Below the pieces are notes generated by a model. The model searched no databases. It was not told the DNA's origin and worked only from the letters and a program-made list of their open reading frames with translations. Both the position numbers and the translations under genes were made by a program. A stretch of DNA of 64,000 nucleotides, from the NCBI RefSeq assembly GCF_001586215.1, contig NZ_CP014634.1:186001-250000 (forward strand), given 5' to 3'. Shown here one piece after another: positions 1 to 64,000 of this stretch; the first letter of the stretch is position 1, and every line of letters starts with the position of its first letter. The DNA is from Corynebacterium simulans (lineage in GTDB: Bacteria > Actinomycetota > Actinomycetes > Mycobacteriales > Mycobacteriaceae).

Positions 1-324
1 TGCGGTGGCCAGGTAGGTGGAGGCCTTCATCTCGCGTACGTCCACGCGCGGGTGCTTGACGACGCCCACGTTGTGCTTGATCACCTTCACTGCCGCCGGG
101 TTGGATTCCACCAGAACGACTTCCTCCGCGCCGCGGCTAGCTGCCTCCAGTCCCAAGGCACCAGAGCCGGCAAACAAATCCAGCACGCGGCTATCAGCAA
201 AACCCCAGCGCACATTCAACGAAGAAAAGAGGCCCTCGCGTGCGCGGTCCGCGGTAGGGCGCGTGCCGGACTCTGGCACCTTGATGCTGCGCCCGCGGGC
301 TTCTCCGGCGATAATTCTGGTCAT
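1..324 (-). CDS. rsmD: 16S rRNA (guanine(966)-N2)-methyltransferase RsmD, C-terminus outside the window
   Basis: RsmD methylates N2 of G966 in 16S rRNA of the small ribosomal subunit using S-adenosylmethionine. The 108 visible codons begin MTRIIAGEARGR and continue with PTADRAREGLFSSL, the typical RsmD opening. The SAM-binding motif I signature DLFAGSGALGLEA follows at about residues 56-68. The gene runs off the left edge, so the catalytic NPPY-type motif cannot be checked. Its ATG overlaps the stop of the upstream biotinyl-domain gene (ATGA, 321-324), so translation is probably coupled and the gene is the tail of the recG cluster. Confidence 0.93.
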   Translation of the reverse strand, partial: MTRIIAGEARGRSIKVPESGTRPTADRAREGLFSSLNVRWGFADSRVLDLFAGSGALGLEAASRGAEEVVLVESNPAAVKVIKHNVGVVKHPRVDVREMKASTYLATA

Positions 325-536
325 CGTGCCTCCCCAATAATCGCTAGTACGTCACCGCCATAGACTGCGGCAAAGTCTTCAGTACACAACTTATCCACCA
401 CTCCACGTCCCGGGACTACGACGGGAGCTTCTAGTTTGGTGGCCTCCACGGTAGCGATGGCATCTCCCGCAGAGACCTCTTGGCCCACGCTCACGTGAAA
501 ACGCACAGTGCCGGCAAAAGGTGCGCAAATGTTCAT
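321..536 (-). CDS. Stand-alone biotinyl/lipoyl-attachment domain protein (71 aa)
   Basis: This is a complete, isolated biotinyl-lipoyl carrier fold. It starts at a PFAGTV strand, has the GQEVSAGDAIATVEA core and ends with the GGDVLAII strand seen in carboxylase carrier domains. The modifiable lysine is about K34, in EATKLEA, where biotin carriers normally read (A/V)MKM; the methionines on both sides are replaced. No carboxylase subunit lies nearby. The gene sits 10 bp after recG and overlaps rsmD by 4 bp. From memory, other corynebacteria also have a small carrier-domain gene here. Whether it is biotinylated, lipoylated or unmodified cannot be told from sequence. Confidence 0.85.
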   Translation of the reverse strand: MNICAPFAGTVRFHVSVGQEVSAGDAIATVEATKLEAPVVVPGRGVVDKLCTEDFAAVYGGDVLAIIGEAR

Positions 537-546
537 GGGCTCTAGA

Positions 547-2673
547 TTAGTTCTTTTCTAGGTATTCCTGCTCGCTCTCGGTCATGTTCCGGGTTAATTC
601 CACCGCCAATTCTGGGTTGCGCTGCACTAAACGGTACGCATCATCGTGCGTGCGCTCAATGATGTCGCGGTCATGGGCCAAGTCCAGCAGGCGCAGCGAG
701 CGCTGGGTTCCCGATTGCAGGGTGCCCAGGATGTCTCCCTCGTGGCGCTGTTGCAGGTCAATCTCCGCCAACTCGAAGCCTGAGGTGGTGTCCGCAATCT
801 GCATGATGCGTTTAAAAGAGCCCGTGTTTTCCGCCGCGGTGGTATGGAACAGGCAGATGGAAGCATTGCCGCCGCGGCCGACGCGGCCCCGCAGCTGATG
901 CAGCTGCGAGACACCAAAGTTCTCGGACTCGCGAATGAGCATCACCGTGGCATTGGGCACGTCAACGCCGACCTCGATGACGGTCGTAGAGACCAACACA
1001 TCTGTTTCACCCCGCGCAAAGCGCGACATGACCTCATCTTTATCGTTCATGCGACCATGCAGAACGTCGAGTTTAAGGTCACGTAGCGGTCCGGCCTGGA
1101 GTTGGGACGCCACCTCGAGTACGCCACCTTCTCCCTCGATGCGCGGGCAGACGATATAGGCCTGGTGGCCAGCCTGCACCTCCTCACGGATGCGCGCTAA
1201 AGCACGCTGCACCCAGGCTGGTGCCCATTCCGGAACCACGCTGGACTGGATGGGCTTGCGCCCGCCAGGCAGCTCGCGCAGGGTAGATACCGCCAAGTCA
1301 CCGAAGACAGTCATGGCGATGGTGCGCGGAATCGGCGTTGCCGTCATGACCAGCATGTGTGGGCTCGTGCCCTCTCGAGTTTTCGAGCGCAGGCTATCGC
1401 GCTGCTCCACGCCAAAGCGATGCTGCTCGTCTACTACCACGAGACCTAGGTCGAAGAACTCTACAGAGTCCTGGATAATGGCGTGCGTGCCGATGACGAT
1501 GTCGGCCTCGCCGGAGACAATGTCCAGCAGTGCCTGGCGCTTTTCCGCAGAGCGCTGGGAACCGGTCAGGACGGCGACCTTGACGCCATCGGGCACGCTC
1601 GCGCTAATCGACGCCCCGTGCTGCGCCGCCAGCACCTCAGTCGGTGCGAGCAGTGCCGCCTGTTTGCCTGCATCGACCGCCTGCAACATCGCACACGTAG
1701 CCACCATGGTCTTGCCGGAACCAACCTCGCCCTGCAGCAGGCGCATCATGGGCAGTGTGCCGCAGAGGTCTTCGTCGATTTCCGCAATGACCTTACGCTG
1801 CCCTGCCGTTAGTTCGAAGGGTAGGTTGCTCAGCAGCCCATCACGGTAGCCGTCCAAGATGGAAGGCATCGCCACGGCGGTACGCGCCTTGAAGTCGCGT
1901 TGGCGCAGGGCCATGACGAGGCCAATGGACAAAGCCTCGTTGTACTTCAAACGCTGAATAGCTCTTTCCGGGCCAGCCGCTGTGGGCTCGTGGACTTCAC
2001 GGATAGCTTGGTCAAGTTCCACCATCATCCGGTAGTCCAGCGGCTCGGGGATCGTCGGAGTATTCTCCAGCACCATGTGGATAGCGCCCATGATGTACCA
2101 CGAGGTCACCTTGCCGCTGGCGGGATAAATAGGAATCCACTCGCGCTCAAGCAAAGATTCCAGTTGCCCGAACTGCGAGAGGTTACGCAGCGAGCCTGTA
2201 GCCGTAACCTTGCCGCCGCTGCCTCCGGAAGGCGCTGCGTCGTAAAGCGCGTTGCTCGCGCTGCCTGCACCGCCTGCATCGATAACCACGAAGTCAGGAT
2301 GTTGGAGCTGCGGCTGCCCGCGGTAGAACTTCAGCTTGCCGCTTAGCATCAAACGCATGCCTTGGCGCAGCACGCGGGTGAGATAGTGCGCGTTGAAGAA
2401 GGTGGCGGTAATCCCATTGTCCATCGCCAAAGTGAGCAAGAACCTCTTGGCTGTGTTCCGCTGCTGCAGACGCACCACCTGGCCGGTGACGGTGACATAA
2501 TCGCCTTCGTTGGCACCGCCCAGGCCTACCTCTTTGTTGTGGCGGATGTAGTCACGCGGATAGTGGCTGAGCAGCTCGCCGCAGGTGGTGTACCCAAATG
2601 CCTTTTTGATTTTGGTGGCGTCTTTGGCCGGCAAGATCTCTTTCAACTCCCGCTCGTCCCGCCATCCCAGCAT
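547..2673 (-). CDS. recG: ATP-dependent DNA helicase RecG
   Basis: RecG is a double-strand DNA translocase that regresses stalled forks and processes branched recombination intermediates. The 708-residue product has an N-terminal wedge/OB region (about 55-130). The two helicase lobes carry Walker A GEVGSGKT at 315-322, the DEQH box at about 415-418, motif III ATPIPRT and the motif VI arginine finger QLRGRVGRG. An insert of about 25 residues rich in Gly, Ala and Ser (about 133-157) lies after the OB fold. The ATG is only 2 bp after the DAK2 gene stop, so it is co-transcribed with it. Length is normal for the family. Confidence 0.97.
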   Translation of the reverse strand: MLGWRDERELKEILPAKDATKIKKAFGYTTCGELLSHYPRDYIRHNKEVGLGGANEGDYVTVTGQVVRLQQRNTAKRFLLTLAMDNGITATFFNAHYLTRVLRQGMRLMLSGKLKFYRGQPQLQHPDFVVIDAGGAGSASNALYDAAPSGGSGGKVTATGSLRNLSQFGQLESLLEREWIPIYPASGKVTSWYIMGAIHMVLENTPTIPEPLDYRMMVELDQAIREVHEPTAAGPERAIQRLKYNEALSIGLVMALRQRDFKARTAVAMPSILDGYRDGLLSNLPFELTAGQRKVIAEIDEDLCGTLPMMRLLQGEVGSGKTMVATCAMLQAVDAGKQAALLAPTEVLAAQHGASISASVPDGVKVAVLTGSQRSAEKRQALLDIVSGEADIVIGTHAIIQDSVEFFDLGLVVVDEQHRFGVEQRDSLRSKTREGTSPHMLVMTATPIPRTIAMTVFGDLAVSTLRELPGGRKPIQSSVVPEWAPAWVQRALARIREEVQAGHQAYIVCPRIEGEGGVLEVASQLQAGPLRDLKLDVLHGRMNDKDEVMSRFARGETDVLVSTTVIEVGVDVPNATVMLIRESENFGVSQLHQLRGRVGRGGNASICLFHTTAAENTGSFKRIMQIADTTSGFELAEIDLQQRHEGDILGTLQSGTQRSLRLLDLAHDRDIIERTHDDAYRLVQRNPELAVELTRNMTESEQEYLEKN

Positions 2674-2675
2674 GC

Positions 2676-4022
2676 TTACTCCACTCCGATCTCAGTCTTG
2701 ATGCCCTCAACATGGATGGCAACGACCTCCACCTCGAGTGCCTCAGACAGGTAATCATCATCCAGCTTAAGGCTGGTGAGGACGGTGACTTGCTCTCCCC
2801 CGGCAGCCAACATTTCACGGCTTTTGACCAAGATAGAGTCAACGTCTTCATGCGCAGGTTTATCCACGCGCATGGAACGCGCGGCATCCCCCATAACAGA
2901 AACCATGGAATCGGTGTCAGGATTATCCGGCTCATAGACGGAGATTGCCGCCAGGCCTGCAACCAAAGACTCAGTGGGCACCACGCGGGCCTCCCCGGCA
3001 TCGCCCTCAAACCCGTTGGGCAGGTAAATATCCTGCGGCTGCGAAACCGTGACTTGCTCGCCTGGGCGAACAATCTTGGCGCCTACGGTTTCAAAAAGTG
3101 CTGCGACCGGGCCTGCCGGCGCTACCGCAAAGATGCGCCGTGATGACTCATCCACTACGGGTTCGTCTGCTGCCTCCGGCAGTACTTCCAAGCGCAGGTT
3201 GCTTACCACGCCGGAGCCGAAGGCCATCTCGATGACAGGGCCGGCCTCACGGGTATGAATGTGTACCGAGCCGGAGTTCTCAGTGGCGCGGGCAATGACG
3301 AGGCTATTGCCATGCTCACCTATCTTTTCACCAAGTGCGTCCAGATCCCCTTCGAAGAAGAAGACCACCTCGAGCTCGGCCTCAACCTCGTCTTCGTGTT
3401 CGGCCTCGCGCACTGCGCCGCCCTCGATCTCAGCCAGCAAGGCCTCAAGCAGGATGACGAACCCGGTACCGCCAGCATCGACCACACCGGCCTCTCGCAG
3501 TACAGCAAGCTGCGAAGGGGTCTTGGACAATGCAGTGCGGGCGGCAGTGATGGTTTCGACCACAATGTCGTGGAATTGCTTGCCAGGCTGCTCAGCAGAC
3601 GCGGAAGCCGCAGCTGCCGCCGCACGCAAGACCGAAATGACCGTGCCCTCCACCGGACGCGCAATGGCGCGTTCCACCAGCTGCACTGCGAGGCTCAAAG
3701 CAGACGCAAAAGTCTGGCCATCCACGCGGGAATCAACCGTGGTATCCGCGATGCCGCGCAGCACCTGGGATAACACCATGCCGGAGTTGCCACGGGCGCC
3801 GCGCACGGAACCGATAGCAAGTGCCTCGGCTACGTCGCCTCCCTTTTCCACCTGCTCGAGTGCAGCCTCCATGGTGTGGGCCATGTTGGAGCCGGTATCG
3901 GAATCTGGAACCGGGAATACGTTAAGCGCATTGATTTCAGCGCGTCGGTGGGAAAGTTCACCAACAGTTCGGATCGCCCAGTTATGAAGACCACGGGCAT
4001 CTAACGAACTCGGATATGACAT
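2676..4022 (-). CDS. DAK2/DhaL-domain protein (YloV/FakA-like)
   Basis: The protein has an N-terminal DAK2 (DhaL-like) nucleotide-binding domain over about residues 10-200. Its metal/phosphate motif NVFPVPDSDTGSNM is at 34-47 and GARGNSG follows further on. The C-terminal half resembles the regulatory half of YloV/FakA proteins. FakA phosphorylates fatty acids bound to FakB/DegV proteins; no FakB gene is visible here, so the substrate is inferred only from family. The frame stays open upstream to 4298 inside ung, but the ATG at 4022 gives the conserved N-terminus and lies 10 bp after the ung stop. At 448 residues it is shorter than FakA of Firmicutes (about 550). Confidence 0.88.
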   Translation of the reverse strand: MSYPSSLDARGLHNWAIRTVGELSHRRAEINALNVFPVPDSDTGSNMAHTMEAALEQVEKGGDVAEALAIGSVRGARGNSGMVLSQVLRGIADTTVDSRVDGQTFASALSLAVQLVERAIARPVEGTVISVLRAAAAAASASAEQPGKQFHDIVVETITAARTALSKTPSQLAVLREAGVVDAGGTGFVILLEALLAEIEGGAVREAEHEDEVEAELEVVFFFEGDLDALGEKIGEHGNSLVIARATENSGSVHIHTREAGPVIEMAFGSGVVSNLRLEVLPEAADEPVVDESSRRIFAVAPAGPVAALFETVGAKIVRPGEQVTVSQPQDIYLPNGFEGDAGEARVVPTESLVAGLAAISVYEPDNPDTDSMVSVMGDAARSMRVDKPAHEDVDSILVKSREMLAAGGEQVTVLTSLKLDDDYLSEALEVEVVAIHVEGIKTEIGVE

Positions 4023-4032
4023 GCCGAATAGT

Positions 4033-4707
4033 TTACAAGTGCCAGTCGACATCCGGCGCGCCCTGGTCGCGCAAAAGCTCATTAGCGCGCGAAAACGGCC
4101 GTGAGCCAAAGAATCCTCGGCGTGCGGAAAGAGGCGAAGGATGCGCCGAATTGATAATCGGCACGTCCGGCAAGAACTTCGCGCAGGCCTTGGCATCATT
4201 GCCCCATAAGATGGCCACCATCGGCTGCCGGTTGAGCGCCCGGATTGCAGCCTCCGTGATGGCCTGCCAGCCGAGCTTACGATGCGAGCCTGCCTCACCC
4301 GGTGCCACCGTGAGCACGCGATTTAAAAGCATGACTCCCTGGGACTCCCAAGCGCTCAAGTCACCGTCTTCGCGCGGGGCGACGCCTACGTCCTCGCTTA
4401 ACTCTTTGTAGATGTTGTGCAAGGAACGCGGTGGTTTAACCCCAGGTGCCGTGGCAAAAGACCTACCTACCGCGTGTCCTGGCGTGGGATAAGGGTCCTG
4501 CCCCACGATGAGCACGCGTACTTGGGGCAAAGGCACGCGAAAGGCAGCAAAGACATTTTCGGCCGCTGGCAGGAATCCATCTTCCGGCAGCTGCTGCAAT
4601 TGCTGCTCAATGGCCGGCAGGTGCTCTTCTAGTACCGGCACCAAGACCGGCAACCACGAGCTATCGATTACCGACGTATCAAAAAGTTGCGAGTACGGCG
4701 CAGTCAT
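4033..4707 (-). CDS. ung: Uracil-DNA glycosylase (family 1)
   Basis: Ung removes uracil from DNA and starts base-excision repair. The water-activating motif [13 protein letters not shown] is near residue 70 and the DNA-intercalation motif [18 protein letters not shown] near 190; the uracil-recognition segment [16 protein letters not shown] lies between. Two adjacent ATGs are possible (4710 and 4707). The GGAGG box ends 2 nt before the first and 5 nt before the second, so I prefer 4707, giving 224 residues, normal for the family. It lies between thiL and the DAK2 gene in the same leftward cluster. Confidence 0.96.
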
Positions 4708-4737
4708 CATTTCCTCCCCTGAAAATTCCTCGCTGCT

Positions 4738-5694
4738 TTAAAAGCTCTGCCAGCCAGCGTCATACCCCGGCTTCTTACCATCCACGGTCAGCCCAGTGCC
4801 GCGGTTGACGGTGCCGATGACGCGGAACCCCGATGGCGCTTCCTTGTTGGTGGTAGCCACCAAGGTATGGTCCTCGCCGCCAGTGAGCACCCATTCCCAT
4901 GGGTCAACGCCCAAAACCACGCCGGCTTCAGTGAGCAAAGCGTCAGGAGCGATGGCGGTGGAATGCAAGTCGATGTGCACGTTGGAGCGCTTTGCCACGC
5001 CCGCGATATCTGGCACGAGGCCATCCGAGTTATCCGTCATGGCGGTAGCCCCCGTGGCGCGGGCGATTACGCCGCGGCCTGGTTTGAGCGAGGGATTGCA
5101 GTGGGCGTCGATAAGCGGCCATAGCTCCGAAAGCTCGGGCGGTAGGTCGCGCCCATATTCCTGCAGCAATGCAAGCCCCGCCGCGGAGTAACCAATCTTT
5201 CCGTGGCTGACCAGCTTCTGTCCCGCTCGTGCCCCACCCAGGGTCAATGGGGGTTGGCTTCCGCCCAACGTGCCAATTGCGGTAACGGTGATAACCAGCT
5301 GTGAACCGCGCGTGAGGTCACCACCGACCAGCTCTGCGTTATAAAGGGCGCAACGCTGGGCGATGCCCTCCGCAATACCGCGCACGAAGGACACGTGGGT
5401 CTCCGCAGGCGCCGCAATCGCGAGCAACGCTGCAGTGGGACGCGCGCCCATCGCCTCGATATCGGCAAAGTTGCGCAGAATCGCTTTCTGGCCCACCTCC
5501 ATCGGAGTGGACCAGTCACGGCGGAAATGCCTGCCCTCCACCATCATGTCGGTGCAAGCCACCGTGCGTGAGTTCGGCGGATCCGGGAACATGACGGCGG
5601 CATCATCACCGTTTAGCGCGCTGGGCGCCGCGGCTACGATTTCACCGATGACATGTTGCTCGCCGGCTTGCCCAAGGGTATGCGACAAATGCAC
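4738..5694 (-). CDS. thiL: Thiamine-monophosphate kinase
   Basis: ThiL phosphorylates thiamine monophosphate to thiamine diphosphate. Visible family motifs are NGDDAAVM near the N-terminus, the Mg-binding DMMVEGRHF segment, AELVGGDLTRG and TDNSDGL. The frame is open up to 5808, but no extra conserved sequence lies there. GTG at 5694 is preceded on the minus strand by AGAAAGG with 5 nt spacing and gives 318 residues, the usual size. It is the first gene of the leftward cluster thiL-ung-DAK2-recG-carrier-rsmD and is divergent from the DUF3515 gene, whose start is only about 60 bp away. No TPP riboswitch is visible in that gap. Confidence 0.94.
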   Translation of the reverse strand: MHLSHTLGQAGEQHVIGEIVAAAPSALNGDDAAVMFPDPPNSRTVACTDMMVEGRHFRRDWSTPMEVGQKAILRNFADIEAMGARPTAALLAIAAPAETHVSFVRGIAEGIAQRCALYNAELVGGDLTRGSQLVITVTAIGTLGGSQPPLTLGGARAGQKLVSHGKIGYSAAGLALLQEYGRDLPPELSELWPLIDAHCNPSLKPGRGVIARATGATAMTDNSDGLVPDIAGVAKRSNVHIDLHSTAIAPDALLTEAGVVLGVDPWEWVLTGGEDHTLVATTNKEAPSGFRVIGTVNRGTGLTVDGKKPGYDAGWQSF

Positions 5695-5755
5695 GATGGC
5701 CTTTCTCAAAGGGAGGTTAATACTGACACTACTTAACGCGTTAGGATGAACGCTT

Positions 5756-6658
5756 ATGACCAACCAATTTAACCGCACCGCCGTATTTATCTCACTTGGA
5801 CTATCCATTGCGATGGTATTCGCGGTTATTTTTGGCGCGAAGTTCTACTTCGAAAACACGGCCAAAGCCCCAGTTGCGCTGTCCCCCATTCAATCAGACG
5901 ACGCTAACTCCGCGGAGTGTAAGGCCGTCGTCGCCGCAGCGCCCGAGGAGTTCATGGGCCAGCCCCGGGCCGAAATCGCCGAGCCGGTTCCGGCGGGCGC
6001 CGCTGCGTGGGCAAAACTTTCCTCCGAGTCGGTCAGCTTGCGCTGCGGCGCCAACCTGCCGTATCAGTACACCGCCTACTCCCAGACCGAGGACATCGAC
6101 GGCGATGCCTGGCTCAAGGTCAAAGACATGACCCCAGGCTCCAACCTCACCACGTGGTACAACACCGATCGCAGCCCTGTGGTAGCAGTGACCACCTTCA
6201 ACGACGAGCGTCCCACCGGTTTGGAAAAGACGCTCGAGCCGCTGCGCAAGGAGCACCACGAGCCCCGCCCGGCACCGCTTTTAAAGCTTGCCGACGGCCC
6301 GGATAAAATGTGTACCCCTTTGGAAAAGGCGCTGCCGGAGCACATCGCGGATGGCTACACCCGCCGCAGCGACATCGAGGACAAAAACACCTACGTCTGG
6401 AGCGCGGAAGGCCGCGAAGACATCGTGGTGCGCTGCGGCGTCGGCGAACCCGAAAACTACAAACCGGGCGTACAGCTCCAGCAAGTAAACGATGTGCCTT
6501 GGTTCGAAGACACCACCTTGGCCGAGGGAACTACCGGCGGAACCTGGTTCGCCTTGGGCCGCGCGAACGACTTAGCCTTGTTCGCGCCCCAAGACGTTGC
6601 CAACTCTGCGCTGGTGCGCATGAGCGACACTTTGGCCAAGCACACCCCTGGCCAGTAG
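5756..6658 (+). CDS. DUF3515-family membrane-anchored protein
   Basis: The 300-residue product has a single hydrophobic segment at about 9-28 (TAVFISLGLSIAMVFAVIFG), followed by an extracytoplasmic region with conserved cysteines. Segments like SLRCGANLP and VVRCGVGEP look like two related sub-repeats, each with a Cys, a proline-containing turn and a tryptophan further on. This matches the actinobacterial DUF3515 family, which has no assigned function. The gene lies between thiL and ddl. Its position next to the D-Ala-D-Ala ligase gene hints at the envelope, but that is only inference. Confidence 0.85.
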   Translation: MTNQFNRTAVFISLGLSIAMVFAVIFGAKFYFENTAKAPVALSPIQSDDANSAECKAVVAAAPEEFMGQPRAEIAEPVPAGAAAWAKLSSESVSLRCGANLPYQYTAYSQTEDIDGDAWLKVKDMTPGSNLTTWYNTDRSPVVAVTTFNDERPTGLEKTLEPLRKEHHEPRPAPLLKLADGPDKMCTPLEKALPEHIADGYTRRSDIEDKNTYVWSAEGREDIVVRCGVGEPENYKPGVQLQQVNDVPWFEDTTLAEGTTGGTWFALGRANDLALFAPQDVANSALVRMSDTLAKHTPGQ

Positions 6659-6664
6659 CGAAGG

Positions 6665-7732
6665 TTATTTCGCGCGAGCGAGAGCGTTGTCTACCAGGGC
6701 GTCGAGAAGCGCTGCGTAATCGACGCCGGTGGCGGCAAATACCTGTGGATACATGGAGATCGGGGTAAAGCCCGGGAAGGTGTTGATCTCGTTGATGTAG
6801 AAAGCATCTTCGGTGATGAAAAAGTCCACGCGGCTAATGCCCTCACAGCCCAGTGCGCGGAAAGCCGCGATGGCGGTCTCTCGCAAAGTCTTGGTTAGGT
6901 CTTCCGCCAGCGGGGCCGGAATCTGTGCACTGACGCCTTCATCGATGTACTTGGCATCGAAGCCATAGAAGCCTTCGTCAGCCTCCTCAATGCCATTGAG
7001 CTGTGCCGGAACCGAAGCAATGATGGAACCATCCGCGTACTCCAGCACGCCGATTTCTACCTCAGCGCCCACGATCTCAGGCTCGACGAGCACCTTGCCA
7101 TCGCTTTCGAAGGCCACCTCGGCTGCGTGCGGGAAATCCGCCCAATCCCTGACCTTGGAAACGCCGATGGAAGAACCACCACGTGCAGGTTTTACAAAGA
7201 CCGGCAAACCCAGTTCCTGCTTTTCTTCCTCGGTCAACGCGGTGCGCTCCTTGAGCACCACCTCGGGCGCTACCGGCAGGCCCTCTGCCTTGAGCAGCTT
7301 TTTGGTAAATTCCTTGTCCATTCCGGCCGAAGAAGCCAGAACGCCGGTGCCCACATAAGGAATATCGGAAAGCTCAAACAGCCCCTGGACAGTGCCGTCT
7401 TCGCCATATGGTCCGTGCAGAACCGGGATGATGACATCGACTTGCGCATAGTGGTTGTGCTGAGTGACGTTGTGGAAACGGCCCTTGGTGGCTGGGTTTA
7501 GGGACAACGCCAATTCATCGCCCAAGGTCACCTCCGGCATAACGCCATCGATGATTTCTAGGCCTTCGGTGGTTCCCGGCGTCCACTGGCCTTGCTTAGT
7601 AATTCCGATAGGCACCACCTCGTACTTCGCAGGGTCAAGGTGATTCATGATCGCGCCTGCGGAAATACAAGAGACAGAATGCTCGGAACTACGACCGCCA
7701 TATACAACGGCTACACGGATCTTTTCGCTCAT
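6665..7732 (-). CDS. ddl: D-alanine--D-alanine ligase
   Basis: Ddl is a cytosolic ATP-grasp enzyme that joins two D-alanines for peptidoglycan precursors. The N-terminal strand VAVVYGGRSSEHSVS, the ATP-grasp lysine segment PVFVKPARGGSSIGVSKV, the EPEIVGAEVEIGVL segment, and the metal/phosphate-binding INEINTFPGFTPISMYP near residue 320 are all present. Length (355 aa) is normal. It ends convergently 6 bp from the DUF3515 gene. gpsA ends 22 bp upstream, so gpsA-ddl is a likely two-gene unit. Confidence 0.97.
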   Translation of the reverse strand: MSEKIRVAVVYGGRSSEHSVSCISAGAIMNHLDPAKYEVVPIGITKQGQWTPGTTEGLEIIDGVMPEVTLGDELALSLNPATKGRFHNVTQHNHYAQVDVIIPVLHGPYGEDGTVQGLFELSDIPYVGTGVLASSAGMDKEFTKKLLKAEGLPVAPEVVLKERTALTEEEKQELGLPVFVKPARGGSSIGVSKVRDWADFPHAAEVAFESDGKVLVEPEIVGAEVEIGVLEYADGSIIASVPAQLNGIEEADEGFYGFDAKYIDEGVSAQIPAPLAEDLTKTLRETAIAAFRALGCEGISRVDFFITEDAFYINEINTFPGFTPISMYPQVFAATGVDYAALLDALVDNALARAK

Positions 7733-7754
7733 AACGGCAAACTTTACCCTCGCA

Positions 7755-8753
7755 CTATTCCGACTTCTTTGAACGCCCCATCAACGCGACGATCATGTCT
7801 TCGACGTCGACGCCGCGGTGGCAAACTCCGTAGACCGCTTGGGTAATAGGCATCTCGACGCCCACCTGCTGAGCCAACCGGAAAATAGAATCCGAGGAGA
7901 TAACGCCTTCTGCCACTTGGCCATTCGTTGCAGCCTTGGCTTCTTCCAGCGTGCCGCCCTGGCCCAAGCGGTAGCCAAAGGTGCGGTTACGAGAGAGGGT
8001 CGAGCTACAGGTGGCCACGAGGTCACCCATGCCAGCAAGTCCAGAGAAAGTAAACGGGTCAGCACCCAAAGCCACGCCAAGGCGAGTGATCTCCGCAAGA
8101 CCGCGAGTGATGATGGTGGCCAGAGTGTTATTGCCCAAGCCACGACCAGAGGCCATGCCGCAGGCGAGGGCGATGACGTTCTTGCAGGCACCACCGATCT
8201 CGGCACCAATGACATCGGTGTTGGTATATGGGCGCAGATACGGTGCGGCCGCTGCATGCTGGACAGCCTTCGCGCGCTCCTCGTCGGTGCACGCGATGAC
8301 GGTGGCCGCCGGCTGCTCCTCCGCTACCTCTTTAGCCAGGTTCGGGCCGGAAAGTACTGCGATGCGCGATTCATCGACACCAGTTGCATCAGCGATGACC
8401 TCGCTCATGCGCTTTAGAGTTGCTGCCTCCACGCCTTTCGAGATGGACACCAAGGTGGAATCAGCAGGCAGCAAGGGCGCCCACTTTTCCAAGTTGCTGC
8501 GCAAGGTCTGCGAGGGCACACCGAAAATCACGATGGCGGAACCGTCGAGCGCCGCTGCGGCATCCGACGTCGCAATAAGGCCCGAGGGCAGCTCGAGGCC
8601 CGGCAAGTAATCAGGGTTGATATGCGTCGTATTAATAGCCTCAGCCAGCTCGGGGCGGCGCGCCCACAAGTGGACCTCGCTTCCCGCATCAGCGAAGACT
8701 TTCGCCAAGGTGGTTCCCCAAGAACCCGCGCCCATTACTGCAACCTTTTGCAT
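7755..8753 (-). CDS. gpsA: NAD(P)H-dependent glycerol-3-phosphate dehydrogenase
   Basis: GpsA reduces dihydroxyacetone phosphate to sn-glycerol 3-phosphate for phospholipid synthesis. The Rossmann motif [12 protein letters not shown] is at about residues 6-17. The catalytic Lys segment [15 protein letters not shown] is near 190 and [11 protein letters not shown] follows. The length of 332 residues is normal. It is upstream of ddl in the same direction and divergent from the Nudix gene, with a gap of about 215 bp that holds no other recognisable gene. Confidence 0.97.
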
Positions 8754-8969
8754 TAGCTCTCCCCTTTGCGTATCTCGTGCAACATACCTAGATTAGCCCA
8801 ACCGGCCCGCACAAAAGACAAGCTTTTTCAGCCTGCGGGCCAACTGGGGGTAAGTGAAGTAATATTCAGCCAACCGAGCGCGAAGAACCGGCGCGTGCGG
8901 ATGCAAAGCGCGCTCAAAAAGCGCAAGATAGTTAAGAATAAGCTGCGCAGCCATCTGTTAAGGAGCGAA

Positions 8970-9968
8970 ATGCCCAAGGCAAAAAACATGCATGAGACGG
9001 ACAAAGACGCAAAGTCTGAGGTCTTCATCTCGGGCCGTCATCAGGAAATTCCTACCAATCCCGCCAAGGAATTCAAGCGCACCACCTTGGCAGCCGGCGC
9101 CGTGTTGTGGCGTGGCAATCCCCAGGATCCCGAGGTAGCGGTAATCCACCGCCCCCACTACGACGATTGGTCTTTGCCTAAGGGCAAGGTCGATCCAGGT
9201 GAGTCCCTGCCCACCACTGCGGCGCGCGAGATCCTTGAAGAGACCGGCTATGATGTCAAGCTTGGCAAGCTCATCGGCAAGGTCACCTATCCAGTCCAAG
9301 GCCGCACGAAGGTGGTCTACTACTGGTTGGCCCAGTACCTTAAAGGCAGCTTCGAAGACAATAGCGAGACCGATGAGCTGCGCTGGCTGCCCATCGATGA
9401 GGCCTGCGAGCTGCTTACCTACGACGTCGATACTGACGTTTTAGCTAAGGCCAAGAAGCGTCTGCGCTTGGCTCCCACCACCCGCGTTCTCTATGTGCGC
9501 CATGCACGCGCCCATCAGCGTCGCAACTGGGAGGGTGACGATAATCTGCGCCCGTTGGATAAAAAGGGGCGTCGCCAAGCAGAAATGCTCGTTCCGATGC
9601 TTTCGCCCTACCACCCCACCGCCATCTACTCGGCGAGCCCACAGCGCTGCCAGCAAACCGCAGCGCCGCTTGCCGACGAACTCGGGCTCGACATTGCTGT
9701 CAACAAGGACTTCGGGGACGAGGGCTGGCAAAAGTCTCCCGCAGCTGCCGAGCAAGCCTTCCAACGGGTGGTGGCGAAGGGCGGCGTGCCGGTCATCGTC
9801 AGCCAAGGTGAAACCATCCCCGGCATTCTCGAAAGCCTAAAGCCACAGTTCCTCAAGACCGACTTCGAAGACCTTCGCTTCAAGAAGGGCTCGGTGTGGG
9901 TGCTCTCCTTCAACAACGGCGTGCTCACCGGCGCTGACTACCTCGCTAGCGCGCTGCCAGTTCGCTAG
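8970..9968 (+). CDS. Nudix hydrolase fused to a histidine phosphatase domain (MutT1-like)
   Basis: The 332-residue protein has an N-terminal Nudix domain with a perfect Nudix box at about 72-94 (GKVDPGESLP...REILEETGY). Its C-terminal histidine-phosphatase domain has the catalytic RHAR at about 177-180. This architecture is that of mycobacterial MutT1, which hydrolyses 8-oxo-dGTP, 8-oxo-GTP and diadenosine polyphosphates; substrate here is inferred from that. The frame is open from 8766, but AAGGAG at 8960-8965 precedes the ATG at 8970 with ideal spacing. The upstream part is not Nudix-like. A strong terminator follows. Confidence 0.93.
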   Translation: MPKAKNMHETDKDAKSEVFISGRHQEIPTNPAKEFKRTTLAAGAVLWRGNPQDPEVAVIHRPHYDDWSLPKGKVDPGESLPTTAAREILEETGYDVKLGKLIGKVTYPVQGRTKVVYYWLAQYLKGSFEDNSETDELRWLPIDEACELLTYDVDTDVLAKAKKRLRLAPTTRVLYVRHARAHQRRNWEGDDNLRPLDKKGRRQAEMLVPMLSPYHPTAIYSASPQRCQQTAAPLADELGLDIAVNKDFGDEGWQKSPAAAEQAFQRVVAKGGVPVIVSQGETIPGILESLKPQFLKTDFEDLRFKKGSVWVLSFNNGVLTGADYLASALPVR

Positions 9969-9979
9969 CAAAACGTATT

Positions 9980-10016
9980 GAACTCGGATCCTATTTTAGG
10001 AATCCGAGTTCTTTAG
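9980..10016 (+). terminator. Intrinsic terminator after the Nudix gene
   Basis: Ten-base arms GAACTCGGAT (9980-9989) and ATCCGAGTTC (10002-10011) form a hairpin followed by TTTAGGTTTT. It lies between two convergent genes and could stop transcription from both sides. Confidence 0.75.
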
Positions 10017-10028
10017 GTTTTCGCCGTT

Positions 10029-10946
10029 TTATACCCAACGGTGAACCGGGCGGCCAGTGGCTTGCCTGTAGAAAATCATCATCATGAATGCCTGGATGCC
10101 GAGGGCGAACGAGAGCCCGACGATTGGAATGCAGGCCAAGAGGCTAACGAGCAATCCGCCCACAATGAGGCACAGGAGAGACTGGCCAACGTTATTCTTG
10201 GTCAGATTGAAGGAGGTGCGGAAAGTTTCGCCGAGACTCATCTCTGGGTTATCCGCCTTGATATATGGAACGAAGGAGAGGAAGAAGCTGGCAAGCAAAC
10301 CCGGAATGATAAGCAGGATAAGGCCCACATACACGATGATTTGGACCACGATGTAGTGACCCATTAAGCCAAAGGTATTTCCGCTTTTAAAGAAGTCTCC
10401 AAAGCTCGCGCGTTGGCCGTCCGTCTCTTTCGCGGCGGCTCTGTAGACGTTTGCTGTCATCCAAAAGCAATAGAACAACATGAAGACTACGCAGAAAACG
10501 CCCCCAATCGGTGCCAAAATATTTCCAGCTTCGGAAGGATCGGAAGTGCTCGGTGCTAGCCCCGCGACGATTGCTACTATTACCCCCGCGAGCAGAAACA
10601 TGATGACAAAGTGCGCAAGCGGTGCCAAAATCCACGGTCCAGGATTGCGGAAGAAGCCCTTAAACCCCTGTCCGATGGCGTCGCCGGCATCTAACCTTGG
10701 CGGCGGCCCCTGCAACTGACCAGTCATCTGGTTGCCATTAGGGGCGTTGCCAGCACCGGCATAACCCGCGCCGCCCTGTGCGCCGTACTCGCCGTACTCG
10801 CCATATGGAGGCAGGCCCGGATTAGGCTGTCCGCCCTGAACAGGTTGGCCAGACTGCCCGAAGGGATTGTTCGGGTCGTTCTGGTTAGCGTTCGGGTAGT
10901 TACCGTTAGCGTTAAAACCGTTATTGTTTCCAAATTCTTGAGTCAC
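10029..10946 (-). CDS. Multi-pass membrane protein with Asn/Gly/Pro-rich N-terminal tail
   Basis: This 305-residue protein has an N-terminal tail of about 80 residues rich in Asn, Gln, Gly, Pro and Tyr (NPGLPPYGEYGEYG). About five hydrophobic segments follow, at roughly 107-130, 150-168, 195-220, 225-240 and 262-290. The paired segments and the polar loop before FFKSGN recall broad DUF975/glycerophosphoryl-type membrane families, but I cannot assign one. Similar tails precede membrane domains in other actinobacterial envelope proteins. It is transcribed alone, leftward, and ends convergently with the Nudix gene. Confidence 0.75.
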   Translation of the reverse strand: MTQEFGNNNGFNANGNYPNANQNDPNNPFGQSGQPVQGGQPNPGLPPYGEYGEYGAQGGAGYAGAGNAPNGNQMTGQLQGPPPRLDAGDAIGQGFKGFFRNPGPWILAPLAHFVIMFLLAGVIVAIVAGLAPSTSDPSEAGNILAPIGGVFCVVFMLFYCFWMTANVYRAAAKETDGQRASFGDFFKSGNTFGLMGHYIVVQIIVYVGLILLIIPGLLASFFLSFVPYIKADNPEMSLGETFRTSFNLTKNNVGQSLLCLIVGGLLVSLLACIPIVGLSFALGIQAFMMMIFYRQATGRPVHRWV

Positions 10947-11041
10947 GACTCACAGACTATTCTGACGCGTGCAAGGTTTCTAGAGAAAAATCAGTCCTGT
11001 TACCGATTGTTAACGCAACAGGGGTAAGTGACTGGCAATTA

Positions 11042-11632
11042 TCAAAAAGAAGCAACAGAAGGTTTAAAAGTTGGACGCCGGTCTTCGTAGTCTGTGATCG
11101 CGTCTTCGTTGCGCAGCGTCAGCCCTACGTCATCGAGTCCCTCCATGAGGCGCCAGCGCGTGTAGTCATCAATCTCGAAGGAATACTGATTGCCGCCAAC
11201 GCTTAAGCGTCGCGCCGCCAGGTCCACCGTCACCGAAGTCTCGTTTTGTTCCAGCTGCTTCCATATCAGCTCAATGTCTTCCTGCGCCATGATGCCAGTG
11301 AGCAGCCCCGCCTTGCCGGAGTTGCCGCGGAAGATATCCGCAAAGCGCGAGGAAAATACTGCCTTGAAACCGAATTCCCGCAGCGCCCACACCGCATGCT
11401 CACGCGATGAACCGGTACCGAAGTCGGGGCCTGCGAAAAGCACCGAGCCGTTGCAGAAAGGCTCACGGTTAAGCACGAAGTTTTCATCCGCGCGCCAATT
11501 TGAAAAAAGTCCCTCGGCAAAGCCCGTGCGCTTGACGGACTTTAGGTAGCGGGCCGGAATAATTTGATCAGTATCGACATTGGAAGCGCGCAGCGGCACG
11601 CCGATGCCGGTATGGGTAGAAAATTTCTCCAT
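11042..11632 (-). CDS. leuD: 3-isopropylmalate dehydratase small subunit
   Basis: LeuD is the swivel-domain subunit of isopropylmalate isomerase, the second step of leucine synthesis. The signature [13 protein letters not shown] is near residue 20, followed by [17 protein letters not shown] near 90, which contacts the substrate. Length (196 aa) is normal. It lies 66 bp downstream of leuC in the same direction, and the two form the active heterodimer. It is expected to be co-transcribed with leuC from the leuC-ltbR gap. Confidence 0.97.
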
Positions 11633-11698
11633 GGTGGTTGCCTTCTTTGCTTAATAGGGTTTGATGTTGGTACCGAATCTAGAAACGGGTAGATTGGC

Positions 11699-13120
11699 CT
11701 AGCTAAGGTCTGCTGGGCTGGCCAGGTGCCCTAAGATCGCAGTCGCCGCGGCCACGGCGGGAGAAACCAGGTGGGTGCGCCCGCCTGGGCCCTGCCGGCC
11801 TTCGAAGTTGCGGTTTGAGGTCGAAGCAGAACGCTGCCCCGGCTTTAGCTGATCCGGATTCATGCCCAGGCACATGGAGCAGCCCGCCGTACGCCACTGC
11901 GCGCCAAAGTCCTTGAAAATCGTGTCGAGGCCTTCTTTTTCAGCTTGGGCCTTGACCAAGGCAGAGGAAGGCACCACGAGCATGTTTGTCTCGGGATAAA
12001 TGCGTTTTCCTTTAACCACCGCGGCGGCCGCGCGCAAATCCTCGATTCGCGCATTCGTGCACGAGCCCAAGAAGACGGTATCGATCTTGATGTCTCGCAG
12101 CGGCGTGCCGGGCTCAAGATCCATATAGGCCAGAGCCTTTTGCGCCGCGGCCTTAAGGTTCTCATCACCAATATCCTCTGGGTCTGGCACATTTGCACTC
12201 AATGGCAAGCCTTGGCCCGGGTTGGTGCCCCAGGTGACAAATGGAGACAGCTCGGAAGCATCGATTTCCACGACCGCATCAAAATGCGCGCCCTCATCGG
12301 TAGGAAGGGTCTTCCAATAGGCCACGGCGGCTTCCCAGTCCCTGCCCTTCGGGGCAAACTCGCGGCCACGCACATACTCAAATGTGGTCTCGTCCGGAGC
12401 GACCATTCCCGCACGCGCGCCCGCCTCGATAGACATATTGCAGATGGTCATCCGCGCTTCCATCGACATGTTGCGAATCGCCTCGCCGCGATATTCAATG
12501 ATGTAGCCTTGGCCGCCGCCGGTACCAATCTTGGCAATGATGGCCAAAATCAGGTCCTTCGCGCTCACGCCTTCCGGCAGGTCGCCGTTTACCTCTACAG
12601 CCATGGTTTTGAATGGCTTTAAAGAAAGCGTCTGCGTTGCCATAACGTGCTCAACCTCGGAGGTACCGATGCCCATGGCGATGGATCCAAAAGCACCGTG
12701 CGTCGAGGTATGCGAGTCGCCACAGACGATTGTCATACCCGGCTGCGTAATTCCAAGTTGCGGGCCCACGGTGTGGACGATTCCCTGCTGCTCCTCGCCC
12801 ATCGAATGCAGCCGCACCCCAAACTCTTCGCAATTTTCTCGGAGGGTCTTGACCTGTGTACGTGAGACCTCGTCCTTAATCTCCAGCAGATTTCCCGTGG
12901 CAATCCCGCGGGTTGGAACGTTATGGTCCTCCGTTGCCAGGTGCAGCTCTGGGTGGCGAAAAGGACGGCCAGACAAACGCAGCCCATCGAAGGCCTGCGG
13001 GCTGGTAACTTCGTGGAGGAGTTGAAAGTCGATATAGATGAGATCTGGTGCGCCATCGCTTCCCTTTTGGACTACGTGATCACGCCAGACTTTCTCAGCC
13101 AAAGTCAGTTTTTCCGACAT
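11699..13120 (-). CDS. leuC: 3-isopropylmalate dehydratase large subunit
   Basis: LeuC carries the 4Fe-4S cluster of isopropylmalate isomerase. The three cluster cysteines are visible in FLGSCTNAR and in GCSMCLGMN, and [14 protein letters not shown] is present. Three in-frame starts lie close together (GTG 13129, ATG 13126, ATG 13120). The minus-strand GGAG ends 2 nt before 13126 and 8 nt before 13120, so 13120 is preferred (473 aa). It is divergent from ltbR, whose C. glutamicum counterpart represses leuCD. Confidence 0.97.
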
Positions 13121-13135
13121 ATTCATCACTCCGCT

Positions 13136-13167
13136 TGAAATCTCATGAATTGGAACGTAAATTTCAT
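13136..13167. promoter_or_regulatory. Candidate LtbR operator/promoter region between leuC and ltbR
   Basis: The 50-bp divergent gap is AT-rich. It contains TGAAAT (13136-13141) facing ATTTCA (13161-13166), and ATGAA (13145) facing TTCAT (13163). LtbR-type regulators repress leuCD in C. glutamicum, so an operator is expected here. I do not remember the published motif well enough to claim a match. Confidence 0.45.
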
Positions 13168-13170
13168 TAT

Positions 13171-13854
13171 ATGGGAGAGTATAGCGAAATATCCGGAATC
13201 AAGGTTTTAGATCGCGCCGTCGCCATCATGATGGCAGCCGCCAACCGTCCGTCCAACCTCAACGAACTCTGTGAAACCACCGGCCTGCCTAGGGCAACCA
13301 CGCACCGCCTCGCCACCGCGCTTGAGGCTCACCGCATCTTGACTCGCACCCCGGATGGCAAATGGGGCGCCGGGCCCGCACTCCCGGGCAATCGGGATCA
13401 TCTCATCGAAGCAGCCGGCCCCATCATGGACAAGCTGCTCGCAGACACTGGCGAATCCGTGCAGCTCTATCAGCTCTCGGGCAATTCTCGTACCTGCATT
13501 GCCACCCGTGAGCCCGAGTCCGGCCTGCACAACGTGGTTCCCGTTGGCCGCCAGCTCCCTCTTACTTCCGGCTCGGCCGCCCGCATCTTCGCCGCCTTCG
13601 AAGATATCGATATCGAAAACGCGACCTTCAGTGTCGAGGACGTCGAAAGGGCCCGCAGCAACGGTTACTCCGAATCCATCGAAGAGCGCGAAGCAGGTCT
13701 TGCCTCCATCTCTGCACCAGTCTTCGACCCGTCCGGCACACTCGTCGCGGTAATTTCCGTGTCCGGTTCCGCCGAGCGCTTCCGCCCTTCCCCCTCCGAG
13801 AAGTACGCCCCGCTGCTTGCCGACGCCGCGCAGAAACTCACTGCCCGCCTATAA
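13171..13854 (+). CDS. ltbR: IclR-family leucine/tryptophan biosynthesis repressor LtbR
   Basis: The 227-residue protein has an N-terminal winged helix (about 5-65, with [20 protein letters not shown] as recognition region) and a C-terminal IclR effector-binding domain. In C. glutamicum LtbR sits divergent to leuCD and represses leuB and leuCD. The same arrangement here supports the name. The frame is open from 13048, but the ATG at 13171 gives the conserved [12 protein letters not shown] start. There is little room for a ribosome-binding site, so a leaderless transcript is likely. Confidence 0.92.
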
Positions 13855-13876
13855 GACATGAATCTATAAAACTTCG

Positions 13877-13918
13877 AATAAGCCGCCACCTCAGAAAAGG
13901 TGACGGCTTATTTCTTTT
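13877..13918 (+). terminator. Terminator between ltbR and the protease gene
   Basis: Fifteen-base arms (13877-13891 and 13898-13912) pair except at one position, with a 6-nt loop and a TCTTTT tail. It lies between convergent genes. On the minus strand the mismatch becomes a G-U pair, so it may act in both directions. Confidence 0.8.
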
Positions 13919-13959
13919 AAAGGGCAGGCTTTCTACCTCAGCCGCCTACACCCGGTTGC

Positions 13960-14763
13960 CTAGATAATGATTCCGTAGTTATTTGCAATGCCGCGGATCG
14001 CATCGATACCAAAGCCCTCGCTACTGGTGGTTGCCAGCCCTTCAGCTTGATCACCCGCCTTGCGGAGCTCAACCCCCGGCACCTCTACGATGTTGCGCGG
14101 CGGTGCGATGTTGGGGCGGCGCGGCACGAAGCCTTGGTGCGGCAGGCCAGCCAACTCGTTGGCATAAGGCATGCGCGCATAGTTTGCAAAGGAGGCCTGC
14201 TTGCCGTTGCGGCTGACCACGGTTCCGCCCTGGTAGATTCCAACGACGCCCGAACGGCCCGGCATGAACACGCCAGAGCCGCTGTCACCGTTTACCTTGG
14301 GCAGGTTCGTGGCGTAGTGCATGCCGTCGAAGTCCTTCGGGCCGTCGATCGCCTGCGCGCAATCATTGCCGCTGAGACGACCGGTTACACAGACCTGCTC
14401 GCCGGCACGCGGAACCGGATTGATGCCGTCGCCACTGAGCGGATTACCTTCGCTGTAGGTGCCGGCCGCAAACTGCACATAGGCCAAGTCATGTTCTGCT
14501 GCACCGGAAGGTTTAAACCACCGCAGGGTACCCAGGTGCTGGCCATACTCGTTGTAGACCTGCTGCCCCGAAAGACCACAGTGCGCGGAGGTCCAAGCAC
14601 GCGAACCTTCCACGTATCCAACAGTGCAAGCAGTGCCTTCGGCAGTAAGAATTACTTGCCCTTGCTTCACACCAACCCCCGGATTGGCATGGGCCACGGC
14701 CTGGCCGCCCAGCAGGGCAAGCGTTGCGCCGGCAACGGCAGCAAAACCCTTTATTAGTCGCAT
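13960..14763 (-). CDS. Secreted trypsin-like (chymotrypsin-fold) serine protease
   Basis: A signal peptide (MRLIKGFAAVAGATLALLGG, cleavage near AHA-NP) precedes a small S1-family protease domain. The catalytic triad is visible: His in TSAHC, Asp in EHDLAY and Ser in NGDSGSGV. Two Cys pairs (TACTVG/AHC and VCVTG/NDCAQ) are placed as in short actinobacterial S1 proteases. A tail of about 60 residues follows without recognised anchor. The start at 14763 is preceded by GGAGGAAGGGA; an ATG 8 codons upstream would bury this site. Target unknown. It is transcribed alone, and a conserved terminator separates it from ltbR. Confidence 0.9.
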   Translation of the reverse strand: MRLIKGFAAVAGATLALLGGQAVAHANPGVGVKQGQVILTAEGTACTVGYVEGSRAWTSAHCGLSGQQVYNEYGQHLGTLRWFKPSGAAEHDLAYVQFAAGTYSEGNPLSGDGINPVPRAGEQVCVTGRLSGNDCAQAIDGPKDFDGMHYATNLPKVNGDSGSGVFMPGRSGVVGIYQGGTVVSRNGKQASFANYARMPYANELAGLPHQGFVPRRPNIAPPRNIVEVPGVELRKAGDQAEGLATTSSEGFGIDAIRGIANNYGIII

Positions 14764-14963
14764 AGATCCCTTCCTCCCTTGCGCCACTTCCTTAACATAG
14801 CGTGCCGAGAGCGTTTTTCATACCTCACCCACACCCCGCGCGTCACTAAAGAAAAAGTTTTGAAAAACTTTGGCCGCCTTATTGAAATCGAAATGAAAAC
14901 ATTGTTTAATGGAAACAGATTGAAAACGCGGAGCAACCGCACGACCCACAAGGAGTAGAAACC

Positions 14964-15254
14964 ATGGCACACACCATCCACGAAGACCACGCACACACCC
15001 ACGGCGAGGGCTGCGGCCACGTCGCATTCCCACACGGCGACCACACCGACTACCTCCACGATGGCCACATCCACCGTGAGCACGAAGGCCACTGGGACGA
15101 GTGCGAGAGCACTGAACATCACGAGCATGCGGACCACGACCACCAGCACGGTGAGGGCTGCGGCCACGTTGCGGTTCCCCACGGCGACCATGTTGACTAC
15201 CTGCACGATGGCCACCGCCACGCCGCCCACGAAGGCCACTGGGATGACCACTAA
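14964..15254 (+). CDS. Histidine-rich, tandemly duplicated putative metal-binding protein
   Basis: About a quarter of the 96 residues are histidine. Two near-identical halves each contain HGEGCGHVA(F/V)PHGDH, then DYLHDGH and HEGHWD. Each half has a single Cys in GEGCGH. No signal peptide or membrane segment is visible, so a cytosolic zinc, nickel or copper buffer is the simplest reading. Databases often mislabel such proteins as zinc transporter permeases. A clear AAGGAG (14950-14955) precedes the ATG. The upstream 80 bp are AT-rich, as expected for a regulated promoter. The gene stands alone, closed by a strong terminator. Confidence 0.85.
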   Translation: MAHTIHEDHAHTHGEGCGHVAFPHGDHTDYLHDGHIHREHEGHWDECESTEHHEHADHDHQHGEGCGHVAVPHGDHVDYLHDGHRHAAHEGHWDDH

Positions 15255-15281
15255 TCGGTAGCGAACTATAACCGTTACCTC

Positions 15282-15321
15282 AACCGTCACCTCTTTCTTA
15301 GAGGTGACGGTTTTAATCTTT
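15282..15321 (+). terminator. Intrinsic terminator after the histidine-rich gene
   Basis: Perfect 12-base arms AACCGTCACCTC (15282-15293) and GAGGTGACGGTT (15301-15312) with a 7-nt loop are followed by TTAATCTTTT. Confidence 0.92.
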
Positions 15322-15359
15322 TCGAACATACGCCACACGATCCGCGTTAGGCTTAGGGC

Positions 15360-15992
15360 ATGTTTGCTTCACGACGCCTTCCGCTAACGCTCGCCACCAT
15401 CGCACTCGCCGGCGGGTTTACTGCGGCTTGCAGCCCCGCCCCGAGCGATCACCCCACCCCGGCTGAGCCAAGCTTCAACAACAGCTTTGAAGAGTTAAAG
15501 GCCCTTCAGCAAACCAACGGCGCTTCCGTCCCCGATGCCCCGCAGCCCACGCTGGACCCCAACGCACCACAAACAGTGGCGCAGCAGGCAACCCCGCAAG
15601 GTGGTGGCCAGGAAGACGCCAACAACCACGTCACCGACCAAAACGCACGCCAGAATCTCATCGACTCCCTCGGCGTACAGGCAGGAGACGCTCCAGGAAC
15701 GAAGGTGACGGTTAACGGCACTCCATCCGAGCTGTGCATGATGGGTGACGGTTACCACATCAACTTCCTCATGGCGGGCCCAAACACCAGCTGCGACTTT
15801 GCCAAGGAAACCACAAGCGCGCTTATCAATGCCACCCCAAGCCCTGCAGAGGACCTGCGCGGGTATATCCCCGGTTCCTTAAACGTTGCTAGCCCAGTAA
15901 CCGGCAAGACTTATCAGATGAGCTGTAACGTGGCCGAAAACGCGCTGATCACTTGCAAGGGCGGCAACAACGCCACGATTTTCATCGTCTAG
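15360..15992 (+). CDS. Secreted lipoprotein of unknown function
   Basis: This 210-residue protein has a lipoprotein signal: RR near the start, a hydrophobic stretch, then the lipobox FTAAC with the acylated Cys at about 24. A Pro/Gln-rich low-complexity linker spans about 25-95. The C-terminal domain of about 100 residues has four cysteines (ELCMMG, NTSCDF, MSCNVA, ITCKGG), probably two disulfides. I recognise no family. It may be specific to corynebacteria. It lies between the histidine-rich gene and the tRNA cluster, with no evident operon partner. Confidence 0.8.
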   Translation: MFASRRLPLTLATIALAGGFTAACSPAPSDHPTPAEPSFNNSFEELKALQQTNGASVPDAPQPTLDPNAPQTVAQQATPQGGGQEDANNHVTDQNARQNLIDSLGVQAGDAPGTKVTVNGTPSELCMMGDGYHINFLMAGPNTSCDFAKETTSALINATPSPAEDLRGYIPGSLNVASPVTGKTYQMSCNVAENALITCKGGNNATIFIV

Positions 15993-16047
15993 GGCGTTGA
16001 GCCAAAAGCACCAACGATTGGTACGCGCGAGTTTTAAACCATAAGCA

Positions 16048-16090
16048 AAAATCTCGAAACACTAACCACCTGGAAAGTGTTTCGAGATTT
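16048..16090 (-). terminator. Terminator of tRNA-Glu copy 1
   Basis: The stem AAATCTCGAAACAC / GTGTTTCGAGATTT encloses a 14-nt loop and is followed on the minus strand by a T-rich run. It lies 8 bp past the tRNA 3' end. The same stem occurs at 19398-19440 with a different loop. Confidence 0.85.
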
Positions 16091-16098
16091 TCTATTTG

Positions 16099-16171
16099 TA
16101 CCCCGTACGGGATTTGAACCCGTGTTACCGGCGTGAGAGGCCGGCGTCCTAGGCCGCTAGACGAACGGGGC
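16099..16171 (-). tRNA. tRNA-Glu(CTC), copy 1
   Basis: The minus strand folds into a full 73-nt cloverleaf. Acceptor GCCCCGT pairs with ACGGGGT (closing G-U), the D arm contains GTCTAGCGGCCTAGGAC, the anticodon stem CCGGC/GCCGG holds loop CTCTCAC (anticodon CTC), and the T loop is TTCAAAT. CCA is not encoded. It is base-for-base identical to the copy at 19449-19521. Confidence 0.96.
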
Positions 16172-16483
16172 TCGTTTAGCTGTCCGTTGCGGACTTGATA
16201 AGAGTAAACGATGCGTAAACAATTAAACAAATCGCCTGCTAGCAATAGAAAATCCCGAACCCTTTGGCGCTTTTCTTGCGTGGTTAGCAGCTTGCTTTCT
16301 CTTAGGCTGGGCGCGGATCGAATCAGTGGTTATTCCGCTTGCAATCTGTTGATAGACAGAGCCTGGAAATTTAGCGTGCCAACTCGGGTTCGGGATGACG
16401 CTTAACGTCTAACAGCATTCGATTTAGGCTCCTACTTCTACGAGAGTTGGTTTAAAAGGAAGTTATGGATTCTAGCGATGCTG
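16172..16483. other. Intergenic region with no recognisable gene
   Basis: No ORF with coding character, no tRNA and no strong hairpin seen. The region presumably holds the promoter of tRNA-Glu copy 1. It was continuous with the sequence after 19160 before the insertion element arrived. Confidence 0.6.
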
Positions 16484-16489
16484 CCTAGT
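16484..16489. repeat. Target-site duplication, left copy (CCTAGT)
   Basis: CCTAGT directly abuts the left end of the insertion element and is repeated exactly at 19154-19159, just after the right end. Six bp is within the 4-8 bp range of IS21-type elements. Confidence 0.85.
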
Positions 16490-16501
16490 TGCCGTTTCGG
16501 C

Positions 16502-16559
16502 GTAGTTGGTAGGGGCAATCCGCGTAGTTGGTCGGGGTTTTCCGGATAGATGGTAGGGC
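16502..16559 (+). repeat. Left-end transposase-binding repeats of the IS21 element
   Basis: Three copies of a (G)TTGGTAGGGG-like word lie at 16502-16515, 16524-16537 and 16548-16559, spaced about 22 bp. IS21 elements carry such multiple terminal repeats as IstA binding sites. Confidence 0.8.
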
Positions 16560-16646
16560 TCTCTGTTTTCGGTCATTGTATAGGTGGCGTTGGCACAACT
16601 TGTGCCGGCGCGTCATCACCTTTCATGACCTTAAGGAGGGCCTTTC

Positions 16647-18257
16647 ATGGCCAACTTCAAAGACATCATGGCGATGTGTTTGGACGGGGGAAGCTATGCT
16701 GCCATCTCTGCGGCGTTGGGATGTTCCAACCGGGATATTGCCAAAACCAAGACACTGATTGCGGACCTGAGCATCACCAAGGAGTCGTTTGCTCAGCTGG
16801 ATCCATCATTCTTCGACGAGCACTTCAGCGACCATCGCGGGGCCCGTCGCAAGCGCTACGACCAGCCAGACTTCGAAAAGCTCGCCAAGCGACTAGCCAA
16901 TAACAAGCACTTGACCCGCCACAAGCTCTGGCTGGACTACGTTGCTGCACCTGTCGGTGAAGGCGAGTCGAAGTATCAGTACTCCCAGTTTTGCGAACGC
17001 CTGCGCACCCACATCCGCACCACTGGAATGACCTCGATTATCGAACACGAGCCAGGCCAGGAACTCTATGTCGACTGAGCCGGCGACAAGGTTTCCATCA
17101 TTGACAAGGCCATCGGTGAAGTCGGCATGAAAGCCAGCTTATTCGTGGCCATCTGCCCCTATTCTTCACTGTTGTTTGTGACAGCAACAGCTAACGAGAA
17201 GATGGACAACTGGATTTCCTGCCATGTGAAAGCCTTAGACTACCTCGGTAAATGCCCTGGCATCATCGTTCCTGACAACGCACCGACCGCGACTTATCGG
17301 CCGGTGAAGAACAAGCCCGGCCGGCGCATTCAACAACGCTACGCGGACTTCGCCGACTACTACGACATCCTGCTCGTACCGGCCCGACCTGGAAAACCTC
17401 GGGATAAGGCCGCTGTGGAACGCGCCGTCCAACTCGTCTACTCGCGCATCCTCGGCTACTTCGATGGGATCACCTTCTACAGTCTTGATGAACTCAATGA
17501 GGCTATCGCCCAGCGCGTCGACGACATCAACATGAATATGCCTAGGCCCGATGGGATAACCCGTAAAGAGTTGTTTGATGCTGATGAAGCGCCCATGATG
17601 CGTGACTTACCAGATACCCCGTTTACGGAAGTGTCCTGGCGAAACGTCAAAGTCGACCGTAACTGGCACATCTGCTGCGACTACCAGTACTACTCAGTGC
17701 CGTTCCAATACATCGGCAAAACCCTGCGGGCACGGCTGACCAACAGCCTGGTGAGCATCTTCGACGGCGACGACCTAGTCGCAGAGCACTCACGTATGCA
17801 CGGGTTCAAGTACCGCTATTGCACTGACCCAGCCCATACCCCGGATAAGGACATTGCCGGGGTCAAACCTCTTACCCGTGACGAGCTGCTTGCTCGAGCA
17901 TCATCATTTGGGCCGGCAACGGCCAAGGTCGTCTCCTCAATTTTGGAACGCAACGCCAAAGCCGTACCCCGCGGGCTACACACTGCCCGCAACGTGCTCG
18001 TCAAGCTGGGCAACAAGCACAACAAGACCACGCTTGAGCCTGCCTGCCAGCAAGTCATTGACCATAGCCTGGCACCCAACATGCAGGTCATCGCGCGGAT
18101 TCAGGCCGACATCGCCCGCAACGGTCACACCCTCAACCAAACGCCAGCCGTCCAGGCCGATCACGCCCAGTCGCGCATTGTGGATATCACCGCAATCCCT
18201 GATGCAGTATTCCTGCGCCCAGCCAGCCACTACGACATCCCGAAGAAGGAGGCCTAG
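16647..18257 (+). pseudogene. istA: IS21 transposase istA, interrupted by an in-frame TGA
   Basis: Both parts are in the same frame, 537 codons in total. The first 143 codons hold the helix-turn-helix region (AAISAALGCSNRDIAKTK) and end at ELYVD. The next codon is TGA (17076-17078) where IstA proteins read Trp in YVDWAGD, and the frame continues AGDKVSIIDKA. The remaining 393 codons hold the rest of the DDE integrase core (Asp in IIVPDNAPTA, Glu in KAAVERAVQLVY). A single TGG-to-TGA change explains it. A sequencing error remains possible. The product is either a 143-residue fragment or needs readthrough. Confidence 0.93.
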
Positions 18258-18263
18258 ACCATC

Positions 18264-19031
18264 ATGACCACCATCAACCTTGACGATGACATCCGAGCTA
18301 CACTGCGTAAACTGCGTCTTTCCACCTTCGCTGATATCTTTTTCGACCTAGTCGCCGCCGATGACGCCAACACCGCTCTACCGGAGGAAATCTTCCTCAA
18401 AGCCGTGGAAGAAACCGCGGCCAAGCGCCGGCAAACCAACATCGCAAAAGCCATCACCCAGGCGAAATTCCGCTATCCGGGAGCAACACTCGCCGAGCTG
18501 ATCAACCCAGATGAACGAGGGTTGAATCTACGCCAGCTCAAACGACTAGCCGCAACACCCTGGCGCGACGAACCTTCCAATGTGCACGTCCTAGCGCCCA
18601 CCGGTGCGGGTAAAACCTACATCGCCTGCGCTATCGGTATTGCTGCTTGCCAGGCTGAATACAGTGTCGCGTACTACCGGCTGGATCAGCTCGTCGATGA
18701 ATTAGGGGCCTTCCTGCCAGCAGATGAACGCTATGTAGCTAAAATGCGCAAGCTACAAAACATTGATGTACTCATCCTCGATGATTTCCTGACCATAGGA
18801 ATCAACCAGCGCGGACAAGAAGACCTAACCAAGATCATATTCGACCGCGACGGCAGACTGCCGACCATCATCGTCTCCCAGACAACCGCCGCCTACTGGG
18901 TGAAGAAACTACCCGACCCCATCGGCGCGGACTCACTGGTCAGCAGACTCAATGCCGGACAGCGCATCGAACTCGGCGACTACGACATGCGCCAACACCT
19001 GGCAAGCGCCACATATGGCGCCAACGAGTAG
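18264..19031 (+). CDS. istB: IS21 helper ATPase IstB
   Basis: IstB is a DnaC-like AAA+ ATPase that selects target DNA and stimulates IstA. Walker A is APTGAGKTYIACA at about 111-123 and Walker B is VLILDDF at about 171-177. The protein is intact at 255 residues, the usual size. The ATG lies 6 bp after the istA stop, with GAAGGAGG upstream. Since istA is broken, IstB is probably without its natural partner unless another copy exists elsewhere. Confidence 0.94.
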   Translation: MTTINLDDDIRATLRKLRLSTFADIFFDLVAADDANTALPEEIFLKAVEETAAKRRQTNIAKAITQAKFRYPGATLAELINPDERGLNLRQLKRLAATPWRDEPSNVHVLAPTGAGKTYIACAIGIAACQAEYSVAYYRLDQLVDELGAFLPADERYVAKMRKLQNIDVLILDDFLTIGINQRGQEDLTKIIFDRDGRLPTIIVSQTTAAYWVKKLPDPIGADSLVSRLNAGQRIELGDYDMRQHLASATYGANE

Positions 19032-19081
19032 TCGATCGGATTAGAAGCCCGGCCGCTGGCCCCAACAGGGCCAGCGGCCCG

Positions 19082-19138
19082 GCCCTACCACCTAGTCGGA
19101 ATCCAGCCCTACCACCGTTCCGCAACACCCCTACCAAC
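19082..19138 (-). repeat. Right-end transposase-binding repeats of the IS21 element
   Basis: Inverted copies of the left-end word occur at 19082-19092, 19106-19116 and 19128-19138 (CCCTACCA core), spaced 22-24 bp, mirroring the left end. Confidence 0.8.
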
Positions 19139-19153
19139 AAGCCGCTCTCAGCA

Positions 19154-19159
19154 CCTAGT
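19154..19159. repeat. Target-site duplication, right copy (CCTAGT)
   Basis: Exact copy of 16484-16489 immediately outside the right end of the element. Confidence 0.85.
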
Positions 19160-19397
19160 CGAAGGCGTTAGAGTAGCGTCGGTGAAAATGATGCGTTTCA
19201 ATATCCGCCATCTACTCTCCTTTCATCCGGTAACTGCTTATATCTGCAGTCTAGGCACCGAATATCAGCCGCGGAAGCACTTTGGAGAACTTCCCAGTGG
19301 TCCCTCCCCTGGTACTTAAGCCTAAGACAAGAAGTGCTCGAGATTTAGCGCGCTGGTATGGGGTAAACAAGGACCGGTCCGCGCCGCCAACATAAGA

Positions 19398-19440
19398 AAA
19401 ATCTCGAAACACAATCTTTAACGAAAGTGTTTCGAGATTT
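19398..19440 (-). terminator. Terminator of tRNA-Glu copy 2
   Basis: Same 14-bp stem as at 16048-16090 and the same 14-nt loop length, but the loop sequence differs (AATCTTTAACGAAA here). A T-run follows on the minus strand. Confidence 0.85.
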
Positions 19441-19448
19441 TTAATTTG

Positions 19449-19521
19449 TACCCCGTACGGGATTTGAACCCGTGTTACCGGCGTGAGAGGCCGGCGTCCT
19501 AGGCCGCTAGACGAACGGGGC
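19449..19521 (-). tRNA. tRNA-Glu(CTC), copy 2
   Basis: All 73 nt are identical to 16099-16171. It lies 35 bp after tRNA-Gln in the same direction, so gltX, tRNA-Gln and tRNA-Glu all run leftward. The tRNAs may share a transcript ending at the hairpin at 19398-19440. Confidence 0.96.
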
Positions 19522-19556
19522 ATAGAACTGTGATACGACTTTAAGCAGTATCACTG

Positions 19557-19628
19557 CTGGCCTACCAGGACTCGAACCTAGAATGACGGTACCAGAAACC
19601 GTTGTGTTGCCAATTACACCATAGGCCA
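19557..19628 (-). tRNA. tRNA-Gln(CTG)
   Basis: A 72-nt cloverleaf with acceptor TGGCCTA/TAGGCCA, anticodon stem ACGGT/ACCGT and loop TTCTGGT, giving anticodon CTG. No GlnRS is seen in this window; gatA, gatB and gatC nearby fit charging by GltX followed by amidation. Confidence 0.95.
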
Positions 19629-19837
19629 TCATCGCTTTGAGCTGTTAACCACCTTGGAGGCGAACCCCGCGGTGTTGCTCGCTGCAACGGTTTATTACTA
19701 TAGCCACCGTTTCGGTTTTCACACAAATCGCCACGTCATCGCAGCTTTTTGAACTTTAAAAGGTGCGTTTTAGCGCGTTCTAATTACAACGTTGCGCTTT
19801 GCACCAGCCGCCGCTTCCGACTGTCCCAAACAGACGC

Positions 19838-19871
19838 GGCCCCACTCCCAACTCATTGCGGGAACGGGGCC
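19838..19871 (-). terminator. Possible terminator after gltX
   Basis: GGCCCC (19838-19843) faces GGGGCC (19866-19871), with further partial pairing inside, starting about 37 bp past the gltX stop. The T-tract is weak, so the call is tentative. Confidence 0.4.
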
Positions 19872-19907
19872 ACGAGAAGTGCTTAGCTAGTAGCTACAGC
19901 TTTGCCG

Positions 19908-21407
19908 CTACTGCTGCGCGGGCGCCTGGAACGGCGTGACAGCCAGAGCGGCACGCAAGCGATTGAGGGTGGACTCCTTGCCCAGGAGCTCCATGGACTC
20001 AAACAGTGGCGGGGAGACCTGCTGGCCGGAGATAGCTACGCGCAAAGCACCGTAGGCCTTGCGCGGCTTCAGCTCAAGCTCCTCAATGAGGGCCTTGGAC
20101 AGTACGGTCTCAATGGCATCCGTCTTCCACTCCTCCAGCTCCTCCAAGCGAGCAATGGAGACCTCCAGCGGCTGCACCGCATCTTCCTTGAGGTTCTTCT
20201 TTGCAGACTTCTCGTCGAGCTCCAGCTCGGCATCCGGAGTAACCAGGAAGCTCATGAGGCCATAGGCATCGCCAAGCATCTTGATGCGGGTCTGTACCAG
20301 GTCTGCCACGAAGGCAAACTTTTGCTCGTCATAATCAGCCGGGAAATCGGTGTACTCGGTCAGGTAATCACGCAGACGCTGCGCGAAGACCTCGGGCTCC
20401 AGCAGGCGAATGTGATCGGCGTTGATAGCCTCCAGCTTCTTCTGGTCAAAACGAGCCGGGTTACCCAGAACGTCTTCCACATCGAAGTTCGCAACGAGCT
20501 CGTCCACGGAGAAAATGTCCTGATCCGCAGACAGGGACCAGCCCAGCAGGGACAGGTAGTTGAGCATGCCCTCCGGAATGATGCCGGCGTCGCGGTGATT
20601 AAAGAGGTTGGACTGCGGGTCGCGCTTAGAAAGCTTCTTGTTTCCCTCGCCCATAACGAACGGCAGGTGGCCAAATTCCGGGGTCTGCTTAGCGATGCCG
20701 AGTTCCTTCAGCGCCTCGTACAGCGCCAGCTGACGCGGAGTGGAGGAAAGAAGGTCCTCACCGCGCAGAACGTGCGTGATACCCATCAGCGCGTCATCGA
20801 CCGGGTTAACCAAAGTGTAAAGCGGTGCGCCGTTGGAACGTGCAACGACGTAGTCCGGCTGGGTCTCAGACTTGAAGGTCAACTCACCACGAACGAGGTC
20901 CTTCCAGGTCCAATCCTGCTCCGGCATGCGCAGGCGCCACACTGGTTTGCGGCCTTCCGCCTCGAATGCCGCAATCTGCTCGTCGGTGAGATCGCGGTCG
21001 TAATTGTCGTAGCCCAACTTTGGGTCACGGCCGGCCGCCTTGTGGCGCTCTTCTACCTCCTCGGCAGTGGAATAAGCCGGGTAGACGTAGCCACCCTCCT
21101 TCAGCTTCTCCAGAACATCGGCATAGATGTCCATGCGCTGGGACTGGCGGTAAGGCTCGTGCGGACCACCTGTCACAACGCCCTCGTCCCAGTCCATGCC
21201 CAGCCACTTTAGGGAGTCAATGATGGCCTGGTAGGACTCTTCGGAGTCACGTGCAGCGTCGGTGTCTTCGATGCGGAAAACCAGCTTGCCACCAGTATGG
21301 CGCGCGTATGCCCAGTTAAAAAGCGCAGTACGAACCATGCCCACGTGCGGGGTGCCGGTGGGCGATGGGCAGAAACGTACGCGTACGTCAGAAGTAGTTT
21401 CAGTCAT
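19908..21407 (-). CDS. gltX: Glutamyl-tRNA synthetase
   Basis: GltX is a class I synthetase that charges tRNA-Glu. In organisms lacking GlnRS it also mischarges tRNA-Gln, which GatCAB then amidates. The HIGH-type motif reads [19 protein letters not shown] near residue 10 and the KMSKS-type motif [12 protein letters not shown] is near 250. Of the ATGs at 21416 and 21407, the latter begins [12 protein letters not shown], the usual opening; the product is 499 aa. It lies upstream of tRNA-Gln and tRNA-Glu, so the enzyme sits beside its own substrates. Confidence 0.97.
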
Positions 21408-21557
21408 GCCCACCATGGTAATGCAGTCTCTTTAAGCCAGTGCCACCACCCAACTCCCGTCACTTCCACGGCTTCACCCAAAATGGGGTAACTGAAAATA
21501 GAATTCAATAGTTTCTGCCAGCGGTTTCACAATCTACATCAGGCTGCTCAAACAAAA

Positions 21558-21577
21558 TGGAAACTATTTTCTATAGT
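21558..21577 (+). promoter_or_regulatory. Candidate promoter and AT-rich operator of the anchored-repeat locus
   Basis: TGGAAACTATTTTCTA (21558-21573) is an imperfect palindrome (GAAAcTAtTTTC core) overlapping a -10-like TATAGT (21572-21577). A related dyad GAAAATA...TAGTTTC lies at 21494-21515. Such AT-rich dyads resemble Fur/Zur-type operators. A match to the Zur consensus is inference from memory. Confidence 0.4.
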
Positions 21578-21616
21578 GAAGGCCTTGGATCAGAACTGAA
21601 GAAAGGTCTCCACGCT

Positions 21617-23962
21617 GTGGCACGTTCTCGCACCCGCTACCTAGCCATCCTTACTACTCTCTCGCTTATCGCCCCGGCACCGGCCTTCGCCGGGCCCGAC
21701 GACGGAAAGGCAATCGCCACACAGGGACACGTCGATTCCCCCAAAACATTTTGGGAAGACGATAACTTCACGCTCAAGTCTGAGCATAACTCCACCACCA
21801 CAGACCTAGCAGACACCGTCGCGTGGATCGGCAAGGGCTGGAATATCGACGGAGGAAACCAATACCAATTCACTCTGCCGGACAACGGCGCTTTCGATTT
21901 CATTGGTCAAGCACGCAAGACCTACTACACGGCACCAGCCAACATCTTGGGCAGCGCCGATCCAATCTGGCTTGGCTTCGGCGCGGATTCCGGGCTGCCT
22001 GAAGATGACTTCCGCGATAACTTCGCCTCGCTCGACATCCTCTCGGTAGACGGTCCTGGCGATTTCGAGCTTTTCAGGTATCGCGACTCCGAGGGCGGCC
22101 TCGACCGCTTCATCGGCACCACGCCGAACTCCGCGTATTCTTCGATGCTGCACGCAGGCTCCCACACCCATAACTACACGCTTTTCACCAAGCCTGGCCG
22201 CTACGAGGTCACCTACCGCACCACCGCGCGTAAGAAGGACGGCACGCTCGTCGCCTCGGAGCCGACCACCACTTCCCTACAGGTAGGAGGCATGAAGCCT
22301 GCCGATAACACGACTCCTTCCTTGCGGGAGCGCTACGACGCCGCGACTGACGGCGATGCCTCTGCGGCAGGCTACAAGCTCGACATTTCGCCGAAGTCCA
22401 ATCCTGAAAAGGACGGCGACAAGAACCTGTCCACCATCAGCTTCAATGCAGAAAACAAGGCTTCAGGCACGCTGACGCTGCTTATCGACGGCTATTTCCT
22501 CACCGATCTGCCTGTAACCGATGGCCAGGCCGAGTGGGACGAATTCCTGGGCCCGGAAAAATCGAACATCCAGGCCGTCTTTACTCCGGAAGGCTCGGAA
22601 CCACGATGGATCTCGCAACAGGTTGAATACGCTCCAGGCGCAACAAATTCGACGGATTCGACCAAGTCTGCCGATGCGTGGGAAGAAACCCACAACGTGC
22701 GCAAGCTTGCGCCGCAGGAGGAGATGACTCCAACGAGCAAGAAGTTTCAGGCCAAGATTGAGCCGGCCGGCAAGTCTGCATCCAAGGTCGTCGTCGATAC
22801 TGAGGACAAGAACTTCAATGGCTTTATCAGCGGCGGCTTCTACAAAAACGACAGCGATATCGCCACTCTTGATTTCACGGGCGCTGTTACCAACGGCCAC
22901 GGCGAGTTCCTTGTGGACGAGGCGACCTTTTATAACGACTACAAGCTCAAGTTGACGCTGAACCCGCATCCGACGGTCAAAGCGGAGTCCGGCTCGGTCG
23001 TCGTCGCTGATTCCTATGCCTTCGGTAAGACCTTCGAAAAGGACGGTGCTCTGGGTACTTCCCCACAGCACCAGGACGCCGACAAGCGTGAGGAAGGCGA
23101 GAAGGAAGAAGGCGCTGCCGATCCTTCAACCACGTGCAACGAAAAACTCGTCCTGAACCGCGGCCACATCGACATCATGGCCACTCGAAAGGACGATCAC
23201 TTCGATCTGCGTCTCAAGGACGAAACCAACATCGGTGCAAACAAGATGGTGATGCGCCGGCTTGACGACGTCGTGATTTCCGTGCGCGACAACGCCCTGA
23301 TGAAGCGCCCCGAAAAGTTCGGAGGTGCCGAGTACGACTTCATGAACCCAGTCGGCGAAAAGACTTATGTCTTGCCGCAAACGCAGAACCGCGACATCAT
23401 CTGGCCGGGCTACAACACTGAGAAGCTTGATTATTCGCAGTTCAAGGACGGTAAGGTGCACCTGAACCTGCAGCCAAAGGAGGTGCCGGAAGGCGCCACC
23501 TTTGGCATGTGGACCACCGGCGGTCTCGGCGGCAAGGACCAGGTTCTCATGGATTCGAGCAAGGACGACTTCACCATCGATACCGTCTTCGCATCACACG
23601 CCCACACCAACTGGGCCTTCAGCAAGCCAGGCGTCTACAAGTTCGACGTGACCTACACCGCCACCACCACCGACGGCAAGAAGGTCGAATCTGAGCCACA
23701 AGAGCTGCTATTCACCATCGGCGACGAGGCCACCAACAACTGCGGTAAAGACAAGCCAGCACCGAAACCAGAGCCCAAGCCGCAGCCGAAGCCGCAACCC
23801 AACCCAGAGAAGGAAGGTTCTTCTGCTGAAGGTTCTTCCTTCAACCCGTGGAGTCTGGTGCTCCCGCTCGTGCTGGCGACCATCTTCCAGGCGGCGCTGA
23901 ACTTCATCCATGATCACCGCGCGGAGATTGATTACTGGGTAAAGGGAATCACTGGCCGCTAA
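21617..23962 (+). CDS. Secreted surface-repeat protein (choice-of-anchor M type), two repeats
   Basis: The frame is open from ATG 21557. GTG 21617 is preferred: AAAGG lies 10 nt upstream, a signal peptide (about 1-30, cleavage after AFA) follows at once, and a promoter-like element covers 21557. The 781-residue protein has two copies of the actinobacterial surface-anchored repeat. Each begins with GH(V/I)D (about 37 and 516) and ends with a histidine motif (SHTHNYTLFTKPGRY near 180, SHAHTNWAFSKPGVY near 660). A divergent middle region of about 270 residues separates them. A Pro/Lys linker (about 712-735) leads to a hydrophobic segment and an unusual 25-residue tail. First gene of the transporter locus. 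Confidence 0.88.
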   Translation: MARSRTRYLAILTTLSLIAPAPAFAGPDDGKAIATQGHVDSPKTFWEDDNFTLKSEHNSTTTDLADTVAWIGKGWNIDGGNQYQFTLPDNGAFDFIGQARKTYYTAPANILGSADPIWLGFGADSGLPEDDFRDNFASLDILSVDGPGDFELFRYRDSEGGLDRFIGTTPNSAYSSMLHAGSHTHNYTLFTKPGRYEVTYRTTARKKDGTLVASEPTTTSLQVGGMKPADNTTPSLRERYDAATDGDASAAGYKLDISPKSNPEKDGDKNLSTISFNAENKASGTLTLLIDGYFLTDLPVTDGQAEWDEFLGPEKSNIQAVFTPEGSEPRWISQQVEYAPGATNSTDSTKSADAWEETHNVRKLAPQEEMTPTSKKFQAKIEPAGKSASKVVVDTEDKNFNGFISGGFYKNDSDIATLDFTGAVTNGHGEFLVDEATFYNDYKLKLTLNPHPTVKAESGSVVVADSYAFGKTFEKDGALGTSPQHQDADKREEGEKEEGAADPSTTCNEKLVLNRGHIDIMATRKDDHFDLRLKDETNIGANKMVMRRLDDVVISVRDNALMKRPEKFGGAEYDFMNPVGEKTYVLPQTQNRDIIWPGYNTEKLDYSQFKDGKVHLNLQPKEVPEGATFGMWTTGGLGGKDQVLMDSSKDDFTIDTVFASHAHTNWAFSKPGVYKFDVTYTATTTDGKKVESEPQELLFTIGDEATNNCGKDKPAPKPEPKPQPKPQPNPEKEGSSAEGSSFNPWSLVLPLVLATIFQAALNFIHDHRAEIDYWVKGITGR

Positions 23963-24018
23963 ATGGGCCCTGACCGTTCCTAAACCGCATTTGTTAATTG
24001 CAGAGGACTTAAATAGTT

Positions 24019-25104
24019 ATGGACACACTCTCTCCTATGCCGTCCCGGGTCGTACCTCGGCCTGCGCTTTACCGTCGCACCCTGGGCTGGTTGTTTACGG
24101 TGATGCTCGTAGTCTTTTCGATGCCGCTTGCTGCGGCGCAGGCCCAAGAGACGGAATTTGATTCCGGTCACGTCGACGTCTTCTACGTCACTGCGCCGGA
24201 TGGCCAGCTCTCACTGTCGATGAAGGAAGACATCACCGGCTCAGAGGTCGAGCGTCCCGGCGATGACGTAGTGTTGCGGGTCAACGAAAACGCGTGGTCT
24301 GATGCCACCGAGAGCGTGGACGCCATCGGCACGCCCACGTACTTTCTGCCGCAGACCCAGAAGTCGGACATCATCTGGCCGGGCTGGGATACCCAGAAGG
24401 CACAGCAAGCAGGCTACAAGGACGTTGACCTCAACTTCGTGGATGTTAGTGGGCCTGGTGCGGTCTACATCTTTGAGACAACGGGCTTCGGTGACATTGA
24501 ATCTGTTACTGACTCCGGTGACTTGGAGCTGCGCAGCGGCGAGGTCATCAATCAGCCCTACCCTGCTCATCGCCACGTCAACTGGGCGTTTAGCGAGCCA
24601 GGTACCTACACCATGACCGTGCAGGCTTCTTCTAATGGCGATACCAGTAACAAGGTCACCTACACCTGGTCCGTAGGTGATGGTGAAGCCGCAGGCGAAG
24701 AAGATGGAGAATACGTTGAAGACGAGGACTTCGACGACGTCGAGGGCGAATCCGATTCCACCGATTCGGATGCCGAGTCCGACGGGCATTCTGCCTCGGC
24801 AGGTTCCTTGTCTTCTGCTGGTGGAGCACTAGGCGGTGCCAATGCAAGCGGCAATCGTGCGGCTTCAGGTAATCACTCTTCGGGCAAGCCCGGCCGCGAA
24901 AAGTCGCGCAAGCATGTGCGTCGGGGCCACAAGTCGCACTCGGGTGCGCAGGAAGATGGCTCGGATGTGGCTTTGCAATCGGCGGGCAACGACTTCGTTG
25001 AAGCCCCCAACTACCTGCCGTGGGGCTTGGGGTTGCTCGGCGTTGGCATGTTGATGCTGGGCCTTGGTGTTATGCGCTGGGTGCTGGCGAAGGTCCAGGA
25101 CTAA
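24019..25104 (+). CDS. Membrane-anchored surface-repeat protein, one repeat
   Basis: This 361-residue protein has a signal peptide (about 1-43, cleavage near AQA) and one surface repeat. The repeat starts FDSGHVDVFYV, has YFLPQTQKSDIIWPGWDTQ in the middle and ends AHRHVNWAFSEPGTY. An acidic Glu/Asp/Ser-rich stretch follows, then a basic segment (GREKSRKHVRRGHKSHSG). A C-terminal membrane helix (about 332-355) with a short KVQD tail anchors it in the membrane. No LPxTG is seen. Its TAA overlaps the next gene's ATG by one base, so translation is coupled to the solute-binding protein. Confidence 0.87.
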   Translation: MDTLSPMPSRVVPRPALYRRTLGWLFTVMLVVFSMPLAAAQAQETEFDSGHVDVFYVTAPDGQLSLSMKEDITGSEVERPGDDVVLRVNENAWSDATESVDAIGTPTYFLPQTQKSDIIWPGWDTQKAQQAGYKDVDLNFVDVSGPGAVYIFETTGFGDIESVTDSGDLELRSGEVINQPYPAHRHVNWAFSEPGTYTMTVQASSNGDTSNKVTYTWSVGDGEAAGEEDGEYVEDEDFDDVEGESDSTDSDAESDGHSASAGSLSSAGGALGGANASGNRAASGNHSSGKPGREKSRKHVRRGHKSHSGAQEDGSDVALQSAGNDFVEAPNYLPWGLGLLGVGMLMLGLGVMRWVLAKVQD

Positions 25105-26588
25105 TGCTGCACCGAAACAATCGTTGGGCTGTCGCGTCGTCGCTAAGCGCCGTGGCTCTCATAGCCGGCTGCGCGGCCCCAGGTGTTGGGCAGGCGCCGG
25201 AGGGCCTGAATGTCGTGGCGACAACGCCGATTCTCGCGGACGTCATTAGCCACGTTGCAGGCGAAGACGCCAACGTCACCACCCTTATCCCCGCAGGTAA
25301 AGACCCACATACCTTTGAGCCTTCGCTGCGCACCATCCGTAACGCGGCGAACGCGGACGTCGCGTTCGCAAACGGCTATCTGCTTGAGCCGCAAGGGCTC
25401 ATGGATACTTTGCGGGAGACCACGCATGTCCCGGTTATCGAGGTCGCAGACCAAGCTTCCACCCGCGGCGCAAAGCTCGTTCCGCTCGTGGAAAACACTG
25501 CCCTCGATACCGTGTGGCTGGGACTGCGCATCCAGGATGCCCCGGCCAACTCGCACGCGGTGGAGCTCAGCATGGTCTCTGCCGAGGGTCCCGGTGACGT
25601 GGCAGCTTACGTGGTCTCCACCTTCGGTACGCCGGAGGTGCTGTTCAACAGCGCGGACGGTATCAACGATCATGAGGACACCGCCCGCTTGCCCGCTAAC
25701 GCGCACACGCATGTCTCGTGGGGCTTTTCCAAACCCGGTATCTATCGCATTGGGTTTAAGGCCCACTCTGAAGACGGCGATACCGCGGTGCAAAATATCA
25801 CCGTCGCCGTGGGCGTTAATCCCCCAGAAGGAATGCGCGCACACGATGAGGGGCACGTGGACATCACAGCGAATATCGCAGCGGGGTCCATTGATCTGCA
25901 GGATAACGGCGCCCACTTCGATCCCAACACCACTGCGGTAGCTTTGCCTTCTTCAACATTGCAGCCGATTCCGCCGAATCCGGCGTATCGCTTCTTGGGC
26001 CGTCCGGGCAGCGAGACCTATCTCCTGCCACAAGCCGTGCTGGGCAAGCACATCCATGGCGAGGTTGACCCACACCTGTGGCACAACGTCGACAATGTCA
26101 TCGCAGAAACCGAGGTGGTGGCCGATAACCTCGCGCTGGCAGACCCCACCCATGGTGCGGCCTACCGCGAGCGCGCGGCGTCGTATATCGAGCAGCTGAA
26201 GGAGACCGACGCTTTCGTTGCCGAGCAAATAGCCTCCATCCCGCAGGCCCAGCGCCATCTGGTCACGCCGCATCACGGCTATGCCTACCTGGACCAAGGC
26301 TACGGCATGCAGGTCGCAGGCTTTATCACCCCGAATCCTGCCATCGAGCCCTCCCCGCGCGATGTCATTGCGCTGCGCAGGACGTTGGAGAACCTGCACC
26401 TACCAGCCGTTTTTGTAGAGCCGACACAACAAGCAAGCACGGCAACACTCACCGAGGCAGCCGCGCAACAAGGAATCCGCGTCTGCACCATCTACGGCGA
26501 CACGTTGGATGAAAAGGCTCCGACGTACATCGACATGATGCGTACCAATGCGCAGACGCTCCACCGCTGCCTTAACCCTTCGCCCTAA
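25104..26588 (+). CDS. Anchored-repeat ABC transporter solute-binding lipoprotein with embedded surface repeat
   Basis: The 494-residue lipoprotein (lipobox LIAGC, Cys 23) belongs to the ZnuA/TroA (cluster A-I) metal-binding family. Family ligand positions are visible: H69 in KDPHTFEPS, H324 in VDPHLWHN, H390/H391 in TPHHGYAY and E439 in VFVEPT. Residues about 131-315, where ZnuA has its His-rich loop, are replaced by surface-repeat sequence. That insert contains NAHTHVSWGFSKPGIY (about 199-214) before EGHVDITANI (about 249-258), the reverse of the order in the other repeat proteins. Its start overlaps the upstream stop (TAATG). It should deliver a divalent metal, or a ligand bound through one, to the permease. 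Confidence 0.92.
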   Translation: MLHRNNRWAVASSLSAVALIAGCAAPGVGQAPEGLNVVATTPILADVISHVAGEDANVTTLIPAGKDPHTFEPSLRTIRNAANADVAFANGYLLEPQGLMDTLRETTHVPVIEVADQASTRGAKLVPLVENTALDTVWLGLRIQDAPANSHAVELSMVSAEGPGDVAAYVVSTFGTPEVLFNSADGINDHEDTARLPANAHTHVSWGFSKPGIYRIGFKAHSEDGDTAVQNITVAVGVNPPEGMRAHDEGHVDITANIAAGSIDLQDNGAHFDPNTTAVALPSSTLQPIPPNPAYRFLGRPGSETYLLPQAVLGKHIHGEVDPHLWHNVDNVIAETEVVADNLALADPTHGAAYRERAASYIEQLKETDAFVAEQIASIPQAQRHLVTPHHGYAYLDQGYGMQVAGFITPNPAIEPSPRDVIALRRTLENLHLPAVFVEPTQQASTATLTEAAAQQGIRVCTIYGDTLDEKAPTYIDMMRTNAQTLHRCLNPSP

Positions 26589-26633
26589 CCAGTCACACCT
26601 AAAGAAAATCTCTGAGAAACAAGGAATCCACAA

Positions 26634-27569
26634 ATGAATTCAACTTCCGCGAAAGCCACTGGGCCGCTAAGTCGCATCCTCGCGAGTGCGACGGTGGTCT
26701 ATGCGTGCTTGGCCGTTCTAGCTGCGATCTTGGTAACCTCCGCCATCCCGGCGCCTAGTGCATGGGCTGGTGACCTCGCCCAGGTGGTCAAAGACGACGA
26801 AGAATTCGCTCCGGCAGGCACCGAAGCAATCATCGACCATGGCCACGTGGACGTCGGCGCGCAGTTTACAGGCGAAGGCGCGCACTTCCTCGCGCGCGAC
26901 GATTCCGCAGCCACACCCGTATGGCGCGAGCTTGACGACGTCGTGTTCAAAGTAGGCGACGAAGCCCAACTCGCGCTCCCAGACGATGAGCAATTCGGCT
27001 TCGTCGGCGGCAATGCCGGCGAGAACGTCTGGGTCATCCCGCAGACAGAGCAAGCAGGCGTTCCCTGGGTGGGCTGGAATACCCAGGCACCCTCGCTTAT
27101 CGATGCCGCCGACCGCGGCGTGAACATGGAGTTCCTCGGTCACACCGGCCCGGGCGAGTTTTCGCTCTTCCTCCAAAATGGCGGCTTCGAAGCACCCCAG
27201 GTGCTCTGGTCCACCGCTAAGAACCAGCGCGAGGATTTCTGGGTAGACCTCAACACCCATACCCACGCCAACTGGGTTTTCACTGAGCCGGGCATCCACC
27301 AGGTGGGTATCCGCCTTAAGGGAAAGACCAAAAATGGAGAAGACTTCAGCACCGACGGCATTTTGACCTTCGCGGTTGGAGCAGAGACCGACGTGACTGA
27401 GGCCAACGCCACCGAGTGGGATCAAGAGGCTGCTCAAGAAGGCTCCTCTTCCTCCATCGCTGGATGGATTTGGGTATTGCTCGGAGCCGGCGCAGTCGTG
27501 CTTATTGTCTCGGCTTTCCTTCTTATCCTTGCAGCGCGCAAGAAAGGCAAGCATGCCGACCAAGACTAA
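26634..27569 (+). CDS. Membrane-anchored surface-repeat protein, one repeat
   Basis: The 311-residue protein has a long N-terminal signal (about 1-45, ending SAWA-GD) and one surface repeat. The repeat starts IDHGHVDVGAQF, has VWVIPQTEQAGVPWVGWNTQ in the middle and ends THTHANWVFTEPGIH. A C-terminal helix (about 278-300) with a KKGKHADQD tail anchors it. The linker is shorter than in the neighbouring anchored proteins. Its 3' end overlaps the ATPase start by 17 bp, which ties it to the transporter. It probably displays the repeat close to the membrane beside the solute-binding lipoprotein. Confidence 0.87.
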   Translation: MNSTSAKATGPLSRILASATVVYACLAVLAAILVTSAIPAPSAWAGDLAQVVKDDEEFAPAGTEAIIDHGHVDVGAQFTGEGAHFLARDDSAATPVWRELDDVVFKVGDEAQLALPDDEQFGFVGGNAGENVWVIPQTEQAGVPWVGWNTQAPSLIDAADRGVNMEFLGHTGPGEFSLFLQNGGFEAPQVLWSTAKNQREDFWVDLNTHTHANWVFTEPGIHQVGIRLKGKTKNGEDFSTDGILTFAVGAETDVTEANATEWDQEAAQEGSSSSIAGWIWVLLGAGAVVLIVSAFLLILAARKKGKHADQD

Positions 27570-28293
27570 GGAAGCACTGATAGATCTAGAACACGTGCGC
27601 GTGACCTTGAGCGGGCGCCGCGTTATCAACGATGCATCGCTGCGCGTATACCCTGGCGAATTCATCGGTCTTTTAGGCCCCAACGGCGCCGGCAAGACGA
27701 CGTTGATGCGCTCAATCCTGGGCTTGGTTCCTGCCAGCGGGCACATTCAGTGCGCGGCGTCGGTGGGTTATGTGCCACAGCGTCACGACGTAGAGTGGGA
27801 CTTTCCCATCAACGTCTATCAGGCGGCGTTGAACGGGCGCACGGGTTTGATTGGGTGGTTCCGCAGGCCCCGCGCCAAAGACCACGCGGCAACCAAGCGC
27901 GCGCTGGAGCTGACGAACCTCACGCACTTGGCAAAGCGGCCCATCGCTGAGCTTTCCGGTGGCCAACGCCAGCGCGTGCTCATCGCGCGCGCTTTAGCCA
28001 CAAATCCGCAGGTGCTCCTGCTTGATGAGCCTTTCACGGGTCTCGATGCCCCCAATACGGAGGCGTTGCTCTATCTTTTCGACGAGCTCTGTGCAGGTGG
28101 CACGAGCATCATCATGTCCACCCACAATCTGGCGGAGGCTGCGCACACGTGCCAGCGCTTGGTGCTATTCAATAAGGAAATCACTGCGGATGGCCCTGCT
28201 GAGCAAGTGCTTGGCGACGCCGCCGCCTGGACCGCCGCCTTCGGCGTCAGCACCGATTCCCCGCTCCTTTCCGCGATTGGGGTGGCCGCATGA
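27553..28293 (+). CDS. Anchored-repeat-type ABC transporter, ATP-binding subunit
   Basis: This is a ZnuC/MntB-like ATPase. Walker A is GPNGAGKTTL at about 39-48, the Q-loop is GYVPQRHDVEWDFPI, the signature is LSGGQRQRVLIARAL, Walker B is VLLLDEPFTGLD, and the switch is MSTHNL. The frame is open from 27505. ATG 27553 with AAAGG upstream gives the normal 246 aa and starts just before the conserved IDLEHVRVTL strand. It overlaps the repeat protein before it by 17 bp and the permease after it by 4 bp. Confidence 0.95.
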   Translation: MPTKTKEALIDLEHVRVTLSGRRVINDASLRVYPGEFIGLLGPNGAGKTTLMRSILGLVPASGHIQCAASVGYVPQRHDVEWDFPINVYQAALNGRTGLIGWFRRPRAKDHAATKRALELTNLTHLAKRPIAELSGGQRQRVLIARALATNPQVLLLDEPFTGLDAPNTEALLYLFDELCAGGTSIIMSTHNLAEAAHTCQRLVLFNKEITADGPAEQVLGDAAAWTAAFGVSTDSPLLSAIGVAA

Positions 28294-29156
28294 TCGAGGT
28301 CTCCCTGTTTGATTTCTTTAGCGATCTGGCTAACCCGCAGCTAGACTTCCTCGCTCGCGCGGTGGGTATCTCGATGCTGTCTGCGGTGGTCTGTGCCGTG
28401 GTGGGCTGCTACGTGGTGCTGCGCGGTATGGCTTTCATCGGCGATGCTGTCTCCCACGCGGTGTTCCCGGGCCTGGCGGTTGCTTTTGCCCTGCAGGGAT
28501 CCATCCTGCTGGGTGGGGCGGTTGCCGGCACGGTCGTAGCATTGCTCATCGCTTGCTTTTCGCAGCGCCGCAGCGTGCGCGCCGACTCCGTCATCGGAAT
28601 CTTCTTTGCGGCTTCCTTTGCCCTCGGCATGGTGATCATCTCTCGGACTGAGGGCTACACCGCATCGCTGACGAGCTTTCTCTTCGGCACCTTGACCGGC
28701 GTATCGAAAGCGGACCTCTACACCGCCGCTGCAGTCACCGTGATCATCGTGGGCCTCATCGCATTGCTTGGTCCACAACTTACGGCCAACTGCCTAGACA
28801 AGGAAACGGCACGCGCAATGGGCCTTCCCGTTTTCGCCCTCGACATCGTGCTCTACCTCTGCGTAACCGGCGCGGTGGTCATCTCGGTGGGAACCATCGG
28901 CAACATCCTGGTGCTGGCACTGCTTATCACTCCCGCGGCTACTGCCCGCCTGCTAACCAACTCACTGGGCACGATGATGCTCACCTCCAGTGCCATAGGC
29001 ATCTTCGCGAGCTTCACCGGCATCTACTTGGCGTGGGCCATCGACCTACCAGCGGGCGCCACCATCGTGCTCGTGCTTACCGCCCTCTTCCTAGTGGCAT
29101 GGGCAATCTCCCCGCTTCTTCAGAAGAAGACGTCCGAATCCAAGACCAACTCATAG
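28290..29156 (+). CDS. Anchored-repeat-type ABC transporter, permease subunit
   Basis: This is a 288-residue ZnuB/MntC-like permease with about eight hydrophobic segments. The family segments FIGDAVSHAVFPGLA, near residue 50, and GNILVLALLITPAATARLL, near 205, are visible. It starts within the ATPase stop (ATGA at 28290), as usual for such pairs. With the solute-binding lipoprotein and ATPase it makes a complete importer. The family is metal-transporting, but no substrate is shown by sequence. Confidence 0.95.
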   Translation: MIEVSLFDFFSDLANPQLDFLARAVGISMLSAVVCAVVGCYVVLRGMAFIGDAVSHAVFPGLAVAFALQGSILLGGAVAGTVVALLIACFSQRRSVRADSVIGIFFAASFALGMVIISRTEGYTASLTSFLFGTLTGVSKADLYTAAAVTVIIVGLIALLGPQLTANCLDKETARAMGLPVFALDIVLYLCVTGAVVISVGTIGNILVLALLITPAATARLLTNSLGTMMLTSSAIGIFASFTGIYLAWAIDLPAGATIVLVLTALFLVAWAISPLLQKKTSESKTNS

Positions 29157-29171
29157 AGAGGACTACCCCAC

Positions 29172-30527
29172 ATGATTTTCTCGCACTCCCGCGTACCACG
29201 CACCGTCGTCGCCCTCGGCGCTGCCACCTTCCTCGGCCTTTCCGCACCACAGGCTTTCGCGGAGGATACCTGCGCCGTGATGGATAGCTACCACATCGAA
29301 AAAGGCCACCAGGATGCCGCAGTGCGCGACGACGACGGCCCGCTGCGCTTTACCGTAGACGACGACAGCACCGGTGAGCACGTCGAGCGCGATTCCCGCG
29401 ATTTCGTCGTGGTAGTCGATGACAACATGACGGGCTCTCTCGACGAGCTAGGCTTCCCCGGCATTTCTGGCGATGCATGGCTGCTTCCCCAAGACCAAGA
29501 CCATGACCGCCCGTGGTTCGGTTTCTCGCTGCTGCACCTTTCGAACATGACTGAGGATGAAACCGCTCAGCTATCCATGGAGCTTCACGACGCACCTGAG
29601 GGCGGCCGCGTCCTCGCTTGGCAAACCGGCGACTTGAGCGACTCAGAGCTCAAACTCGATAGCGAAGACCCGAGCATGACATGGGATTACCCACGCTCCC
29701 ATACCCACGTCAATTTCGGCTTCACCCAGCCGGGCGCCTACGCCGTCACTTTTACCTTCACCCTCCCGGACGGCTCCGAGCACTCACTCGACGCCCCGTT
29801 CCTCGTGGGCAATTCAACCGATGATTCAGAGCTCTGTGAGCTCGATTGGGGCGGCAGCTCCGCAGGCAACTCTGGCCCAAAGAGCAAGGCTGGACAGTTG
29901 ACCACTGACATCAACGATACCGCAAAGGCCATCGGCACCCTCGACAAGGCCCTCGATAAGACCCTCGACGAGGCCGACAAGATGGTTGCCACGGAGGCGC
30001 CTAAAGCCAAGTCTGACAAGAGCAAGAACGAAAGCAAGAACAAGACCGAGCAAAAAGACAAAGACAAGGCCAAGGACAAGTCCAAGGCCAAGGACACCAC
30101 CAAGGCCCAAACCGAAAAGAAGGCTGCTAACCCGCAGCCACAATCGACGCCAGGCGGCACGGTTATGGGCAGCAAGCCAGCAGTCCGCTCGGCTAATACG
30201 GCAGGATCCACTAACACAGGAACCAAGTCAGCACCGTCGAAGTCCGAACAAAAGGAAACAGAGAAAAAGAAGAAGGCGTCGGCAAGCGCACACCGCCCCG
30301 GACGTGGAAATAGCCTTGCCACCGAAGACGGACAAGGCTATGTAGAAACGGATGCGCAAGAATTAAGCTATGGCGTCCCGATGCTCAACTTCTGGGCCGG
30401 CGTTCTCTCCGGTATCGGTGCATTCGCATTGCTTTTGGGCACCGGTTTGTTTATTTGGGCCCAGTTCTTCCGCAAGCCAAAGCGCAATCAGTCACAGGAA
30501 CTAGGCCAAACCCAGCAGATCCTTTAG
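29172..30527 (+). CDS. Membrane-anchored surface-repeat protein with long Lys-rich stalk
   Basis: The 451-residue protein has a signal peptide (about 1-31, ending AFA-ED) and one surface repeat (EKGHQDAAVRDDDG ... WLLPQDQDHDRPWFG ... SHTHVNFGFTQPGAY). A region rich in Lys, Ala, Thr and Ser of about 150 residues follows, starting with a possible coiled coil (TAKAIGTLDKALDKTL). A membrane helix (about 405-428) with a basic tail ends the protein. The stalk could span the cell wall. The gene is 15 bp after the permease. Its stop codon directly abuts the stop of the convergent esterase gene with no gap. Confidence 0.87.
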   Translation: MIFSHSRVPRTVVALGAATFLGLSAPQAFAEDTCAVMDSYHIEKGHQDAAVRDDDGPLRFTVDDDSTGEHVERDSRDFVVVVDDNMTGSLDELGFPGISGDAWLLPQDQDHDRPWFGFSLLHLSNMTEDETAQLSMELHDAPEGGRVLAWQTGDLSDSELKLDSEDPSMTWDYPRSHTHVNFGFTQPGAYAVTFTFTLPDGSEHSLDAPFLVGNSTDDSELCELDWGGSSAGNSGPKSKAGQLTTDINDTAKAIGTLDKALDKTLDEADKMVATEAPKAKSDKSKNESKNKTEQKDKDKAKDKSKAKDTTKAQTEKKAANPQPQSTPGGTVMGSKPAVRSANTAGSTNTGTKSAPSKSEQKETEKKKKASASAHRPGRGNSLATEDGQGYVETDAQELSYGVPMLNFWAGVLSGIGAFALLLGTGLFIWAQFFRKPKRNQSQELGQTQQIL

Positions 30528-31646
30528 TTACTTGCGCTTATCCGAAAGGAAGTTCCACACCTCGTTCGAGGTGTCCGGCTCGTACCACCAGGTGTGGTCG
30601 CCCTTGACCTTGAGGAGCTCAACGTTTTTCAGGCAGTTGTTAAAGCGCAGGCGCTCAGCCATTGGGCCGTTCTGCTCAGCCTGGAAAGTCATATCGCAAC
30701 GGTTGCGTTTGAGGTAGCCGCCAAGAACCTCACGAACCGGTAGGTAGCCGGCCTCATGGCGGATGCCGCCCTCGTACTGCATCATGCGGTCATTCACTCC
30801 GTGCATGAGGAGGGTGTGCATCGGGGCGTCAACGCAGTTCTGCTCGACCGGATTGTAGAAAGCGCCGGAGACGGTTGCCACAGCAGCGAAGGTCTCCTGC
30901 GCGTGGCAGCCCAGAACAGAAGTAAAGCCGCCGCCATTAGACATTCCCATCGCATAAACGCGGGAGCGGTCGACGCGGTAATCCTTGTCGACGTCGTCCA
31001 AGATGCGCTGAATGAAGCGAATATCCTCGCCGTCGTGAGTCTTTGCATACGGCGCAGCCTCCCAAGCGCGCTCGAAGCCCTCAGGGTAAACGATGATCGC
31101 TTCCTTAGCGGCGCCAGTATTTCCCATGCGGTTGTAGCTGGAGAAGTTCTCTGGGGAATCCTCCCAACCGCCGAAGCCGTAGAGTACCGGTGCTGCCACG
31201 TCCGGGTTGTAGTTGTTCGGGATCCGCAGCAGGTAGCGGCGAGTTTTGCCCTCGTGCTCCATGTTGATAGAACGCATCTGGCCATTTGAAATCGGCTGAA
31301 CTGGGTTCACGGTCGGGTCCGCTGGGACTACCGGCTCAGCTGGCGCGGCAGGATTATCATTTTCTGGCGGCAGCTGCGGCTGAGTTGCCAGCTCAGGCGA
31401 TACGGCCGGGGTCGATTCCTTAACACCTTCAGGAATCAGATGAGAGCCATCAGCCGTAGGAGCAGGTGCAGGTGTAGGTGCAGGTACCGGGGCTGGCGCA
31501 GGGGCCGGAACGGGTGCGGGAGCTGGTGCCGGAGCAGGCGCTTCCTGAGCGGCGGCGAAACCAGGCGCGCTGACGACGATGGCCGCGGCGGCGAGGGATA
31601 CCGCTGAACGTTTGAGCTTATTCATCCAGCTTTGCGGGCTAAGCAC
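30528..31646 (-). CDS. Secreted alpha/beta-hydrolase esterase (PHB depolymerase/feruloyl esterase-like)
   Basis: After a signal peptide (cleavage near AAA-QE) comes an Ala-Pro-Val repeat stretch of about 30 residues and a Pro-rich linker. The catalytic domain of about 250 residues has the nucleophile elbow GMSNGGG, a likely Asp in HGVNDRMM and the His in GDHTWW. This fits the LpqC/PHB-depolymerase family. AAGGAG lies 6 nt upstream of GTG 31646 (372 aa), so I prefer it over ATG 31625 or more distant starts. The Ala-Pro stretch probably crosses the cell wall. Natural substrate unknown. Confidence 0.87.
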   Translation of the reverse strand: MLSPQSWMNKLKRSAVSLAAAAIVVSAPGFAAAQEAPAPAPAPAPVPAPAPAPVPAPTPAPAPTADGSHLIPEGVKESTPAVSPELATQPQLPPENDNPAAPAEPVVPADPTVNPVQPISNGQMRSINMEHEGKTRRYLLRIPNNYNPDVAAPVLYGFGGWEDSPENFSSYNRMGNTGAAKEAIIVYPEGFERAWEAAPYAKTHDGEDIRFIQRILDDVDKDYRVDRSRVYAMGMSNGGGFTSVLGCHAQETFAAVATVSGAFYNPVEQNCVDAPMHTLLMHGVNDRMMQYEGGIRHEAGYLPVREVLGGYLKRNRCDMTFQAEQNGPMAERLRFNNCLKNVELLKVKGDHTWWYEPDTSNEVWNFLSDKRK

Positions 31647-31756
31647 CTGGGACTCCTTGGGTAGGGAAAAGATCACTGTTGACACAGTAATCACACTTTT
31701 CACACAGGCCTCATTCAACACACGGAATTCTGTCAATTTTCTCCAAGGAAGTAAGC

Positions 31757-32869
31757 TTGATTCTCATGCACGAGAACAGACCAGCCACCGCACCTGACTT
31801 TTTGCTCTCCCGAGCCACGGGATCGGTACGCACACAGGGTTCTCAACGCACCTTTACCGACGTCGAGAAAGCAATCGCCGCACTACGCGATAAGTCCGCG
31901 GAGATGATTGTTGGCGCGCTGCCTTTCAACACGGACGATCCAGCCGCACTCACCGAGCCTGCTTCCATCATTCGCGAGGACGGCCCGCTCGAACCGCCGG
32001 CCTACTATCGCCAGGGCACGCTCAACGCACGGGTTACCGGATTCGACCCGGAACCAGAAGAACACCTGCGCCGCGTCGACGCCGCAATTGCCACGATTCA
32101 AACCTCCAAGCTTGACAAGGTGGTCTTAGCGCGCGCCGTCGACCTCGAATTCACCGAAGCAGTCGATCCACGTCTCGTGGCCGCAAGGCTTATCGATATT
32201 TCCGCGAACCGTGACGGCTTCATCGCCGATCTCACCCCGGCTGGCCGCGAGGGCGCCACGCTGGTCGGCGCATCCCCCGAGGTACTGGTCAAGAAACAAG
32301 GCTCGACTGTCACCGCTTTCCCGCTAGCAGGCTCCGCGCCACGCCAAGCTGATAAAGCCCGCGACCATTTGGCTGGGCAAGACCTACTGCGTTCCGCGAA
32401 GGATCTCCACGAACACTCCTTTGTGGTCGATCACCTACGCCGCATCCTCAGCCCGCTGTGCACCACTCTCGACGCACCGAGCACCCCGGAACTGATCAAC
32501 ACCAATGAGATGTGGCACTTGGGCACGCCTATCGCCGGCACCTTGAAGGAACCCGAGCTAACCGCACTGGAGCTTGCCATGCTGGTTCACCCCACCCCGG
32601 CAATCTGTGGCACGCCCACCGAGGCCGCCCAAGCACTCATCGAAACCGCAGAAACCGATCGAGGCTTCTACGCGGGCACCGTGGGTTGGTGCGACAACAA
32701 CGGCGACGGCGAGTACATGGTCGCCATCCGTTGCGCCGAAGTAGCCGGCAACGGCCTTAGCGCCCGCGCCTGGGCCGGCGGCGGAATTGTCGAGTCTTCT
32801 AATTCGCAGGAAGAACTGGCTGAGACCACCGCAAAGCTACGCACCATTCTGCGGGCGTTGGGCCTTTAA
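31757..32869 (+). CDS. Isochorismate synthase (chorismate-binding enzyme)
   Basis: The 370-residue protein is a MenF/EntC/DhbC-type enzyme converting chorismate to isochorismate, a precursor of menaquinone or catechol siderophores. Conserved segments are LDKVVLARA, VGASPEVLVK, FPLAGSAPR, KDLHEHSFVVDHLR, LGTPIAGTL, HPTPAICGTP and GGGIVESSNSQEE. TTG 31757 has AAGGAA 6 nt upstream, whereas ATG 31766 is 15 nt away, so the TTG is plausible. No other menaquinone or siderophore gene is near, so the pathway is open. It is divergent from the esterase gene. Confidence 0.9.
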   Translation: MILMHENRPATAPDFLLSRATGSVRTQGSQRTFTDVEKAIAALRDKSAEMIVGALPFNTDDPAALTEPASIIREDGPLEPPAYYRQGTLNARVTGFDPEPEEHLRRVDAAIATIQTSKLDKVVLARAVDLEFTEAVDPRLVAARLIDISANRDGFIADLTPAGREGATLVGASPEVLVKKQGSTVTAFPLAGSAPRQADKARDHLAGQDLLRSAKDLHEHSFVVDHLRRILSPLCTTLDAPSTPELINTNEMWHLGTPIAGTLKEPELTALELAMLVHPTPAICGTPTEAAQALIETAETDRGFYAGTVGWCDNNGDGEYMVAIRCAEVAGNGLSARAWAGGGIVESSNSQEELAETTAKLRTILRALGL

Positions 32870-32936
32870 AACCACGTCCGCGTTGTGAGTAACGCTCCTC
32901 GAATTCTTCCCGGGTAGGCAACGAAGGCTTTAAGCT

Positions 32937-33746
32937 TTAAGCCTTTTCAATCGGGTTCTTAAGCGTGCCAAGTCCCGGAATCTCGATTTCAATCGTATCG
33001 CCAGGGAACATCGGCGCGGTACCTGCCGGAGATCCGGTTGTGATGACATCACCAGGCAGCAAAGTATAGGAGGCGGAAATTTCCTCGAGAATTCCGCCCA
33101 TCTTCACAATCATCTGGTCAGTGTTGGAGTCCTGCTTCTGCTCGCGTTTACCATCGTGAGTCAGGTAAGCATTGATCTTCTGATCATCCAGATTCAATGA
33201 GTCCAAGTCAGTTTCAATCCATGGACCCAGCGGGCAGAAGGTATCGATGCCCTTCGCACGCGCCCATTGACCATCCTTGAACTGCAGGTCACGGGAAGAG
33301 ACGTCATTGCAGATGACGTAACCCAAAACGTGATCCTTCCAGTTCTCAGCCTTGATATTCTTCGAAACCTTGGAGATCACAACGGCCAGCTCACCCTCGA
33401 ACTCCACCTTCGTGGCAAATTCTGGGATCTTGATTGGCACGTTCGGGCCGACGACTGCGGTGGAAGGCTTGATGAAGATTGTCGGCGGGAGGTGCTCGGC
33501 GGACTCTTTGAAGACCTCCGCGACATGGTCTGCATAATTACGGCCAAGCGCTACAACCTTGGTTGGCAGGGTCGGAGCTAGCAGGCGAACTTCGCTCAGC
33601 TTCCACTCGCGGCCAGTCGGTTCTGGGGTGGTAAATGGAGTACCGGCAATCTCCTTTGCCGTCAGTTCCTCGAGTGGGGCATCCTTTGGCCCGTCGATGA
33701 TGGCAAAGCAGATTCCTTCTGGGTGAGCTATTCGTCCTAAACGCAT
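32937..33746 (-). CDS. odx: Fumarylacetoacetate hydrolase family protein, probable oxaloacetate decarboxylase
   Basis: The 269-residue protein has the FAH fold. The metal-binding FEGELAVVI is near residue 120, with GYVICNDVSSRDLQ and TTGSPAGTAPMFPGD further on; KVVALGRNYADHV is the lid/active-site segment. In C. glutamicum the gene in this position (cg1458, odx), close to leuB and gltX, encodes a soluble Mn/Mg-dependent oxaloacetate decarboxylase. Name and activity are taken from that by context. Start is ATG 33746 (MRLGRIAHPEG). Another FAH-type hydrolase activity is the main alternative. Confidence 0.85.
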   Translation of the reverse strand: MRLGRIAHPEGICFAIIDGPKDAPLEELTAKEIAGTPFTTPEPTGREWKLSEVRLLAPTLPTKVVALGRNYADHVAEVFKESAEHLPPTIFIKPSTAVVGPNVPIKIPEFATKVEFEGELAVVISKVSKNIKAENWKDHVLGYVICNDVSSRDLQFKDGQWARAKGIDTFCPLGPWIETDLDSLNLDDQKINAYLTHDGKREQKQDSNTDQMIVKMGGILEEISASYTLLPGDVITTGSPAGTAPMFPGDTIEIEIPGLGTLKNPIEKA

Positions 33747-33794
33747 AACGGCCATGCTACCAATTTGCGTTCTTCACTCGTTAGCTAAGGGTGC

Positions 33795-33813
33795 GTGTGA
33801 ATTCTTTTCACAC
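33795..33813 (-). terminator. Weak hairpin after leuB (possible terminator)
   Basis: GTGTGAA (33795-33801) faces TTCACAC (33807-33813), 7 bp past the leuB stop. There is no T-tract on the minus strand, so termination is uncertain. Confidence 0.3.
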
Positions 33814-33819
33814 CCGAGC

Positions 33820-34836
33820 TTAGGCTAGCGCGGCCGCAATCCTGTCGCCAACTTCTGCGGTATGAATCGTTTCATTGCCCCGCTTGGCGACGTCGCCTTC
33901 CACAGCGGCTTCAATCCGCCCCGCGTTTGCATCGTCTCCGAGATGCCGCAGGAGCATCGCCGCCGACAAAATGGCCGCAGTTGGGTCGGCAACCCCCTTA
34001 CCCGCAATGTCCGGCGCCGAGCCATGCACCGGTTCAAACATGGAAGGATTCACGCCTGAGGCATCGATGTTTCCAGAGGCTGCGAGCCCGATACCGCCCG
34101 TGATGGCACCGGCCAAATCCGTGAGGATATCGCCGAAGAGGTTGTCTGTAACAATGACGTCATAGCGCGAAGGATCCGTCACCATAAAAATGGTCGCAGC
34201 ATCGATGTGCTGATAATCCACGGTTACTTCGGGATACTCCGCGGATAACTCGTCGACGGTGCGCTGCCACAGCCCACCCGCATTAACCAAGACGTTGGTC
34301 TTGTGTACCAGGGTCAAATGCTTGCGGCGGCACGCCGCCCGCTCAAATGCGTCACGCACTACGCGCTCGACACCAAAGCGGGTGTTTTGGGAAACCTCCG
34401 AAGCCACCTCATGTTTGGTGCCTTCCCGCAAAGTTCCACCGTTGCCACAATAGAGACCTTCGGTACCCTCGCGGACCACCACTAAGTCAACCTCCCCCGG
34501 GTTTGCCAAAGGCGAGGTTGCCGTGGGATGGAGCTTGGCAGGGCGCAGGTTGACGTGATGGTCAAGCTCGAAGCGCAGCTTTAACAGCAGGCCCCGCTCC
34601 AAGATACCGGGCGCAACCTTATCGGGCGCGCCGATGGCGCCAAGCAAAATCGCATCATGCTCACGCAATGATTCCAGGTCGGCAGCAGTGAGAAGCTCGC
34701 CATTGCGCAGGTAACGGCGGCTACCGAGGTCAAATTCGGTCACCTCGATATCGTCACGCACGGTACGCAATACCTTGAGCGCTTCCGCAGTGACCTCAGG
34801 CCCAATGCCGTCTCCACCAATAACCGCCAGTTTCAT
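33820..34836 (-). CDS. leuB: 3-isopropylmalate dehydrogenase
   Basis: LeuB oxidatively decarboxylates 3-isopropylmalate in leucine synthesis. Family segments are [16 protein letters not shown] at the start, [31 protein letters not shown] and the NAD/metal region [20 protein letters not shown]. The product has 338 residues, the short actinobacterial form. ATG 34836 is the natural start; an alternative 7 codons upstream would overlap the operator. It lies downstream of serA, with a perfect inverted repeat between them. Confidence 0.96.
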
Positions 34837-34850
34837 GATGCGGGATTCCT

Positions 34851-34873
34851 TTCTCACATAATGGATGTGAGAA
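34851..34873 (-). promoter_or_regulatory. Perfect 9-bp inverted repeat upstream of leuB, candidate LtbR operator
   Basis: TTCTCACAT (34851-34859) and ATGTGAGAA (34865-34873) are exact reverse complements around AATGG. It lies 15-37 bp before the leuB ATG. In C. glutamicum LtbR represses leuB, so this is a strong operator candidate. A match to the published motif was not checked. Confidence 0.65.
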
Positions 34874-34923
34874 TCAGGTTAGCAGACCCTTCAACGCTAT
34901 TTCTCGAATTTCCACCTCCCTCT

Positions 34924-36510
34924 TTAAGCGTCGAGATCCAGCTGCACGCACTCCGCACCGAGAGCCGCCTTAATGTCTTCAATCATCTCGTCTGGCACCT
35001 CTTGCTCGACGCGAAGAATGAGAACGGCGTCGCTTGGTGTCTTGCCCTGCGTCAGTGCAGCCGCCACGATGTTGATCCCGGCGGCCCCCAGCTTGGTGCC
35101 CACCGTACCGAGCGCACCGGGGGCGTCATCGTAGCTAAAGAAGAGGTTGCGGCCCGTTGCCCGCATGTCGACGCCACGAGCGTTGATGCGGATGATCTTC
35201 TCCACGCCATCGATGCCCGTGATGGCGCCGGTCAGCTGGGAGGTCGAGCCATCCGCGCCAATCACCATCACCACGAGCGAGGAACGCTGCCCCTTCGATT
35301 CAGCCTGGGTCCGCACGTCCACCTCGACACCGCGCGCATGTGCAATCTGCATGGCGTTGACAAAGGTCACAGGCTCGTCGACGACGCCACTGAACAAGCC
35401 GCGCACAGCCGAAAGGCCCAGCGCCGAGACGTCCTCGTTAGCGAGTTCACCGCGCGCCTCTACCTCGATGGCAACCGGCGCCTGGCCCAGCAATTTTCCT
35501 GCGGCAAGCCCCAGCTTTCGTGCGAGATCCAGCCAACCGGCCACTTCCTCGCCCACGTGTCCCGCGGACACGTTAACTGCATCGGCAACGAATTCGCCGG
35601 AGAGCGCCTTTAGAACAGAGGCCGCCACATCCGTACCTGCTCGGTCTTGCGCTTCCACCGTCGAGGCGCCTAGGTGCGGCGAAGCGGTCACCTGCGGCAG
35701 CTGAAATAATGGCGAATCAGTGCACGGCTCGGTTTCGAATACATCGAATCCTGCTCCCCTATGCCTGCCCGCCTTAATGGATTCCGCCAGCGCAGCCTCA
35801 TCCACAAGACCACCGCGTGCGGCGTTAATAAGGACTTGGCCCTCCTTCGCCTTAGCAAGCAGCTCCGCGTCGAACATCCCCGCGGTTTCCTTCGTCTTAG
35901 GCAGGTGAATGGTTACGAAGTCAGCGCGGCGCATTAGCTCCTCAAGCTCCACGAGCTCGACACCCAATGCGGCAGCGCGTGCCGGATTGGCGTAAGGATC
36001 ATGGGCGATGATGGTGGTTTCAAAGGCCTTCAAGCGCTGGGCAAACAGTTGGCCAATGTGGCCAAAGCCGACGATTCCGACGGTCTTGCCGTAGATTTCC
36101 ACGCCCTTGAACGAGGAGCGCTTCCACTCGCCGTCACGCAAGGACTTATCGGCTGCAGGAATTTGCCGGGCGGTAGCAAGCAGCAGGGCAATCGCCTGCT
36201 CGCAGGCGCTGTGAATATTGCTGGTTGGTGCGTTAACCACCATGACGCCACGCTCGGTGGCAGCAGGGATATCAACGTTGTCGAGCCCCACGCCCGCACG
36301 CCCGACAATCTTGAGGCGCCGAGCTGCGGCGAGCACCTCGGCGTCGACTTGCGTGGCAGAACGCACGAGCAAGGCATCCGCATCCGGCACTGCAGCGAGC
36401 AGATCGGCGCGGTTTGGCCCATCGACCCAGCGGACTTCCACCCCATCTCCCAATGCGACGACGGTGGACTGGGCAAGCTTATCGGCGATTAATACGACCG
36501 GCTTCGACAT
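34924..36510 (-). CDS. serA: D-3-phosphoglycerate dehydrogenase
   Basis: SerA oxidises 3-phosphoglycerate in the first step of serine synthesis. The 528-residue product has the catalytic and NAD-binding domains (VGRAGVGLDNVD, VGIVGFGHIGQLFA near 148, HLPKTKETAGM, NAARGGLVDEAAL, and GFDVFETEP, followed by the catalytic His in SPHLGAST). The intervening domain and C-terminal ACT domain (about 450-528) of the long mycobacterial-type SerA are present; this type can be inhibited by serine. ATG 36510 is preceded by AAGGAAG. leuB follows after 87 bp. Confidence 0.96.
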   Translation of the reverse strand: MSKPVVLIADKLAQSTVVALGDGVEVRWVDGPNRADLLAAVPDADALLVRSATQVDAEVLAAARRLKIVGRAGVGLDNVDIPAATERGVMVVNAPTSNIHSACEQAIALLLATARQIPAADKSLRDGEWKRSSFKGVEIYGKTVGIVGFGHIGQLFAQRLKAFETTIIAHDPYANPARAAALGVELVELEELMRRADFVTIHLPKTKETAGMFDAELLAKAKEGQVLINAARGGLVDEAALAESIKAGRHRGAGFDVFETEPCTDSPLFQLPQVTASPHLGASTVEAQDRAGTDVAASVLKALSGEFVADAVNVSAGHVGEEVAGWLDLARKLGLAAGKLLGQAPVAIEVEARGELANEDVSALGLSAVRGLFSGVVDEPVTFVNAMQIAHARGVEVDVRTQAESKGQRSSLVVMVIGADGSTSQLTGAITGIDGVEKIIRINARGVDMRATGRNLFFSYDDAPGALGTVGTKLGAAGINIVAAALTQGKTPSDAVLILRVEQEVPDEMIEDIKAALGAECVQLDLDA

Positions 36511-36576
36511 GACTTCCTTAGTTAGGCTGTGTTGGGCAAACGCATGAACCATGCGCATGTTGCAAGGAAGTGTAGT

Positions 36577-37533
36577 TTATTCTTGCCAGCCTTGAGCGAT
36601 TTTCTCGCTAAATTCTTTCGGTTGACCGAATTCGGGGCCGAGGGCCACTACCGGCCCGTTTTCGAGACCGATAACCATGGCCGCGCCTACCTTGGTTGCC
36701 GTGGGATCCGGGTCCGGCATCAGCAGAATGCTGCCGCCATATGCGTTGGCGTTGGCAACATTGACCAGCGGAGTCTGCGCCGTGGCAACGATGTTCGGCG
36801 CCATCTGCCCGTCCCTGCGGGTCTGGCCAGGAATAGCCGGCATCTTCTCGTGGGTAATCTCCTGCGGCAGCGGCTGCCATGCCGCCTTCAACTCGAAGCG
36901 GTCGTTTGCATCCAGTCTCGCTACTTCCTCGACCATGCGTGCAGGATCCGCGATCACCTTCGAGGTAAATGAATAGGCTGTGTATTCTCCCAGCGCCTTA
37001 GTGTTTCCCGGGTCATGGACAAATTGATGCTCGTGCTCATGGCCCGGATGGAAAGTATCGGCGAAGGGAACATCACCCACCGTAACCACGAGCCCAGCTC
37101 CGATGTCGTCAACCAAGCGTAGAATCTCGCTGCGGTTGGAATCGTCGTAGACCACCATCGGCGCACGTTGCGCGATGGCAATTGAAGCCGAACGCAGTTT
37201 TGCCGCGTCGGAATTTTCCGCCACGAACAAGGTATGCGACTTATTAAAGAAAAGTCGCGCTGATTCGATGCCCCATTCGTCCTGGACCACCGTCACTTTG
37301 TCGACGAACTTCGGGTCGATAAGTCGGTTCGTGTTCTCCGCATGCGCGCGGGTTAGATCGATGTCCTCGTCAGCCATTCTCGCCAACGCAGGCGTGACAA
37401 GCTTTTCCCCACGCCCGATGTCAGAGCATGCATAAAGCGTGGGAAGCATCAGCGCGGTTAACGACGCCGCGAGGACCTTCTTAACGCCCAAAAGCTCGCG
37501 GGCCTTCCTCGCCGCCAGAGAGGTTGGCTTCAT
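36577..37533 (-). CDS. Putative lipoprotein with His-rich loop, function unknown
   Basis: The 318-residue protein has a basic N-terminus and a hydrophobic core ending LPTLYAC, a lipobox. Alternating beta/alpha segments (HTLFVAENSDAAKLRSASIA, APMVVYDD, GLVVTVGD) weakly recall cell-wall-binding repeat 2 domains, but this is not firm. A loop with the sequence FHPGHEHEHQFVHD is striking and could bind metal. AAGGAGG lies 15 nt before ATG 37533, inside the end of the DUF262 gene, with which it overlaps by 53 bp. The pair is probably one transcript. Confidence 0.7.
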   Translation of the reverse strand: MKPTSLAARKARELLGVKKVLAASLTALMLPTLYACSDIGRGEKLVTPALARMADEDIDLTRAHAENTNRLIDPKFVDKVTVVQDEWGIESARLFFNKSHTLFVAENSDAAKLRSASIAIAQRAPMVVYDDSNRSEILRLVDDIGAGLVVTVGDVPFADTFHPGHEHEHQFVHDPGNTKALGEYTAYSFTSKVIADPARMVEEVARLDANDRFELKAAWQPLPQEITHEKMPAIPGQTRRDGQMAPNIVATAQTPLVNVANANAYGGSILLMPDPDPTATKVGAAMVIGLENGPVVALGPEFGQPKEFSEKIAQGWQE

Positions 37534-39274
37534 CAACGTCGCGGATTACCTCCTTGTCGAGCGCATATTCAACGATGCCGACGAAGCGTTCACGTCGATC
37601 CACGAAGAATTGCTCGGCCTTGGTCGAACGGAAAAGGTCAATGTTGAGCTCGTGCGAGGAAAGTACGGCGTCGAACTCGGCATCTTCCATGATCGACTTG
37701 GACTGTACACGCGGCAGGTAGCGCTCCGGCGCATAGCCATCTAGAACTACCTCGGTGCGCTTGCCCATCGGCGTGCGGTTCAAAACGGAATTGGCAAGAA
37801 CGTCACTGATGCCATGACGCTTGCACCAGTTCAGCGGGAAAACCGGATAAAAACCCGGCTTGAGCTCCTCGAAAGTCTTGCGACTAAATTCGGTGCCGGT
37901 GCGCCAATCGCGTGCGCCGCGGGCCATGAGCAGCGCATATAGACCGTGCCAAACTCCGTCGTGCTCGCCCACCGAAAGCAGGCGGGACTCGCGGAACGAA
38001 GCATCTTTCACGGTCTTCGGCATCTCCTCGGTATCGCCAGCAACCCAGGCGGTGACCTCGTCGACGTCGCGTGCCGCGCGCAGCATAACTGCTGAAGAGC
38101 CATAAAGCTCACCAAATACGCCACTCCAGAACCAACGGTTTAAACGGTCCCAGGACTTCTTATCCGCCAAGACGCCCCGACGACCGGCCAGGCGAGCCAG
38201 AATTACGGCCAACGGAATGATCTGCTCGCTATAAGGCACCTGCTCCAGGCTCAAGATGCAGCGATCCGCCAAGAACTCTGCGACCTCGCGGAAGGTGATG
38301 CGCAATGTTGCCGAGGCATTCTTATACTCGTCCAGTGACAGCTGCAGGATATCCTCACGCTGCCCGCCGGCCGCTCCCTTCTGCCCAGAAACATAAAGCG
38401 AGACCGCAGAAAGAAACTCGGTGCGCCCAATTCCGTCAAGCGCCGCGCACTTGCGCAGATCGGCCTCGACAAGCGCCCAATCATCCGCCAAATGGAACTT
38501 TGGATCCTCAGAAGCAAAGACTGCGGTGAGCAAATCGAATACGTCCATCTGTAGGCCGGCGGAGTTTGCCTGCGCAAAGATTGAGCCGATGCCCGCCTGC
38601 GCTGTCTCGCGGGAAAGACGAATCATCGGAACGTTATAGCCAGAAAGCGGACGCAGGATGCGGTTGTTAAAGGCCGCGACAACCTCTCGGTTGATGCCGT
38701 CGCCGACTGCAGCCAGCTCGAAGAGCATGCTGGTGCCCTCTTCGCTCAGCAGCGCCGATACCGGAATGCAGCAAGCACCTAGCGCAGATTCACGGTCCAC
38801 GATGGCGCCTTCGATAGCCGGCGCAAAGTGGGAGCAAACCTCACCGCGCTCATCGACGGCGAAGACCGCTTCATCCGGCATAACTTCATGCGAGATGGCC
38901 TTGCGCAAGTCCAAGTAGAAGGTGCGGGTTACCTTCTTCGAACGGAAGTCGGTAGTGGCAACCGAGCCGTTGCCGCGGAAGCAATGATAGAGCGTGGTCA
39001 GACGCTGTTGACCATCCAACAATAAAAGTCCCGGGTTGACGCCGGTATCGGGAGCGCCCGCAAGCGCCCGGGGCTGGAAGCGCATCGTTTCGTTGCGCGT
39101 ATCCAGCGCCATGAGCGCGCCTATGGGATATCCACGTAACACCGTGACGATGAGGGAACGGATGCGATCCTCGTCCCAGGAATATGAGCGCTGAAAGTCC
39201 GGAAGCTGAATATCGCCGCGGTCAATGCGTGCGAAGAGGTCGTTGAGGTCGTAGCTTGGCGTCGTAAAACCCAT
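37481..39274 (-). CDS. DUF262 (GmrSD N-terminal-like) protein, probable defence-related
   Basis: The 597-residue protein opens with the DUF262 signature: RGDIQLPDFQRSYSWDEDRI (about 18-37) and LLLDGQQRLTTLYHC (about 85-99). This is the nucleotide-sensing ParB-like fold of GmrS-type enzymes restricting modified phage DNA. The C-terminal region (FYPVFPLNWCKRHGIS ... NSVLNRTPMGKRTEVVLDG) has the outline of the DUF1524/HNH half. The usual His of the (D/H)HIFP motif is replaced by YPVFP, so nuclease activity is doubtful. GTG 39298 is an alternative start, but ATG 39274 gives the family-typical MGFTTPSYDL. It sits among biosynthesis genes. Confidence 0.85.
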   Translation of the reverse strand: MGFTTPSYDLNDLFARIDRGDIQLPDFQRSYSWDEDRIRSLIVTVLRGYPIGALMALDTRNETMRFQPRALAGAPDTGVNPGLLLLDGQQRLTTLYHCFRGNGSVATTDFRSKKVTRTFYLDLRKAISHEVMPDEAVFAVDERGEVCSHFAPAIEGAIVDRESALGACCIPVSALLSEEGTSMLFELAAVGDGINREVVAAFNNRILRPLSGYNVPMIRLSRETAQAGIGSIFAQANSAGLQMDVFDLLTAVFASEDPKFHLADDWALVEADLRKCAALDGIGRTEFLSAVSLYVSGQKGAAGGQREDILQLSLDEYKNASATLRITFREVAEFLADRCILSLEQVPYSEQIIPLAVILARLAGRRGVLADKKSWDRLNRWFWSGVFGELYGSSAVMLRAARDVDEVTAWVAGDTEEMPKTVKDASFRESRLLSVGEHDGVWHGLYALLMARGARDWRTGTEFSRKTFEELKPGFYPVFPLNWCKRHGISDVLANSVLNRTPMGKRTEVVLDGYAPERYLPRVQSKSIMEDAEFDAVLSSHELNIDLFRSTKAEQFFVDRRERFVGIVEYALDKEVIRDVDEANLSGGEEGPRAFGR

Positions 39275-39372
39275 AACTTTGACAGTACCCTCGCTCACAC
39301 GGCATTGCCCGTCCAGAAATATATCTCACATATTCGCAATCATTCAGACATCAAAGCCACACCGATGGTGTT

Positions 39373-40398
<1,026 letters not shown>

Positions 40399-40477
40399 TT
40401 ACTGTGTCAATGGTGGGTGTGGAACCTAAGACCACTTGTACCACACCGTGAGATTGAATGTTCGTATTATGAGATTC

Positions 40478-41002
40478 TTAATTGGAAGGGGCTAGAGTCT
40501 TAGGCCCGCGCCCCAGCGCCACGTGACCAGACTGCGCTAGTTCCCGGATGCCAAACGGCTCCAAGACGTCGAGCAATGCTCGTAGCTTACCTGGCGTACC
40601 GGTTGCCTCGATGACAACCGACTCTTGCGCGACGTCGACTATGCGGGCCCTAAAAATATTCACCGCATCCACAACCTGCGGGCGGTTCGTGTTGTCAGCA
40701 TTGACCTTCACCAGCATGATCGCGCGGGCGATGCTTGCCTCTTCTTCCAGCTCCACTACCTTGAGAACCGGCACGATCTTATTCAGCTGCTTGGTCACCT
40801 GCTCGATAACGACGTCGCAGGCATCAACCACGATGGTAAGCCGGTTTATCCCCTCCACTTCGGTGCGCGCCGAGACGAGGGACACTAAGCTGTAGCCGCG
40901 CCTGGTGAACATACCGGTCACGCGCGAGACTATCCCCTCAATGTCCTGGACCAATACCGACAGGGTATGGCGAGTAACTTCATTCGTTGCTACCTGACTC
41001 AC
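40478..41002 (-). CDS. ilvN: Acetolactate synthase regulatory small subunit
   Basis: IlvN binds valine, leucine and isoleucine and confers feedback inhibition on acetohydroxyacid synthase. Its N-terminal ACT domain (about 10-85) starts [21 protein letters not shown], and the C-terminal ALS-ss-C domain follows. The product has 174 residues. Its start overlaps the ilvB stop by 4 bp (40999-41002), indicating translational coupling and balanced subunits. Confidence 0.97.
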
Positions 41003-42807
41003 TTTTCTTCCCCAGCTTTCTCAAACAATGGGCGCAGACCCCGCGCGTATTCAATTTGTTCATTGGAAGCGCCACCGCCAATCATGGGCCACACTTGCGC
41101 ATCGTGCCCCACGATGAAGTCGATAACCACCGGCCGGTCAGTTATCTCCTGCGCCCTGCGTATGGCAGGTGCCACCTCTTCCGGAGTGGTCACTCGAATC
41201 GCTTCGCATCCAAGAGCCTTGGCCAGTTGGACAAAGTCCGGCAGATACTCGTCAGGTTCGCGCAGCTTGGTGTGCGAGTAATTCCGGTCATAGAAAAGGG
41301 TCTGCCATTGGCGCACCATACCCAGGTTGCCGTTGTTAATGACGGCCACCTTAAACGGCAGCCCCTCGATGGCGGCAGTGACCAATTCCTGATTGGTCAT
41401 CTGAAAGCATCCATCACCATCAATTGCCCACACTTCTTTATCTGGACAGGCAGCCTTTGCCCCCAACGCCGCAGGGACGGAATAGCCCATCGTTCCCGCG
41501 CCGCCAGAATTCAGCCACGTGCGCGGATGCTCAAAGTCAATAAACTGAGCCGACCACATCTGATGCTGACCAACTCCCGAGCAGTAAATGGCTTCAGGTC
41601 CAACAAGCTCGCTGAGTTGCTCAATCACATATTGCGGATTCATCAACCCATCCGGGGTCGGCTCGTAGCCACGCGGGAATTGCTCTCGCAGCCCCACCAG
41701 ATAGGTCATCCACTCCCCAATCTCGGGCACGGCTAATTGATCGTCCCGAACGAAAGCCTTCCGCAACTGGATCAGCACCTCTTTGGCATCGCCAACGATG
41801 GGTACCTCGGCCGCACGAATCTTGCCTATTTCGGCTGGATCAATATCAGCGTGGATCACCTGCGCACGCGGAGCAAAGGTTGCCACTTCTCCCGTAACTC
41901 GATCATCAAAGCGCGCACCGACCGCTATCAGAAGATCCGCTCGTTGCAGGGCGGCAACCGCAGATACAGTTCCGTGCATACCGGGCATACCGAAAAATTG
42001 CGGATGTGTAGACGGGAATGCTCCCAAGGCCATGAGGGTAGTAACCACGGGGATACCAGTAAGCTCCGCAAACTCCCTTAGCTCCTGCGCAGCATTAGCC
42101 TTGATTACGCCACCGCCGACGTACAGCACCGGCGCCTTCGCCGAAGCAATCAGCTGGGCGGCCTGCGCAATCTGCCGCGGGTGTGGAATGGTGTTGGGCT
42201 TGTATCCTGGCAGATCAATTTCCGGCGGAAACTTGTACGCCACCCGCGCATTTTGCACGTCCTTAGGGATATCAACCAGCACCGGACCAGGCCGACCTGT
42301 GGACGCCAAATGAAAGGCCGCAGCAATGGCAGTGGGGATCTCCTGCGGATCGGTGACGATGAAGTTGTGCTTGGTAATCGGCATCGTCACGCCCCTGATA
42401 TCTGCTTCCTGAAAGGCGTCGGTGCCAAGGAGCCCAGTGCCCACCTGCCCCGTAATGGCCACCACCGGCACGGAGTCAAGGTTGGCGTCGGCAAGCGGCG
42501 TCACCAAGTTGGTCGCCCCAGGGCCAGAGGTTGCGATCATAACGCCCACCTTCCCTGAAGCTTGCGCGTATCCCTCAGCGGCATGACCCGCACCCTGTTC
42601 ATGACGCGTGAGCACGTGCCGCAGCTTCGCAGAACGGTTCAGCGCATCGTAGAGTGGCAGAACTGCGCCGCCTGGGATACCAAAGACGATCTCAGTACCA
42701 AGATCCTCTAGGGTCCGAACAATGGTCTCAGCGCCGCTTAGCGTTTCCGGCTTCCCCTGCATTGCAGAAGCTACCGTTGCCGGTGTCGGCATTTTTGTAG
42801 TCGCCAC
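40999..42807 (-). CDS. ilvB: Acetolactate synthase large subunit
   Basis: IlvB is the thiamine-diphosphate and FAD-dependent catalytic subunit of acetohydroxyacid synthase. The catalytic-Glu segment [14 protein letters not shown] is near residue 67, [14 protein letters not shown] follows, and the ThDP-binding motif is [15 protein letters not shown] near 465. The start is GTG 42807, preceded by AAGGAG with about 10 nt spacing; 602 aa is typical. About 130 nt upstream lies an attenuator with its own leader peptide gene. Confidence 0.97.
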
Positions 42808-42933
42808 TTCTAAAGCGCTCCTTTTACTTGGTCTCGGTATCTACTTTGCGTTTTCTCCCCAATGGGTGGCGAGGAGTCCGTAAGATTTCGGCGCCCAGGG
42901 TGCGGCGACGAGGCCTACAAGCTGACCAGAAAT

Positions 42934-42979
42934 AACAAAAGCCCTCGTTCCAACTGCCTGGTAGGTAGTTGACGAGGGC
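42934..42979 (-). terminator. ilvBNC attenuator terminator
   Basis: On the minus strand GCCCTCGT pairs with ACGAGGGC (42972-42979 and 42941-42948). An inner stem CAACTACCT/AGGCAGTTG (one G-U pair) has a 3-nt loop, and TTTTGTTATTT follows. GGCGTTTGC (42977-42985), overlapping its 5' arm, is complementary to part of the leader gene at 43027-43035, giving a possible antiterminator. Confidence 0.9.
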
Positions 42980-42997
42980 GTTTGCTTTTCGACGTCG

Positions 42998-43072
42998 CTA
43001 AAGAAGTTGCTCGGCGACTCGATGCGGCAAACGCCGCGCCGGTACTACTAGCTGAAGTCGAATAATGATCAT
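42998..43072 (-). CDS. ilvBNC leader peptide (24 aa)
   Basis: The short ORF encodes MIIIRLQLVVPARRLPHRVA followed by EQLL and TAG. It is rich in Ile, Leu and Val codons, with three Ile codons directly after the start and Leu-Val-Val at 8-10. The C. glutamicum ilvBNC leader, as I remember it, is a 15-residue peptide with the same MxIIRL...ARRLP pattern, so the element is conserved. It ends 18 nt before the attenuator stem. Scarce charged Ile, Val or Leu tRNA should stall the ribosome here and favour readthrough into ilvB. Confidence 0.9.
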   Translation of the reverse strand: MIIIRLQLVVPARRLPHRVAEQLL

Positions 43073-43085
43073 GGCAATTACTATA
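43073..43085 (-). promoter_or_regulatory. Probable ilvBNC promoter -10 element
   Basis: On the minus strand TATAGT (43085-43080) lies 7 nt before the leader ATG. Transcription would start at or next to that ATG, making the leader peptide mRNA leaderless. The -35 region is not clear. Confidence 0.6.
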
Positions 43086-43207
43086 CACATACAGGTATTC
43101 AGGATGCGGCAAATACCCCCATTTTTGGGATGTGCGTTCCATAAAATGGGATTGTTCTGGTGAGGCGGTTTACACAGCGCTGTCCATGTGAATTAGCATA
43201 GGCAGCT

Positions 43208-43780
43208 ATGACGCCATCTCACCCACGGAAAGCTGACTCCGCATCTACCGCGGACGCCCAGGCCACCCATGCCCAGGCAAAGGTATTCACACCCGCCCGC
43301 GACCACATCTTAGGAATTATCTTCCTCTCCGCCATCGCTCTGCTCAGCATCGGTTGGGCCCCAAAATACCTGGGATGGCTTCTCATGATCCCCATCCTCG
43401 GAATCTGGTGGGTTCTCAAGTCTCGCACCCGCGTGAGCGAAAAAGGCATCGCCATTAGCTACGCGTTCAAAGGCTCCAAGACCATCCCTTGGGAAGAGTT
43501 CTCTGGTATCGGCTTCCAGCGTGCACGCGCCTTTGCGCGCACGAAGTCGGGCAAGCAGCACTCCCTTCCCGGCATCACCTTCAATTCTCTACCTGAGCTT
43601 TCTAAGGCCTCGCGTGGCCGCATTCCCGACGCCCTGACTGCCGGGCGCGAGGCGGCCGACGAGAAAGTCGTGGTGGTCCACCGTGACGGCCAACAAGTCT
43701 TGATGAGCAAAGAAGAGTACGCCCGCCATCTAGCAAAGCACCCGGAGCTCAAGAAAGACGCTGGTCGCACTAAGAAGTAA
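43208..43780 (+). CDS. Membrane protein with bacterial PH-like domain (CFP-6/bPH_6 type)
   Basis: The 190-residue protein has two close membrane helices (about 34-68, [20 protein letters not shown] and [14 protein letters not shown]). A PH-like domain follows (about 70-150, with [28 protein letters not shown]). A C-terminal helix is rich in Lys and Arg. This matches the actinobacterial family named after mycobacterial low-molecular-weight antigen 6. It lies directly before ilvD and divergent from ilvBNC, as in C. glutamicum as far as I recall. Function unknown. Confidence 0.85.
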
Positions 43781-43796
43781 GGATGACCCACTCCCC

Positions 43797-45650
43797 ATGT
43801 ATCCGCTGCGCTCTAAAGTTACAACCGTAGGCAGGCAAGCCTCTGGCGCCAGAGCGCTCTGGCGCGCAACCGGCACCCAAGAACATGAGTTCGGCAAACC
43901 CATCGTGGCGATCGCAAACTCCTATACACAGTTTGTGCCCGGACACGTTCACCTTAAAAACGTCGGCGACATCGTAGCGGATGCAATCCGCGCCACTGGT
44001 GGCGTGCCCAAGGAATTCAACACCATCGCAGTTGATGACGGCATCGCCATGGGCCACGGAGGCATGCTCTACTCCCTGCCTTCGCGCGAGATCATCTCCG
44101 ATTCCATCGAGTACATGGCCAACGCGCATACTGCCGACGCCTTGGTATGCATCTCCAATTGCGACAAAATCACCCCGGGCATGCTCAATGCCGCGCTTCG
44201 TCTCAATATCCCCACCATCTTCGTCTCCGGTGGCCCGATGGAGGCAGGCAAAGCAGTCGTCGTCGATGGCATTGCGCACGCACCGACGGATCTCATCACC
44301 GCCATCACCGCCTCGGCATCCGAGGCAGTATCAGACTCCGACCTACGTACCATCGAGGAATCCGCGTGCCCGACGTGCGGCTCGTGCTCTGGCATGTTCA
44401 CCGCCAACTCGATGAATTGCCTTACCGAGGCTTTGGGTCTGGCACTGCCCGGAAACGGGACCACTCTGGCAACCCACACCGCGCGCAAGGAGCTTTTCAC
44501 AAAGGCAGGCACCACCATCGTCGACATGTGTCGCCGTTACTACGGCGAAGAGGACGATTCCGTGCTGCCGCGCGCCATCGCAACGAAGGAAGCCTTTAGC
44601 AACGCCATGGCACTGGACATGGCGATGGGTGGGTCCACCAACACCGTCCTCCACACCTTGGCCGCAGCACAGGAGGGCGAGGTGGACTTCACTTTGGAGG
44701 ACATCAACGAGATCTCCTACCGCGTACCGTGCCTGTCCAAGGTCGCGCCTAACGGCACCTACCACATCGAGGACGTCCACCGTGCCGGCGGCATCCCCGC
44801 CATCCTTGGTGAGCTGCGTCGCGCTGGCCACCTCAACCTGAAGGTGCACACCGCGCTCTACGACAACGCTGAACAGTGGCTCGACGACTGGGACATCCGT
44901 AACGACAAGGCTCTAGACAAGGCGCGCGAGCTCTTCTACGCCGCACCGGGTGGCGTGCGCACCACCGAACCTTTCTCCCAATCCAACCGCTGGGAGTCGC
45001 TGGATACCGACCAAGCCAATGGCTGCATCCATGATGCAGAGCACGCTTACTCCTCCGACGGCGGCCTCGTGGTCCTGCGCGGCAACCTCGCTCCGAATGG
45101 CGCCATCGTCAAGGCAGCGGGTGTCGAGGAAGAACTGTGGAAGTTCAGCGGCCCGGCCCGCGTGGTGGAGTCTCAAGAAGAAGCCGTCTCCATCATCCTG
45201 CGCCGCGAGATCAAGGCTGGCGATGTCATCGTCATCCGCTACGAAGGCCCCTCCGGTGGCCCCGGCATGCAGGAGATGCTGCACCCGACGTCCTTCCTCA
45301 AGGGCTCGGGTCTCGGCAAGGCATGCGCGCTGATTACCGACGGTCGTTTTTCTGGCGGCACCTCCGGACTCTCCATCGGACACATCTCCCCGGAGGCCGC
45401 ACACGGTGGACTCATCGGCTTGGTCGAAGATGGCGATCAGATTTCCATCGACATCCACGCGCGCAAGCTCACCCTGGACATTGATGAGGCAGAAATTGAG
45501 CGCCGTCGCCAAGCGCAGCTGTCCCGCGAAAAACCCTGGACGCCCGTCTCCCGCAATCGCCCCGTGACCAAGGCACTGCGTGCCTACGCGGCGATGGCCA
45601 CCTCGGCCGACCGCGGCGCGGTCCGCGTGGTCGATGGACACGTGAATTAG
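43797..45650 (+). CDS. ilvD: Dihydroxy-acid dehydratase
   Basis: IlvD is the iron-sulfur enzyme for the third common step of valine and isoleucine synthesis. Cluster and metal cysteines appear in [11 protein letters not shown] (near 120) and [19 protein letters not shown] (near 190). Other segments are [13 protein letters not shown] and [17 protein letters not shown]. It has 617 residues, the normal size. ATG 43797 starts the conserved MYPLRSK; no other in-frame start is close. A 12-bp perfect hairpin follows. Confidence 0.97.
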
Positions 45651-45669
45651 CCCAAATCATCACACTAAC

Positions 45670-45708
45670 TTCGCCCATGCGCCACGTCCTACGCAGCGCA
45701 TGGGCGAA
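45670..45708 (+). terminator. Hairpin after ilvD
   Basis: TTCGCCCATGCG (45670-45681) and CGCATGGGCGAA (45697-45708) are exact reverse complements with a 15-nt loop. The T-tract is poor. It probably ends ilvD transcription or stabilises the mRNA. Confidence 0.6.
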
Positions 45709-45729
45709 AGTGTCCTATTGTTGATTCCG

Positions 45730-46998
45730 ATGAAATCCGCGAATACTACGACTGCATCGGCGGCCAAATGGGCGCTGACCCTCTTCGGACTAATTGCCGG
45801 AACCATTGGAATGGTCAAGCACACGCGTATGACCGATTTCCCCATCGACATGGTGATCTACCGCGAAGGCGTCAAGGCATACATCGAGGGACGTTCGCTC
45901 TACTCCGAGCCAATGATGGCCGGTGACATTGCGCTGCCTTTTATCTACCCACCTTTCGGCGCGCTCGCGATGGTACCGCTTACTGCGCCCGACTGGATCA
46001 CCCACGATCTAGCCGGCGACATCATGAACGTCCTGTCAGACCTGCTGCTTCTGGTCTGCCTCTATTTTGTATTCCGCGCGATTTTAAAGCGTCAAGACCT
46101 GTTGCTGCCCGTCGTTGCGCTGTGTTGGGCGGCTGCCCTGGCCTTTGAGCCGATTCGCCTCAACAATGGCTTTGCCCAGGTCAACATCGTGGTGATGGCA
46201 TTGGTCGTCCTCGATCTGGTGCCCCGCAAGCGTTTTCTGCCGCAGGGCATCCTCATCGGCTTGGCTGCCGCCATCAAGATTACTCCGCTGGCGATGCTCC
46301 TTTATTTCTTGCTGCGCAAAGAACTGAAGCCGATCTTCGTTGCGATCGGCACAGCAACCGCGGCCACCCTCATCGCCGGCGCAGTGCGCTGGCAGGCCTT
46401 CGAGGAGTTTTTCACCTCTAAGCTGCTCGACATGGGCTCCGGCGCGGATTTCGGCGTGGCCACGGATTATCAGTCCAATAGCTCGCTCAAGGCGGTGGTC
46501 CAGCGCCTTTATACCTCCACGGAGGCAATGGAAAACAACAGCACCCTGATCAACCTCATCTGGTTGGTCGGCTCCCTCGCGGTGGTTGTGATTGGCGCAC
46601 GCCTTATCCTGGCTCTTTTGAAACGCAACATGCTTGTCGACGCCCAGTTGGTCACCGCCCTCGTCATGCTGCTGATTTCCCCCGTCTCGTGGTCACACCA
46701 CTGGATCTGGCTGGCACTTATCATCCCGGTCTTTACCTACCGCGCATGGACTTGGCGCAACCACACTTGGGTTGCGGGCTTTCTCCTCGCGGTAATGACG
46801 GCGTGGATCGCCATGGTTGTGTCCGTCCCGCCGAAGTGGTGGTTCGGCGATTCCATCGACGTTCACAGCCAGCCCTATTATCAGAAGTTCTTGGTCGACG
46901 ACTTCGTCTGGCTCACCTTCATCGCAGTAGCGCTCTTTGCCTACTGCCTGCGCTACGTTGCGGCCTCGCCTGCCATCTCGCGCAGAGCCTCCAAATGA
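45730..46998 (+). CDS. GT87-family (DUF2029) integral membrane glycosyltransferase
   Basis: The 422-residue protein has about ten membrane helices and an early acidic motif (MTDFPIDMVIYREG, near 32-45) as in polyprenyl-phosphate-dependent GT-C enzymes. GT87 members in Corynebacteriales include PimE, MptC and AftC-like enzymes, which add mannose or arabinose to lipoglycans or arabinogalactan. The acceptor here is unknown. ATG 45700 lies inside the ilvD hairpin, so ATG 45730 is preferred. The 3' end overlaps the convergent regulator gene by 46 bp. Confidence 0.83.
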   Translation: MKSANTTTASAAKWALTLFGLIAGTIGMVKHTRMTDFPIDMVIYREGVKAYIEGRSLYSEPMMAGDIALPFIYPPFGALAMVPLTAPDWITHDLAGDIMNVLSDLLLLVCLYFVFRAILKRQDLLLPVVALCWAAALAFEPIRLNNGFAQVNIVVMALVVLDLVPRKRFLPQGILIGLAAAIKITPLAMLLYFLLRKELKPIFVAIGTATAATLIAGAVRWQAFEEFFTSKLLDMGSGADFGVATDYQSNSSLKAVVQRLYTSTEAMENNSTLINLIWLVGSLAVVVIGARLILALLKRNMLVDAQLVTALVMLLISPVSWSHHWIWLALIIPVFTYRAWTWRNHTWVAGFLLAVMTAWIAMVVSVPPKWWFGDSIDVHSQPYYQKFLVDDFVWLTFIAVALFAYCLRYVAASPAISRRASK

Positions 46999-47273
46999 TT
47001 TGCAAAGGCCTCGCGGCCTTCGGCAGTCAGCATCACCCACACGGTGTCCTTCGACCGCGAGGAACCATATTCCCTAAAGCGGCTGACCAACCCTGCCTCC
47101 TCTAGCGTATTCAACTGCTTGGACAGCGTGGCGTCGGAAAGCCCCGTCTCATCACGCAGCGAGGAAAAGCGCATCTCCATGCGCATCGTGGCATCCGCCG
47201 CGCCATAAGCATTGAGCGTGGCGCAAATCTTAAAGCGGTTAATCGGGTGAATAACGGGGTTAAGCTCAGGCAT
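46953..47273 (-). CDS. Small winged-helix transcriptional regulator
   Basis: The 106-residue protein is almost entirely a winged helix (MRMEMRFSSLRDETGLSDATLSKQLNTLEEAGLV with the wing at YGSSRSKDTVWVMLT). It matches the compact HTH_34/MarR-like group that often pairs with small membrane proteins. Its ATG overlaps the end of the upstream membrane-protein gene by 8 bp, so the two are a unit. Target unknown; autoregulation of the pair is usual for this type. Confidence 0.85.
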   Translation of the reverse strand: MPELNPVIHPINRFKICATLNAYGAADATMRMEMRFSSLRDETGLSDATLSKQLNTLEEAGLVSRFREYGSSRSKDTVWVMLTAEGREAFANHLEALREMAGEAAT

Positions 47274-47721
47274 TGCCCACTGCTCGCTTCTGCAGATCAA
47301 GCGCACCGCTTTGCAGTGCCCAAAAAGCTCCGCACGCCCAGGCCGCGGCCACAACGACCACCGCAACGACATTGCCCTTAATAAACGGGTTGAAAAGAAT
47401 CGGGCTTAGCATAATGAACACGCCCAACCAATAGCGCTTATCCGCCTTGGGCTGGTTAAAGGGATCTTGGCGCAGAGCGGGGCGCGTCTTCTTTTTACGC
47501 TCCACAACAATCGCAATGGCGCATATTACAACCAAAAAGACCACCAAAAAAGCTGTCGAGGGTGCTCCTTTGGGGAGAAGATTCATCGCGACGATCGAAC
47601 CGGCTCCAAAAATCGCAATCAGAAAATAGAGAAAAGTTTGTTTGCGGCTCGCCCGCTCGTTTATCTGCGCTTCGAAGTTCAATGCTTCGAGCACATCATC
47701 CGAGGTCTGTTTGTTTTCCAT
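47266..47721 (-). CDS. Small multi-pass membrane protein paired with a regulator
   Basis: The 151-residue protein has about four membrane helices (KQTFLYFLIAIFGAGSIVAM, TAFLVVFLVVICAIAIVV, WLGVFIMLSPILF, VVAVVVVAAAWACGAFW). A basic loop (ERKKKTRPALRQD) lies between the second and third. I recognise no named family. ATG 47721 (MENKQTSDD) is chosen; the frame opens 12 codons earlier without conserved features. It is translationally coupled to the regulator downstream. Confidence 0.75.
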   Translation of the reverse strand: MENKQTSDDVLEALNFEAQINERASRKQTFLYFLIAIFGAGSIVAMNLLPKGAPSTAFLVVFLVVICAIAIVVERKKKTRPALRQDPFNQPKADKRYWLGVFIMLSPILFNPFIKGNVVAVVVVAAAWACGAFWALQSGALDLQKRAVGNA

Positions 47722-47765
47722 ATAAGAAACTATGACACTTTCCACTATGGAAATCAAGGGGATCT

Positions 47766-47802
47766 AAAAAATCCGCCAGCCCAATGCGAGCCAGCGGATT
47801 CC
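47766..47802 (-). terminator. Terminator between the DoxX-like gene and the regulator pair
   Basis: AATCCGC (47770-47776) pairs with GCGGATT (47794-47800); on the minus strand TTTTTAGATC follows. It lies past the 3' end of the DoxX-like gene and upstream of the next gene. Confidence 0.65.
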
Positions 47803-47818
47803 TAAACTAAAGAGCGAT

Positions 47819-48760
47819 TTAGGCCAGTGGATTAACAGCGGCGCCGAACCACCACAGCGCTACCAGCACGGCGATACCGATGACCACGAAGATCCACGAG
47901 GTAGCCAGTGGGCGACGCGCCCAAGAACGCTTTGCATCGAAGGAGATAAAGCCCGGGCCGGTAAACTGCAGTGCCACCGCAATAACGAACAGCACCAGCG
48001 ACAACCAGACGGAATCCGGCCAGTTGAAGATATCCAGGCCAGCGCCGGAGGCAGCCAGCTCGTGCAGTGCCATAAAGCCGGTAACAACGAGGCCAATCAT
48101 TGCCGCAAAAGGAGTCACTAAGCCGAGCAGCAAGAAGGCGCCAGCGATAAGCTGCATCGTCGGAACCGCGATAGCCAGCGGGGATGCGAAAGCATAATCA
48201 GCAAAGTCCGTTTCTAAGCCAGAAAGCCCCTCGCTGCCACCGAGCTTGAAGAAGGTGGTTGCACCGGCGATAAGCAAGTAAGCGCTCAGCGCGATACGCA
48301 CGAAAAGCAGACCAAAGTCAATGGTTCCGCGGCGACCATACTCGCGGTAGCCATCACGGCGTACCTGCTCATCTTCCTTGGTCTCAGCCGGAACTTCATC
48401 CTCTACTTCTTCATCCTCATCGAGGTCAGCCGCGCTAGCCGGCATCGCAGTGGTAGCAAAGTCCTCATCATCGTAGGCAGGCTCCGGCACCTCTTCCGCC
48501 TTCTCCACCTTCTCCGTCTTTGGCTCCTCCGCACGCGGCGTCTCAAACTGCCGGGTTTCAGTAGCCTCTTCCTCCTCAAGGGCCGCCTCTGGCACAGTCT
48601 GCGCGTTCGGCTTAATCTCCTGCGGCTCAGCGCGGCCGGCACGCTTAAACAAGCGGGACCGGGTGGGCTTTTCTTCAGCCTTCGCGTCGGCGTTATAGGT
48701 CGGGATATCGAGATCGTCGTCGAAGCTCGTTGCTTTATCGGGTACGTTCTTATCGCTCAT
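47819..48760 (-). CDS. DoxX-like membrane protein with acidic N-terminal tail
   Basis: The first 145 or so of 313 residues are hydrophilic and acidic, rich in Glu, Asp, Pro and Thr (LEEEEATETRQFE, LDEDEEVEDEVPAE). Four membrane helices of the DoxX type follow (RIALSAYLLIAGATTFFKLG, VPTMQLIAGAFLLLGLVTPF, VWLSLVLFVIAVALQFTGPG, SWIFVVIGIAVLVALWWFG). DoxX-family proteins are loosely linked with redox stress and thiol chemistry. The long tail is common in corynebacterial relatives. The ATG is divergent from the GST gene. Confidence 0.82.
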   Translation of the reverse strand: MSDKNVPDKATSFDDDLDIPTYNADAKAEEKPTRSRLFKRAGRAEPQEIKPNAQTVPEAALEEEEATETRQFETPRAEEPKTEKVEKAEEVPEPAYDDEDFATTAMPASAADLDEDEEVEDEVPAETKEDEQVRRDGYREYGRRGTIDFGLLFVRIALSAYLLIAGATTFFKLGGSEGLSGLETDFADYAFASPLAIAVPTMQLIAGAFLLLGLVTPFAAMIGLVVTGFMALHELAASGAGLDIFNWPDSVWLSLVLFVIAVALQFTGPGFISFDAKRSWARRPLATSWIFVVIGIAVLVALWWFGAAVNPLA

Positions 48761-48936
48761 ACTTCAAACCTAGGGCAGCACCCAGCGCAAATGTTGCACA
48801 TCACACGGCGCGGCGCGGGCTAGCCATAGATTTTTATCGACGCCTTGGCCACTTCCATTTAAAGGATGTACCATCGAGAAATAAACTTTGTTGACACGTA
48901 TACAAAACTGCGCAGACCACTGGAGGGCCACTCGAA

Positions 48937-50028
48937 ATGAGCACCAATTCAAAAGCCGACTGGGCCGGCGACGCTAAAAATGCCTCACCCGACGGCGAAT
49001 TTATCCGCGATACCAACTACATCGAAGACAGGATCTCCGGCCGGGTTAGCGAGGTTACAGCCCAAGATAACGGCACCTTCCACTGGCCACTAGAGTCCGG
49101 ACGATACCGCCTGATTGCCGCCCGCGCCTGCCCATGGGCACACCGCGCCGTCATTACCCGCCGCCTCATGGGGCTCGAGGACGCCATCTCCTTGGGCCTG
49201 GCCGACCCCACCCATGACATCCGCTCCTGGACCTTCGACCTTGATCCGGGCGAAGTAGACCCGGTCCTCGGCATCGCGCGCCTTCAGGAGGCATACTTCA
49301 ACCGCTACCCCGACTACTTACGTGGAATCACGGTCCCTGCGCTCGTCGAAGAGTCAACGAAGCGCGTGGTCACCAATGATTATTCTTCCATGGTGCGCGA
49401 CTTCATCAAGGAGTGGACACCATTCCAGCGCGCCGGTGCGCCGAATCTTTACCCGGACGAGCACGCTGCCGAAATTGAAGAGCTAAACGACTATATCTTC
49501 CACAACATCAACAACGGCGTGTACCGTTGCGGCTTCGCCGGCTCCCAGGATGCCTACGAAAAGGCATACGCAGACCTCTGGGAGGCGCTCGATTGGGTTG
49601 AAAAGCGCTTGGGAACCCAGCGCTACATGGTCGGAGACCACATCACCGAGACCGATATCCGCCTTTTCGTCACGCTGATCCGATTTGATCCCGTCTACTA
49701 CTCCCACTTCAAGTGCTCGCGGGCCAAGATGGCGGAAATGCCCAACATCCGCGGCTACCTGCAGGAGCTCTTCCAGCTTCCGGGATTCGGTGATACCACC
49801 GACTTCACTGAGATCAAGCAGCACTATTTCATGGTCCACACCGAAATCAACCCCACCAAGATTGTCCCGGTTGGCCCCAATATGGATTGGCTCGTGCAGC
49901 CACATGACCGCGAGCGCTTTGACGGTCAGCCTTTTGCTGCAGGCACCCAGCTTCCAGGACCACTCCCTGCTGGCGAAGAGATTAAGAATCCTGAGCCCTT
50001 CCAGCAGGCACTTGCCTCAAAACACTAG
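48937..50028 (+). CDS. Xi-class glutathione S-transferase-like protein (glutathionyl-hydroquinone reductase family)
   Basis: The 363-residue protein has an N-terminal thioredoxin-like domain with the catalytic Cys in ARACPWAHR (Cys 65), the motif of glutathionyl-hydroquinone reductases. The all-helical domain contains NNGVYRCGFAGSQDAYEKA and ITETDIRLFVTLIRFD. Corynebacteria use mycothiol instead of glutathione, so a mycothiol-dependent activity is more likely here; this is inference. GGAGG lies before the ATG. Its 3' end overlaps the convergent lysG by 47 bp. Confidence 0.9.
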   Translation: MSTNSKADWAGDAKNASPDGEFIRDTNYIEDRISGRVSEVTAQDNGTFHWPLESGRYRLIAARACPWAHRAVITRRLMGLEDAISLGLADPTHDIRSWTFDLDPGEVDPVLGIARLQEAYFNRYPDYLRGITVPALVEESTKRVVTNDYSSMVRDFIKEWTPFQRAGAPNLYPDEHAAEIEELNDYIFHNINNGVYRCGFAGSQDAYEKAYADLWEALDWVEKRLGTQRYMVGDHITETDIRLFVTLIRFDPVYYSHFKCSRAKMAEMPNIRGYLQELFQLPGFGDTTDFTEIKQHYFMVHTEINPTKIVPVGPNMDWLVQPHDRERFDGQPFAAGTQLPGPLPAGEEIKNPEPFQQALASKH

Positions 50029-50866
50029 AGGCAGCAACCACTATCTCGGTGAGATGCTCGAGCATCTCTGACTCCAGGCGCCAGCGCTGCCAGTAGAGAT
50101 CGATGTCCATCGGCTTATCATCCAAGACCTTAAGCTCCCCGGCGTCGATAAGCGGCCGCGCCTGCAGCTCACTGACCAGACCCCATCCCAGGCCGTAACG
50201 CACAGCGTCGAGATAGCCCTCGGAAGAAGGAATCTGTGAGACCCGCGCGCGGATGACATGCGAATCAATAAATCGCTCGCGCATCGCATCGTCCAAAATC
50301 TGATCGTTGGGGCCATATCCCACCAGCGGCATTGTCTCCCATGACTCAAACCCTTCAGCCAGGTTCGGGGCCGCCACCGCGAAATAGCGCAGCGAACCCA
50401 AGTAGGTCGACTCGCAGCCGGAGACCGGCGCATGCTCGCGGGTGATCGCACCCAGCACGTCGCCGCGATGCAGCATGGCCAGGCTGCGCGCTTCATCTTC
50501 AATGCGGATGCGCAGCGCCACCTCGCCGCGCTTGGCGACGTCGCGCACCACCTGCTTGAACCACGTGGCCAAGGAATCTGAATTGACCGCTACGGTAAGT
50601 GGCACGCGAGCCAGCCGGGCCTGCAGACGGGCATCCGTTTCCGCCTGCAGCAACGCCATGCGCCGGGCCGACTGCAGCAAAATCTCCCCCGCCTCGGTTG
50701 CCGTAACAGGCGTGGAGCGATGCAGAAGAATGCGGCCCGTCTTCTGCTCAAGCGCCTTGATGCGCTGACTAACCGCGGAAGGCGTGATTCCCAACACTGC
50801 GGCCGCAACTTCAAAGCTGCCCTCTTCTAAAATCACCAGCAAAGTTTCCAAATGCACCGGGTTCAT
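49982..50866 (-). CDS. lysG: LysR-type regulator of lysine export (LysG/ArgP)
   Basis: LysG activates lysE when lysine, arginine or related basic amino acids accumulate. The 294-residue protein has the LysR helix-turn-helix (GSFEVAAAVLGITPSAVSQRIKALEQ, about 16-41) and an effector domain. It is divergent from lysE across a 70-bp gap, which should hold the operator. The arrangement is identical to C. glutamicum lysG-lysE. Confidence 0.94.
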   Translation of the reverse strand: MNPVHLETLLVILEEGSFEVAAAVLGITPSAVSQRIKALEQKTGRILLHRSTPVTATEAGEILLQSARRMALLQAETDARLQARLARVPLTVAVNSDSLATWFKQVVRDVAKRGEVALRIRIEDEARSLAMLHRGDVLGAITREHAPVSGCESTYLGSLRYFAVAAPNLAEGFESWETMPLVGYGPNDQILDDAMRERFIDSHVIRARVSQIPSSEGYLDAVRYGLGWGLVSELQARPLIDAGELKVLDDKPMDIDLYWQRWRLESEMLEHLTEIVVAASSVLRQVPAGRAQDS

Positions 50867-50936
50867 GAAGCTATTCTAAATCAGCTTTAGAATCATTAAC
50901 TAGACTTCAGAACACTGCTTAGGCACACTAAATCTC

Positions 50937-51602
50937 ATGTCAATTCTGCTCGCAGGCTTCCTTCTCGGCCTATCTCTGATCATCGCCATTGGCCCCCAAA
51001 ATGCGTACATCATCAAGATGGGTGTCAAACGCGATCACATTGGCGCCATCATCCTCGCCTGCTTGCTTAGCGACGTCATCCTGATCAATGCCGGCGTCGG
51101 CGGCATGGGCGTCCTCGTGGAGAAGTTCCCTACCGGCCTAGTCATCATGAAGTACCTAGGTGCGGCCTATCTGCTTTACTTTGGCTTTAGCTGCTTCCGC
51201 GATGCCTTCAAGAAGGAACAAGAGGCACTCGTCGTCGAAAGCACTCAGCCCACGGTGCAGCCACGGCCAGTCCACGGCTCTACTGCCGTCATAACCGCGC
51301 CCCGCCTTAAGTCACGCACCTGGCTAAAGCCCGTTATGGGAGCGATGGCACTGACCTGGCTCAACCCCCTGACATACGTTGACGTATTGGTCATGCTTGG
51401 CGGCATTGCACAGCAATATGGCCAGCAGCGCTGGCTTTTTGCCGCCGGCGCGCTGCTGGCCAGTGCCGTGTGGTTCCCCACCCTGGGCTATGGAGCATTC
51501 AAGCTTTCGCCTGTGCTTGCAAAGCCCATCACATGGCGTTATGTGAACTTCGCTATCGGTTGCGTGATGATGATTCTGACAACCAAGCTCCTGCTCCACT
51601 AA
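50937..51602 (+). CDS. lysE: L-lysine/L-arginine exporter LysE
   Basis: LysE exports basic amino acids to prevent toxic accumulation, for example during growth on peptides. The 221-residue protein has about six hydrophobic segments, the LysE signature GLSLIIAIGPQNAYIIKMG near the start, and WLNPLTYVDV near 140. The central loop (about 85-125) is hydrophilic. No ribosome-binding site is obvious close to the ATG. It is expected to be controlled by the divergent lysG. Confidence 0.95.
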   Translation: MSILLAGFLLGLSLIIAIGPQNAYIIKMGVKRDHIGAIILACLLSDVILINAGVGGMGVLVEKFPTGLVIMKYLGAAYLLYFGFSCFRDAFKKEQEALVVESTQPTVQPRPVHGSTAVITAPRLKSRTWLKPVMGAMALTWLNPLTYVDVLVMLGGIAQQYGQQRWLFAAGALLASAVWFPTLGYGAFKLSPVLAKPITWRYVNFAIGCVMMILTTKLLLH

Positions 51603-51753
51603 TCACACCTTCACTAGTCGCATCTTCACTAGTCGCACTCAGGGGCGCCGAAGCCGCCCTGCCACAAAGTCGAGTGCTCAAAACCACACCAGAGCGCCGG
51701 GCTCTACTCTATTGTGACCTGTAGTACATTTTGACTTACAGGAAGGCGCACCC

Positions 51754-53028
51754 ATGAGTACCCCCGCATCCTCATCACCTCCCGCCAGTGGGCATACAGA
51801 CGTACCAAAGTGGAAGGTAATCGGACCTGGCCTCGTCGCCGCCGCTACCGGCGTTGGTTCTGGTGACCTGGTCGCCACGCTCATCGCCGGTCAGAAGTAC
51901 GGCTTCGCGCTTCTCTGGGCCTGCATTGCGGGCACCATCATGAAGATCGTCTTGGTCGAGGGCGTCGGACGCTACACCCTGGCCACCGGCAACACCATGT
52001 TCCATGGTTGGTCATCCCTCGGTAAATGGACCTCCTGGTACTTCGCCCCTTACATCATCATCTGGGGTTTTGTGTACGGTGCCGCTGCCATGAGCGCCAC
52101 CGGCATGGCTCTCCACGCGCTCATCCCGCAAGTCCCACTCGTAGCTTGGGCCGTCATCTCCGGCCTCATCGGATTCGGATTAACCTGGGCCGGCCAATAC
52201 CGAATGTTCGAGAAGATCATCGCCGTCTTGGTGGGCGTCATGTTCCTCACCGTAGTGGGAATCGCCAGCCTATCGCTAAGCAACATCGGAGAAATCCTCA
52301 AGGGCTTGGTTCCAACGCTGCCAGAGGGCTCATTCGTTTATGTGCTCTCTCTTGCCGGTGGCGTGGGTGGCACAATCACACTTGCCGCTTATGGCTACTG
52401 GCTGCATGAGAAAGGCTGGGACTCCCCTCCGTGGATGCGCGTCATGCGCCTTGACAACACCGTGGCTTACGTGGTCACCGGTATATTTGTTGCTGCAATG
52501 CTCATCATCGGCGGCGACTTGCTCTACTCGGCCAACATCGCTGTTTCCAAAGGCGATAAGGGACTACTTGATCTGGCTGACGTGCTCCGTGACCGCTATG
52601 GCAGCTTCATGGCACCGGTCTTCTTGATTGGATTCTGGGCCGCCGCGCTGTCTTCCGTTCTTGGCGTGTGGAACGGCGTTTCCATAATGTTTGCTGACTA
52701 CGTTGGGCACATCAAGAAGCTGCCTCAGGAACACCCCGATACGCAGATGGGTGGCAAGTACTACCGCTGGTACGTCTTGTGGCTTACCTTCCCACCGATG
52801 CTGCTGCTCTTCCTGGACAAACCCACGGCACTCGTTATTTCCTATGGTGTCCTCGGCGCATTCTTCATGCCATTCCTCGGCCTCACCCTATTGATCTTGC
52901 TCAACACAAGGCACACGCCGCGCGAGTGGCGCAACGGTTGGTTCGTCAACACGTTGATGGCCATTATCTCGGCGGCGTTTGTGTATATCTGCGTCAACGA
53001 GCTCATCAAGATCTTCGTTGGCGGCTAG
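51754..53028 (+). CDS. Nramp-like transporter lacking canonical metal-binding motifs
   Basis: The 424-residue protein has about eleven membrane helices and belongs to the Nramp superfamily (IGPGLVAAATGVGSGD at about 23-38 in helix 1). Canonical MntH proteins have DPGN in helix 1 and MPH in helix 6. Here the first reads GVGSGD, and the helix-6 region reads GGTITLAAYGYWLHEKGW without MPH. It therefore probably moves something other than Mn(II) by the classical mechanism, or binds it differently. AGGAAGG precedes the ATG. It ends 5 bp from the convergent YkvI-like gene. Confidence 0.85.
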   Translation: MSTPASSSPPASGHTDVPKWKVIGPGLVAAATGVGSGDLVATLIAGQKYGFALLWACIAGTIMKIVLVEGVGRYTLATGNTMFHGWSSLGKWTSWYFAPYIIIWGFVYGAAAMSATGMALHALIPQVPLVAWAVISGLIGFGLTWAGQYRMFEKIIAVLVGVMFLTVVGIASLSLSNIGEILKGLVPTLPEGSFVYVLSLAGGVGGTITLAAYGYWLHEKGWDSPPWMRVMRLDNTVAYVVTGIFVAAMLIIGGDLLYSANIAVSKGDKGLLDLADVLRDRYGSFMAPVFLIGFWAAALSSVLGVWNGVSIMFADYVGHIKKLPQEHPDTQMGGKYYRWYVLWLTFPPMLLLFLDKPTALVISYGVLGAFFMPFLGLTLLILLNTRHTPREWRNGWFVNTLMAIISAAFVYICVNELIKIFVGG

Positions 53029-53033
53029 TTCAG

Positions 53034-54464
53034 CTATTTCGCGTCTTCTGCCTCTTCGGTAGCTTCTTCAACGGGTTCCTCCGGATCTCCGGAGGCACCC
53101 GTTTCTTCGAGCCAAGCCTTGATCTCTTCCTCCGTGCGATCTGTTTCTACAGCGTCGCGCTCGGTGTAGTAGGTCGCTTCGTTGCGGTTTTCTTCCCACT
53201 CGCCCTTATCGAAGTCGACCTCCTCGTCACCGTCTAGGCTCTCTGCGACTTCGGTCGCCAGATCCTCGTACAGTGCCTCGTCCTCCATGTTGGAGTCAAC
53301 GATGTGCTGGCCGATTTCGTCATCGTAACGAGCAGCGTCGTATTCCTTGTCTGGGTGCAGCTTCAGGTGCATCAGGGCGCGGATGCGCTCGCGGCGCATG
53401 CCCTCATCCCTGATCTGACCAAGGGAACGCAGCCACGCAACGGCCAAGATGACCACCAGAATGAAGCCAATGTAGCCCAGAACCGGGTAAACGTACTGCA
53501 TCAGAGTCTTAAAGCCGGCGAAAGAAACCGCAAAGCCTGCCAGGCAGCCCGCCAGGAAGATCGGACGGTAACGGTCCTCATGGCCAGCGGACAGACGCTT
53601 ACCCAGCGCGTAGAACATGCCGATAGCGGTATTGAAGATCATCAGGTAGATGATAATTGCCATGATGACGCCCAGTACTGGGTGGATGGAGTCAACCAAG
53701 GTCAGCATCGGAATGTCAGAGTCACCGAGCATATCGGTGTTCATCAGCAGCGCAAAGCCTGCGATTCCCATCAGGACCGCATAGAGAATGCCGCCGACAA
53801 CGCCGCCCCAGCCTGCTTCGCGCGGGCTGATGTTATCGCCACCGATAACCAGGGACATGGACACCGCGAGAATCAAAGCTAGGCCGTTGTAGTTGAGCGC
53901 TGAAACCAACCAGTTGGAGATCGGAGACTCGATCTCAGCAGAAGCTGCGATAGCGGCACCCGGATCAGCGGGCATGTTCATCAACGTGTAGATGCCGACT
54001 CCCAAAACCGCGATGATGATGGTTGGCGTGAGCATACCGATGACCTTCGAGACCTTGTTGACGTCGAGCATTCCCACACCCATGACCATGACGAGCATGA
54101 GCAGTGAGCCCACCCAAGCCTGCCAGCCGAACTGCTGCTCTAGGTTGGAACCTGCGCCTGCCAACATCACGAAGCCGACCGCAAACAAGGTTAAGATAAC
54201 GGCCACATCGAGGCACTTGGAAACGATTGGGTGGGTGACCTCACGGAATACCTGGTTGTGCTCTGAGGCATGGAAGTAGCTACCCAACTGCAGGAAGACC
54301 GTGCCGGCCAGCGTCATTACGATGCCAGCAACGATGATTCCCCACACACCAGATAGGCCAAAGGACGTGAAGTACTGCACGACTTCCTGGCCGGTTGCAA
54401 AGCCGGCACCGACGAGCAGTCCCACGAAGGACAAAGAAATGGACAGAATATTTTTGGTAGACAC
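53034..54464 (-). CDS. YkvI-like membrane protein with long acidic cytoplasmic tail
   Basis: The 476-residue protein begins with a transporter-like core of about ten to eleven helices (ISLSFVGLLVGAGFATGQEV near the start). This segment is typical of the YkvI family, distantly related to LeuT-fold transporters. The last 130 or so residues are hydrophilic and strongly acidic (DEALYEDLATEVAESLDGDEE, EEPVEEATEEAEDAK). Substrate unknown. It is a single gene, upstream gap of about 165 bp to the alcohol dehydrogenase gene. The tail may be regulatory or a protein-binding site. Confidence 0.8.
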   Translation of the reverse strand: MSTKNILSISLSFVGLLVGAGFATGQEVVQYFTSFGLSGVWGIIVAGIVMTLAGTVFLQLGSYFHASEHNQVFREVTHPIVSKCLDVAVILTLFAVGFVMLAGAGSNLEQQFGWQAWVGSLLMLVMVMGVGMLDVNKVSKVIGMLTPTIIIAVLGVGIYTLMNMPADPGAAIAASAEIESPISNWLVSALNYNGLALILAVSMSLVIGGDNISPREAGWGGVVGGILYAVLMGIAGFALLMNTDMLGDSDIPMLTLVDSIHPVLGVIMAIIIYLMIFNTAIGMFYALGKRLSAGHEDRYRPIFLAGCLAGFAVSFAGFKTLMQYVYPVLGYIGFILVVILAVAWLRSLGQIRDEGMRRERIRALMHLKLHPDKEYDAARYDDEIGQHIVDSNMEDEALYEDLATEVAESLDGDEEVDFDKGEWEENRNEATYYTERDAVETDRTEEEIKAWLEETGASGDPEEPVEEATEEAEDAK

Positions 54465-54630
54465 GTGTGTCTGATTGCCTTACTAATTAGACGATTTAAT
54501 AGACGATAGCCTCGATCAAGAATACGCAACCGTAGCCCGCAAATCACAAACGCCCGGGCGCCAATCCATTAAAACCTGAAAAATAGGCTCGATAGAAAAG
54601 CGCCCGGACCTGTGGAAACCCGAGAAGTAT

Positions 54631-55626
54631 TTAGTTATTAAACGATTCGGTATCAATTACGAATCGGAACTTGACGTCACCTTCGACCACGCGATCGTAA
54701 GCTGCGTCAACCTCGTCTACATTCACCTTCTCGATGACTGCACCCAAACCATGCTCCGCACAGAAGTCGAGCATCTCCTGAGTCTCGCCGATGCCACCGA
54801 TGTTGTTGCCCGTAAGGACCTTACCGCCGCCCACAATTCGGCTGAGCTTCAGCGACATTGCCTCCGGTGGCAGGCCAACCACGGACATAATGCCGCGTGG
54901 CTTCAGCAGCCCAAGGTATCCCTCAAGATCGTACTGCGCCGAAATCGTGGAGAGGATGAAGTCGAACTCACCACGGTGGTTGCTGAAGAAGTCCTCTTCC
55001 TCAGAGGTTGCGAGCGTGCGGTGTGCGCCAAGCTTCTTCGCTTCTTCTGCCTTGCGGGAAGTACGGGAGAGCACGGTGACATCTGCGCCCTTTGCAGCAG
55101 CAATCTGGACGCCCATGTGCCCCAAGCCGCCGAGACCGACGATAGCCACTTTGTCCCCCTCCTTGACGTTCCAGCGCGCCAGGGGCGAGTAGGTGGTGAT
55201 GCCTGCACACAGCAGCGGTGCGGCAACGTCGAAGTCGAGCCCGTCTGGAATGCGCAGAACAAAGTTCTCGTTAACAACGACCTTTTGCGCGTAGCCGCCC
55301 TGGGTAATGGTGCCGTCGACGTCTTTAGAGTTATAGGTGCCAACGTAACCGTTCAGACAGTTCTGCTCCATGCCGGCCTGGCACTGCTCGCACTCGCCGC
55401 AGGAGTTGACGAGGCAGCCGACACCGACGCGGTCACCAACCTTGAACTGGGTGACCTTTTCGCCCACTGCGGATACGACGCCCGCAATCTCGTGACCGAC
55501 GGTCAGCGGGAAGTGAGCCTCTCCCCACTCGTTACGAATGGTGTGAATGTCGGAGTGGCAGATACCCGCGGCCTTGATGTCAATAACTACATCATCCTCG
55601 CGCGGGTCGCGGCGCTCGATTTCCAC
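54631..55626 (-). CDS. Zinc-dependent alcohol dehydrogenase; N-terminus interrupted by an amber codon
   Basis: A medium-chain dehydrogenase of the AdhA/cinnamyl-alcohol type. Catalytic zinc ligands are in GICHSD, TVGHE and PLLCAG; structural zinc cysteines are in CLVNSCGECEQCQAGMEQNC; the NAD(P) motif is VGLGGLGHMGVQIA. The conserved frame continues upstream as TKALQKTSPDAPFKV, but a TAG at 55672-55674 interrupts it three codons after an ATG (55683, M-P-I-stop). The only in-frame start after the TAG is GTG 55626, with a weak, too-close AAGG. The gene may therefore be expressed poorly as a 331-residue form lacking the first strand, or be a recent pseudogene. Confidence 0.8.
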   Translation of the reverse strand: MEIERRDPREDDVVIDIKAAGICHSDIHTIRNEWGEAHFPLTVGHEIAGVVSAVGEKVTQFKVGDRVGVGCLVNSCGECEQCQAGMEQNCLNGYVGTYNSKDVDGTITQGGYAQKVVVNENFVLRIPDGLDFDVAAPLLCAGITTYSPLARWNVKEGDKVAIVGLGGLGHMGVQIAAAKGADVTVLSRTSRKAEEAKKLGAHRTLATSEEEDFFSNHRGEFDFILSTISAQYDLEGYLGLLKPRGIMSVVGLPPEAMSLKLSRIVGGGKVLTGNNIGGIGETQEMLDFCAEHGLGAVIEKVNVDEVDAAYDRVVEGDVKFRFVIDTESFNN

Positions 55627-55745
55627 GACCTTGAATGGTGCATCGGGAGAGGTCTTCTGAAGTGCTTTAGTCTAAATTGGCATGGGAACCACCCTACGCC
55701 TGTTTTCATTACCGGCGCCTAATGAAAATGGCTCCCAAAACTCAA

Positions 55746-57254
55746 TTAACCCTGCAGCTTCTCCGCAATCAGCTTGTTAACCTGCGCTGGGTCTGCCTTG
55801 CCGCGGGTGGCCTTCATGACGGCACCCACGATGGCGCCGGTGACCTTCGTGTTGCCAGCCTTGTACTTCTCCACGATGTCCGGGTTAGCGGCAAGAGCCT
55901 CGTCAACAGCGGCTTCAATCGCGCCGTCGTCACGCACAACCTCGAGCCCGCGCTTAGCGACGACCTCGTCAACGTCACCCTCGCCCGCCAACACGCCGTC
56001 GACAGCCTGTCGAGCCAACTTGTTGGTCAGCTTGCCCTCGTTGATCAATGCGATAACGCGCGCGACCTGCTCCGGGGTGATATCGAGAGCGCTAAGCTCC
56101 ACGCCAGCCTCGTTTGCCTTACCCGCCAGGTAAGAAACCCACCAGGAACGTGCCTCATCCGGCTTCGCGCCAGCTTCAGAGGAAGCGACGATGAGATCAA
56201 GCGCGCCAGCATTGACGAGGTCACGCATTTCTTCATCCTTCAAGCCCCACTCTTCCTGGATGCGAGCGCGGCGAATCCACGGCATCTCCGGCAAGGTCTT
56301 GCGGATTTCCTCAACCCAGTCGCGGGAAACGATAACCGGCGGCAGATCCGGGTCGTTGAAGTAACGGTAATCCTCAGCGGTCTCCTTTGGACGTCCCTTG
56401 GAGGTGGAACCATCCGCCTCCTGGTAATGGCGGGTCTCCTGGACGATCTCGCCACCATCGGTGATGACCTGAGCCTGGCGCTGCATCTCGAAGCGCACTG
56501 CCTGTTCGACGGACTTCAGGGAGTTGATGTTCTTGGTCTCGGTACGGGTGCCGAACTCCTCCTGGCCCACCGGGCGCAGCGAAAGGTTGGAGTCCACGCG
56601 CATAGAGCCCTGGTCCATGCGGGCATCGGAAACGCCAAGAGCCGCAACCAGCTCGCGCAAAGCGGAAACATAAGCCTTGGCTACCTCAGGAGCGCGCTCG
56701 CCAGCGCCGATGATCGGCTTGGTGACGATCTCGATGAGCGGGATGCCGGCGCGGTTACAGTCCACCAGGGAGCTCGTCGCACCATGGATACGGCCGGTAG
56801 CGCCACCGATGTGGGTCAGCTTGCCGGTGTCTTCCTCCATGTGTGCTCGCTCGATCTCAACGCGCCACTCGGTGCCATCCTCCAGAACGACATCCAGGTA
56901 ACCGTCGTACGCGATCGGCTCGTCGTACTGAGAGATCTGGTAGTTCTTCGGCTGGTCCGGGTAGAAGTAGTTCTTGCGCGCGAACCGAGAAGACTCAGCG
57001 ATCTTGCAGTTGAGCGCAAGACCAATCTTGATTGCACCCTCGACGCCGGCAGAGTTGACTACCGGCAGTGCGCCTGGCAGGCCCAAGGACACTGGGTCGA
57101 CGTTCGAGTTCGGCGCTGCGTTGAAGTTCGTCGGCGATGTGGAAAACATCTTGGTTTGGGTATTGAGCTCGACGTGAACTTCCATACCCATTACTGGTTC
57201 GAACTTCTCCAGGACCTCGTCGTAGTCCATCAGATCATAAATCGCAGCAGTCAT
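55746..57254 (-). CDS. gatB: Asp/Glu-tRNA(Asn/Gln) amidotransferase subunit B
   Basis: GatB binds misacylated Glu-tRNA-Gln and activates the glutamyl group for amidation within GatCAB. The 502-residue protein has [17 protein letters not shown] near residue 22, [18 protein letters not shown] near 85, and the YqeY/GatB C-terminal domain (about 350-500). ATG 57254 ([14 protein letters not shown]) is the usual start; the frame stays open upstream without conservation. gatA and gatC lie about 4 kb away in the same direction, not in one operon. Confidence 0.96.
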
Positions 57255-57398
57255 GGGTGCCATCTTAGTATGAAGCCACGAACGCGCATGCATTCCCCTA
57301 GGATGGTCGATACGGTTGGGCGGCGCGCGCCCGAAACCACTGCACAACTAAAACGAAACTACAGCGAAAGCAAGCCGCAAACAGCTAAGGAGCCCTCA

Positions 57399-58208
57399 AT
57401 GACCACCGCTTCCCCACAAGGAACCCCACACGCTGTTGACTATGGCCTCGTCACGTCTCTGGCCACCTCCCTCGTGTTCTTCGACAGCGCGCCCGACACC
57501 GAAGCGATGAAGTCCATGATTACACAAGCCTTCGGCGAGAACCTCGGACCGCTGGAGCAATCGGAGAAATCCTTGGTCGTAGAAATCAACGACGAGTATG
57601 CCCTCGCGTTTACTCCGGCCGCAGCAACTCGAGCAGACCTTGAAGGTGATCCATCCTTCCATCAGCACCCAATTCTGTCCGGCGATCCTGCAGGCTGGGA
57701 GGACATCGCGTGCATGGTCCTTATCAACGTCTTCCCCTCTAACGAGCGCCTCGAACTCATCAAAAACACCCGCGAGGCCCGCCTGCACCAGCTGGTCACG
57801 TTAGGCCTTGCGACGTCGGCAATTGCCCAGACTCCCGGCGCAATTGCGGTCCTTAACTCCGTGGGCCGCGTGGCCGAGAGCACGGAAAACTACGTTGAAG
57901 CTGTGGCCGATAAGCTGCCCGCACACTACCTCGCGTCCACTTGGGTGGCACAGGACGACAACGGCCTTCAGGCCTACACTTTGGGCATGCCCATGCTCGG
58001 CCACCCAGAACTCCAGATCCGCGACTTCCAGGGCAGCCCCGACGAGCTGTACTCCATGCTTGCCAACATTGCTGACTACGCCCAACAAGGCGCGACCTTA
58101 AAGGATGGCGACACCATGGCCTTCGCGGAGGGCGAACCCCCGATTCGCATCACTGCGGAGCCGTGGATTGTCGACGCCGACGTGCCCGCCCTTCGCATTC
58201 ACTTCTAG
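57399..58208 (+). CDS. DUF4261-domain protein of unknown function
   Basis: The 269-residue soluble protein (LVTSLATSLVFFDSAPDTEA near the start) matches the DUF4261 family. The C-terminal half ends in the family-like DGDTMAFAEGEPPIRI. No signal peptide or membrane helix. The frame is open far upstream across gatB in antisense, but AAGGAG directly before ATG 57399 fixes the start. It stands alone between divergent gatB and a shared terminator with pfkA. No role is known to me. Confidence 0.85.
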   Translation: MTTASPQGTPHAVDYGLVTSLATSLVFFDSAPDTEAMKSMITQAFGENLGPLEQSEKSLVVEINDEYALAFTPAAATRADLEGDPSFHQHPILSGDPAGWEDIACMVLINVFPSNERLELIKNTREARLHQLVTLGLATSAIAQTPGAIAVLNSVGRVAESTENYVEAVADKLPAHYLASTWVAQDDNGLQAYTLGMPMLGHPELQIRDFQGSPDELYSMLANIADYAQQGATLKDGDTMAFAEGEPPIRITAEPWIVDADVPALRIHF

Positions 58209-58216
58209 GCAAAACG

Positions 58217-58250
58217 AAAAATGTCACCTCACAGGCGAGGTGACATTTTT
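58217..58250. terminator. Bidirectional terminator between the DUF4261 gene and pfkA
   Basis: AAAAATGTCACCTC (58217-58230) and GAGGTGACATTTTT (58237-58250) are exact 14-base inverted repeats with a 6-nt loop and T-runs on both strands, between convergent genes. Confidence 0.95.
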
Positions 58251-58263
58251 ATTTGCGTCCTAT

Positions 58264-59295
58264 CTAGCCAAACAACGCTTGGGCGTTGGCATAACGCTTT
58301 GGCGGAACCGTCTTGAGCTTGCCCACGGCTTCTTCCAGCGGAACCAGGTCGATGCTCTCGCCGTGCAGCGCCACGCACATGCCCGACTTGCCATCGTGAG
58401 CAGCACGAGCTGCGTGCACGCCGTAACGGGTAGCCAGAACGCGGTCGTAGGCAGTCGGCGTACCGCCACGCTGGATGTGACCAAGAACGGTGGTACGGAC
58501 GTCGTAGCCCGTACGCTTCTTGATTTCATCGCCGATGACTTGGCCAATGCCGTTGAAGGTCTGGTGACCGAACTGATCCACTCCGCCCTCTTCAAAGTCC
58601 ATGGTGCCTTCCTTCGGCAACGCACCCTCAGCCACACAGATGATTCCGTACTTCTCGCCCATCTGGAAACGGCGTTCCATCGCCTTGGTGATGTCGGCAA
58701 TATCGAAAGGCACCTCGGGAATGACCGTATAGTGCGCGCCGCCGGCCATGCCCGCGTGCAGTGCAATCCAGCCCACGTGACGGCCCATGACCTCCACGAT
58801 GAGGATGCGGTCATGCGACTCTGCGGTGGTGTGCAGACGGTCAATTGCATCGGTCGCGACGGAAACTGCCGTATCGAAACCGAAGGTGTAGTCGGTGGCG
58901 TTGACATCGTTGTCAATAGTCTTTGGTACACCAATGACCGGAATGCCATTGTCGGACAGCCACTTCGCTCCCTTTAGCGTGCCCTCGCCACCGATAGCAA
59001 TGAGCGCGTCGACGCCAGCGTCTTCCATATTTGCCTTGATGGTATCCAAACCAGCCTTGAACTTATCTGGGTGCAGACGACCGGTACCCAGAATGGTTCC
59101 ACCACGCAACAGGATGCGATCGATCTCGGCATCGTCATAAAGATCTCGCCGGCGATCTTCCATCAGGCCTACCCAACCATCTTCGTAGCCCACGACAGTG
59201 GAACCGAATTCGTTGGAAGCGGTGCGAACAACCGCGCGGATAACAGCATTCAGGCCGGGGCAATCGCCGCCGGAGGTAATTACAGCAAGGCGCAT
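58264..59295 (-). CDS. pfkA: 6-phosphofructokinase
   Basis: PfkA phosphorylates fructose 6-phosphate to the 1,6-bisphosphate in glycolysis. The 343-residue protein has [16 protein letters not shown] at 7-22, GGEGTLKGA near 100, [10 protein letters not shown] and the catalytic-Asp region near 124, and [15 protein letters not shown] near 168. It is of the actinobacterial clade in which ATP- or pyrophosphate-dependence must be tested. ATG 59295 (MRLAVIT) is the conserved start. The MFS gene ends just upstream. Confidence 0.95.
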
Positions 59296-59305
59296 GAGTT
59301 CCAAC

Positions 59306-60694
59306 TTACCCGCTCATAATTTCGCTCGCACCGTGCAGGGTGTCCCGAAAGCTTAAGGAAGCCAGCCCACCGACTACAAGCACCGCTAAGATGACGAACA
59401 GTGCTGCAGAAATACCCGCCGCCTGAAGTGCGGCCGAAACTGCCGCGACGCCGAGGACCGAGCCCACCTGGCGCGAGGTGTTGTACACGCCCGAAGCAGC
59501 CCCCATTAGATCCGGCGGTACGTCGCGCATAGTGGTCGCCGCATTCGAGCCCCAGATGAAGGATTGCCCGCAGCCCAGCACAGCAATCGGCGCACACATC
59601 CACCACGCGCCGAAATCTAGGTTAATCACCACAAGCGCCGCGCTAAACGACGCCGCCATAATCACGAAACCGGTAATCGCCAACCGCCGCGGGTCCAGGC
59701 GATCCGCCAAGATCCCCGCCACCGGTGAAATTAATAAAGACACCATTGCCATCGGCGCCACGATGACTCCTGCAGTTGCCGCCCCAACCCCCTTGTCTTG
59801 CTGCAGCCACAACATGATGGGCAGCATCATCGACGCGGCCATAAAGCCCATAGCAGCGATTGCGAAGCTGCCCGCGGAGTAATTGCGGTCGTCGAAAAGC
59901 CGCAGCGGCACCAAAGCCTCGCTGCCAGCTCGAGATTGCAACCACACAAAAGCTCCCAGACCTGCAAGTCCTACGGCCAACAGTGCCCAAATCCAGCCAT
60001 CCCAGCCAGTCTCAGGGCCTTGCTGAATGCCGAACACGAGGGCGCTCAAAGCAATAAAGGACACCGCCACCGAAACGCCGTCGACCTTGCGCGCTGTGGT
60101 CTTAAGCGCCGGAACCCACATGGCCGAAAGCACCACTGCCGCAACCACGAAAGGAACGTGCACCCAAAACACTGCCGGCCAGCCAAAGCCACCAACAAGG
60201 AATCCGCCCAGCAAAGGTCCCAAAAGTGAAGCAACCGAACCAATAACTCCCCATACGCCAAGCGCACGTCCCCGCCGCTCACGAGCAAAGACGCGATTAA
60301 TGACAGCCATCGACTGCGGCATCTGCAACGAGGCGCCGACGCCCTGCAGCGCACGGGCAGCAATCAGAACCGAAATATTGGGCGCTAAAGCACAGGCCAG
60401 CGCACCCAAACCGAATACACTCACGCCCAGTTGGAACATTCGCTTTTGCCCGAAAATGTCTCCCAGACGGCCCGTGCACAGCAATGGAACGACCACGCCC
60501 AACAAATAAATAGCCGAGACCCACAGCACCTCGTTGATAGAGGCACCTAGCCCTTTCTGGATGCTAGGCAAAGCAACTGCGATCATTGACTGATCGAGCA
60601 ATGACACGAAAAAGCCCAGCGACAAGGCGAACATCGCCCGCCACGCCTGCCGCTCTGGTGGCAATCCTTCAGCTTCAAAAGTGGGCACATTCAT
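59306..60694 (-). CDS. MFS exporter of the DHA2 (14-helix) type
   Basis: The 462-residue protein has about fourteen membrane helices. MFS motif A appears as [13 protein letters not shown] (near 75). Motif-C-like segments are [19 protein letters not shown] (near 145), and [13 protein letters not shown] in helix 1 is typical of EmrB/QacA-type drug exporters. Substrate unknown. ATG 60694 ([12 protein letters not shown]) is preferred over the upstream extension because helix 1 follows normally. It is divergent from the next small gene and 10 bp upstream of pfkA. Confidence 0.88.
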
Positions 60695-60743
60695 GATTGC
60701 GAAGTCTAGCGACAGCCACCGACACGGGCCTAAACTGGCCGTC

Positions 60744-61067
60744 ATGGCAATGATCGATATCAAGAAACCTCAGCAAGTATCCACCGCCACCACCGTGACC
60801 TTTGGCCTCATCGGTGGCTGGCTCAGCGCCAAGGAGACCGGCATTCGCCCGTTGGGCGGCGTCATCCTCGGTGCAGCGGGAATCTGGGCCGGCCGCAGCT
60901 GGTTGGAAAAGACCAACCCAGCTACCACCGCTGCCCTGTCCGCACTCTATGTAGGCGCATTCGGCGCCTCGCACCCGCTGGCCAAGAAGATTGGCGCGTG
61001 GCCCGCCGTGCTGAGCGTAACGGCGGCCTCCGCGGGTGCTTCCTACGTCCTCTCAGACGCGAAGTAA
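60744..61067 (+). CDS. Small hypothetical membrane protein
   Basis: The 107-residue protein has about three hydrophobic segments (TVTFGLIGGWLSAKETG, LGGVILGAAGIWAGRSWL, AVLSVTAASAGASYVL). No family recognised with confidence. The ATG at 60744 (MAMIDIKKPQQ) lies 50 bp from the divergent MFS gene. It ends 7 bp from the convergent gatA. The lack of frameshift and coding-like third positions support a real gene. Confidence 0.7.
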   Translation: MAMIDIKKPQQVSTATTVTFGLIGGWLSAKETGIRPLGGVILGAAGIWAGRSWLEKTNPATTAALSALYVGAFGASHPLAKKIGAWPAVLSVTAASAGASYVLSDAK

Positions 61068-61074
61068 AAGCTAG

Positions 61075-62559
61075 CTACTTACGGCCAGCTTCGTAGGCAG
61101 CGCCGACCTTGTACAGGCGGTCATCTGCGAAGGCCGGGGCCATGATCTGCAGGCCCGTCGGCAGGTTGGTATCAGATGCCATGCCGGCGGGCACGGACAT
61201 GCCGCACACACCCGCGAGGTTCAATGGCAGCGTGCACAGGTCGAAGTTGTACATGGCCATCGGATCCTCAACCTTCTCGCCCAGCTTGAATGCGGTGGTC
61301 GGGGTGGTCGGGGAAACCAAGACATCGACCTTCTCGAAGGCCTTCTCAAAGTCCTGCGCAATCAGCGTACGCACGCGCTGTGCCTGCAGGTAGTATGCAT
61401 CGTAGTAACCCACGGACAACGCATAGGTGCCCAGCATGATGCGGCGCTTGACCTCAGGACCAAAGCCCGCCGCACGGGACAAGGACATAACCTCTTCTGC
61501 AGAGTGCGATCCATCGTCGCCCTCGCGCAGGCCATAGCGCATGCCGTCGAAGCGCGCCAGGTTAGAAGAAACCTCACACGGCATAATCAGGTAGTAGGCG
61601 GCCAGCGCATCATCAAAGTGCGGGCAGTCCACCTCGACAATCTCCGCACCCTGTTCTTTAAGCTGCTCTACCGCTGCGTGGTAAGCCTCCATGACGCCCG
61701 GCTGCCAGCCGTCGCGCTCAAATTGCTTAATGAGGCCGACCTTGACGCCAGTAAGATCGCCCTTTGCTCCTTCGCGAGCAGCCTCCACGACCGGCGCGAC
61801 CGGCTTATCCACGGAGGTTGCATCGAATGCGTCGTGGCCAGCGATAACCTCATGCAGCAGCGCAGTATCCAGAACCGTGCGGGCGGTGGGGCCAGCCTGA
61901 TCCAGAGAAGAAGCAGCAGCGATGAGGCCATAACGAGAAACCGTGCCGTAGGTCGGCTTCACGCCGACGGTATTGGTCAGCGCTGCCGGCTGACGGATCG
62001 ATCCGCCAGTATCGGTACCGATGCCCAACGGCGCCTGGCCTGCCGCAAGAGCCGCAGCAGTACCGCCACCGGAGCCACCCGGGGTGCGCTCGGTGTCGTA
62101 CGGGTTATGGGCCGGGCCATACGCGGAGTTCTCATTGGAGGAACCCATTGCAAACTCGTCCAAGTTGGTCTTGCCCAGAATCGGGATGCCCGCCTCACGC
62201 AGCTTGGTGACCAAGGTTGCGTCATAAGGAGACATCCAGCCCTCCAGCATCTTGGAAGCTGCGGTAGTCGGGGCGTCGGTAGTAACCAGCAGGTCCTTCA
62301 GAGCCAGAGGAACGCCAGCCAGTGCGGAGGCCGGCTTTTCGCCTGCATCGAGCGCCTTATCGACGGCGTCGGCAGTAGCCAGCGCCTGCTCCGCACCGAC
62401 GTAGAGGAATGCGTTGAGCTCGTCGTTGGTCTCCGCAATGCGATCCAAGAATGCCTGCGTCACCTCGCGGGAGGTCAGCTCACGGGAATGGATCTTATCC
62501 GCCAGCTCCGCAGCGGAAAGGCTTAAGATGCCCTCTTCAGGTGCAATGAAAGTCGACAT
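61075..62559 (-). CDS. gatA: Asp/Glu-tRNA(Asn/Gln) amidotransferase subunit A
   Basis: GatA is the amidase subunit that releases ammonia from glutamine for GatCAB. The Ser-cisSer-Lys triad regions are visible: [11 protein letters not shown] (Lys, near 85), [32 protein letters not shown] (cis-Ser and nucleophile Ser, near 160-190). The length is 494 residues. The ATG overlaps the gatC stop by one base (62559), so the two subunits are translationally coupled. Confidence 0.97.
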
Positions 62560-62861
62560 TATTCTTCTCCTCCACCCAAAATCTGCGGTACTACGAAACG
62601 ATCATCCTCAGCAGCCGGAGCCTGATCCAAGGCCTGCTCGGCGGTCAGGGTGCGCACGATGACGTCCTCACGCATCGGAGCGACCACGGAGTGCGGGTGG
62701 GACATCGGCTCGACGCCCTCGGCGTCGACCTTACCCACGGCAGACACGGAATCGACAATCTTGTCGATCTGCGTCGCAAACTGCTCCAGCTCTTCGTCGC
62801 TTAGCGCGAGGCGCGACAGCTTAGCCAGGTGCGCGACCTCTTCACGCGAAATCTCAGACAC
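62559..62861 (-). CDS. gatC: Asp/Glu-tRNA(Asn/Gln) amidotransferase subunit C
   Basis: GatC is the small belt subunit that stabilises GatA and GatB. The 100-residue product begins [20 protein letters not shown] and has [12 protein letters not shown] in the centre, typical of the family. The start is GTG 62861, with GGAG 5 nt upstream on the minus strand; the open frame upstream is not conserved. gatC-gatA is the usual order. Confidence 0.95.
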
Positions 62862-63070
62862 GCGTTCTCCATCCTTTAATACACAGACGTGATTGGTTAC
62901 ATGCTTGTAGCTATCGCACCATGGTACTGCACGAACAGGTTCCGACACAGCACCGGTCCCCGATCACCTACGCGCGAATTTAATTCCGGTTTTCCAGAAA
63001 ATTTCTATTGAACACTGTGGAATTGGGCTTGTACGATAGTGAAAACTATTCTTACGACCGAAAGTTAAAA

Positions 63071-64000
<930 letters not shown>

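What the first reader, a model, noticed from the sequence alone, without database searches (positions are those of the whole stretch)
21617..30527. Complete anchored-repeat ABC transporter locus with unknown substrate
Seven adjacent rightward genes encode an ABC ATPase, permease, solute-binding lipoprotein and four secreted proteins that share one surface repeat; at least three end in a membrane helix and basic tail. Overlaps (25104, 27553-27569, 28290) show they are one unit. As I recall, the parts correspond to the TIGR03769-TIGR03773 models, which describe the architecture but not the function. The importer core is of the ZnuABC/MntABC class. I suggest a relay in which surface repeats capture a metal or metal-bound ligand and pass it through the wall to the lipoprotein.
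Basis: partly seen in the sequence, partly recalled or inferred. Interest (0 to 1): 0.85.

Follow-up and report, generated by a model that had tools for sequence, protein, structure and literature searches.

The report
Zinc importer with surface zinc-binding proteins
This is a seven-gene zinc uptake system of a Corynebacterium whose relative in the diphtheria bacterium has already been studied; what looks new is that its zinc-catching lipoprotein carries a rearranged copy of the same domain that its surface proteins use.

Summary
In detail: seven rightward genes (21617-30527) encode a metal ABC importer plus four secreted M-domain proteins; the three core proteins pass TIGR03770-03772. "Unknown substrate" is out of date: the C. 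diphtheriae counterpart (znuAECB-znuFG) is Zur-repressed and supports growth at low zinc, and its M-domain proteins shift with zinc in thermal assays (PMC6711530, PMC12445094). Here a Zur-type site lies 62 bases before the first gene, the best of the 64 kb window.

Added here: the M domain inside the binding lipoprotein is circularly permuted. A rotated profile beats the normal one in 81 of 81 binding proteins and in 0 of 321 surface copies; the curated model shows the same swapped halves; AlphaFold strands correspond in rotated order. By index arithmetic the insert sits at the AztC D-loop, which AztD needs to hand over zinc, and an invariant HxH follows it. I infer the acceptor stage of a zinc relay; no transfer is shown, and published mutants also fit sequestration. 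New member of a known kind, with one new structural point.

The parts
21490..21510 (.). second Zur-type site (19.6 bits)
   Evidence: third best of the 64 kb window
21555..21575 (.). main Zur-type site (26.2 bits), 62 bases before the GTG start of orf1
   Evidence: best of the window, window not in the training set
21617..23962 (+). orf1: secreted protein with two M domains and C-terminal hydrophobic segment
24019..25104 (+). orf2: secreted protein with one M domain
25104..26588 (+). orf3: ZnuA/AztC-class binding lipoprotein (TIGR03772)
25488..26036 (+). circularly permuted M domain inside orf3 (residues 129-311: C-half 129-237, then N-half 248-311)
25704..25712 (+). HxH of the permuted M domain (H201, H203)
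   Evidence: invariant in 63 of 63 and 81 of 81
25854..25862 (+). HxD of the permuted M domain (H251, D253)
   Evidence: invariant in 63 of 63 and 81 of 81
26049..26057 (+). HxH between insert and second transport-site ligand (H316, H318)
   Evidence: 81 of 81; block 311-320 mean pLDDT 54
26634..27569 (+). orf4: membrane M-domain protein in the ZnuE position
27553..28293 (+). orf5: ATPase (TIGR03771)
   Evidence: given from 27550
28290..29156 (+). orf6: permease (TIGR03770)
29172..30527 (+). orf7: secreted protein with one M domain and C-terminal hydrophobic segment

Best explanation
This is a zinc-scavenging importer switched on by zinc shortage through Zur. The core is an AztC/ZnuA-like lipoprotein (orf3), a permease (orf6) and an ATPase (orf5). 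Four secreted proteins (orf1, 2, 4, 7) carry M domains that bind zinc at wall and membrane, most likely through their HxD/HxH residues. The lipoprotein itself carries an M domain, circularly permuted so that both ends enter the loop just before the second metal ligand. I infer that zinc held by surface M domains passes to the membrane M protein (orf4, ZnuE position), then to the lipoprotein's own M domain, then over a flexible HxH to its H69/H324/H390/D466 site, and through the permease. Shown computationally here: families, Zur-type site, permutation, conserved ligands. Shown by others in C. diphtheriae: zinc/Zur control, growth support, need for ZnuE and its His residues, zinc-dependent thermal shifts. 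Inferred: every transfer step and their order.
Against: I saw no measured zinc transfer in the passages read. In C. diphtheriae single znuF or znuG deletions do not impair growth, loss of the znuF operon restores growth of a transporter-less strain, and deleting znuA has only a modest effect. Triple-Ala ZnuE still shifts with zinc, so HxD/HxH as the zinc site is not proven. Manganese-binding proteins are tied with AztC among the nearest structures, and the AztC model cut-off is not met (185.7 against 350). H390 is Ser in 1 of 81. The genome pattern was written after I had seen the window's site, so its exact match there is partly by design. The count of loci over 9 bits does not separate the Zur motif from other AT-rich motifs: 12 of the 13 other seeds also reached 45-57 of 76. 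20 of 76 loci have no site of 9 bits or more. No coordinates were available, so His geometry was not measured.
Confidence: 0.7

Rival explanations
1. Zinc importer, but the surface M proteins are a zinc store or buffer, not a relay. They hold zinc at the wall and release it; the permuted domain in the lipoprotein only tunes its affinity or its docking to orf4.
For: Growth of the transporter-less C. diphtheriae strain is restored when znuF-445 is deleted, and znuF or znuG on plasmids lowers growth; the authors name sequestration and storage as options.
Against: ZnuE is needed for growth at low zinc and its His residues matter; the lipoprotein family keeps all four HxH/HxD residues of its permuted domain in 81 of 81, which a pure docking part would not need.
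Confidence: 0.3
2. Manganese (or iron) importer of the MntABC class with a side effect of zinc.
For: Manganese-binding proteins are within 1 Z unit of AztC among the nearest structures, and MntA of Listeria is the best sequence match in the PDB.
Against: Zur-type site, not tested against a manganese regulator site; third ligand is His (80 of 81) where Listeria MntA has Glu in the alignment; published zinc phenotype and zinc repression of the counterpart.
Confidence: 0.07
3. The swapped halves in the lipoprotein do not fold as one permuted domain but pair with halves of other molecules, or are remnants of two tandem M domains.
For: Tandem M arrays exist next to the lipoprotein gene, the usual source of such remnants; no structure has been solved.
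Against: Both halves together cover the domain once, cut at the same profile position 74 in 81 of 81; the model folds them as one unit with high confidence; all four ligand residues are kept. Linkers in tandem arrays are longer (median 78, minimum 16) than the 8-18 residues here.
Confidence: 0.1

Closest known systems
C. diphtheriae znuAECB-znuFG (troA-dip0445) zinc system (PMC6711530, PMC12445094)
   Same: A-E-C-B core order; binding protein 51% identical (P0071) with the same ligand positions and the same 45-residue HxH-HxD gap in P0071 as printed; Zur-type control; HxD/HxH surface proteins
   Different: Here two surface genes lie upstream of the core; Zur-type sites only at the front, next best inside 21301-30700 is 6.8 bits; 0 of 4 surface proteins has an LPxTG-like signal; flanked by a Glu/Gln-tRNA synthetase gene and an esterase, not rpl/rpo genes
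Anchored repeat-type ABC transporter, TIGR03769-TIGR03772 (NCBIfam)
   Same: All three core proteins over curated cut-offs
   Different: No surface protein here passes TIGR03773
AztABCD of Paracoccus denitrificans
   Same: AztC heads the nearest structures; Zur-linked; an AztD-like gene with a Zur-type site is in this genome
   Different: AztA/B/C model cut-offs not met; the lipoprotein has a permuted M domain of about 180 residues where AztC has a short D-loop; AztD is a beta-propeller
Streptococcal Pht proteins with AdcAII (as discussed in PMC12445094)
   Same: Surface zinc proteins proposed to deliver zinc to a binding lipoprotein
   Different: Motif HxxHxH in Pht, HxD/HxH here; I recall no M domain in AdcAII

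Membership tests
Anchored repeat-type ABC transporter (TIGR03770/71/72) | permease, ATPase and binding protein over the curated cut-offs | tested here: met
   389.2/296.8, 314.4/268.8, 597.7/350.45 bits
TIGR03773 transporter-associated surface protein | score over 190.3 bits | tested here: not met
   orf1 180.8, orf4 159.6, orf2 126.8, orf7 70.8
Choice-of-anchor M proteins (NF038134, TIGR03769) | domain score over cut-off | tested here: met
   orfs 1, 2, 4, 7, and orf3 (88.4/55 and 39/30.9)
C. diphtheriae-type Znu system | M protein between binding protein and ATPase, A-E-C-B order | tested here: met
C. diphtheriae-type Znu system | metal ligands and HxD/HxH residues of ZnuA conserved | tested here: met
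C. diphtheriae-type Znu system | Zur control of the operon | tested here: inconclusive
   strong sequence evidence, no expression data
C. diphtheriae-type Znu system | second Zur-controlled promoter for downstream surface genes | tested here: not met
   next best site 6.8 bits; a difference of layout
C. diphtheriae-type Znu system | a surface protein with a sortase signal (ZnuG) | tested here: not met
   0 of 4; the genome has 5 sortase matches
C. diphtheriae-type Znu system | supports growth at low zinc | not testable with these tools
   needs mutants
AztABCD | AztA/B/C over curated cut-offs | tested here: not met
   AztC 185.7/350, AztB 203.7/280, AztA 165.1/220

The most novel reading that the evidence does not exclude
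The lipoprotein is a two-site zinc relay in one chain: a circularly permuted M domain, inserted where AztC has its D-loop, takes zinc from surface M domains by domain-to-domain exchange and hands it over an invariant flexible HxH to the transport site. The wall-to-membrane chain would be built from copies of one domain, the last one fused in permuted form into the importer's receptor.
Probability: 0.35. Interest if true: 0.72.

Novelty: new member of a known kind. Interest (0 to 1): 0.45.

Why it matters
It turns a locus flagged as 'unknown substrate' into a zinc system with a concrete, testable hand-over model. The permutation explains the 'reverse order' HxD/HxH of ZnuA, which PMC12445094 reports without the word permutation. 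The swapped order was found in all 81 binding proteins examined, from genera that include Corynebacterium, Cutibacterium, Gleimia, Brevibacterium, Micromonospora, Nocardioides and Conexibacter, so what is learned on one protein should hold widely. Related genes are among the ten most induced of Gardnerella vaginalis in simulated genital secretions (PMC11979175, table passage; 'zinc' has 0 occurrences in its main text).

Full report
Observation. The seven rightward genes are there with the stated overlaps. NCBIfam puts the lipoprotein, ATPase and permease over the cut-offs of TIGR03772, TIGR03771 and TIGR03770, and orfs 1, 2, 4 and 7 over those of the choice-of-anchor M domain and TIGR03769; no surface protein reaches TIGR03773. 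Pfam: ZnuA, ABC_tran, ABC-3. All 4 surface proteins have a C-terminal hydrophobic segment and 0 of 4 has an LPxTG-like signal, though the genome has 5 sortase matches. The genome is a Corynebacterium by its relatives: the nearest named binding proteins are 98% (Corynebacterium sp. HMSC036D03) and 81% (C. striatum) identical.

Function already in print. Searching the family names and Zur with Corynebacterium led to PMC6711530 (abstract, sections 6 and 9, passages) and PMC12445094 (abstract, and parts 1-5 of 9 of the text). In C. diphtheriae the counterpart locus is repressed by zinc through Zur. With five other zinc-linked loci deleted, the znu cluster gives wild-type density in zinc-limited medium. 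ZnuE is needed for this; single deletions of znuF or znuG had no effect, and znuA deletion a modest one. The M-domain proteins shift with zinc in thermal assays, though His-to-Ala ZnuE still shifts, and ZnuF is wall-bound without any of the six known sortases. PMC2823685 (passages) had already placed that operon in the predicted Zur regulon. Orthology holds at residue level: the C. diphtheriae protein P0071 has H63, H317, H383 and 45 residues between HxH and HxD, the values printed for ZnuA, at the positions of H69, H324, H390, H201/H203 and H251/D253 here. Two papers listing related genes were seen as passages: Gardnerella, and Cutibacterium acnes, where the RNA-seq change stands beside ribosomal L28 and S14 genes and the qPCR varies between repeats.

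Zur-type site. From 80 named related loci I took the DNA upstream of the gene run in the 76 that had enough. Seeded with two published sites, the search settled on TAATGAAAATnATTTTCATTA; 56 of 76 have a site of at least 9 bits, against 29 of 760 random stretches of the same loci. As a control 24 shuffled seeds were run: 11 reached the same motif, with mean scores of 16.2-16.4; the other 13 had means of 13.8 or less, but 12 of them still covered 45-57 loci, so the count alone is not discriminating. The window was not used in training; its best site in 64 kb is at 21555-21575, 62 bases before the GTG at 21617, and its third best at 21490-21510. A degenerate pattern, written after I had seen that site, finds 6 places in the genome at up to 2 mismatches (reversed-pattern control: 1). 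This locus is the only exact match. Four others adjoin a ZigA-like GTPase (412.9 bits, cut-off 600), an AztD-like protein (328.5, cut-off 400), a lipoprotein with sub-cut-off matches to AztC and ZnuA models, and an alcohol-dehydrogenase-like gene at 54631-55626 of the window (no model over cut-off); one place has no clear zinc link. The genome has one Fur-family match, behind an ORF that looks ArsR-like by eye, as in znr-zur. The next best site inside 21301-30700 scores 6.8 bits, so the second Zur promoter of C. diphtheriae has no evident counterpart.

Circular permutation. A profile of the canonical M domain, from 316 copies in the loci plus 5 of the window, hits the binding protein in two pieces in swapped order: profile 72-188 at residues 129-237, then 4-74 at 248-311. 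Over 81 binding proteins (80 loci plus the window) the swapped order met strict criteria in 73; the printed rows of the other 8 are swapped too but with shorter C-half matches; the N-half ends at profile position 74 in all 81; 0 have the canonical order. A profile with its columns rotated there beats the canonical one in 81 of 81 (median +40.3 bits, spanning the profile in 80) and in 0 of 321 surface copies (median -67.8), 321 being the copies the profile was built from. The curated NF038134 model agrees: residues 120-240 match positions 74-182 (69.6 bits) and residues 240-315 match 3-73 (26.7 bits). AlphaFold models of the binding protein (mean pLDDT 89.6) and of orf4 (87.8) have 16 strands and one helix that correspond in rotated order, compared by eye, with HxH and HxD in corresponding strands; one short orf4 helix (153-158) has no listed counterpart. 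PMC12445094 notes that HxD and HxH of ZnuA are in reverse order; words beginning with circular or permut do not occur in its main text, and searches found no report of the permutation.

Distribution. 117 of 242 genomes of the genus pass TIGR03772, but only 3 of 396 drawn across the phylum, the own genome included. In the species collection 401 of 438 pattern matches were confirmed as relatives and the best 80 kept, including Conexibacter and Micromonospora. Around the core the number and place of M proteins vary; a single-M protein follows the binding protein within 400 bases in 60 of 80 loci, by a simple ORF caller.

Verdict. The locus is a zinc importer of a kind already studied in C. diphtheriae. 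The new points are its different operon layout and the circularly permuted M domain of its lipoprotein, found in every family member examined, which makes a zinc relay testable.

Noticed in passing
window 55720-55740, with 54631-55626 (-): Second-best Zur-type site of the window, upstream of an alcohol-dehydrogenase-like gene; adhA is Zur-linked in C. diphtheriae and C. glutamicum.
   Followed up: partly
L153 (genome C1:528157), 1528-2844: AztD-like His-rich lipoprotein (328.5 bits, under the 400 cut-off) with a Zur-type site just upstream: a possible further zinc chaperone in the same cell.
   Followed up: partly
L010, 1468-2304: The single Fur-family match of the genome lies behind an ORF that looks ArsR-like by eye, resembling the znr-zur pair of C. 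glutamicum.
   Followed up: partly
window 17127-19031: IS21-type pair (rve/Mu-transposase-C protein and IstB) about 0.9 kb from the 3' end of the tRNA synthetase gene.
   Followed up: no
window 30528-31736 (-): Pro/Ala-rich esterase-like ORF that ends directly against orf7, convergent, with no spacer.
   Followed up: no
P0082 and relatives (C. urealyticum, about 853 aa): Binding proteins about 350 residues longer than usual; the extra part was not examined.
   Followed up: no
80 related loci: Of 252 surface M proteins 203 have a C-terminal hydrophobic segment and only 60 have it with an LPxTG-like signal: wall anchoring without a known sortase signal may be common here.
   Followed up: partly
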